DNA from: Sulfurihydrogenibium sp.
Lineage (GTDB): Bacteria > Aquificota > Aquificia > Aquificales > Hydrogenothermaceae
DNA: 40,683 nt
NCBI GenBank assembly: GCA_002878035.1
Contig: PNIU01000021.1
Coordinates: 1-40,683, forward strand
Direction: 5' to 3'
Below, one piece after another: positions 1 through 40,683 of this stretch. The notes below the pieces were generated by a model. That model saw only the letters and a list, made by a program, of their open reading frames with translations. It was not told the DNA's origin and searched no databases. Every line of letters starts with the position of its first letter. The stretch's first letter is position 1. The position numbers were made by a program, and so were the translations under genes.

Positions 1-41
1 TTGCAGACTTACATACTGATTTAAAGTATGTTTTTAAAGTA

Positions 42-70
42 TTGACTTTTTAAAAAATTTCGTTTAACAT
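42..70 (+). promoter_or_regulatory. Possible promoter reading into the CRISPR-like array
   Basis: TTGACT (42-47), 17-nt spacer, TAACAT (65-70), AT-rich context just before the first repeat. Confidence 0.4.
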
Positions 71-90
71 TATATTGTAAATTTTTACGG

Positions 91-317
91 GTTTAACCCG
101 TTCTATAGGGTATTACGACTCGTTATAACAACAATCACAATTACCAAAAAATTCTTGTTTAACCCGTTCTATAGGGTATTGCGACACTACGATAGTTCTT
201 TTAGCTGAGTTTCTGATGAAAGTTTGACCCGCTCTATAGGGTATTGCGACTCCTAAATGTAAAACATACGGATAATTGCAATCTTAGAGTTTAACCCGCT
301 TTATAGGGTATTGCGAC
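91..317. CRISPR. Short CRISPR-like array: 4 repeats of 29 nt, 3 spacers of 37, 36 and 38 nt; no cas genes in window
   Basis: Repeats at 91-119, 157-185, 222-250 and 289-317; majority GTTTAACCCG(T/C)TCTATAGGGTATTGCGAC with 1-3 differences among copies; unique spacers. Confidence 0.87.
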
Positions 318-383
318 TGGATATTTGAATTAGTTTTTGTCTGAACTATGTGGGATATAAAGTTATAACTATCAGTAAAACGG

Positions 384-404
384 CTTTGACTATCAAAGTT
401 TTTT
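384..404 (+). terminator. Possible Rho-independent terminator downstream of the array
   Basis: CTTTGA-CTA-TCAAAG hairpin followed by TTTTTT on + strand. Confidence 0.45.
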
Positions 405-433
405 GTTTAAATTCTGTAGAATATAGGCTTACA

Positions 434-1945
434 CTACTTAGATAACTTTCTCTTTACCATATTAAACAGTAAAACCGTAGACTCTTCCTTTAGCAAAAAA
501 TTTACCGCTATGTATAAAACTCCACCCAAAACAACCCCGGCAAAAACCTTAACTGCAAGACTAACATTTAAAACCTTGATAAACTCTATAAAAACTACCA
601 TCAAAACCGTAGAAATTAAAACCTTTAAAAAAGATACAAAAATACTTTTTAAATCCACACTGTATTTATAGTGAAAGTATAGGTAAATGAAATTTACGTA
701 AGCACCTAAAGAAGATGCTAAAGCCAAACCAAAGACTCCCCATTTAAAAACAAACGTAAATAAAACTGCAAAAAGCATACTTGATAGCAAACCAACAACC
801 GTAGAAATCAACGGCGTTTTTGTATCACCTGTAGCAAAGTATGCACTTTTAAAAGGCCTTGTAAAAGCATACCCAAGAAGACCTGCAGCATAACCAACAA
901 GGGCGTAGTAAGTCAGCAAAGCATCTTGATAAGTAAAAGCTCCTCTAACAAGTAAAAGCTCCACTATCTCCTTTCCAAGGAAAACCATACCTGCCATGGC
1001 AGGAATAGACACAAACAAAGACATTTTAAAACTCAAAGTCAAATCTCTGTTAAAAGATTGAAAGTTTTTTTCTGCAAAATGTTTTGATAAGGAAACCAGT
1101 AAAGCATTCCCAAGTCCTATGATAAAAAGTCCAAGAGGTAGTTGAAAAATCCTGTTGCCATAGTATAGATAAGTTACAGCTCCAGTGTATAAAAACGAAG
1201 CAAGGACAGTATCAATAACAAAAGAAAACTGGCTTACTCCAAAAGATGCAAAAGCTGGAAGCATCTTTTTTAATGTTGTGTTGATGGCTGGATGTTTTTT
1301 CAAAGTAGGTTTAAAAAGAAGACCTTCTTTATAGCTTTGTGGAAGTTGAATTAAAAACTGTAAAAGCCCACCAACCAAAGCCCCAACTGCCAGAGCGTAT
1401 ATTCCTAAGTATGCAGACAAAAACACTGAACTAAATATAAAAGACAAGTTCAGTAAAGCCGGAGCTATACCTGTTATAAAAAATCTGTCTTTTGTGTTTA
1501 GTAAAGCCATAAAAAAAGAAGTCCAGCCTATCAAAATTAAGTAAGGAAAAACTATCCTTACAAGTTCGGCTGTAAGTTGAAGGTTTCCTTTATCTGCAAA
1601 ACCGGGAGCAATTACTTTAACAAAACCTTCTGCAAAGATAACTATAAAAACCGTTATAACAGACAAAACCAACGTGTAATAACTAAAAAGAGAAGCTGCA
1701 TATTGTTTTGCACTTTCTGGAGACTTTTGATACTCTTGAGTGTAGATAGGAATAAAAGCAGCGTTAAAACTACCTTCGGCTACAAGCTGTCTTAATGTAT
1801 TTGGAAGACGCCAAGCTACGTAAAAAGCATCAGTTATCTGGTTAGAACCAAAGTAGTAAGCTACAACGGCATCTCTTATATAACCAAGTATACGGCTAAT
1901 AAACGTTGCAAAAGAAAATATTATCGTATTTTTGATAAAATTCAT
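434..1945 (-). CDS. murJ: Lipid II flippase MurJ (MviN family)
   Basis: MviN/MurJ-like polytopic protein; N-terminus SFATFISRILGYIRDAVVAYYFG. Confidence 0.93.
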   Translation of the reverse strand: MNFIKNTIIFSFATFISRILGYIRDAVVAYYFGSNQITDAFYVAWRLPNTLRQLVAEGSFNAAFIPIYTQEYQKSPESAKQYAASLFSYYTLVLSVITVFIVIFAEGFVKVIAPGFADKGNLQLTAELVRIVFPYLILIGWTSFFMALLNTKDRFFITGIAPALLNLSFIFSSVFLSAYLGIYALAVGALVGGLLQFLIQLPQSYKEGLLFKPTLKKHPAINTTLKKMLPAFASFGVSQFSFVIDTVLASFLYTGAVTYLYYGNRIFQLPLGLFIIGLGNALLVSLSKHFAEKNFQSFNRDLTLSFKMSLFVSIPAMAGMVFLGKEIVELLLVRGAFTYQDALLTYYALVGYAAGLLGYAFTRPFKSAYFATGDTKTPLISTVVGLLSSMLFAVLFTFVFKWGVFGLALASSLGAYVNFIYLYFHYKYSVDLKSIFVSFLKVLISTVLMVVFIEFIKVLNVSLAVKVFAGVVLGGVLYIAVNFLLKEESTVLLFNMVKRKLSK

Positions 1946-2409
1946 TTAATCTTTAAACTAAACTCCGATTTTAAAAAGTATTTGTTGCCAGATTTATCAA
2001 AAAACGTTATCCTTGCAAAGTAATCACCGGAAGACACCTCTTTACCTTCTTGGTCTTTTTGATTCCAGCACCACTGCTTTTTTTCGTTAGGTTTAACATT
2101 AGTTATTACCTGAGCCGATGTAGGAGAGTATATAGCAACTTCTGGCTTAGTTTTTTCAAAAATTGCAAAAGGAGCCGCCGAAGGAAGAAGTATATCTGTT
2201 TTTGAACTATTTTCAAATATAAAACAAACTTCCTCACCTTTAAGGTAAGAGTTTTTTTGAGTGTAAAACTTGATACCTTCTATCTTAGCCGTATCTTGAA
2301 CTGTCACTTTTTTAATATCTTCAGCTTTTGCTACCAGCTTTTCTTTGTCGGACATGGCAAAAGATATGGATACCAAACTAATTAAAAACAAAAAGGACAA
2401 ACTTCTCAT
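1942..2409 (-). CDS. Secreted protein with BsuPI-like (Ig-fold) domain
   Basis: Signal peptide; FYTQKNSYLKGEEVCFIFEN...WCWNQKDQEGKEVSSGDYFARITF pattern; 4-nt overlaps with both neighbours. Confidence 0.55.
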   Translation of the reverse strand: MRSLSFLFLISLVSISFAMSDKEKLVAKAEDIKKVTVQDTAKIEGIKFYTQKNSYLKGEEVCFIFENSSKTDILLPSAAPFAIFEKTKPEVAIYSPTSAQVITNVKPNEKKQWCWNQKDQEGKEVSSGDYFARITFFDKSGNKYFLKSEFSLKIK

Positions 2410-3446
2410 CTTAAAACACCTCTTCGTTGTAGTCTTCTTATTATAAAGTTTTTTAATCTTAAGGTTATTATACTCACAATAAAACTAAGAATCAAAGCAG
2501 AGACAACTACAAAAGAAGAATATAAGACAGGATGCTCTAAAAGGAGTTTTGCAAAAAAGTTTGTAGGTTGAACAACAAAGATTTCTTTTTTAGCACTACT
2601 TACAAGTTGATAGAAACTAAAGAATGCAACTAAAAGCATAATTATAGCAAGAAGGAATTTTATGTAAAACTTGTTTATCCTTTGAGCTATGATAGCACCA
2701 AACACAGCACCAAAAGAAGAACCAAGTATAAGAATTAAAACAAGAACTATATCTACACCGTGGTTTATATAAGAGTGGAAAAATGCAAGGAAAGATGCCA
2801 CAAAAACCATTTGAAACATGCTTATAGCTACTGCACTTACAACTTCGTAGCCACCAAGATACATTAATACAGGAGTTATAAGGTTTCCACCACCTATACC
2901 CATAACAGACGCAAGAAATCCAGAAAGAAAACCTGCAAAAGCAGGTAGCAGCATAGATATCTCTCCTGTTTTAAACTGAGTTTTAAAAGGTAGTTTTTGT
3001 ATAAACATTGGTATCTTAGGCGGTTCAGATTTATTTTTGTTTTTTATGCTTTCTACAAGTATAAACGTTCCAAGAAGAAGTAAATAAACAACGTAAATTG
3101 CTAAAACAAACGTTTTTACATAACCTAAACTCTTTAGAAAATTTATAAGTAATACACCTGTAAAACCCCCTACAAACCCAAAAACAACTATGTAAAGTCC
3201 CATCTTTGTATCTACAACTTTAGACTTTAAGTAAGTTAAAAAACCAGATAAAGAAGCTCCGGCTATCTGACTAATAGAAGAACCAACAACAACAACAGAA
3301 GGAATATTAAGATTTATCAAAACAGGGTTTAAAATGATGCCACCACCTATACCAAGCATACCAGATAAAACACCTACCACAACTCCTAAAATTACAAGGT
3401 AGATTACATTAACCTGAACGTGGGCAATTGGAAGTATTATTTCCAT
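2406..3446 (-). CDS. TSUP (TauE/SafE) family membrane transporter
   Basis: Duplicated GMLGIGGGIILNPVL / SVMGIGGGNLITPVLMYLGG motifs, multiple TM segments. Confidence 0.88.
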   Translation of the reverse strand: MEIILPIAHVQVNVIYLVILGVVVGVLSGMLGIGGGIILNPVLINLNIPSVVVVGSSISQIAGASLSGFLTYLKSKVVDTKMGLYIVVFGFVGGFTGVLLINFLKSLGYVKTFVLAIYVVYLLLLGTFILVESIKNKNKSEPPKIPMFIQKLPFKTQFKTGEISMLLPAFAGFLSGFLASVMGIGGGNLITPVLMYLGGYEVVSAVAISMFQMVFVASFLAFFHSYINHGVDIVLVLILILGSSFGAVFGAIIAQRINKFYIKFLLAIIMLLVAFFSFYQLVSSAKKEIFVVQPTNFFAKLLLEHPVLYSSFVVVSALILSFIVSIITLRLKNFIIRRLQRRGVLR

Positions 3447-4693
3447 CAGACTCCGTATTTCTCCTTCAATTTTTTTATTAATCTTTCGTAAAGGTCTTTA
3501 TCTGTATCTAAAAGATTTTTGACAGATTGAACGTCTTTATCACCCCTACCAGACAAGTTTACAACTACACACTGATTTTTATCCATACTTTTTGCTATCT
3601 CTACAGCTTTTATTACTGCGTGGGCACTTTCCAAAGCAGGTATTATACCTTCAGTTCTTGATAGAAGTAAAAAGCCTTCTAAAGCTTCTTCATCGGTTGC
3701 AGTTATATACTTAGCTCTTCCGATTTCTTTAAGAAATGCATGCTCCGGACCAACTCCGGGATAATCTAATCCAGCAGATATAGAATGTGTCGTTTCTATC
3801 TGACCCCATTCATCTTGTAAAAAGTATGACTTCATACCGTGCAACACTCCAACGTTTCCACCTGATATGCTTGCAGCATGCATACCAGTCTCTAAACCAT
3901 AACCTCCAGCTTCAACACCTACAAGCTCAACTTCTTCATTTTCTATAAAAGGATAAAAAATACCTATAGCGTTGCTACCACCACCTACACACGCTACTAT
4001 AACATCTGGATACCTTCCTTCTATTTCAAGTATCTGATTTTTAACTTCTTCTCCTATTACGGACTGAAAGTCTCTAACAATCATAGGGAAAGGGTGAGGT
4101 CCCAAAGCAGAACCTATTATGTAATGGGTTGTCCTTACGTTGGTTACCCAGTCTCTCAAAGCTTCGTTAACGGCATCTTTTAGAGTTCTGCTACCAGACT
4201 TTACTATCTCTACGTTTGCTCCAAGTAGTTTCATACGAAAAACATTCAAAGCTTGCCTTTCTGCGTCTTCCTCTCCCATGTAGATTGTGCACTCAAGACC
4301 AAAAAGGGCAGCAGCCGTTGCCGTAGATACTCCGTGCTGTCCAGCTCCCGTTTCGGCTATTATTCTTTTCTTACCTATCCTTTTTGTTAGAAGAACTTGA
4401 CCAAGTGTGTTGTTTATCTTATGGGCTCCAGTGTGTAAAAGGTCTTCTCTCTTTAAGTATATCTTAGCTCCACCAACAAGTTGTGTTAACCTTGATGCGA
4501 AAAACAACGGTGTGGGTCTTCCTGCATACTCCGTTAGGTAATATAAAAGCTCCCTTTTAAAATCTCCATCGTTTTTTATCTTTAAATACTGCTCTTCTAA
4601 CTCTTCTAAAGCTGGTATCAACGTTTCTGGTAGATATTTTCCACCAAACTGTCCGTAGTAGCCTCTTTCATCTGGAAAAGTATATTTTTTCAT
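3446..4693 (-). CDS. trpB: Tryptophan synthase beta chain
   Basis: [50 protein letters not shown] motifs. Confidence 0.97.
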
Positions 4694-4702
4694 TGTGTCT
4701 CC

Positions 4703-7045
4703 TTACCTACTCTTTAGTATATCTATTATATTATCTTTCGTTGTATCATCTGTTGATGGGGTATTTTCTTGTGGTTGTGGATTTGTTTCTACGTTTGGTT
4801 GATTTTCTTGAGGTTCTTGAGGTTGTTGTTGTTCTTCTGGTTTTGCAAAAAGTTGAGAAAAGTCTACTTGATTTCCATCACAGTCTACGGTAGGGTAAGT
4901 TCCTTCAACAAAAAGTATATACTTACCCGGACAGTTATTGTTAGCAACTTTGTTTGTTATTGGGTCTATCGGAATGTAAACCGTTCCTTCAACCTTTGGA
5001 AATTCTTTATAAACACCTCTTCTATTAGCGTATTTCATTATATCCATCCATAAAGGTAAAGCGGCTTCGGCTCCAGCCATTCCTTTTCCTATAGGTTTCC
5101 TTTTATCATAGCCTACCCAAACGACAGTTGTAAGGTCTGGGTCAAAACCTGCAAACCAAGCATCAGCATAGTCGTTTGTTGTCCCTGTTTTACCTGCTAC
5201 AGGCACAGGCATAGATGATGCTTTTACAGCAGTCCCTTCAAGGACCACTGCTCTAAGTAAATCTACCATAACTGCAGATTCAGGCTTTGGAAGCACTTCT
5301 TCACATCTTGGCTCTTGCTGGTAAAGTATATTTCCTTCTTTATCTACAACTTTTCTTATAAAGAAAGGTTCGCATCTGGTTCCATAGTTTCCAAAGGTAG
5401 CAAATGCATTTGCAAGTTCTATAGGTGTAATTTCAACTGACCCAAGAGCAAGAGAGTAATACCTTGGAAGTTTCTGTTTTATTCCCACTTTGGAAGCAAC
5501 GGAAAAAACAGGGTCAAAGTCTATTTGAGTAAGTAGGTAAACCGTTGCTGCGTTTAAACTTTTAGCCAAAGCTTTTCTAAGTGTAACTGTTCCGTAGTAG
5601 TTACCATCGTAATTTTTAGGAACCCACTCTTTATTCCGACTGTAATCCCAAAAACCTATAGGTTTATCTTCCAAGTAAGAGATTTGGGTATAACCGTTTA
5701 GAAGTGCAGCCATGTATATGATAGGTTTTATAGCAGAACCGGGCTGTCTTTTGCTTTGTAAAACTCTGTTAAACTGTGATTTTCTAAACTCGTATCCACC
5801 TATTAAAACCCTTATTCCACCAGTCTTAGAATCTATAGAAACCACTGCAGACTCTAAAAATGGTAAAACTTTAAAAGAGCCATTTTCCATATACTTAACG
5901 TATACGTAATCTCCCGGTTTAAGGTTAAACGCAGATTTTACAAAAGCTTCTCCATTTACCTGGTCTATGGAAAATTTTATCTTTCCTTTTGAAACTTCGT
6001 TTATCTTGGCTACGTATATGTAATTTTTAATCAAGGTTTCCGGAGAAACCTTTTGATTCTCATACTTATCTTTTAGATAGTCTATATCTTCTTTAGATAA
6101 CTTTGGAAATCCTACTCTGTTTTGTAAATCTTCGAGCCACTGCTGGACTCTCTTTTGAGCATACATCTGCAAAGCCGTATCTATCGTAGTGTATATCTTA
6201 AGACCACCTTGACTTACGGCTTCTTCTCCGTATTTTTCAACAATCCACTGTCTTATAACTTCAGTAAAATAGTCGTTAAAGTTATCTGACCTGATTATTC
6301 CTGCAAGTTTAATAGGCCTTTCTACACATTTTTGATATTCTTCCTGAGTTATATAACCTTCTTCCAACATTCTTTGAAGAACAACTTGTTTTCTCTTTTC
6401 AGCTAAATCTGGATTTGCATATGGATTATACTTTGAAGGTGCCTTTGGAAGACCTGCCAAAACTGCAGCCTCACATAAGTTTATATTAGATACACTTTTT
6501 CCAAAGTAAGTCCTTGCAGCAGCTTCAACTCCATAACTACCTTGACCAAGGTAAATCTGGTTTAGATACATCTCAAGAATTTTATCTTTACTGTATACTT
6601 TGTTTAACCTTATGGCTAAAACCATCTCTTTTATCTTTCTGGAAATGCTTTTTTCTGGGGTTAGAAACAGGTTTTTTACAAGTTGCTGTGATATTGTACT
6701 TCCACCTTCGGCAGCTACACCTTTGATAATATTTTTGATAGCAGCTCTCAAAATTCCAAATATATCTATACCCGGGTTTGAATAAAAACTTTTATCTTCC
6801 GTAGCTATAAATGCTTTTTTAACGTAATCTGGTATCTTCTCTATCGGAACGTAATACCTTTTTTGAACGTAAAGTTCATTGTAGACTTTATCTTGATAAT
6901 CAAGTATAACAGAAGCTTCCGGTGGCTTCCAGTTTTCAAGTTGTCTTACATCGGGAAGGTCTCTTGTGATAAGAAAAGCGTATATAGAAAATCCAAAGAT
7001 AAAAACGGCAAAAAACGCCAAAATTACAGCTAAAACTCTATACAA
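4703..7045 (-). CDS. mrcA: Class A penicillin-binding protein (PBP1A-type transglycosylase/transpeptidase)
   Basis: GT51 motifs ATEDKSFYSNPG and GGSTISQQLVKN; transpeptidase KTGTTNDYADAWFAG; low-complexity Gln/Pro/Glu C-terminal tail. Confidence 0.94.
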   Translation of the reverse strand: MYRVLAVILAFFAVFIFGFSIYAFLITRDLPDVRQLENWKPPEASVILDYQDKVYNELYVQKRYYVPIEKIPDYVKKAFIATEDKSFYSNPGIDIFGILRAAIKNIIKGVAAEGGSTISQQLVKNLFLTPEKSISRKIKEMVLAIRLNKVYSKDKILEMYLNQIYLGQGSYGVEAAARTYFGKSVSNINLCEAAVLAGLPKAPSKYNPYANPDLAEKRKQVVLQRMLEEGYITQEEYQKCVERPIKLAGIIRSDNFNDYFTEVIRQWIVEKYGEEAVSQGGLKIYTTIDTALQMYAQKRVQQWLEDLQNRVGFPKLSKEDIDYLKDKYENQKVSPETLIKNYIYVAKINEVSKGKIKFSIDQVNGEAFVKSAFNLKPGDYVYVKYMENGSFKVLPFLESAVVSIDSKTGGIRVLIGGYEFRKSQFNRVLQSKRQPGSAIKPIIYMAALLNGYTQISYLEDKPIGFWDYSRNKEWVPKNYDGNYYGTVTLRKALAKSLNAATVYLLTQIDFDPVFSVASKVGIKQKLPRYYSLALGSVEITPIELANAFATFGNYGTRCEPFFIRKVVDKEGNILYQQEPRCEEVLPKPESAVMVDLLRAVVLEGTAVKASSMPVPVAGKTGTTNDYADAWFAGFDPDLTTVVWVGYDKRKPIGKGMAGAEAALPLWMDIMKYANRRGVYKEFPKVEGTVYIPIDPITNKVANNNCPGKYILFVEGTYPTVDCDGNQVDFSQLFAKPEEQQQPQEPQENQPNVETNPQPQENTPSTDDTTKDNIIDILKSR

Positions 7046-7079
7046 AAAAATTTACCTCAAAGTTAAGAATTAAAAGAAT

Positions 7080-7088
7080 ATTTTACCA
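7080..7088 (-). promoter_or_regulatory. Extended -10 promoter element upstream of the PBP gene
   Basis: TGGTAAAAT on minus strand, about 35 nt upstream of start. Confidence 0.45.
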
Positions 7089-7140
7089 TTTTTAATCAAA
7101 AACTTGCGATTGAAACGATTAAGATTTTTAAACCATTAAA

Positions 7141-7629
7141 TCAACTTTTCCGCTTTAACTCAAAAATACAGTTTTCTTTTTTCTGAGCTTGACACTCGAC
7201 TTCCTTACATTCCCATTCTTGGTCTAAAACTTCTTCAAAAACTCCAGATAAAGCACCTGCTAAAGGCATGCATATAGGCTTTTTATTCTCTACACCTTGA
7301 GCAAATATAGAATTTTTGGCTTTGATTACTATTTTATCATTCTGAACATCATAACTTTCAATTTTTGCTATTCCTGAACCTTCAAGAAAATTAAATACAT
7401 AGTCTAATAACTCTTTTGGAGATAAATTATCGTTTTGAGCCATCTTTTTTATATAACCACCTGCCAACTTTCCAGCCTTTTTACCTGAGAATGTGAGCAA
7501 ACCCCCTATACCAAAGCCAGAAAGCTTGACAAACTGTGAATAAAACTCGTTTATAGGACCTTTTGGAAAGATAACACCCTCTTCCTCTAAAAACTCTTCC
7601 ACTTTTCTTTTTACTTCTAAATTTTCCAT
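7141..7629 (-). CDS. V4R (4-vinyl reductase-like) domain protein
   Basis: 162 aa; C-terminal GALSGVFEEVLDQEWECKEVECQAQKKENCIFELK resembles V4R domains. Confidence 0.65.
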   Translation of the reverse strand: MENLEVKRKVEEFLEEEGVIFPKGPINEFYSQFVKLSGFGIGGLLTFSGKKAGKLAGGYIKKMAQNDNLSPKELLDYVFNFLEGSGIAKIESYDVQNDKIVIKAKNSIFAQGVENKKPICMPLAGALSGVFEEVLDQEWECKEVECQAQKKENCIFELKRKS

Positions 7630-7742
7630 TTAAGTTCTCCTTATAGAAAATATATTTATCTACTATAATATATCTTTTCGTAATAATATATTTGAAATAC
7701 TTTACCTGTTTTTAAGATTCTCAACAGACACACTTACTAAAA

Positions 7743-7751
7743 TGATAAAAT
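7743..7751 (+). promoter_or_regulatory. Extended -10 promoter element upstream of lepA
   Basis: TGATAAAAT within AAAATGATAAAATATAAA; same 18-mer also precedes the ORF at 21135. Confidence 0.5.
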
Positions 7752-7794
7752 ATAAATTCCAGAAAAATATACTTTCTTAAAGAGGTGTTCAGAC

Positions 7795-9582
7795 TTGAGT
7801 GAAAGAATGGAAAAAATCAGAAACTTTTCTATAATAGCCCACGTAGACCATGGAAAATCTACGTTAGCAGATAGACTTATAGAGTTTACAGGTGCACTTG
7901 AAAAAAGAGAAATGAAAGAACAGCTTCTGGACACACTGGACATAGAAAGAGAAAGAGGAATTACGATTAAACTTCAGGCAGTTAGGTTAAAGTATAAAGA
8001 TTACACCTTACACCTTATAGACACACCCGGACACGTAGATTTTGGATACGAGGTATCAAGGTCTTTAGCAGCATGTGAAGGAGCCTTACTTTTGATAGAT
8101 GCAACTCAAGGAATAGAAGCTCAAACGATAGCAACTTTTTGGCAAGCATTAAATCTAAACCTTGAGATAATACCAGTTATAAACAAAATAGACCTTCCTT
8201 CTGCAGACGTAGACAGGATAAAAAGACAGATTGAAGAAGTTTTAGGACTTGACCCTGAAGGAGCTATTTTAGCATCAGGTAAAGCAGGAATAGGGATAGA
8301 AGATATTTTAGAAGCAATAGTAAAAAGAATACCACCACCAAAAGGAGATGAAAACAAACCTCTAAAGGCACTAATTTTTGACTCTTACTACGACCCTTAC
8401 AGGGGAGCTGTGGCTTTCGTAAGAGTGATAGATGGTTCTGTAAAACCGGGAATGAAAATAAAACTTATGTCTACAGGAAAAGAGTTTGAAGTAACGGAAG
8501 TTGGAGCTCAAACTCCAAAAATGACCAAGTTAGACTTACTACAAGCCGGAGACGTAGGATACGTTGCAGCAGCTATAAAAGACGTAAGAGACATTAGAGT
8601 AGGAGACACTATAACAGATGCAAAAAAACCTACAGACGCGCCGGTAGAAGGTTTTAGACCTGCAAAACCGATGGTTTATGCCGGCTTATACCCAACTGGC
8701 TCAACAACCTTTGAAGATATGAGAGATGCATTAGAAAGATACTCTATAAACGACGCAGCTTTAACTTACGAAGTAGAATCTTCACCAGCTTTAGGAATGG
8801 GTTTTAGATGTGGATTTTTGGGACTTTTACATCTTGAGATAGTTCAAGAAAGATTAGAAAGAGAATACGATATAGAGCTTATCACGACGGCACCAAACGT
8901 TATATACAAAGTAATAACTACAAAAGGAGAAGAGATAGAAGTAAGAAACCCATCTCAACTACCACCACCAAACTACATAGACAAAATTTTAGAACCTTAC
9001 ATAGAAGCCAGCATAATCACACCTTCCGAATACGTGGGAGCCATAATGCAACTTGTCCAAGAAAAAAGAGGAATACAAAAAAGTTTTGAGTATATAGACC
9101 CAAAAACCGTCCTGTTAAGGTATGAGCTACCACTTGCAGAGGTTCTGTTTGACTTTCACGATAAACTGAAAACAGCCACAAAAGGTTATGCATCTTTCGA
9201 TTACGAATTTATAGGATACAGAGAAGGAGACCTTGTTAAGATGGATATACTTATTAACGACGAACCTGTTGATGCCCTATCTTTTATCGTCCATAGAGAT
9301 AAAGCTTACAGAGTAGGTAGAAACTTAGTAGATAAAATGAAAGAAGTAATACCAAGACAGTTGTTTGAAGTTAAAATACAGGCAGCCATAGGCTCTAAAG
9401 TTATAGCCGCAACAAGGATAGCACCTTTAAGAAGAGACGTTTTAGCAAAATGTTACGGAGGAGACATAACAAGAAAGAAAAAATTACTGGAAAAACAAAA
9501 AGAAGGTAAAAAAAGAATGAAACAGTTTGGAAAAGTAGAACTTCCTCAGGAAGCTTTCCTAAGCATACTAAAGGCAGACTAA
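7795..9582 (+). CDS. lepA: Elongation factor 4 (LepA), TTG start
   Basis: [39 protein letters not shown]; LepA C-terminal domain. Confidence 0.97.
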
Positions 9583-10538
9583 TGATAGACGAAATTAAGT
9601 TAATAACACTTCTAAAAGAAAAAAAACTGTCGGGAGAAGAGCTGGCAAAAATATTTGGCACATCAAGGGTAGCAGTATGGAAAAAAATCACCAAACTTAA
9701 AACTCTGGGTTATGAGATACACTCAGACAAAGAAGGTTACAAAATAATAAAAAGCCCAGATAAACCATTACCAACAGAAATACTACCGGCTTTAGAAACT
9801 AACTTTATAGGAAAAAACTACCATTACTTTGAAGAGATAGACTCTACCAACAACTACGCCAAATCAAAAGACCTTCCAAACGGTAGCGTAATACTGGCAG
9901 AAAATCAAACTGCCGGTAAAGGAAGGAAAGGAAGAAAATGGATTAGCTCCAAGTATAAAGGTCTTTACTTTTCAATAGTTCTAAAACCAAACTTGGAAGT
10001 GACCCATCTATCAAAGTTTTCCCTACTTTTTCCATACAGCACATTCAAAACATTGAAAGAGTTTACAAACCAAGATTTAAAGATAAAATGGCCTAACGAC
10101 ATATACCTTAACGGTAAAAAACTGGCAGGCTTTTTAATAGAAAGCTCAATAGAAAACAACCTAATAACAAAACTTATCGTAGGAATAGGTATAAACGTTA
10201 ACCAAAACACCTTTGATTTTCCAGAGGATTTAAACTATATAGTTACCTCACTAAAGTTAGAAGAAGGTAAAGAATTTAGCCGAAGCGAAATACTACTAAA
10301 ACTACTTTACAACATAGAAAAAGATTACACAGACTTTATAAAAACCTGTTACATTAATATGAAAGACATAGAAGAAAATTTACTCTGGCTTGGAGAAAAA
10401 GTATCCGTTTACGAAGATGGCAGAATGGTTTTATCTGGAATTGTTAAAGGTTTAAATAGTGATGGGTCTTTAATTTTACAAGTAGATAAAGAAACTGAAG
10501 AAATCATTTATGTAGGAGACTTGAGTATAAGATACTAA
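9582..10538 (+). CDS. birA: Biotin-[acetyl-CoA-carboxylase] ligase with N-terminal HTH (bifunctional BirA)
   Basis: N-terminal HTH GTSRVAVWKKITKLKTLGYEI; EIDSTNNYAK, ENQTAGKGRKGRKW, KWPNDIYLNGKKLAGFLIE. Confidence 0.93.
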   Translation: MIDEIKLITLLKEKKLSGEELAKIFGTSRVAVWKKITKLKTLGYEIHSDKEGYKIIKSPDKPLPTEILPALETNFIGKNYHYFEEIDSTNNYAKSKDLPNGSVILAENQTAGKGRKGRKWISSKYKGLYFSIVLKPNLEVTHLSKFSLLFPYSTFKTLKEFTNQDLKIKWPNDIYLNGKKLAGFLIESSIENNLITKLIVGIGINVNQNTFDFPEDLNYIVTSLKLEEGKEFSRSEILLKLLYNIEKDYTDFIKTCYINMKDIEENLLWLGEKVSVYEDGRMVLSGIVKGLNSDGSLILQVDKETEEIIYVGDLSIRY

Positions 10539-10544
10539 AATATA

Positions 10545-10573
10545 TTGACAAAACTAATATAAAGTGTTATAAT
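10545..10573 (+). promoter_or_regulatory. Perfect consensus sigma70 promoter for the DUF505-like gene
   Basis: TTGACA (10545-10550), 17-nt spacer, TATAAT (10568-10573) with TG extended -10. Confidence 0.8.
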
Positions 10574-10608
10574 TTATAAAAAAAATTTAAAACAGAAGGA
10601 GGAAACGT

Positions 10609-12561
10609 ATGATTATCAGAAAAGAACACGCTTTAGCACTACTAAATGCAAAAGCACAGGAACAGAAAGGCTTAGCATGTCAAATCAGTGTAAGGTCGGA
10701 AGAAGAACCTTACATCGAACTTGAATTACAAAATCTTTTAGAGCAAGGTAAAAGTCCTATCGAGTACACCCTTACCTATTGGGGAAGAAACATAGTATAC
10801 CTTTTAGAAGAGATGATAAACAAAAACCTTATAAACCACCCATCACAGTGGGATGAAAGGTTTAGATGGATAGGTTCAGAAGTTATAGCAATGATAGAAT
10901 CAGCTATAAAAAACGGAGACCTTACCGGAGATGAAACTTTCGATGCGTTAAAAGAAAGAGGATTTGCAACAGAAGTTCACGAAGAGAAAAAAGGATGGCA
11001 GAAGAAAATAAATGAATATGCAAAAGCAGTTTATGAAATCTACTCTAACGCAAAACCAAGGTTAGAAATATCAAAAGAACTTGCTAACTACTTAATATCT
11101 CTACCACCTGGACCTGCTGAAACCAAAAACTTACCACAACATGGCAGATTTCCACTTTTACTTGAATCTATGAGATTAATATCTTTCTCCGTTCCAAAAT
11201 CTGACGTTTACACACTATCTGGTTTAGGTCAGGCAGTCCAAAAAACAGTCCAAACTATGGCACCATCTTTAGAAACCGTTATAAACGAAGACTATATGTA
11301 TTCTCTATTAAAGTTGTTAGACGTTGGCTTAGAAGGTCTTACTCAAGAACAGATAGAAGTTCTTGCAGAACTTGCATTCATAGATGCTGAAGGTAACATC
11401 TTACCAGCTGGAGAACATCTGTTGGAAGTTTATAAACTTTGGAGTGAAAAAGAATACAGACCTGTAAAAACCTTCGATATAGAAACGTTAGACCAAGAGA
11501 TTCTAAAAGGTATAGAAGCCATCTGGGAAAATAACAAGAGTAATCCAGATATTATTCCTACAGCGGAAGAGATAATTCACTTCCTAATGGAAAAACCTTT
11601 AAAAGATTACAAACATCTTCTCGCTTTCTATGGTAGAAAAATAAACCAAGCTATGGGTTATCAGAAAAAAGAAGAGTTAAAGAAAAAATGGTCAGAATTA
11701 CATACTATAGAACATCTATTTAAACACTTCTACGAAAAAGGAAACCAATGGTATGAAAAACTTTATGATACAGTAAAAGAATCCCTCTACACATTAGAGG
11801 CTTTTAACCTCATATCCTTGGAAGTAGATGAAAGAACAGGAAAACCAGTTTACGTTTTAACTGATTACGGTAAGAAAGTTTTAGAAGATATAAAAGAAAA
11901 AGGTGTAAGAGATATTACATCTACTGCGGTAAAAGCTATTACTATTACAAAAACACAATTCGGTTCTCCAAACTACCATTGGTATGAAGAAGCTTTAAAT
12001 CTACACTTAGTAGGTGGTGGATATCCAACAAAAACAGGTCTTCTATACGAAGAGCTTGCTTACAACATAAAAAGATTACCTCACCTAACAAGGTTTGAGC
12101 TTATGATTCTCCACAAACTACCAGAGTATGGCATATTCTTAAACGAAATATACAATCAGTTTGATGAAACCCTAAAAGAAGAAGTTCAGTATGGATTAAA
12201 TAAACTTGAAGCAAGAGGATTATTAGATATCCTTCCAAATAACGCTATAGTCTTAACAGAAGCCGGAAAACTTATAAAAAGAGCTGTTGCTGGAGTTCCC
12301 GAAGGTTTCGCACATCCAATAAACCCTATAATCGTCAGAATACTTATGGCTATAAAACAAGTTGGAAACTTATATGAAAAAGAGCAAAAAGTCAGAATAC
12401 TTCCTAAAAACTGGGCAGAAGCAATAAAAGTTTCAGGTTTAGACTCTGAAACCTTCGAAAAAGAAGTACATTTAGCAAGACTTGCAGGATACATAGGAAA
12501 AACCTCAATAACAGAAGCAGGTTTAGATATATTAAAAGCTGTAGAGCTTTTAAACCAGTAA
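10609..12561 (+). CDS. DUF505-family-like protein of unknown function with repeated winged-helix-like segments
   Basis: 650 aa; several L..LxxxGLI...LTxxGKxxL segments; resembles the DUF505 archaeal/Aquificales family (recognition from memory); RBS GGAGG. Confidence 0.6.
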   Translation: MIIRKEHALALLNAKAQEQKGLACQISVRSEEEPYIELELQNLLEQGKSPIEYTLTYWGRNIVYLLEEMINKNLINHPSQWDERFRWIGSEVIAMIESAIKNGDLTGDETFDALKERGFATEVHEEKKGWQKKINEYAKAVYEIYSNAKPRLEISKELANYLISLPPGPAETKNLPQHGRFPLLLESMRLISFSVPKSDVYTLSGLGQAVQKTVQTMAPSLETVINEDYMYSLLKLLDVGLEGLTQEQIEVLAELAFIDAEGNILPAGEHLLEVYKLWSEKEYRPVKTFDIETLDQEILKGIEAIWENNKSNPDIIPTAEEIIHFLMEKPLKDYKHLLAFYGRKINQAMGYQKKEELKKKWSELHTIEHLFKHFYEKGNQWYEKLYDTVKESLYTLEAFNLISLEVDERTGKPVYVLTDYGKKVLEDIKEKGVRDITSTAVKAITITKTQFGSPNYHWYEEALNLHLVGGGYPTKTGLLYEELAYNIKRLPHLTRFELMILHKLPEYGIFLNEIYNQFDETLKEEVQYGLNKLEARGLLDILPNNAIVLTEAGKLIKRAVAGVPEGFAHPINPIIVRILMAIKQVGNLYEKEQKVRILPKNWAEAIKVSGLDSETFEKEVHLARLAGYIGKTSITEAGLDILKAVELLNQ

Positions 12562-12575
12562 GATGTTTTTTTAGG

Positions 12576-12604
12576 TTGACAAATTAGAAATAGCACCCTA
12601 TGAT
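12576..12604 (+). promoter_or_regulatory. Promoter of the peroxiredoxin gene
   Basis: TTGACA (12576-12581), 17-nt spacer, TATGAT (12599-12604). Confidence 0.7.
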
Positions 12605-12610
12605 TAGTAA

Positions 12611-12630
12611 TAGTTCCTAATAAGGAACTA
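12611..12630. promoter_or_regulatory. Perfect 8-bp inverted repeat at the predicted peroxiredoxin transcription start
   Basis: TAGTTCCT-AATA-AGGAACTA. Confidence 0.6.
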
Positions 12631-12656
12631 AAAAACTTTTTCAGGGAGGTAGAAAG

Positions 12657-13298
12657 ATGGAAGGAAGAATTCCAGTGTTAGGAGAAAAGCTTGAAAACAG
12701 ACAGGTAAAAACAACCCACGGTGTAATCAATTTTCCAGATGATTACAAAGGAAAATGGGTTGTACTTTTCAGCCACCCAGCCGACTTTACACCTGTTTGT
12801 ACTACAGAGTTTGTAGCGTTCCAAAAGAGAATAGACCAGTTTAAAGAGTTAAACTGTGAACTTATTGGCCTCTCTATAGACCAAGTTTTCTCCCATATTA
12901 AGTGGGTAGAGTGGATTAAAGAAAAACTTGGCGTAGAGATTACGTTCCCTATCATAGCAGACGATATGGGAGAAATTGCTAAATCTCTTGGAATGATAAG
13001 CCCTTACAAGGGAACAAACACTGTAAGAGCAGTGTTTGTATTAGACCCAGAAGGAACAATCAGACTTATACTCTACTATCCACAAGAGATAGGAAGAAAC
13101 ATAGACGAGATAATAAGAGCAGTCAAAGCTCTTCAAGTATCAGACGCTAACAAAGTAGCAATACCTGCTAACTGGCCTAACAACGAACTTATAAAGGACG
13201 AAGTAATCATTCCACCAGCATCAGACGTAAAAACAGCTGCAGAAAGACCTAAACAGTATGACTGCTTTGACTGGTGGTTCTGCCACAAAAAAATCTAA
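12657..13298 (+). CDS. Peroxiredoxin (AhpC/TSA, Prx6-type)
   Basis: [14 protein letters not shown] active site; C-terminal CFDWWFC. Confidence 0.93.
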
Positions 13299-13304
13299 TA
13301 TAAA

Positions 13305-13333
13305 CAAAGCCCCATTTCCCAAGGGGGTTTTTT
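13305..13333 (+). terminator. Rho-independent terminator after peroxiredoxin
   Basis: AAAGCCCC-ATTTCCCAA-GGGGGTTTTTT. Confidence 0.7.
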
Positions 13334-13342
13334 AAAAAAATG

Positions 13343-13370
13343 TTGCAAAATTTTAAGAGTATGTTATAAT
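13343..13370 (+). promoter_or_regulatory. Promoter for tRNA-Asn (and probably ppa)
   Basis: TTGCAA, 16-nt spacer, TATAAT preceded by TG (extended -10). Confidence 0.6.
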
Positions 13371-13383
13371 ATTTATCACTAAT

Positions 13384-13456
13384 TCCCGAGTAGCTCAGCT
13401 GGCAGAGCGGTCGGCTGTTAACCGACTGGTCGGGGGTTCGAATCCCTCCTCGGGAG
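13384..13456 (+). tRNA. tRNA-Asn (GTT)
   Basis: Cloverleaf: acceptor TCCCGAG/CTCGGGA, loop CTGTTAA, GGTTCGAATCC T arm; CCA not encoded. Confidence 0.96.
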
Positions 13457-13497
13457 CTTCTTATCTATAACCTTTTCTTAAAATCAAGGGGGCAAGA

Positions 13498-14025
13498 ATG
13501 GATTTAAAGAAAATTCCAGCAGGTAAAAATCCACCTGAAGATATTTATGTGGTAATAGAAATACCTCAAGGAAGTGGTATAAAGTATGAAGTTGATAAAG
13601 AGAGTGGAGCAGTTTTTGTAGATAGGTTTTTGTTTACGGCTATGTATTATCCATTTAACTACGGTTTTATACCAAATACCTTAGCCGATGATGGAGACCC
13701 TACAGACGTTTTAGTCATATCAAGAGAGCCTGTGTTTCCGGGAAGTGTTATAAGAGCAAGACCTATAGGAATGCTTGAGATGGAAGATGAAGAAGGTATT
13801 GATACAAAAATTATAGCTGTTCCAGTATCAAAATTAGATAAAACTTTTGAAAATATAAAGGAAGTAAGCGATTTACCACAAGCTACTTTAGACAAAATAA
13901 AGCACTTTTTTGAACATTACAAAGAGCTTGAATCTGGTAAGTGGGTTAAGGTAAAATCTTTTAAAGACTCTAATGCAGCGAAAGAAGATATTACAAAAGC
14001 CATTCAAAACTTTAAAAACACTTGA
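13498..14025 (+). CDS. ppa: Inorganic pyrophosphatase (family I)
   Basis: [41 protein letters not shown]. Confidence 0.96.
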
Positions 14026-14050
14026 CTAAAAACCGAAAAATGTATATAAT
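14022..14050 (+). promoter_or_regulatory. Promoter of the tRNA-Pro/Arg/fMet cluster, overlapping the ppa stop codon
   Basis: TTGACT (14022-14027), 17-nt spacer, TATAAT (14045-14050). Confidence 0.75.
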
Positions 14051-14068
14051 ATATATCTCTTTTGAATA

Positions 14069-14141
14069 CGGAGTGTAGCTCAGGTGGGAGAGCACGTGCC
14101 TTGGGAGCACGGGGTCGCAGGTTCAAGTCCTGCCACTCCGA
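14069..14141 (+). tRNA. tRNA-Pro (TGG)
   Basis: Acceptor CGGAGTG/CACTCCG; anticodon loop CTTGGGA. Confidence 0.95.
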
Positions 14142-14155
14142 CTATTAACTAAGGC

Positions 14156-14229
<74 letters not shown>

Positions 14230-14236
14230 CTAACAT

Positions 14237-14905
<669 letters not shown>

Positions 14906-14906
14906 G

Positions 14907-15347
14907 CTATTTACCTATATGACTCCATATCTCATTATCTATGTTATGAAGAACATACTCCGGTGCTTTTATCTTTACTACGTATCTTCCCCCGACGTTA
15001 AGTATGTTGCCATTTTCATCTTTTTCAAAAACAGCGTCTATAACAAGTTCTTTTCCTTTATAAACTCTAAATCCATCTGGTAACTCTTCTATCCTATCAA
15101 AACGTAACATGTTTGACTGTTTTTGAAGTATATCTTTTATCATCTCTTTGTTAGGAAAAGATACGATTCTCTCCGACATCTGCTCGTTATAATACTTATC
15201 GTTAAACCAAACAAGTATTGCAAAAACGATAATAGTTAAATCAAGAAATCCAAACGTTAAAGAATACTTAACGTTGTTTTGTATGAGAAAAAATACCGTT
15301 AAAAAAGTCAAAATAGTTATTGTAGAAAGAGTTACTTTTTTTACCAT
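14907..15347 (-). CDS. Membrane protein of unknown function (2 TM helices)
   Basis: ORF with N-terminal hydrophobic helices, 1-nt gap to the kinase-like gene. Confidence 0.6.
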   Translation of the reverse strand: MVKKVTLSTITILTFLTVFFLIQNNVKYSLTFGFLDLTIIVFAILVWFNDKYYNEQMSERIVSFPNKEMIKDILQKQSNMLRFDRIEELPDGFRVYKGKELVIDAVFEKDENGNILNVGGRYVVKIKAPEYVLHNIDNEIWSHIGK

Positions 15348-15354
15348 GTTAAAC

Positions 15355-15975
15355 CTACTGTTTTATTATTTCTGTATTTTTCGGTAGTTTAAAATCTATG
15401 TTTAAGGCGGTGTTGTAATACTTAAAGTTCTCAAAAGTAATCTCTATTTTGTTTCCATCGTTATCTAAAGCAGTTATAGATTTTGGTATGTAAGTTACTT
15501 TTTCTAATGTAATTTGAATGGATTTTACATCATCTTGAGTTTTTGGTTTTAGGTCTAATACAACGTATTTATCACTTTCTTTTAGGGTTGATACTGAGAA
15601 TATTCTATCAATTGGTTTATTTTCTACAAAGATACTTATAACGTCCGTAATGAGTAAACTGTTTTGAGGAGAAGTTATAACTGCCTGATTTTCTTCTTTG
15701 TTGTATAAAACGATTTTTTCTTTGTTCATAAAAATGGTCTGTTGGTAAGGTTTTTGGTAATCTATCTTTACAGTTAAGGGTTTTGTTGCCTTAACTTCTG
15801 CTACAAACACATCTGGATTCTTAAAACCGGCTTGGTAAGTCTTTTGTGTTATTCTGGCTTCAAAGCCTTTTGAGTTGGAAACAATTTTTTGAAAGTTATA
15901 AAGAAAATCACTTGCAAAAGAAAAGTTAAAAACGATAAAAAGGAAAAGAAGAAAAGCTTTCATCAGTATAACCAC
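15355..15975 (-). CDS. lolA: Outer-membrane lipoprotein carrier LolA-like protein
   Basis: Signal peptide; KGFEARITQKTYQ...KIDYQKPYQQTIFMNKEKIVLYN fold signature. Confidence 0.75.
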   Translation of the reverse strand: MVILMKAFLLFLFIVFNFSFASDFLYNFQKIVSNSKGFEARITQKTYQAGFKNPDVFVAEVKATKPLTVKIDYQKPYQQTIFMNKEKIVLYNKEENQAVITSPQNSLLITDVISIFVENKPIDRIFSVSTLKESDKYVVLDLKPKTQDDVKSIQITLEKVTYIPKSITALDNDGNKIEITFENFKYYNTALNIDFKLPKNTEIIKQ

Positions 15976-16772
15976 ATAGCTAATTTTTTTCTGTATTCTT
16001 TTGTTAGAGGATGGGATTCTCCTAAGAGAGTGAAAATTGATACCATAGCTTTTCTTGCTCCATCATCTTTAAACTTTCTATCCTGCTTTACTATCTCTAA
16101 AAATAGTTTTAAAGCCTCTTCGTAGTTTTCTTCAACTGCATAGCAGGACGCTTTTGCAAACATTTTTTCAAGTTCTGTATTTGTATTTGTGTTTTCACAC
16201 TCTTTCTTTAACTCTATAAACTCTTTTAGTGCCTGTGCTTGAGAGAAATATTCTTTATCGTACTCTTTTATCCTGTTTAAGAGTTTTTCTGCTTCTTCAA
16301 GATGGTTAGTTTTTATCATAAATCTTGCAGCTTCAAGGATTAGTTTTTTGTTTTCAGGATACTTTTCTACGGCTTCTTTGTAAAGTTGGTAAGCTCCTTC
16401 TCTGTTACCAGTAAGTATCATCATATTTGCGTCTTCTATAATTTTATCAGCTTGGGATTTTACATATTTACTGATTATGTTTCTTACCTGACTTTCAGGT
16501 AGTGCTCCAACAAACTTATCTACAACTTTTCCATCTTTTACTATCCTTACGTCCGGTATACCATGGACTCCAAACTCTTGGGCTATATCTGGGTTTTCGT
16601 CTGTATTAACTTTTGCAAGTATAAATCCAAACTCGTTAGATAGTTTTTCAAGGATTGGTTTTAAAGCTCTACAAGGACCACACCACGGTGCCCAAAAATC
16701 GATAACAACTACGTTTTCATAAGATTTTTCAATAACTTCAGAAAAGTTTTCAGAGTTTACATCTATTATCAT
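15963..16772 (-). CDS. Thioredoxin domain fused to TPR-like helical region (CnoX/YbbN-like)
   Basis: VVIDFWAPWCGPCRALKPIL; tetratricopeptide-like C-terminal half. Confidence 0.88.
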   Translation of the reverse strand: MIIDVNSENFSEVIEKSYENVVVIDFWAPWCGPCRALKPILEKLSNEFGFILAKVNTDENPDIAQEFGVHGIPDVRIVKDGKVVDKFVGALPESQVRNIISKYVKSQADKIIEDANMMILTGNREGAYQLYKEAVEKYPENKKLILEAARFMIKTNHLEEAEKLLNRIKEYDKEYFSQAQALKEFIELKKECENTNTNTELEKMFAKASCYAVEENYEEALKLFLEIVKQDRKFKDDGARKAMVSIFTLLGESHPLTKEYRKKLAMWLY

Positions 16773-16840
16773 CTTTACGTCCTCCTAACTTTTATAAAAA
16801 GTTACTCATATTATTTATTATAACCATTTTTAATCTTACT

Positions 16841-17251
16841 TCAACTATTCAAAAAGTCTTTGATAATCTTAGCATGGTCAAAAACGAGTTTCTCAAATGG
16901 TATCTCTTCAAGTTTATACACAAAAGCTTTTTTTGCATCATCTTTACCAACAGGTTCTCCGTAGGCTTTACAGATAAAAACAACCGACACAGTATGAAAC
17001 CTTGGGTCTCTGTCTGGTTTTGAGTAAACGTTAAAGAGTCTTACTATCTCTACATCTAAATTTATCTCTTCTTTCATCTCTCTTTTTAGTGCATCTTCTA
17101 CGCTTTCTCCTATATCTACAAATCCTCCGGGGAGTGCAAGACCGTAAGGTGGATTTTTCCTTTCTATAAGAACTATCCCTTTAAACCTGTCTTCGTTATC
17201 AAAGATTTTAACTATTCCATCTACAGCTACAAAAGGTGTTTTTATAGGCAT
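16841..17251 (-). CDS. NUDIX hydrolase
   Basis: Nudix box [24 protein letters not shown]. Confidence 0.92.
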
Positions 17252-17252
17252 T

Positions 17253-18728
17253 TTAAAGCTCCTTGAGAATTTCTTCTATAACTTCTCTGTCGTCAAAGTG
17301 TAAAACTTTATCTTTTACTATCTGGTAAGTTTCATGTCCTTTCCCTGCAACCAGTACAATATCGTTATCTTTTGCTATTTTTACTGCTTTTTCTATAGCT
17401 TTTCTTCTATCTTCTTCGATTATTACCTTTGATTTGTCTGTTATACCTTCCAGAATGTCGTTTATTATATCCATAGGTTCTTCATCTCTTGGGTTGTCCG
17501 ATGTTAAAATGACTATATCAGACAGTCTTTCTGCAACGTTTCCCATCAACGGTCTTTTAGTTTTATCTCTGTTTCCTCCTGCTCCAAAGACCGTAATTAT
17601 TCTGTTTTGTTTTATAGCGTTTAGAGATTTTAGTATGTTTTCCAATGCGTCGGGAGTATGGGCGTAATCTACCACACATATAAAGTTCTTACCTTCTACT
17701 ACTTCAAACCTTCCTTTTATCGGTTTAAGTTTTTGGGTGGCTTCTACCAGAAAGTCTAACTCAAAGTTATCTTTTATCAGTAAAGATACTGCACTTGCTA
17801 TGTTTAGTATGTTAAAAAATCCTCTTAAATTTGTTTTAAAGGTTAAATCTTTACCTTGGTAATAAGCTGTAAACTCTGTTTGAAACAGGGAAAGTTTGTA
17901 ATCTTTTATTCTGAAATCTCCATTTTCTAAGCCGTAAGTTATCGTATCTATTTTATCTTTAAAGTCTTGGTAAATTCTTTTACCGTAAGGGTCGTCTAAG
18001 TTAATGCTTGCGATAGCGTTAGGGTTAAAAAGTTGTATCTGGTTAAAAAACTCTCTTTTTGCTAAGAAGTAGTTTTCCATGGTTTTGTGATAGTCAAGGT
18101 GGTCTTGTGTTAGGTTTGTAAACACTCCTCCACGGAAGATTGTAGAGTAAACTCTAAGTTGGTCTGCTGCGTGAGATGAAACTTCGGCAACTACTACGTT
18201 AGCTCCTTTGTCTTTCATTGTTTTTAATGTTTTAAACCATTCTATAGGGTCTGGTGTTGTATGACCTGAAGATATAACTTCGTCAGCAACTCTGTAGTTT
18301 ATGGTTCCTATAACACCTACTTTGTAGCCTGCCATCTCGTAGTATTGTGCTAAAAGGTTAGAAACTGTTGTCTTTCCGTTGGTTCCTGTTATTCCTAAAA
18401 TTTTTATACTTTTTGATGGTTCGTCGTAAAATTTGTTGGCTGCTATAGCAAGGCTTTTTCTTGTATTTTCTGAAAATACGATGTTTACGTCAGGAAAGCT
18501 TTTTTTTATTTTTTCTGCCAATTCTGGCTGTTGTATAAAAACGGTTGTAGCTCCTTTTTTTATGGCTTCTTCTACAAAGTTATGACCGTCAAACTTTGTC
18601 CCTTTTATAGCAAAAAAGGCGTAATCTTTATCTACTTTTTCTGTGTTGTTGCTTATACCTTTAACAATCTGGCTTTTTCCTTGGTGGATTATCTTTTCAT
18701 CGGTTATTAAGTCTTGAAGTTTTTTCAT
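17253..18728 (-). CDS. murE: UDP-N-acetylmuramoyl-tripeptide synthetase MurE
   Basis: [58 protein letters not shown]. Confidence 0.96.
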
Positions 18729-18731
18729 TGT

Positions 18732-19652
18732 TTAAATCTCTAACATTTTTTCGATGGTTAGTTTAACGCATTCTCCAAGGGCTTTTAGGTTGTAGCCTCC
18801 TTCCAACATAAAAAGGAAGGGTACATTTTTTGTTTTGAGTATAGCCTCTACTATACTACCTACACCTTCTGTTGTTACTTCAAGGTATGTTAACGGGTCG
18901 TCTTCGTGAAGGTCGTAGCCTGCAGATACGAGTATTATGTCTGGATTAAACTTTTGGATTAAAGGTGGTAAAACTTCCTGATAAACATGTAGGTAAACAT
19001 CATCTCCTGTTCCTGCTGGTAGGGGAACGTTGTAAGTATAACCGTAACCTTTACCTGCTCCTTTCTCATCTTTTGAACCGGTTCCCGGATAAAAAGGATA
19101 CTCATGGGTTGAAAAGTAAAACACAGTATCATCTTCATAGAACGCTTTTTGGGTGCCGTTTCCGTGGTGGGCGTCAAAATCTATGATAAAAACCTTTTCA
19201 AAACCTTGTAGCTGTGCGTATCTTGCAGCTATGGCAATGTTGTTGAATAAACAGAATCCCATGGCTTTATCTTTCTCGGCGTGATGTCCCGGTGGTCTAA
19301 CTGCACAGAAGACTCTCTCAACTTCTCCAGATTTTATTTTGTCTATAGCTTCTAATCCTGCTCCAACTGCCATAACTGCTGCATTGTAAGATTGTGGACC
19401 AACTCCGGTATCAGGGTCTAAATAACCACCACCAGCATAACAAAAATCCATTATCTCCTGTGGATAATAAGTATCGTGTATAAGCGTAATCTCTTTAACC
19501 GTTGCCCTTCTTGGTTGAATGTAGATAAGTTTATCTTTTATAGGCTCTAAATGTTTGTTTATCGATATAAGCCTATCCGGTGATTCAGGGTGTTCTTTGC
19601 CAGTATCATGTTCCAAATACACATCATCGTAAACATAGCCTACTTTTTTCAT
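18732..19652 (-). CDS. Histone-deacetylase-family (acetoin utilization AcuC-like) hydrolase
   Basis: VRPPGHHAEKDKAMGFCLFNNIAIAA, FDAHHGNGTQ, VSAGYDLHEDDPL, LEGGYN. Confidence 0.92.
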   Translation of the reverse strand: MKKVGYVYDDVYLEHDTGKEHPESPDRLISINKHLEPIKDKLIYIQPRRATVKEITLIHDTYYPQEIMDFCYAGGGYLDPDTGVGPQSYNAAVMAVGAGLEAIDKIKSGEVERVFCAVRPPGHHAEKDKAMGFCLFNNIAIAARYAQLQGFEKVFIIDFDAHHGNGTQKAFYEDDTVFYFSTHEYPFYPGTGSKDEKGAGKGYGYTYNVPLPAGTGDDVYLHVYQEVLPPLIQKFNPDIILVSAGYDLHEDDPLTYLEVTTEGVGSIVEAILKTKNVPFLFMLEGGYNLKALGECVKLTIEKMLEI

Positions 19653-19681
19653 CTATTACAACCTCCGTCAGAATTAGATAA

Positions 19682-19690
19682 ATTTTACCA
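19682..19690 (-). promoter_or_regulatory. Extended -10 element for the HDAC-family gene
   Basis: Minus-strand TGGTAAAAT. Confidence 0.45.
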
Positions 19691-19712
19691 TAACGTTAAA
19701 AAATTAAATCAG

Positions 19713-19721
19713 TGTTAAAAT
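19713..19721 (+). promoter_or_regulatory. Extended -10 element for der
   Basis: TGTTAAAAT. Confidence 0.45.
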
Positions 19722-19759
19722 ATTTAAAAAAATAAAAACCCTTTTATCAAGGAGAAAAA

Positions 19760-21091
19760 ATGTTTAGAGTTGCGATAGTTGGAAGACCTAACGTTGGGAA
19801 ATCTTCACTTTTTAACAGACTTGTTGGAAAGAGAAAAGCTATAGTAGAAGACATTCCCGGTGTTACGAGAGACAGAATCGTATCTACAACTGACTGGAGA
19901 GGTGTAAAGTTTGAGGTTGTAGATACAGGTGGTTACATTACGTCCGACGAAGATAAGTTTGCTCCTTACATAAGAAAGCAAGTAGAGAAAGAGTTAGAAG
20001 AAGCAGACCTTTTAGTTCTCGTCGTAGATGGAAAACAAGGTATAACACCCCTTGATAAAGAGATTGCAACTATGCTACACAAAACAGAAAAACCTGTTAT
20101 AGTTGCCGTAAACAAAATAGACGACCCAGAAAAAGAAAAACTTGCCTACGAGTTTTACGAGCTTGGATTCGATGAAGTAGTACCTATATCTACCATTCAA
20201 AAATTTGGAGTAGCCGAACTTCTTGACAAGATATACCAGCATATACCAGACTACGAAAAAGAGTTAGAGTATGAAGAAGAGGAAGAAGAGCAGGACTACA
20301 TAAAAGTTGCTATCGTAGGAAAGCCAAACGCAGGTAAATCTTCCCTTTTAAACGCTATTCTTGGAGAAGAGAGAGTTTTGGTCTCCGAAATTCCCGGAAC
20401 AACAAGGGACACAGTTGATACCCTATTTGAAAAAGACGGACAGAAATTTTTATTTTTGGATACGGCAGGTATAAGAAAAAAATCAAAGGTAGAGTATGGA
20501 GTTGAGTTTTTCTCCGTAGGAAGGTCCATAGAAGCTATAGAAAAAGCCGACGTTGTAGCACTTGTAATAGATGCAACACAAGGAGCTACCGAACAGGACC
20601 AAAAGATAGCCGGTTTAATCCAAAGAAGGTACAAACCTGCAGTGATAGTCATAAACAAGATAGACATGTTAAAAGAAAAAGAAATTGAAAAAGTGGTAAA
20701 TCAGGTTAAAGAAAAGCTTTACTTTTTAAGCTACGCTCCGATAATTTTAACTTCTGCAGCCAAGAAAATTGGAATAGATGAACTTTTAAATAAGATAGTC
20801 TACGTATACCAGCAAGCTTGGAAGAGAGTGGGAACTGGACAGTTAAACAGAGCTATAAGACAAGTTTTAGCCTTAAGACAACCACCTTCTTACCAAGGAA
20901 AGCCGTTAAAGATATACTACGCTACACAACTTGAAGGAAAACCACCAGCCTTTTTACTCTTTGTAAATAAAGCCGAAGGATTTAAAGAAAACTACGTTAA
21001 ATTTTTAGAAGCAAACCTACGAAAATTACTTGGATTAGAAAACGCACCTATAAAACTAATCTTCAGAGATAAAGAGGAAGAAAGGGATTAA
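19760..21091 (+). CDS. der: GTPase Der (EngA)
   Basis: Two tandem GTPase domains GRPNVGKSSLFN / GKPNAGKSSLLN. Confidence 0.97.
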   Translation: MFRVAIVGRPNVGKSSLFNRLVGKRKAIVEDIPGVTRDRIVSTTDWRGVKFEVVDTGGYITSDEDKFAPYIRKQVEKELEEADLLVLVVDGKQGITPLDKEIATMLHKTEKPVIVAVNKIDDPEKEKLAYEFYELGFDEVVPISTIQKFGVAELLDKIYQHIPDYEKELEYEEEEEEQDYIKVAIVGKPNAGKSSLLNAILGEERVLVSEIPGTTRDTVDTLFEKDGQKFLFLDTAGIRKKSKVEYGVEFFSVGRSIEAIEKADVVALVIDATQGATEQDQKIAGLIQRRYKPAVIVINKIDMLKEKEIEKVVNQVKEKLYFLSYAPIILTSAAKKIGIDELLNKIVYVYQQAWKRVGTGQLNRAIRQVLALRQPPSYQGKPLKIYYATQLEGKPPAFLLFVNKAEGFKENYVKFLEANLRKLLGLENAPIKLIFRDKEEERD

Positions 21092-21094
21092 AAA

Positions 21095-21103
21095 TGATAA
21101 AAT
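21095..21103 (+). promoter_or_regulatory. Extended -10 element upstream of the nitrilase-family gene
   Basis: TGATAAAAT. Confidence 0.4.
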
Positions 21104-21134
21104 ATAAAGCCAAAAACTTTTATGAGGTTTTAAA

Positions 21135-21887
21135 TTGATTGCATACGCATTACAGCTTAACTTAGAACTTGGAAACGTCAATAAAAACACACAGAAAGTT
21201 TACGATATTCTAAATTCTAAAAAGATTAAGTCAGATTCTTTAGTTTTACTTCCAGAAATGTTTAGTTGTGGCTTTGATAACGAAAACTTACTTGAACACT
21301 CCAAAAAAACACCAAAAATATACAAAGAACTTCAAAGAATATCAAAAGAGAAAAATCTCGTAATAGCCGGAACACTACCAGAAAAAAAGAAGAACAGTAT
21401 ATTCAACATGGGTTTTATAATAGATAACGGAGAGATTACGGCAAAAAGACCAAAGATAAAACTGTTTACTCCGATAGACGAACACAAATACTTTAAAGCA
21501 GGGAAAAATAGTCATATAGACATAACGGAAAGCTCAGCAGGAAACCTTGGATTTATGATATGTTTTGAGCTAAGATTTCCAAACATATCCTACCATCTAA
21601 GGAAAAAAGACGTTGAAATAATACTCGTGCCAGCCCAATGGGGAAAGGAAAGAGTAGAGCATCTAAAAATCTTATCAAGAGCAAGAGCCATCGAAACCCA
21701 GTCTTACGTAATAGTAAGTGATACGGTAGGAAAGATTGGTGAAAAAGAACTTGCCGGACACTCTGCAATATACTCTCCATGGGGAGATATACTTGATATA
21801 GAAAAAAACGATGAAGGTATAGTCTCGGCAGAAATAGATTTAAACGAAGTTTACAAAATAAGAAATAAAATAAAGATGGAGCTGTAA
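21135..21887 (+). CDS. Carbon-nitrogen hydrolase (nitrilase/omega-amidase-like), TTG start
   Basis: LVLLPEMFSCGF, RPKIKLFTP, GFMICFELRFP catalytic E-K-C context. Confidence 0.88.
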   Translation: MIAYALQLNLELGNVNKNTQKVYDILNSKKIKSDSLVLLPEMFSCGFDNENLLEHSKKTPKIYKELQRISKEKNLVIAGTLPEKKKNSIFNMGFIIDNGEITAKRPKIKLFTPIDEHKYFKAGKNSHIDITESSAGNLGFMICFELRFPNISYHLRKKDVEIILVPAQWGKERVEHLKILSRARAIETQSYVIVSDTVGKIGEKELAGHSAIYSPWGDILDIEKNDEGIVSAEIDLNEVYKIRNKIKMEL

Positions 21888-22442
21888 ATGATGGACTTTA
21901 AAAAACGTTTGGAAGAACTCATTAGAGAAAGAGCGTTAAAAGTAGCAGATGAGCCGATATTTAAGCTATCTTCCGGTAAAATGAGCAACTACTACCTTGA
22001 TTTAAGAACTATAACCCTTGACCCAGAGGGAGGATACATAATAGGAAACTTAATATATCAGATGGTAAAAGATAGAAAGCCTGATGCGGTAGGTGGTCTT
22101 ACACTTGGAGCAGACCCGATAGCCTACGCAACATCTTTAATTTCTTACATAAACAACGACCCTATAAAACCTTTTGTTGTGAGAAAAGAGCCAAAAGGAC
22201 ACGGAACAGGAAAACAGATAGAAGGCAACGTAAAACCCGGCGACAACGTTTTTATTTTGGAAGATGTTGTAACAACGGCTGGTTCTTCGTTAAAAGCTTG
22301 CAAAGTTGCTAAAGACTTTGGCTTAAACGTTTTAGGTGTTATAGCCATAGTAGACAGAGAAGAAGGTGGAGAGGAGAATCTAAAGAAAGAAGGATTTGAA
22401 CTTATACCAATATTTAAAGTTTCCTATTTTCTTAAAAAGTAG
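21888..22442 (+). CDS. pyrE: Orotate phosphoribosyltransferase
   Basis: PRPP motif VFILEDVVTTAGSSLKA; FKLSSGKMSNYYLDLR. Confidence 0.95.
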   Translation: MMDFKKRLEELIRERALKVADEPIFKLSSGKMSNYYLDLRTITLDPEGGYIIGNLIYQMVKDRKPDAVGGLTLGADPIAYATSLISYINNDPIKPFVVRKEPKGHGTGKQIEGNVKPGDNVFILEDVVTTAGSSLKACKVAKDFGLNVLGVIAIVDREEGGEENLKKEGFELIPIFKVSYFLKK

Positions 22443-23232
22443 GATGGCCTACAAGCCAAAAAACTATAAAAGCGAAAAGGCTACCAACAAGGGTCAGATA
22501 AGACCCTTTCCTTCCCTTTACATGTTTTATAATCCTTGCATGAATCACAAACCCATAAAAAATCCATAAAACAAAAAGTAAAACCTGTTTAGCGTCCCAA
22601 ATCCAATGTTTTCCAACGTAAACAGCAGTCCAGATAGATGAGGCTATTAGTCCCAAACTTAAGAAGATAAAAGCTAAAATTGTGGCTTTGTATTCAAGGT
22701 TTTGAATCAAAGATAAAGAGGAAGAAAACTTTACCACAAAAAAAGAGTTTATTCTCTTCCTTTTTAAATCTCTGTCTGTAAGTATATAAATCAAAGCCGC
22801 TATAGAAGAGAATACAATTAAACCGTAAGAAAGAATCAAAGACCCAACGTGAAGATAAAACCAAGGGTTGTTATACAAATTTTGGTTGTTCTGAGAAAGT
22901 GGAATAGAAAAAGCCAGTAAAAACATAATAAGAGGCGATACAAGAGAACCAAACTCTATAAGCTGCCTTCTGTATACAAAAGAGAACCCATAGAATATGG
23001 CAGCTAAAACCATGGCTAAAAACGTCACTAAATCTTCCAATGAGTATAAAGGAATTGTTTTTTTATCAATAGCTTTGAGAGTAAATATAAAAAGCTGGGC
23101 TAAGAAGCCAACACCAAAGAATGAATGTCCTAATTTCTGGATTTTACTATTTCTGGTAAAAAGGTATATCCAAAAACTGATAGATGAAGCAAAGTAAAGT
23201 AGTATAGGTAGTATCAGCAGTATTTTACTCAT
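22432..23232 (-). CDS. CcsA/CcmC/HemX-like cytochrome c assembly family membrane protein
   Basis: Multi-TM; degenerate tryptophan-rich motif GKHWIWDAKQ. Confidence 0.75.
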   Translation of the reverse strand: MSKILLILPILLYFASSISFWIYLFTRNSKIQKLGHSFFGVGFLAQLFIFTLKAIDKKTIPLYSLEDLVTFLAMVLAAIFYGFSFVYRRQLIEFGSLVSPLIMFLLAFSIPLSQNNQNLYNNPWFYLHVGSLILSYGLIVFSSIAALIYILTDRDLKRKRINSFFVVKFSSSLSLIQNLEYKATILAFIFLSLGLIASSIWTAVYVGKHWIWDAKQVLLFVLWIFYGFVIHARIIKHVKGRKGSYLTLVGSLFAFIVFWLVGHPTF

Positions 23233-24679
23233 CTTCGCCGTACTTCCACTCTTTTGTCATAAGGTATTCATGGATACTTTCTGCAGCATCTCTACCGTGT
23301 CTTATAGCAACAACCACTGTATCTCCACCGTTTACAACGTCTCCACCTGCAAATATTCCTTCAACGTTAGTTCTAAACTTTTTATCTACGGTAGAGAGGT
23401 TATTCCACTTATCTATTTTAAGGTTTTCTAAATCTTTGTATGCAAGAGGGTTATCTGCCTGACCTACAGCCATTATAACTGCATCACACTCTATTATATG
23501 TTCTGAACCGGGTATTTCTACAGGTTTTGGTCTTCCCCCTTTTTCATCTGGAACAAGCTCCATCTTTACACACTTTAACCCTATTACTTCACCTTTTTCG
23601 TTGCCAACCACTTCAACAGGTTGAGTTAACCAGTGAAGAAAAGCCCCTTCTTCCATAAGATGGTCCCACTCTTCCTGTCTTGCGGAAGATGTCTCTCTTG
23701 TTCTTCTGTATATAAGATGTGTTTCATTTCCAAGTCTTATAGATGTATACATACAGTCTGCGGCAGTAAAGCCCCCACCGATTACAGCAACTCTTTTATT
23801 TCTTGGAACTTCTATATCCACATCTGGAGCCAGCATATCATCTACATAATCAACATTTACCTTCATAAGGAAAGAAATTGCAGTGTAAACACCTTTTAAA
23901 TCTTCTCCGGGTATACCCATCTTTTTTCCTCTACCGGAGCCAACACCTAAGAATACGGCATCGAACTGTTTTCTTAACTCGTTTAAAGAAATATCTTTAC
24001 CAACTTTTATCCCTGTTTTTATCTCAACACCAAGCTTTTCTATAAGAGATATTTCCCAATCTAAAACTTCTCTGTCTAACCTTGCTTTTGGAATACCGTA
24101 TCTCATAACACCACCTACAAAAGGTAGTGCCTCAAAAACTACAACAGAGTGTCCTTTTTTAGCTAAAAAGTATGCTGCAGAAAGTCCAGCAGGTCCAGCT
24201 CCAACCACGGCAACTTTCTTACCTGTAGGTGGTTCCTGTGGGTCTTTCCAGTCTATACCAGACATTCTGATAGAATCTCCTACAAATCTTTCCAAACCAC
24301 CAATGTTAACTGCCTGTCCGTTGTCCTTAAACGTCAAAACACATGTGCTTTCACAAAGTCTATCTTGAGGACAAACTCTACCACAAACTGACGGAAAGGG
24401 ATTTTTAGCTCTTAAAATTCTAAGAGCTTCTACGAGGTTGTTGTTTTGAATCTGCTCTATCCACAGGTTTATATCTCCGTAAACAGGGCAGCCATATTTA
24501 CCCTGATGCTCTTGGCAAGGTGGTTTTTTACAGAGAATACATCTAAAAGATTCATCTTTTGCAGCCGTATGTCCTAAACCAAGAGCGTATTCTTTAAAAG
24601 TGTTTTTTCTTATCTCCGGTGGTAGTAAAGGAATCTGGTTTCTATCGTGTCTTCTATATACTACTTTTTTCTTCTCCAT
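23225..24679 (-). CDS. Glutamate synthase small-subunit (GltD-like) NAD(P)H oxidoreductase
   Basis: CILCKKPPC, CPVYGDINLWIEQIQ, CGRVCPQDRLCESTC, VVGAGPAGLSAAYFLAKKGH, AVIGGGFTAADC. Confidence 0.92.
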   Translation of the reverse strand: MEKKKVVYRRHDRNQIPLLPPEIRKNTFKEYALGLGHTAAKDESFRCILCKKPPCQEHQGKYGCPVYGDINLWIEQIQNNNLVEALRILRAKNPFPSVCGRVCPQDRLCESTCVLTFKDNGQAVNIGGLERFVGDSIRMSGIDWKDPQEPPTGKKVAVVGAGPAGLSAAYFLAKKGHSVVVFEALPFVGGVMRYGIPKARLDREVLDWEISLIEKLGVEIKTGIKVGKDISLNELRKQFDAVFLGVGSGRGKKMGIPGEDLKGVYTAISFLMKVNVDYVDDMLAPDVDIEVPRNKRVAVIGGGFTAADCMYTSIRLGNETHLIYRRTRETSSARQEEWDHLMEEGAFLHWLTQPVEVVGNEKGEVIGLKCVKMELVPDEKGGRPKPVEIPGSEHIIECDAVIMAVGQADNPLAYKDLENLKIDKWNNLSTVDKKFRTNVEGIFAGGDVVNGGDTVVVAIRHGRDAAESIHEYLMTKEWKYGEDE

Positions 24680-24693
24680 ACATTACTCCAACA

Positions 24694-25608
24694 TTACTGA
24701 TTTTTAAATAAGAAGCTCATTAAAGCTTTTTGGACATGTAGTCTGTTTTCAGCTTGGTTAAATATAACATCAGAATACTGTTCAAAAACGTCTTCCGATA
24801 TCTCCTCTCCTTTATGGGCTGGTAAACAGTGCATAACTACTGCCTCAGGTTTCGCAAGTAAGACTAAATCTTTATTTATTGTAAAACCTTCAAACAACTT
24901 CTTTTTATCTTTGTCTCCTTCCTGTCCCATACTTACCCACACGTCAGTGTATAAAACATCTGCTTCTAAAACAGCTTTTTTAGGGTCGTTTGTAATTTCT
25001 ATTTTGGAGCCTGTCTGCTTTGCTATCTCAACAGCTTGTAGAACAGCTTTTCCGTTAGGTTCGTAGTTTGGTGGTGTTGCAACAGAAATATCCATACCCA
25101 TAAGAGCAGCAGCAAGTAGTAAGGTATTTGCCATGTTATTACCATCGCCAACGTAAGCAATTTTTTTGTTTTCCAGCGTTCCAAAAACTTCAGTTATCGT
25201 CATTAAATCGGCTAAGACTTGGCAGGGATGCTGGTAATCTGTTAAAGCGTTGATAACCGGGATACCACTGTAATTTGCCAAATCTTCAACTTCTTTATGA
25301 GAAAAAGTCCTTATTACTATTCCATCTAAGTATCTTCCCATTACTCTGGCTGTATCCTTTATGTCTTCACCTCTGCTTATCTGTGTAGAAGAAGCCGATA
25401 TGTATATAGGTTGGCCACCCATTTGATACACGCCAACTTCAAAGGAAAGTCTTGTTCTTGTAGACTGTTTCATAAAAATAAGTCCTATCGATTTACCTTT
25501 TAAAGATTGGTCTAAAAATTTATCTTTCTTTAACTTCTTTCCATACTCTATAATCTGTAAAACTTCTTCTTTAGTTAAATCTGTAAAAGAAACAAAACTC
25601 CTTGGCAT
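24694..25608 (-). CDS. argF: Ornithine carbamoyltransferase
   Basis: FMKQSTRTRLSFEVG, HPCQVLADLMTI, MHCLPAHKGEEI. Confidence 0.96.
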   Translation of the reverse strand: MPRSFVSFTDLTKEEVLQIIEYGKKLKKDKFLDQSLKGKSIGLIFMKQSTRTRLSFEVGVYQMGGQPIYISASSTQISRGEDIKDTARVMGRYLDGIVIRTFSHKEVEDLANYSGIPVINALTDYQHPCQVLADLMTITEVFGTLENKKIAYVGDGNNMANTLLLAAALMGMDISVATPPNYEPNGKAVLQAVEIAKQTGSKIEITNDPKKAVLEADVLYTDVWVSMGQEGDKDKKKLFEGFTINKDLVLLAKPEAVVMHCLPAHKGEEISEDVFEQYSDVIFNQAENRLHVQKALMSFLFKNQ

Positions 25609-25652
25609 TTTAAACCTCCTAATAAAAATATATCATTACGTAATCTTTAAAA

Positions 25653-26558
25653 TCAACTTAAAAGGTATTTATAAACTGCCATTCTTATAAAAAGACCATT
25701 TTCCACTTGATTAAGTATCAGACTTCTACTTCCATAAACAAGCTCACTTTGAAGTTCCACTCCTCTGTTTACAGGTCCCGGATGCATTATAACGGCATCT
25801 TCTTTTAGAAGGTTTATCTTTTCTTGACTTAAACCATACTTTATAGAATACTCCCTTAAAGAGGAGAAAAACGGTTTATCCTGCCTTTCAAGTTGTATCC
25901 TCAGAAATATAACTACGTCTTTATCTTTTAAAGCTTCTTCAAGGTTTGTTGTTACAAAGTCTGCTCCAAGTGCTTCAAAATGCCTTGGTAACATGGTTAT
26001 TGGTCCGCATAAAGTTACTTCAGCTCCAAGCTTTTTAAAAAGTTTAACGTCAGAACGGGCAACTCTACTGTGAAGTATATCACCTACGATGGCTATCTTA
26101 AGACCTTCTATTTTTCCTTTTTTCTCTAAGATAGTAAAAGCATCTAAAAGAGCCTGTGTAGGGTGTTCGTTTGTTCCGTCCCCTGCATTTATAACATGAC
26201 TTTCTACACTATCAGCAACAACCTTTGCAGCACCAGACATAGAATGTCTTATTACTATAAAATCAGACCTTAGAGCTTCCAGTGTTTTAACTGTATCGTA
26301 AAGGGTCTCACCTTTCTTAACTGAGCTTGAAGATGCAGTTATGTTTATCGTATCCGCTCCAAGAATCTTTCCTGCCAATTCAAAAGAAGTCCTTGTTCTT
26401 GTAGAATTTTCGAAAAATACAAGTAAAACACTGTAACCTCTTAAATCGTTAAACTTTTTCTCACCGGCGTTAAACTTTTCTTTGTAAATTTTTGCGATTT
26501 CAAATATTTTCCCTACATCGTCTTTTGTTAACTGATTTACGGAAAAAAGGTCTTTCAT
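25653..26558 (-). CDS. pyrB: Aspartate carbamoyltransferase catalytic subunit
   Basis: FFENSTRTRTSFELAGK, HPTQALLDAFTI, MHPGPVNRGVEL. Confidence 0.96.
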   Translation of the reverse strand: MKDLFSVNQLTKDDVGKIFEIAKIYKEKFNAGEKKFNDLRGYSVLLVFFENSTRTRTSFELAGKILGADTINITASSSSVKKGETLYDTVKTLEALRSDFIVIRHSMSGAAKVVADSVESHVINAGDGTNEHPTQALLDAFTILEKKGKIEGLKIAIVGDILHSRVARSDVKLFKKLGAEVTLCGPITMLPRHFEALGADFVTTNLEEALKDKDVVIFLRIQLERQDKPFFSSLREYSIKYGLSQEKINLLKEDAVIMHPGPVNRGVELQSELVYGSRSLILNQVENGLFIRMAVYKYLLS

Positions 26559-27142
26559 CTTGAAGCCTCTCTTCTTTTTGATTTTAGAGTTAAAAAAGTG
26601 TAAATAAGGAGTCCTAAAATAACTACAGCCAGACCAAATAAAAAGTAGTAATGTTTTAGATTACCAAATAGATTTATAGCTATATGTCCTAAAAAGTATC
26701 CAACTGAAAGAAATATACTTGCCCATATTACTAACGATAAAACGTTAAAAAACAAAAATTTATAAAAGTTAAAACCTGTGGCTCCCATAAGCATCATTGG
26801 TACAACTCTCATACCATATAAAAACCTGATGATAAAAAGGGAGTATATTCCATACTTTTCTACTAACTTCTTTGCTTTTATGTAACGTCTCTTGGTATAC
26901 TTGTTTCCCAGTAGTATAGACCTTCCCTTCCATCTACCAAGAAAAAAGTATATAAGTTCATGGGTTAAGGCTCCCAGTATGGAAAATATGAATGTAGGTA
27001 TTGGCTGTAAAAAATCATGCCTTACAAAAAAGCCGGCTACCATTAAAAAAAGTTCACCTTCTATAAATGTACCTATAAAAACAGCAACGTAACCGTAAGA
27101 AGAAAGAAAATCTTCCAAATTTTCTATCATAGAATTCTCCAT
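26555..27142 (-). CDS. DedA family membrane protein; start possibly Met5 (27130)
   Basis: GTFIEGELFLMVAGFFVRH; RFLYGMRVVPMMLMGATGF; GGAG Shine-Dalgarno lies just upstream of Met5. Confidence 0.9.
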   Translation of the reverse strand: MENSMIENLEDFLSSYGYVAVFIGTFIEGELFLMVAGFFVRHDFLQPIPTFIFSILGALTHELIYFFLGRWKGRSILLGNKYTKRRYIKAKKLVEKYGIYSLFIIRFLYGMRVVPMMLMGATGFNFYKFLFFNVLSLVIWASIFLSVGYFLGHIAINLFGNLKHYYFLFGLAVVILGLLIYTFLTLKSKRREASR

Positions 27143-27147
27143 TGAAG

Positions 27148-27221
27148 TGTCCCTGGCCGGACTTGAACCGGCGACCTCCGGATTAGGAATCCAGTGCTCT
27201 GTCCTACTGAGCTACAGGGAC
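27148..27221 (-). tRNA. tRNA-Arg (CCT)
   Basis: Minus strand GTCCCTG...CAGGGAC acceptor; anticodon loop TTCCTAA; GGTTCAAGTCC T arm; CCA not encoded. Confidence 0.95.
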
Positions 27222-27222
27222 A

Positions 27223-28524
27223 CTATTTTTTCTCCGGAAGTAGCCTTACTTCCGTGTAGTTGTTATCTTTTAATGTTTTTAAATAGTTTTCAATATCCTC
27301 TTTTTTAACTTTCTTTATTCTTTCGATAAAGTTTAAATCATACTTTATATCACCTGTTACTGTAACTGCGTATCCGGCAGATTCTGCGTCGTTATCAACT
27401 TCTTCCCTTGCAAAAACTTCTCTGTTTATTATCCTTTTTTTAGCATTCTCAACAACTTCCTTAGGTATGCCGTTTTCCTGATACTGTTTTATAATTTCGA
27501 ATATTCTTTTTTTAGCATCTTCAACTTTTTCTGGCTCTGTGACAAAGTATATTAAAAACTGACTTGTTCCAACGTGAGCCATGTATCCACCGTATATAGA
27601 CTGAACGTATCCTTTTTCTTTTAACTCTTGATACATAACGGAGCTTTTTCCGTTAAAGAGTATCTCTTCTAAAACGTTTAAGGCTGTAGCTTTTTTATCT
27701 CTTATTGACGGTGCCTGCCAGCCTATAGCTACGTAAGCTCTTGTTATCTGCGGTTTGTATATATCCTCTCTTCTGACTTCGGTTTGAGGGTCTTCAAGTT
27801 CTACTTTAGGGGGTTTGTAGTACTTACCTTTTACAGTTCCAAACGTGTTTTCTATCTCTTTTAAAACTTCATCTGTTTTTACGTTTCCTACAACTACAAC
27901 GGTTGTGTTGGAAGGTGTATAATGGGAATAAAAGTAGTCTCTAACAAGCTCCGGTGTGTAGTTTTCTATCGTTTCTCTGTATCCGATAACTGGATGTTTG
28001 TAGTTAGTTTTTTTGTAAGCTAACTTGTAGTAAGTATCCCAGAGATAGTTTTTAGGGTTATCTAAATGTCTGTTTAACTCTTCAAGGACGATGGGTTTTT
28101 CTTTTGCTACCATTTCATCTGACAAAGATGGCTGAGTGGTCATATAATACAGATACTTTAACGCATCTTTCCAGAACATATCGCCAATTTCTATATGGTA
28201 GTATGTAAAGTCAAAGCTTGTGGCAGCGTTGATGCTACCACCTTTCTTTTCCACTTCAAACTCTATTTCTCCGGGCTTTGTATACTTTGTACCATTAAAC
28301 AACATATGCTCTAAAAAGTGGGATAGTCCTCGCTCTTTGTCGTTTTCATAGATTGAACCTACACCAAACCAAACTTGCACGGCTACGGCTTGGGTATCTT
28401 TCCTTTCTTTGATTATTACAGATACACCGTTTTTGAGTTTTTTTAACGTAATGTTTTCTTTACTTTCTGCCGTAGATAACATTCCCAGCATAACAACTCC
28501 TATTATCAGTAATTTTTTAAACAT
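27223..28524 (-). CDS. M16 family zinc metallopeptidase, secreted
   Basis: HFLEHMLFNGT (HxxEH) and downstream EELNRH; signal peptide. Confidence 0.94.
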   Translation of the reverse strand: MFKKLLIIGVVMLGMLSTAESKENITLKKLKNGVSVIIKERKDTQAVAVQVWFGVGSIYENDKERGLSHFLEHMLFNGTKYTKPGEIEFEVEKKGGSINAATSFDFTYYHIEIGDMFWKDALKYLYYMTTQPSLSDEMVAKEKPIVLEELNRHLDNPKNYLWDTYYKLAYKKTNYKHPVIGYRETIENYTPELVRDYFYSHYTPSNTTVVVVGNVKTDEVLKEIENTFGTVKGKYYKPPKVELEDPQTEVRREDIYKPQITRAYVAIGWQAPSIRDKKATALNVLEEILFNGKSSVMYQELKEKGYVQSIYGGYMAHVGTSQFLIYFVTEPEKVEDAKKRIFEIIKQYQENGIPKEVVENAKKRIINREVFAREEVDNDAESAGYAVTVTGDIKYDLNFIERIKKVKKEDIENYLKTLKDNNYTEVRLLPEKK

Positions 28525-29386
28525 CTTCTACCTGCCTGATATCGTCTAACTTCCAGTTTAAAGCCTTACCTACAAAAGCCCAGTACTCTTTAAATCTAAC
28601 TGGGTTGTTTTTATCACCTTCTACAACGTTACCGTATCTATCTACAGTGTAATCTTTAGCTTCGGCTTCTATCTCCACTATAACAACCTTGTTATCACCT
28701 TCCTCTTCAACGTGGACTACTTGGGCGTCCAATATCTTAACATCTTCGACTATGTTTCTTAGACCTTTTGCTTTTAAATCTTGAAGTTGAGAGTTTAGAT
28801 AAACGTACATTCTATCTGTTAAGAAGTTTTTAACGGAGTCTAAATTTCCTTCACTCCAAGCTCTTTGTATATCAACAAAAGCATTTTTAGCTAAGTTTAA
28901 AATCAACTCTTCGTTTATGTATGGTCCTACCGACATTGTATCTGCTGCATACATCGGTTCTGATACAGTGTTGGCATTAGTTGCGTAAGCTGGCTGTTCT
29001 TCTTTCTTCTTTGCAAGCATTCTAAGTATAAAGTAGATAATACCTATAATAAGAAGTATTTCCAACAAACCCGGCATTCCAAAATGTAATCCATGACCTA
29101 AAAGTAAAGATATCAATGCTCCAAATATTAAACCTCCAACAAGCCATTTGAATATTGGACTTGAAAAGAAAGATGGTTTCGCCTGAGGTTGGTATCCCGG
29201 TTGATTTTGAACTTGTTTTTGCTGTTGGTAAGGAGAAGGCTGAGATGGGTTTTTGTTAACTCTATTAAAGTCTTGACTTTTGTAAGACCTAAAGCCAGAT
29301 GAAGAACCTTTACCAGCTCTTGCAAAAGAGTCGTTTACTAAAAATATAACTGCCAACGTAATCAACATAACGATAAACTTCTTCAT
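28517..29386 (-). CDS. Tim44-like domain protein
   Basis: N-terminal membrane segment, Gly/Ser/Gln-rich linker, C-terminal Tim44-like domain (AWSEGNLDSVKNFLTDRMY). Confidence 0.82.
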   Translation of the reverse strand: MKKFIVMLITLAVIFLVNDSFARAGKGSSSGFRSYKSQDFNRVNKNPSQPSPYQQQKQVQNQPGYQPQAKPSFFSSPIFKWLVGGLIFGALISLLLGHGLHFGMPGLLEILLIIGIIYFILRMLAKKKEEQPAYATNANTVSEPMYAADTMSVGPYINEELILNLAKNAFVDIQRAWSEGNLDSVKNFLTDRMYVYLNSQLQDLKAKGLRNIVEDVKILDAQVVHVEEEGDNKVVIVEIEAEAKDYTVDRYGNVVEGDKNNPVRFKEYWAFVGKALNWKLDDIRQVEDV

Positions 29387-29448
29387 TTTTCCACCTCAAA
29401 ATCTAAGATTTAAAGATATTATATAGACAACTTTGATTTATATCAACT

Positions 29449-29484
29449 GTGCTAAAAAAAAGAAAACCTGCCTTAACGGCAGGT
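29449..29484 (-). terminator. Rho-independent terminator after the petABC operon
   Basis: Minus strand ACCTGCC-GTTAA-GGCAGGT followed by TTTCTTTTTTTT. Confidence 0.75.
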
Positions 29485-29514
29485 AGGAGATTTAGGAGGT
29501 AAGCTAAGAAACTA

Positions 29515-30351
29515 TTAATGGATATTTTTCCAGATTTTCTTCTTCCAAGCAAAAGTTAGACCAACCATAACCACAAGGTAACCAATAACCCACATTCCAA
29601 GTTTGTTCCTTTGTTCTCTGTGAGGGTCTGCTATCTGGTCTAAGTAAGCTACTACTTTCTCGGTAGACTCTTTAGTTAAACCAAGCCTTGGCATAGAAGT
29701 GCCCGGTAATCCATTCTGAGGGTTGTTTATGAAAGTTTCTAAGTATTCAAGTTCTTTAGCCTTTCCCATAACTGAAAGGTCTGGAGGAACTTTACCAAGG
29801 TAGGCTTTTAGATTTTCAGCAGGTGTTTCTGCGTATATTTTTTGATACTTTATACTGTGACATCTTCCACAAGCTTCGATTGTAATCTCTTTACCATCTA
29901 AGTTTTTCTTAGCAACGGAAGATAGGTAAGCGATTATGTGTCCAACATCTTCATCGGAAAGCTGAGCCATAGGTGGCATAGCAAACTTTGGATTTTCAGT
30001 AGCCTGCTGAGGGTTTTTTATAAATGCAGCCAAAAACTTATGGTCTAAGATTGCTGCTATGTTAGACAAATCTGGAGGAACAACGTTAAAAGAAGCGATA
30101 GCTGCATTTTTATCCATTCCGGGATTTATTCCATCATTTTTTAAGCCGTGGCAGGAAGCACAGTTTGCAACGAAAAGCTCCTTACCTTTCGCAGGGTCAC
30201 CTGTAGTAGCAGCCGTTGTCTTTAAATCAGAGTAGTTATAATCAGGTTTTTTCACTTCCCCATGCATAACAGAGTGAGCGTAAGGTTCTATTCCCCAGTA
30301 ACCTACCAAAACTACAACCACTAAAATAAGCAGTATTTTTAATTCTTTCAT
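29515..30351 (-). CDS. petC: Di-haem cytochrome c subunit of the bc1 complex
   Basis: Two CxxCH sites (CASCH, CGRCH), N-terminal TM anchor; C-terminal TM; directly follows cytochrome b. Confidence 0.88.
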   Translation of the reverse strand: MKELKILLILVVVVLVGYWGIEPYAHSVMHGEVKKPDYNYSDLKTTAATTGDPAKGKELFVANCASCHGLKNDGINPGMDKNAAIASFNVVPPDLSNIAAILDHKFLAAFIKNPQQATENPKFAMPPMAQLSDEDVGHIIAYLSSVAKKNLDGKEITIEACGRCHSIKYQKIYAETPAENLKAYLGKVPPDLSVMGKAKELEYLETFINNPQNGLPGTSMPRLGLTKESTEKVVAYLDQIADPHREQRNKLGMWVIGYLVVMVGLTFAWKKKIWKNIH

Positions 30352-30353
30352 GT

Positions 30354-31538
30354 TTACCTACCTCCTTCAAGCTTCTTCTTTTCTATTCTGGAAATGATAG
30401 GAAGTGCAAAGAAGAAGGCAAAGTAGACCAAGCTTCCTGCAAATCCAAGCCATGCGTAAAGTCCAGTAGGAGGTAGTTTACCAAGGATTGTCAAGAAAAC
30501 AAAGTCAGCAACAAATATGAAGAATAAAATTTTGTATAAAGGTCTGTGGTTTCCACTTTTTATAGGTGAAGTGTCAAGCCAAGGTAAGAATGCCGCTATA
30601 AACATGCTAAGAACAAATGCAATCAATCCAAGGTTTTGGCTGAAGAAGAATCCCCTTAAAACTTCATAGAAAGCAAGGAAGTACCACTCAGGATATATGT
30701 GTGTAGGTGTTTGTAAGTAGTCAGCAGGTGTAAAGTTTATTGGGTCCATCGCAAACTTGTATTGATAAAACACTAAATAGAAGAAAAAGATTAAGAATAC
30801 AGATATTACGAAAAACTCCTTTGCCATAAACACTGGCCAGAAAGGTATTCCTTTACCGTGTTTTTTCTCTTCTTTGGTAAGTTCTATACCGTCTTCGTTG
30901 TTAGAACCAACTATTCTTACAGCGTAAAGGTGTATAGCTGTAAACACAATAAGAAGGAGAGGTAAGAATACTACGTGTAAAGCAAAGAATCTTGTCAAGG
31001 TTGCATCTTCTACGATGTAGTTACCCCTTATCCAGACTACCAAATCAGGCCCTATGAAAGGTATTTTTTCAAACAATGTTGTTATAGTTTGAGCAGCCCA
31101 GTAAGACATCTGACCCCAAGGTAAAAGGTATCCTGTGAAAGCAGTAGCAGCCATTAAAACAAAAAGTATATAACCAGTTATCCAAACGATTTCCCTTGGA
31201 GCTTTGAAAGAGCCGTAGTATATTCCCCTTGCCATATGAACGTAAAGAACTAAGAACATTATAGACGCAGCTACTGCATGAGTATGTCTAAACAGCCATC
31301 CGTATTCTACATCCATCATTATTGTTTTGTTAACACTATCAAACGCAAGGTGAGAATCAGGTTTGTAATACATTAGAAGAAAAATTCCACTAACCACGAG
31401 AATAGCAAAAACTACCATTATAAGGACGCCAAAACTCCAGAGGAAGTTGATGTTTTTAGGAACGTAATACTCTGTAAGCATAACTTTAATAAGTTGCCTT
31501 ACGGCAAGTCTTTCATCAAGCCAGTCCATAAACTTCAT
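30354..31538 (-). CDS. petB: Cytochrome b of the bc1 complex
   Basis: RHTHAVAASIMFLVLYVHMARG, GYLLPWGQMSYW, PEWYFLAFYEVLR. Confidence 0.96.
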   Translation of the reverse strand: MKFMDWLDERLAVRQLIKVMLTEYYVPKNINFLWSFGVLIMVVFAILVVSGIFLLMYYKPDSHLAFDSVNKTIMMDVEYGWLFRHTHAVAASIMFLVLYVHMARGIYYGSFKAPREIVWITGYILFVLMAATAFTGYLLPWGQMSYWAAQTITTLFEKIPFIGPDLVVWIRGNYIVEDATLTRFFALHVVFLPLLLIVFTAIHLYAVRIVGSNNEDGIELTKEEKKHGKGIPFWPVFMAKEFFVISVFLIFFFYLVFYQYKFAMDPINFTPADYLQTPTHIYPEWYFLAFYEVLRGFFFSQNLGLIAFVLSMFIAAFLPWLDTSPIKSGNHRPLYKILFFIFVADFVFLTILGKLPPTGLYAWLGFAGSLVYFAFFFALPIISRIEKKKLEGGR

Positions 31539-31550
31539 ACCAAACCTCCT

Positions 31551-32057
31551 TTATACTGTTAGTCCTTTTTCTTTCATTTGTTTATACTCAGGTCCTTCCT
31601 CTCCCAAGACTATTGTGTTTCCTTCCAACTTAAACGGTGGAACATCTAAAGGTCTTGGTGGTGGTCCAAATATGTTTTTACCGCATGCATCGTACTCTCC
31701 ACCGTGGCAAGGGCAATGCCATATTTTCTTATCAGGTTCCCAGTTTGGAATGCAACCAAGATGTGTGCATATTCCAAGGACTACAGTATAATCCCCCTTT
31801 ACAGACCTACCATCACATTTTGCCATATCTGGAGTCCTTCTTAGAACGAAAACTGGTTTTCCCCTCCAAGATACTACCTTTATTTGACCTGGCTCTACTG
31901 AAGACAGGTCAAAAGTTACAGTAGCTTGTGCCTTTACTTCTGGTAGTGGCTCCCAAGTTTTGTACATTGCATACAGCACACTACCAACTCCTACTGCAGC
32001 CCAAGCTCCCATGGCATACAGAAGGAAATCTCTACGGGACACTTTTTCATCAGCCAT
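31551..32057 (-). CDS. petA: Rieske iron-sulfur subunit of the bc1 complex; start re-assigned to Met54 of the supplied ORF
   Basis: Tat-like SRRDFLLYAMG; CTHLGC and CPCHGG cluster ligands; GGAGG RBS 7 nt upstream of ATG at 32057. Confidence 0.93.
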   Translation of the reverse strand: MADEKVSRRDFLLYAMGAWAAVGVGSVLYAMYKTWEPLPEVKAQATVTFDLSSVEPGQIKVVSWRGKPVFVLRRTPDMAKCDGRSVKGDYTVVLGICTHLGCIPNWEPDKKIWHCPCHGGEYDACGKNIFGPPPRPLDVPPFKLEGNTIVLGEEGPEYKQMKEKGLTV

Positions 32058-32093
32058 AACTTTACCTCCACTAATAAAGTATTGATGATAAAT

Positions 32094-32122
32094 ATCATAA
32101 TCCTTTTTGCTTGGTTTGTAAA
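32094..32122 (-). promoter_or_regulatory. Predicted petABC promoter
   Basis: Minus strand TTTACA (32122-32117), 17-nt spacer, TATGAT (32099-32094). Confidence 0.55.
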
Positions 32123-32200
32123 TATTAACTAAACTGAAAAACTTAAAATCAAACACTAAAAATTTAAAATCATAAGTAAAAATTTTGCAACTAAATGGAT

Positions 32201-32237
32201 GTGACAAAAATATCATATCTGCAATATGATATCATAT
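32201..32237 (+). promoter_or_regulatory. Predicted hemW promoter overlapped by AT-rich palindromes
   Basis: GTGACA, 18-nt spacer, TATGAT; ATATCATAT-CTGCA-ATATGATATCATAT. Confidence 0.5.
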
Positions 32238-32272
32238 TACACATAGTAAAATCTACATCTTAGAGTGTAAAT

Positions 32273-33370
32273 TTGATAAAAGGTCTGTACGTTCATATAC
32301 CTTTTTGTAATATTAAATGTCCTTACTGTGATTTTACATCATTTGTTTGGCAGGAAAACAGTTTAAAAGAAAGGTATATAGAAAATCTAAAGAAAGAACT
32401 TAAATTTTACAGCGATTTAGACTTTAACTTAGAAACGATATACTTTGGCGGTGGAACGCCATCAGTATTAGAGCCAAAACTTTTAACAAACTTCATAGAA
32501 TACATAAAAAGAAACATAAAAACCAGTAGCACCCTTGAGATTACAGTTGAAGTAAATCCAAAAACTTATAGATACGAAGACTTTAAATTGCTAAAAGAGT
32601 CAGGAGTAAATAGAATAAGCTTAGGCAACCAGTCATTTTTAGAGAAAAATCTAATTTCGTTGGGAAGGGACCACAAACCACAGGATACGATAAAAAGTGT
32701 AGAAGACTGCCTAAAGGCAGGTATAGAAAACATAAACTTAGATTTAATATACGGTATTCAAGGACAGACTTTAGAGGATTTAGAAAAGGATTTAGAGATT
32801 TACACATCTTTACCAATTACACACGTATCGGCATACCTACTTACAGCTTACGAAGACACGCCCCTTGGAGTTCTTGTAAAAAACGGAAGTTATAACCTTC
32901 CAGATGAAGATACAACTTTGAAGATGTTTGAGCTTATAGATGAGTATTTAGAAAGTAAAGGTTTTTATAGGTATGAACTTTCAAACTGGTCTAAGAAAAA
33001 CTACGAATGCAAACACAACATATTTTACTGGACTGATGTTGAATTTTTAGGTTTAGGAGTTTCTGCTTGGTCTTACGTAGAGAATTTACGGTTTGGCAAC
33101 ACAAAAAACATAAACGAATACATGGAATTAGTTGAGAAAGGTATAAAACCTGTAAAATTTACAGAAAAGTTAGATGAAAATAAAAAAAGGGAAGAAAAAA
33201 TATTTCTATCTTTAAGGTTAAGGTCTGGACTTGATTTAGAATTTGTAAAGGAAAGAGACATATTAGAAGAACTGGTTAAGGAAGGTTATGGCTTTATTGA
33301 AAATGGAAAGTTTGTTTTACTTCCAAAAGGTTTAATGGTTATAAACGAGATTGCAGTTAGGTTATTTTGA
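32273..33370 (+). CDS. hemW: Radical SAM haem chaperone HemW-like protein, TTG start
   Basis: YVHIPFCNIKCPYCDF (CxxxCxxC followed by Asp), FGGGTPS, RISLGNQS. Confidence 0.88.
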   Translation: MIKGLYVHIPFCNIKCPYCDFTSFVWQENSLKERYIENLKKELKFYSDLDFNLETIYFGGGTPSVLEPKLLTNFIEYIKRNIKTSSTLEITVEVNPKTYRYEDFKLLKESGVNRISLGNQSFLEKNLISLGRDHKPQDTIKSVEDCLKAGIENINLDLIYGIQGQTLEDLEKDLEIYTSLPITHVSAYLLTAYEDTPLGVLVKNGSYNLPDEDTTLKMFELIDEYLESKGFYRYELSNWSKKNYECKHNIFYWTDVEFLGLGVSAWSYVENLRFGNTKNINEYMELVEKGIKPVKFTEKLDENKKREEKIFLSLRLRSGLDLEFVKERDILEELVKEGYGFIENGKFVLLPKGLMVINEIAVRLF

Positions 33371-34153
33371 TAGTTCTCTGCTTCTTTCGGTGGCTTTTTC
33401 TACAGCAGATATAACAGCATCTCTAAACCCTTTCTTCTCAAGTTCGTGTAGTCCGTATATCGTCGTTCCAGAAGGAGATGTAACTTTATCTCTCATAACT
33501 GCTGGATGTTCTTGAGTTTCTTTAAGAAGCTTTGCAGAGCCTAAAACTGTTTGTATTGCTATCTTCAACGCATCTTTGTAGCTAAGTCCCATCTTTACAC
33601 CACCTTGAGCCAACGCATCAATAAAAGTAAAAACGTAAGCAGGACCACTACCAGACAATCCTGTAATAACATCTAACAACTCTTCTTTTACCTCTAAAAC
33701 TTCTCCCAAACTTTTAAGTAAATCTAAAATCTCTTGTTTTTTTTCTGTATCTTTCTCAAAAGAAACACCGATAACACCTTCACCAATTAAAGCTGGCGTA
33801 TTTGGCATAATTCTTACTAATAAAGGTTTATTAACTATACTTTTTATCTTTTCAATCTTTACACCTGCCAAAACAGAAACTAAAACCTGATTTTCCTTAA
33901 AACTATCCTTTACTGGTTTTAAAGTCTCTTCTAAATCTTTTGGCTTTACTACAAGAAAAACTATCTCAGAAAGGTTTACTAACTTTTTTATATCGGTTGC
34001 GGCGGTGTTGTAAGTTTCCATTATGTAATTTTGTCTCTCTTTGTTTATATCTGTAACTACTATATCTGTAGATTTTACACCGGCTTTTTCTATTAAACCT
34101 TTTACTATGGCTTCTCCCATGTTGCCACAACCAATAATTCCAACTTTAAACAT
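33362..34153 (-). CDS. proC: Pyrroline-5-carboxylate reductase
   Basis: VGIIGCGNMGEAIVKGL; LSGSGPAYVFTFIDALAQGGVKMGL. Confidence 0.95.
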   Translation of the reverse strand: MFKVGIIGCGNMGEAIVKGLIEKAGVKSTDIVVTDINKERQNYIMETYNTAATDIKKLVNLSEIVFLVVKPKDLEETLKPVKDSFKENQVLVSVLAGVKIEKIKSIVNKPLLVRIMPNTPALIGEGVIGVSFEKDTEKKQEILDLLKSLGEVLEVKEELLDVITGLSGSGPAYVFTFIDALAQGGVKMGLSYKDALKIAIQTVLGSAKLLKETQEHPAVMRDKVTSPSGTTIYGLHELEKKGFRDAVISAVEKATERSRELSK

Positions 34154-34763
34154 ACCTTCTCCTTTTTGATGTCTGATTTAAATCTTTACCGTTAGACAGT
34201 CTTACCAAATCCATAACCTTGTTTATGTTAAACCTGTAGAGATACTCTATCATCTTTTTAAACAACTCAAAGGTTACCTCTGCGTCAGAAAGTGCCCTAT
34301 GTTTCTTGTGGTAAGGAATGTTAAAGTGGTAAGCCAGATTTACCAGAGATTTACTTGGTATATCAGGGAAAAGCCTTTTAGCTAAAGTTTGAGTACATAA
34401 AACTGGATTCTGTATCGTTTTACCAGTTAGTTGGTAAGATACGGCGTTTAAAAAAGATAAATCAAACTGAGCGTTATGGGCAACTATGATTGAATTTTCA
34501 GAAAACTCCAAAAACTGTGGAAAAACTTCCTTTATTGTGGGTTTATCAACTACAAGAGCGTTTGTTATACCTGTAAGTTTTGTTATGTTTGGCGGTATAA
34601 ATCCGATGGAAGGTTTTACAAGTGTATGGAATTTATCAACTACAACACCCCCTTCTACCTTTAAGGCTGCTATTTCGATAATTTCACTGTTAACAGGATT
34701 TAAACCAGTAGTTTCTAAGTCCAAAATCAAAAAGGTAGCCTCTTCAATAGTAAGGTTATACAT
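34146..34763 (-). CDS. DnaQ-like 3'-5' exonuclease (DNA polymerase III epsilon family)
   Basis: LILDLETTGLNP (ExoI), VAHNAQFDLSFL (ExoII), HRALSDAEVT (ExoIII). Confidence 0.92.
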   Translation of the reverse strand: MYNLTIEEATFLILDLETTGLNPVNSEIIEIAALKVEGGVVVDKFHTLVKPSIGFIPPNITKLTGITNALVVDKPTIKEVFPQFLEFSENSIIVAHNAQFDLSFLNAVSYQLTGKTIQNPVLCTQTLAKRLFPDIPSKSLVNLAYHFNIPYHKKHRALSDAEVTFELFKKMIEYLYRFNINKVMDLVRLSNGKDLNQTSKRRRYV

Positions 34764-34785
34764 TTTTTATCCTTTAAATTTTGTC

Positions 34786-37611
34786 TTATTCTATTTTATC
34801 TTTTTTCAAAGTTTTTTCAAATACTGTAGAAAGTTGTTCTATATTGCTTACATTAAACTGTATAGACCAAGAGTCCACTTTGTAAGGTTTAAGATTTTTT
34901 ATAAGGCTGATTATAACATCTGGGGGAGTTTCCTTTGAAAATTCCAAGTAACCAACATTTTTCTTTAATGAAAACTTTTTGATTTTCAAATTACTTAAAA
35001 TCTTTTTTATTTTTTCAACTGAAAGATAAAGGTTAAATATGGTCGGAAGTTCATTGTAAAACTCTTTTAAGTAATGTCTTATTCTGTCTATATCTTCATA
35101 ACTTTCTGACTTTGCCACTGCAAGGTATACGTTCATTCTTTCTAACGGGTCCTTTATAAAGTTTTCTGGTATGTAGTAGTCAAAATCAACATCTATTTGA
35201 GTTTCAAACTCTTTTTCTCCCTTTTCTTCTTGAATGGCTTCTTTTAATAGTTTTACATACATATCAAATCCTACTGATTTTACAAATCCACTTTGTTCTA
35301 CTCCGAGTATGTTGCCGGGTCCTCTTATCTGAAGGTCTTCTATTGAGACTTTTAAACCTGAGCCGGGTCTTGTTAACCTTAAGATAGCATCTATCCTTTT
35401 TTGGGCATCTTTCGTAATCTGTTTTGGAACGAAAAGATAACAGTAAGCTTGAACGTTTCCTCTACCTACTCTTCCCCTTAGATGGTAAAGCTGAGCCAGT
35501 CCAAAAAGGTCTGCACGGTCTACTATGAGCGTGTTAGCCGTAGGTATATCTATACCAGTTTCGATTATAGAAGTGGCAACGAGAATATCTATTTTCCTTT
35601 CCATAAAGGAAATTATCTTTCTCTCTATTTCTGATGGCTTCATCTGGCCATGGACAAAGTCTATTTTAGCGTTTTTAAAGAGGGATTTTAGATAATTCGT
35701 CGTTTCCTCTATCGTTTCTACTCTGTTATGAATGAAAAAAACTTGACCTTTTCTGTTTAACTCAAACTCTACGGCTTTTTTTAGTATTTCTTCATCAAAA
35801 GATGAGACAAAGGTTTTAACTTCGTATCTACCTTCCGGCGGTGTGTTTATTATAGAAATATCCTTTAAACCGGAAAGAGCCATGTTAAGAGTCCTTGGGA
35901 TAGGTGTTGCAGTAAGGTATAGTATGTCAATATCTTTTTTAACCTGTTTAATCTTCTCTTTTGCCCTAACTCCAAACCTGTGTTCCTCATCTATTATCAA
36001 CATTCCAAGGTTTTTAAATCTAACTTCATCACTTAAAGCTTTATGAGTTGCTACAAGCACGTCTATCTTGCCACTTTCCAAATCTTTCAAAACTTTTAAC
36101 TGTTGGGTCTTTGTCTTTAACCTTGAAAGGTTTTCTACAACTAAACCGTATTTTTCCAACCTTTCTTTAAACTTTATATAGTGCTGGTAAGCTAAAACTG
36201 TTGTTGGGACTAAAACAAGGGTTTGGTATCCGTTAACGGCTTGGATAAAAGCAGCTCTTATAGCTACTTCTGTCTTACCAAATCCAACGTCCCCACATAT
36301 TAACCTTTCCATAGGTTTGTCTTTCTGTAAATCTTTTTTCACTTCTTTTATGGCTTTAAGTTGGTCTGGCGTTTCAACATAAGGAAATTCCCGTTCGAAT
36401 TTATCTATAAGTTCATTTTCTACTTCTAAAGGATTTCTTTTTATGGACTGTCTTTCTGCGTAAAGTTTAATAAGCTGTCTTGCTACACTCTTTAAAGATT
36501 CTTTTACTTTCTTTTTTAGGTTTCTCCACGATGGAGCACCTATTTTATCTAACTTTACTAAACCTTGAGTTTTATACTTATGTATTTTGTTAAAATGCAA
36601 ATAAGATACGTAAATCTTCTCTCCTTCTGCATACTCTAAAATCATAAAGTCGTAAACTTTACCTCTAATTTCCCTTGTTTCTATACCTTTAAAGATACCT
36701 ATACCGTAATCTTCGTGAATGATGTAATCACCTTCTTTTATTGGGTCTACGTCCAGCTGAAGCTTTTTATCTTCTATTTCTGGCAAAAATGCTAACTTTT
36801 CTTCCTTTAAAACAAGGTAGTTTTTTATTGGAATTTTATAAACTTTATAGCTACTATCAATATCTTTTAAATTTCCTATGTAGTTTTCAGCCAGATTGGT
36901 AAAAAAAGATACTTCCTGATTTAAATCTTCAAACACATCTAAAGTGTAAACTCTCTCAGAAATAAGGTATTCTTTGAGATAGACAAAAGGTTCGTCTTTT
37001 AATGTTAAAGGATTTTGAGATAAAACCTCAAAGTCGTAAAGAGGATAAAGTGTAATACTTTCTATCTCTTTTCTTGTTAAAAGTTTAGACTTTAAGTAAA
37101 TACTTTCTATCTCATCTCCAAAAAAATCTATATCCAGTATTCCAACTTTCGGAACATTTATAGATACATAACCACCCTTTACGCTAAACTCTCCCTCGTT
37201 TTCTGGAAAGTCTTCTTTTATATAACCAAGCCTTAAAAGTTTTTCTATTAAACTGTCTCTTGGAAACTCAAACCCTTTCTTTAGATTTATCAAGTTAGAT
37301 GAAAAAACTTCTTTAGGTCTTATCTTTACATTAAAAGCTTCTATAGACAATACAGCTACGGCATTTTCACTTTCCAACAATTTCGCAATGGCATAGTTTC
37401 TCTCTATCTGACTTTCAACATCAAGAATATCAGTTGAAGACGGAATAAAGAGAACTTCTTTTTCAGACTGGAAAAAATTTTTGTAAGCCTGTAAGTTTAA
37501 AAAGCTTTCCTTTGCTCTCTTTTCAGAGTTAACTATAAGAATAGACTTTTTGTTTCCATCTTTTAAGAGAAAATATTCAGGGTAGGAAGTATTTCCTACG
37601 AATAATCTCAC
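34786..37611 (-). CDS. mfd: Transcription-repair coupling factor Mfd
   Basis: GDYIIHEDYGIGIFKGIE RID motif, RLICGDVGFGKTEVAIRAAF, DEEHRFGV, LRGRVGRG. Confidence 0.96.
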   Translation of the reverse strand: MRLFVGNTSYPEYFLLKDGNKKSILIVNSEKRAKESFLNLQAYKNFFQSEKEVLFIPSSTDILDVESQIERNYAIAKLLESENAVAVLSIEAFNVKIRPKEVFSSNLINLKKGFEFPRDSLIEKLLRLGYIKEDFPENEGEFSVKGGYVSINVPKVGILDIDFFGDEIESIYLKSKLLTRKEIESITLYPLYDFEVLSQNPLTLKDEPFVYLKEYLISERVYTLDVFEDLNQEVSFFTNLAENYIGNLKDIDSSYKVYKIPIKNYLVLKEEKLAFLPEIEDKKLQLDVDPIKEGDYIIHEDYGIGIFKGIETREIRGKVYDFMILEYAEGEKIYVSYLHFNKIHKYKTQGLVKLDKIGAPSWRNLKKKVKESLKSVARQLIKLYAERQSIKRNPLEVENELIDKFEREFPYVETPDQLKAIKEVKKDLQKDKPMERLICGDVGFGKTEVAIRAAFIQAVNGYQTLVLVPTTVLAYQHYIKFKERLEKYGLVVENLSRLKTKTQQLKVLKDLESGKIDVLVATHKALSDEVRFKNLGMLIIDEEHRFGVRAKEKIKQVKKDIDILYLTATPIPRTLNMALSGLKDISIINTPPEGRYEVKTFVSSFDEEILKKAVEFELNRKGQVFFIHNRVETIEETTNYLKSLFKNAKIDFVHGQMKPSEIERKIISFMERKIDILVATSIIETGIDIPTANTLIVDRADLFGLAQLYHLRGRVGRGNVQAYCYLFVPKQITKDAQKRIDAILRLTRPGSGLKVSIEDLQIRGPGNILGVEQSGFVKSVGFDMYVKLLKEAIQEEKGEKEFETQIDVDFDYYIPENFIKDPLERMNVYLAVAKSESYEDIDRIRHYLKEFYNELPTIFNLYLSVEKIKKILSNLKIKKFSLKKNVGYLEFSKETPPDVIISLIKNLKPYKVDSWSIQFNVSNIEQLSTVFEKTLKKDKIE

Positions 37612-38519
37612 GATTCTCCATTTAGAATAGCTTCCGCAAGTTTACCATAACCTTTAGGCACATACAAGTTATACTCCCTACCATCATCTGGAATTTCCTT
37701 TTTCAAAAAATGTGGGTTTAAAGCTATCAATCTCTCTTTTGATACGTAAATTAAAGGTGCTATTTTTTCTAATTTATAACCACCTTTAACTTTAACAACT
37801 TCAAAAGAAGGTTCTGAGTCAAGTATACTTTTCTTATCAAGAAGACTTTTTGCAACTTCAACGATTGCTAAAAACTTTATAACATAATTTTGTGTTTGTT
37901 TTGGTAAGTAGTTTTTTATTTCTGCAAAAGAACTTCCGTGATAACTTGTTTTAACGATAACTTTATTATGTCCAGCATTATAACTTGCCAGCACAAGTTT
38001 CCAATCTTCAAAAATACTATAAAGGTTTTTTAAATATTTAACGGCAGCTAACGTAGATTTAACTGGGTCCAACCTTTCGTCAACTTTCTTATTTACTACA
38101 AGCCCCAAACTTCTTGCAGTTTCTGGCATCAACTGCCATATTCCAGCAGCTCCTTTAGGTGATTTTAAACCATTTACGTAATGACTTTCAATTAACGGTA
38201 TAAAAGCCAACTCTTTTGGTAAGTTATGTTGTAAAAGAATTTTTGTGATAATTGGAATAATATCCTTACCGTTTTCTAAATATCTTTGAATCTCTTCTTT
38301 TTTTGTTTTTAATAAAACTTCTTTTTGTTCTTTTACCTTGGTCTCTAAAACAATTTCACCTGTTTTAGACAGAGCTTCATCTAAGTCTTTAACGGTCTTA
38401 CTGTTTTTAACATATATTTCTACGTTTTCTGAAACATCTTCCTGATTTAAATAATCTGCTTTAGTCGTGTAAATCAAACTTGTTACGAAAATAAACATCA
38501 ATATCAATAACTTACCCAT
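37608..38519 (-). CDS. Lytic murein transglycosylase (SLT domain, MltD-like)
   Basis: FIPLIESHYVNGLKSPKGAAGIWQLMPETARSLGL, YNAGHNKV. Confidence 0.9.
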   Translation of the reverse strand: MGKLLILMFIFVTSLIYTTKADYLNQEDVSENVEIYVKNSKTVKDLDEALSKTGEIVLETKVKEQKEVLLKTKKEEIQRYLENGKDIIPIITKILLQHNLPKELAFIPLIESHYVNGLKSPKGAAGIWQLMPETARSLGLVVNKKVDERLDPVKSTLAAVKYLKNLYSIFEDWKLVLASYNAGHNKVIVKTSYHGSSFAEIKNYLPKQTQNYVIKFLAIVEVAKSLLDKKSILDSEPSFEVVKVKGGYKLEKIAPLIYVSKERLIALNPHFLKKEIPDDGREYNLYVPKGYGKLAEAILNGES

Positions 38520-38566
38520 ATCAACACCTCCTTAAGTTAAGGTTATTATAATACATTTTTTTATAA

Positions 38567-38595
38567 TTGACAAGCTGTAAAAATTGTTGTATATT
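38567..38595 (+). promoter_or_regulatory. Promoter for tRNA(CAT) and the downstream zinc-ribbon gene
   Basis: TTGACA, 17-nt spacer, TATATT. Confidence 0.65.
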
Positions 38596-38611
38596 ATTAA
38601 TCTCAAATAAA

Positions 38612-38685
38612 GGGCCCGTAGCTCAGTTGGTTAGAGCAGACGGCTCATAACCGTCCGGTCGGGGGTTCGAGTCCCTCCGGGCCCA
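38612..38685 (+). tRNA. tRNA with CAT anticodon; tRNA-Ile2 (lysidine-type) favoured over elongator Met
   Basis: Acceptor GGGCCCG/CGGGCCC, loop CTCATAA; C4:G69 and C5:G68 pairs. Confidence 0.93.
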
Positions 38686-38712
38686 TAGAAATTTAATCTA
38701 AACGGAGAATCA

Positions 38713-39423
38713 ATGGATAGTATCACGGCACGAAACCTTCTAAAACTACAAGATATAGACCTGAAAATAGAAGAAGTAAAAGCAAAGATAGAAAAGATAC
38801 CAGCAGAAATAAAAAAAATAGAAGAAGAAAAACAAAAGATTATAGACGAATTTGAAAACATACTTAGACAAAGAAAACAGTTAGAAATTACAAAGAAAGA
38901 AAAAGAGCTGGATATACAAACTTTTCAAGATAGAATTAAAAAAATTGAAGAAAGATTAAACACTGTAAGAAACAACGATGAGTATAAAGCTCTTCTTAGA
39001 GAGAAAGCTCAAGCTGAAGAGGCGATTATTCACATCGAAGATGAAATACTTAAAATAATGGAAGACCTTGAAAACCTACAGAGTAGAATAAAGGAACTTG
39101 AAAAAGAGAAAGATTTAAAGATACAAAACTTAGAAAACCAAATTCATGAAAAAAAACAAGAGATAGAAAAATTAAACTTAGAACTTAAAGAACTACAACA
39201 AAAACGTGAAGAACTCACAAAACAGATAAAACCTCAAGATTTAGCCCAGTATGAGAACATAAAGAAAAAAGTTAAAACAAAAGTTATAGCCGTAGTTGAT
39301 GACCAAGTTTGCACCGGTTGTTATATGGTTATACCACCAAAAGTGTTTACAGAGCTTTTAAAATCGGAAAACCTCTTAAGATGTCCAAACTGTGGAAGAT
39401 ACCTCTTTTATGAAGCAAAGTAG
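38713..39423 (+). CDS. Coiled-coil protein with C-terminal C4 zinc ribbon (CT398-like family)
   Basis: Long coiled coil; CTGC...CPNC zinc ribbon. Confidence 0.85.
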   Translation: MDSITARNLLKLQDIDLKIEEVKAKIEKIPAEIKKIEEEKQKIIDEFENILRQRKQLEITKKEKELDIQTFQDRIKKIEERLNTVRNNDEYKALLREKAQAEEAIIHIEDEILKIMEDLENLQSRIKELEKEKDLKIQNLENQIHEKKQEIEKLNLELKELQQKREELTKQIKPQDLAQYENIKKKVKTKVIAVVDDQVCTGCYMVIPPKVFTELLKSENLLRCPNCGRYLFYEAK

Positions 39424-39432
39424 GAGAAGTTT

Positions 39433-40272
39433 ATGTTAGGAATAATCGGTGGAAGTGGATTATACGATATCCAAGGACTAAGAATAGTTGAAGAAGTGGA
39501 AGTATCTACTCCTTTTGGAGAGCCTTCTGACAAATATGTGATAGCAGAGTATAAAGGTAAAAAAGCCGTTTTTCTTCCAAGGCACGGCAAAGGACATAAA
39601 TACCCACCACATCTTATAAATTACAGAGCAAACATCTGGGGTTTTAGAAAACTTGGAGTAAACAAAATACTATCGGTATCAGCAGTAGGTGGTATAAATC
39701 CTTTACTAAAACCGGGAGATTTTGTCCTTTCTGATAACTTTATAGATTTTACAAAATCAAGAGTATCCACTTTTTACGAAGGTTTAAACTCTAAAGAAGA
39801 TGACACAGGGATAAATGACCAAGTAAAAGAGTATCTAAAAGATAAAAGAGTGGTTCATATCGATGTTACAAATCCTTTCTGTCCTTCTATGAGAAAACTA
39901 CTTAAAGATATATGTGAAGAAAAAGGATACAGATACCATTTTAAAGGATGCTACGTAGCTACAGAAGGACCAAGGTTAGAAACCGCCGCAGAGATTAAGA
40001 TGTTATCTTTGTTAGGTGGTGATGTGGTAGGAATGACTCTTGTTCCTGAAATTATTCTTGCAAGAGAGTTAAACATGCACTTTGCATCTGTAAACATAGT
40101 AACGAATCTTGCAGCCGGTATATCTGAAGAAAGGTTAACGTCAGACGAAGTTATTCAAACGATGAAACAGAAAACGGAAGACATAAAAAAAGTAATACTG
40201 GAATTTATAGAAAAAGTTCCAGAAAAACTTAACTGTTCCTGTGAAGAGGTCTTAAAAGGAGCGGCTATTTAG
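39433..40272 (+). CDS. mtnP: S-methyl-5'-thioadenosine phosphorylase
   Basis: GIIGGSGLYDIQGL, LPRHGKGHKYPPHLINYRAN, ATEGPRLETAAEI. Confidence 0.93.
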   Translation: MLGIIGGSGLYDIQGLRIVEEVEVSTPFGEPSDKYVIAEYKGKKAVFLPRHGKGHKYPPHLINYRANIWGFRKLGVNKILSVSAVGGINPLLKPGDFVLSDNFIDFTKSRVSTFYEGLNSKEDDTGINDQVKEYLKDKRVVHIDVTNPFCPSMRKLLKDICEEKGYRYHFKGCYVATEGPRLETAAEIKMLSLLGGDVVGMTLVPEIILARELNMHFASVNIVTNLAAGISEERLTSDEVIQTMKQKTEDIKKVILEFIEKVPEKLNCSCEEVLKGAAI

Positions 40273-40279
40273 CTCCTTT
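40255..40279. terminator. Bidirectional hairpin between the convergent mtnP and disrupted gene
   Basis: AAAGGAGC-N9-GCTCCTTT; both stop codons lie at or within the loop. Confidence 0.45.
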
Positions 40280-40574
40280 CTTAAACAAACTTCCCACTGT
40301 AAAGACTGATATTATTTTACTGTAATCTTTTTCTGAAAGGTTATTTTTTAAGTCCGGAGAGTCTGCCTGTTTAGATAAAGATAAAAATCTTTCTTTACTT
40401 TTATTTCATATCCTTTTTCTGAAAGTTCTTCTGCAATCCAACCAAAATGTTTCATCTTATCTATAGCTTTTTGTTCTAACTCGTCGCTTAAATGTGGGTT
40501 CTTAAATCTTGTTATAAACGATTGGTAAAGCTCTTCGAGGATTTTTTTATACTGTTTCTATACAGATTATACAT
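40265..40574 (-). pseudogene. Disrupted gene for a ~103-aa unknown protein (two -1 frameshifts)
   Basis: Adding one base to A7 (40542-40548) and one to T5 (40383-40387) on the coding strand gives MYNLYRNSIKKILEELYQSF...VFTVGSLFKKGAK. Confidence 0.6.
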
Positions 40575-40616
40575 TAAAATATGATAGAGAATCCTTAAAA
40601 AGTCAAACTAAAATCG

Positions 40617-40625
40617 TGATAAAAT
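40617..40625 (+). promoter_or_regulatory. Extended -10 element upstream of the truncated CDS
   Basis: TGATAAAAT. Confidence 0.4.
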
Positions 40626-40654
40626 TTATATTTATTTAAACTTAGGAGGCTTTT

Positions 40655-40683
40655 ATGTCTGAAGAGATTTTAGAAAGTAGGTT
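40655..40683 (+). CDS. Start of a CDS truncated by the window edge (MSEEILESR...)
   Basis: AGGAGG RBS then ATG; open to window end. Confidence 0.6.

Follow-up and report, generated by a model that had tools for sequence, protein, structure and literature searches.

What does the large protein encoded at positions 10609..12561 of the forward strand do for its thermophilic host? The gene lies in a 40,683-nucleotide stretch of a Sulfurihydrogenibium contig (PNIU01000021.1), hereafter the window, and a preliminary description made from the letters alone had pictured its product as a highly expressed scaffold or nucleic-acid-binding protein, possibly related to chromatin or stress. Here we relate the sequence, predicted structure, promoter and genomic company of this protein to that question.

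The DUF505 gene, its promoter and its distribution

The open reading frame begins with ATG and encodes an acidic protein of 650 residues (pI 5.5). Its initial assignment to DUF505 was borne out by the Pfam search, in which PF04458 matched residues 1-645 over the whole profile (1-622 of 622) at E=4e-247 and 821.9 bits, against a curated cut-off of 28.7. The window gene is an ordinary, full-length member of a known, uncharacterised family, from which its product shows no structural difference; the present analysis adds its seven-unit architecture, an argument from acidity and the recurring module described below. NCBIfam and PDB sequence searches returned no credible relative, and no described function for DUF505 appeared in the literature searched. 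A PDB profile match to PrgI (E=0.004), confined to a short helical stretch in the fourth unit (D), was judged to be chance. Phages, plasmids and viral contigs gave no DUF505 match, and a mobile-element origin was rejected on that basis.

Upstream of the gene lies a perfect extended -10 sigma-70 promoter (10545..10573, forward strand; 12/12), as had been read initially: TTGACA at 10545-10550, a 17-nt spacer and TATAAT at 10568-10573 with a TG extension. A scan of the 40.7-kb window found this exact TTGACA-N17-TATAAT arrangement once, where shuffled sequence predicts 0.01 occurrences. The strong GGAGG ribosome-binding site noticed at the outset is likewise present, as AAGGAGG at 10596..10602 (forward strand), 6 bases 5' of the ATG. 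We compared DUF505 upstream regions with those of other genes in the same loci whose intergenic region spans 60 bases or more. In Hydrogenothermaceae loci, promoters scoring at least 11/12 precede 9 of 21 DUF505 genes, six of them perfect, versus 4 of the 81 others (Fisher 6e-5), and outside this family the counts are 4/32 versus 2/178. Strong promotion is thus a trait of the DUF505 gene, since the promoters of its relatives also score high. Codon adaptation, computed from sampled contigs of the window genome with its ribosomal-protein genes as the reference, ranks DUF505 14th among 121 sampled genes. Consensus promoter, strong ribosome-binding site and adapted codons together support high expression from the gene's own sigma-70 promoter, and on these sequence criteria the initial claim of a highly expressed protein is probably right.

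Of 136 Aquificota genomes, 65 carry PF04458, spread over 18 of 30 genera; a draw of 298 Campylobacterota genomes yielded 19 carriers, and in a set of 14 control genomes T. maritima and M. jannaschii have it. The window genome is the sole Sulfurihydrogenibium genome with an intact copy; the gene was not found in four other genomes of the genus, and is frameshifted after residue 174 in one complete genome (L125:2891-4839) and interrupted by an in-frame TGA after residue 497 in one draft (L032:8244-10181), two breaks that may be sequencing errors. DUF505 is dispensable in Sulfurihydrogenibium. The family tree contains two Campylobacterota lineages that share only 37% identity, one (L049, L053, L092, L050, L051 and L094) placed within Aquificota beside Hydrogenothermaceae, and the other far outside on a long branch. 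The placement of the first lineage suggests transfer between the phyla.

An array of winged-helix units

The preliminary description had noted four similar segments resembling winged helices. Repeats were assessed by profile-profile comparison (hhalign) between segments of a 62-sequence family alignment, with column-shuffled nulls and two control segments; the segments were picked with the model secondary structure in view, which makes the z-scores somewhat optimistic. Units E (aa 360-434, 11686..11910, motif YVLTDYGKKV) and F (aa 490-563, 12076..12297, motif IVLTEAGKLI) are related most clearly (probability 82%, z=10.9). Unit E also matches HxlR and PadR profiles and is modelled as helix-strand-strand-helix, and unit F is supported by hhalign and the model. 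Unit A (aa 1-76, 10609..10836, motif YTLTYWGRNIV) aligns with E in register (z=4.5) and agrees with the model secondary structure. Unit B (aa 84-150, 10858..11058) resembles D, E, F and G (z=4.0-5.6), and unit C (aa 150-222, 11056..11274, motif YTLSGLGQAV) resembles E (z=5.3) and F (z=4.5). Unit D (aa 224-286, 11278..11466), the most acidic with a family-mean net charge of -8.5, is linked to B (z=4.1), E (z=3.8) and F (z=3.3). The last, unit G (aa 568-650, 12310..12558, motif TSITEAGLDIL), is tied to B (z=5.6), matches E and F weakly and is also seen in the model. All seven are read on the forward strand. The pairs A-E, B-D, B-E, B-F, B-G, C-E and C-F thus reach z of at least 4.0, while every comparison with a control segment stays below 2.8. 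In the printed alignments the recognition helices are superposed on one another, as are the 'YxLTxxGxxV' wing motifs. All four segments seen originally are therefore present as true in-register repeats, and their count is raised: at the level of sequence profiles we confirm about seven winged helix-turn-helix (wHTH) repeats, of which E and F are clear, A-D moderately supported and G the weakest.

External comparisons agree with this picture. The HxlR wHTH family is matched by 19 of 23 DUF505 relatives (best 5e-6) and PadR by 10 of 23; the window protein falls below the HxlR cut-off (PF01638; 18.1 versus 20.8 bits). The likeness to these regulators lies in unit E, which differs from them in being one unit of seven and in having an acidic recognition helix. 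Residues 300-650, modelled with AlphaFold2 (pLDDT 82, pTM 0.78), display the helix-strand-strand-helix pattern, and the best PDB fold matches of this model, RPC62, a SelB C-terminal fragment, IdeR, RuvB and STK19, are mostly single- or tandem-winged-helix proteins, none at E<=0.001. The full-length model, the only one here to include the N-terminal half, is of moderate quality (pLDDT 69, pTM 0.45), and the wHTH matches from its fold search are suggestive at most. A viral fold library gave no significant match. The predicted wHTH fold of the units is supported by these models, and the arrangement as a whole is without a match. SelB, RPC62/RPC3 and STK19 resemble DUF505 in carrying several winged helices per chain and in being the best fold matches to its C-terminal half; DUF505 differs in having about seven units, in its acidity, in its gene neighbours and in lacking a whole-fold match at E<=0.001.

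A recurring company of stress-linked genes

The Campylobacterota DUF505 gene belongs to a series of genes in one orientation, encoding a Crp-family regulator, YfdX, DUF1931, HdeD (DUF308), DUF505 and a 1-Cys-type peroxiredoxin, mostly separated by gaps of 9-113 bases, and both DUF505 lineages share this operon despite their 37% identity. A second arrangement is found in two Aquifex-type genomes (L073:8957-14114, reverse strand; L089:5876-11012, forward strand), where gene overlaps define a seven-gene operon, each junction overlapping by 1-8 nt, in the order prefoldin alpha, memB, memA, UPF0128, RAMP-like, prefoldin-beta-like and, last, DUF505. Prefoldin is a holding chaperone. The RAMP-like gene matches a Csm5 model at E=2e-6, below the cut-off, and a bacterial prefoldin operon with such a gene is odd in itself. 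Persephonella-type genomes carry UPF0128, RAMP-like, prefoldin alpha, YfdX, memB, memA, DUF1931 and UPF0114 in a row, with DUF505 elsewhere; in one further genus (g26) memA and memB are divergent beside DUF505, and in two genomes the peroxiredoxin adjoins UPF0128. The genes are thus reordered between genomes yet found in one company. DUF505 is also often alone or apart from them (Nautiliales-like genomes, Persephonella), and its flanking genes in Aquificota are many and different. In nine Aquificota loci (L079:10944-12017 and eight similar) a 357-aa protein that could be placed in no Pfam or NCBIfam family at significance is encoded directly 3' of DUF505.

The window retains the last pair of the Campylobacterota order, DUF505 followed by a 1-Cys-type peroxiredoxin (12657..13298, forward strand; AhpC-TSA and 1-cysPrx_C by Pfam) of the same subfamily as that found 3' of DUF505 in Campylobacterota. 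The two genes have separate promoters: a second promoter-like site (TTGACA-N17-TATGAT, 11/12) was found by the promoter scan at 12576..12604 of the forward strand, 5' of the peroxiredoxin. Between it and the start codon lies a palindrome, AGTTCCTAATAAGGAACT (12612..12629, forward strand), a possible operator or 5' hairpin that is absent from the other fetched loci save copies of the window locus. The window genome alone in Sulfurihydrogenibium combines the peroxiredoxin with an intact DUF505, and no close copy of the peroxiredoxin was found in sister species. Its lateral arrival from Campylobacterota was considered and rejected as unneeded, because Hydrogenothermaceae carry copies at up to 77% identity versus 68-72% in Campylobacterota. 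The Campylobacterota peroxiredoxins that adjoin DUF505 (L049:7683-8510, L093:10922-11743 and similar) have an N-terminal extension of about 60 residues that the window protein lacks. The window also holds six tRNA genes (13384-13456, 14069-14310, 27148-27221 and 38612-38685), four of which cluster around a pyrophosphatase gene (13498-14025).

The same families tend to occur in the same genomes, in counts that are inflated at genome level because of shared ancestry. Among Campylobacterota, YfdX is present in 19/19 genomes with DUF505 versus 15/279 without, and DUF1931 in 16/19 versus 4/279. Among Aquificota, DUF1931 is found in 45/65 genomes with DUF505 versus 7/71 without, the peroxiredoxin in 30/65 versus 8/71, and UPF0128 in 45/65 versus 2/71, such that 45 of the 47 genomes with UPF0128 carry DUF505. 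The associations persist when Aquificota genera are counted (18 with DUF505, 12 others): DUF1931 occurs in 13 versus 2 (p=0.008), YfdX in 9 versus 1 (p=0.02), the peroxiredoxin in 11 versus 2 (p=0.03) and UPF0128 in 14 versus 0 (p=2e-5), all 14 UPF0128 genera being DUF505 genera. Searches for DUF1931, YfdX and UPF0128 in all genomes of Sulfurihydrogenibium gave no match, and the module in the window organism would be one cut down to DUF505 and the peroxiredoxin.

A proposed scaffold and its alternatives

YfdX and HdeD are reported to be cell-envelope stress proteins needed for the heat resistance conferred by the tLST island (PMC8290217). Given this stress-linked company, with prefoldin and DUF1931 beside it, we infer a module of proteostasis and oxidative-stress protection in thermophiles that would comprise prefoldin, YfdX, HdeD-type membrane proteins, UPF0128, DUF1931 and peroxiredoxin, and in which DUF505 is most simply a protein-binding scaffold. 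The stress connection raised by the preliminary description thus gains support from gene neighbourhoods (YfdX, HdeD, prefoldin, peroxiredoxin). In the reading we favour, though we would place it a little short of an even chance, DUF505 is a cytosolic and acidic protein, an array of some seven winged-helix units, that would serve this module as a scaffold or adaptor, binding a protein partner rather than packaging DNA. Somewhat more tentative is the broader proposal that a hitherto undescribed module for stress protection, common to thermophilic Aquificota and Campylobacterota and partly exchanged between them, has DUF505 as its core scaffold, with the seven winged helices of DUF505 binding proteins and not DNA; the wider membership of the module would take in prefoldin alpha and a beta-like protein, UPF0128, the RAMP-like protein, two small membrane proteins, YfdX, DUF1931, HdeD and the 1-Cys-type peroxiredoxin. 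The nearest described system, tLST1, is alike in grouping genes for YfdX and HdeD with a thiol-redox gene in one stress cluster, whereas its gene list (PMC8290217) is without DUF505, DUF1931, UPF0128 and prefoldin. Conversely, the tLST core of sHSP20 and ClpG/ClpK was not seen among the identified neighbours of DUF505, which in Campylobacterota has YfdX and HdeD beside it. The literature searched contained nothing on UPF0128.

The usual task of a wHTH is to bind nucleic acid, and the units could instead lie side by side on DNA, with DUF505 acting as a regulator or nucleoid-associated protein that organises or regulates under stress. The HxlR/PadR-like unit E, the fold matches to DtxR/IdeR regulators and the histone fold of the neighbouring DUF1931 all point in this direction, but the charge of the protein does not. 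Across the 62 relatives the pI averages 5.3 and ranges from 4.9 to 6.0 throughout, and the seven recognition-helix segments carry mean net charges of -3.6, -0.4, +0.3, -3.0, -2.6, -1.5 and -0.6, that is, a negative average in six of seven, clearly so in four (-1.5 to -3.6); the HTH helix of BirA, encoded in the same window and taken for comparison, has a charge of +5. Acidity of the family and mostly negative recognition helices therefore argue, as far as sequence can tell, against DNA coating, and in these 62 sequences we did not find the basic DNA-binding surface expected of a nucleoid-associated or chromatin protein. Basic patches could occur locally on a few surfaces, the mean net charge across the family being positive for unit G and for the linker 434-490. 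Furthermore, the Campylobacterota operon is already headed by a separate Crp-type regulator, and DUF1931 proteins are described as histone-fold pseudodimers without DNA-binding residues (PMC12701072, PMC11390915). The chromatin and nucleic-acid-binding role suggested in the preliminary description is not supported by these data, and we regard a DNA-binding function as unlikely.

Of similar standing, and likewise improbable in our judgement, is an RNA- or translation-linked factor whose tandem winged helices would read RNA or ride a large ribonucleoprotein or polymerase, as in SelB and RPC62. Those two proteins are the best fold matches to the C-terminal half, and the RAMP-like gene in the Aquifex-type operon would fit such a role; however, the fold matches are not significant, no neighbour conserved across lineages is a translation or RNA gene, and RNA-binding winged helices usually need a basic face. 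We give still less weight to incidental neighbourhood links, by which DUF505 would act on its own in thermophiles, with an unrelated function, and simply share a habitat with these families. Its frequent isolation and varied flanking genes in Aquificota are consistent with this, and all of these families may simply favour thermophiles, but it has to contend with two different tight operons, one of them kept across the 37%-identical DUF505 lineages, and with the nesting of UPF0128 within DUF505 genera. Tandem winged helices also form the frame of the AlkZ/YcaQ DNA glycosylases. That DUF505 is an enzyme on such a frame is very improbable: YcaQ is a glycosylase (PMC7367128) and DUF505 is rich in invariant polar residues, but neither Pfam nor NCBIfam offers a credible enzyme family, and no PDB enzyme is matched by sequence.

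The link to a recurring module provides a first testable functional lead for DUF505, and equally for UPF0128 and the histone-fold protein DUF1931, both likewise unexplained. Should the seven winged helices indeed bind proteins and not nucleic acid, DUF505 would represent a large non-DNA use of the wHTH fold.
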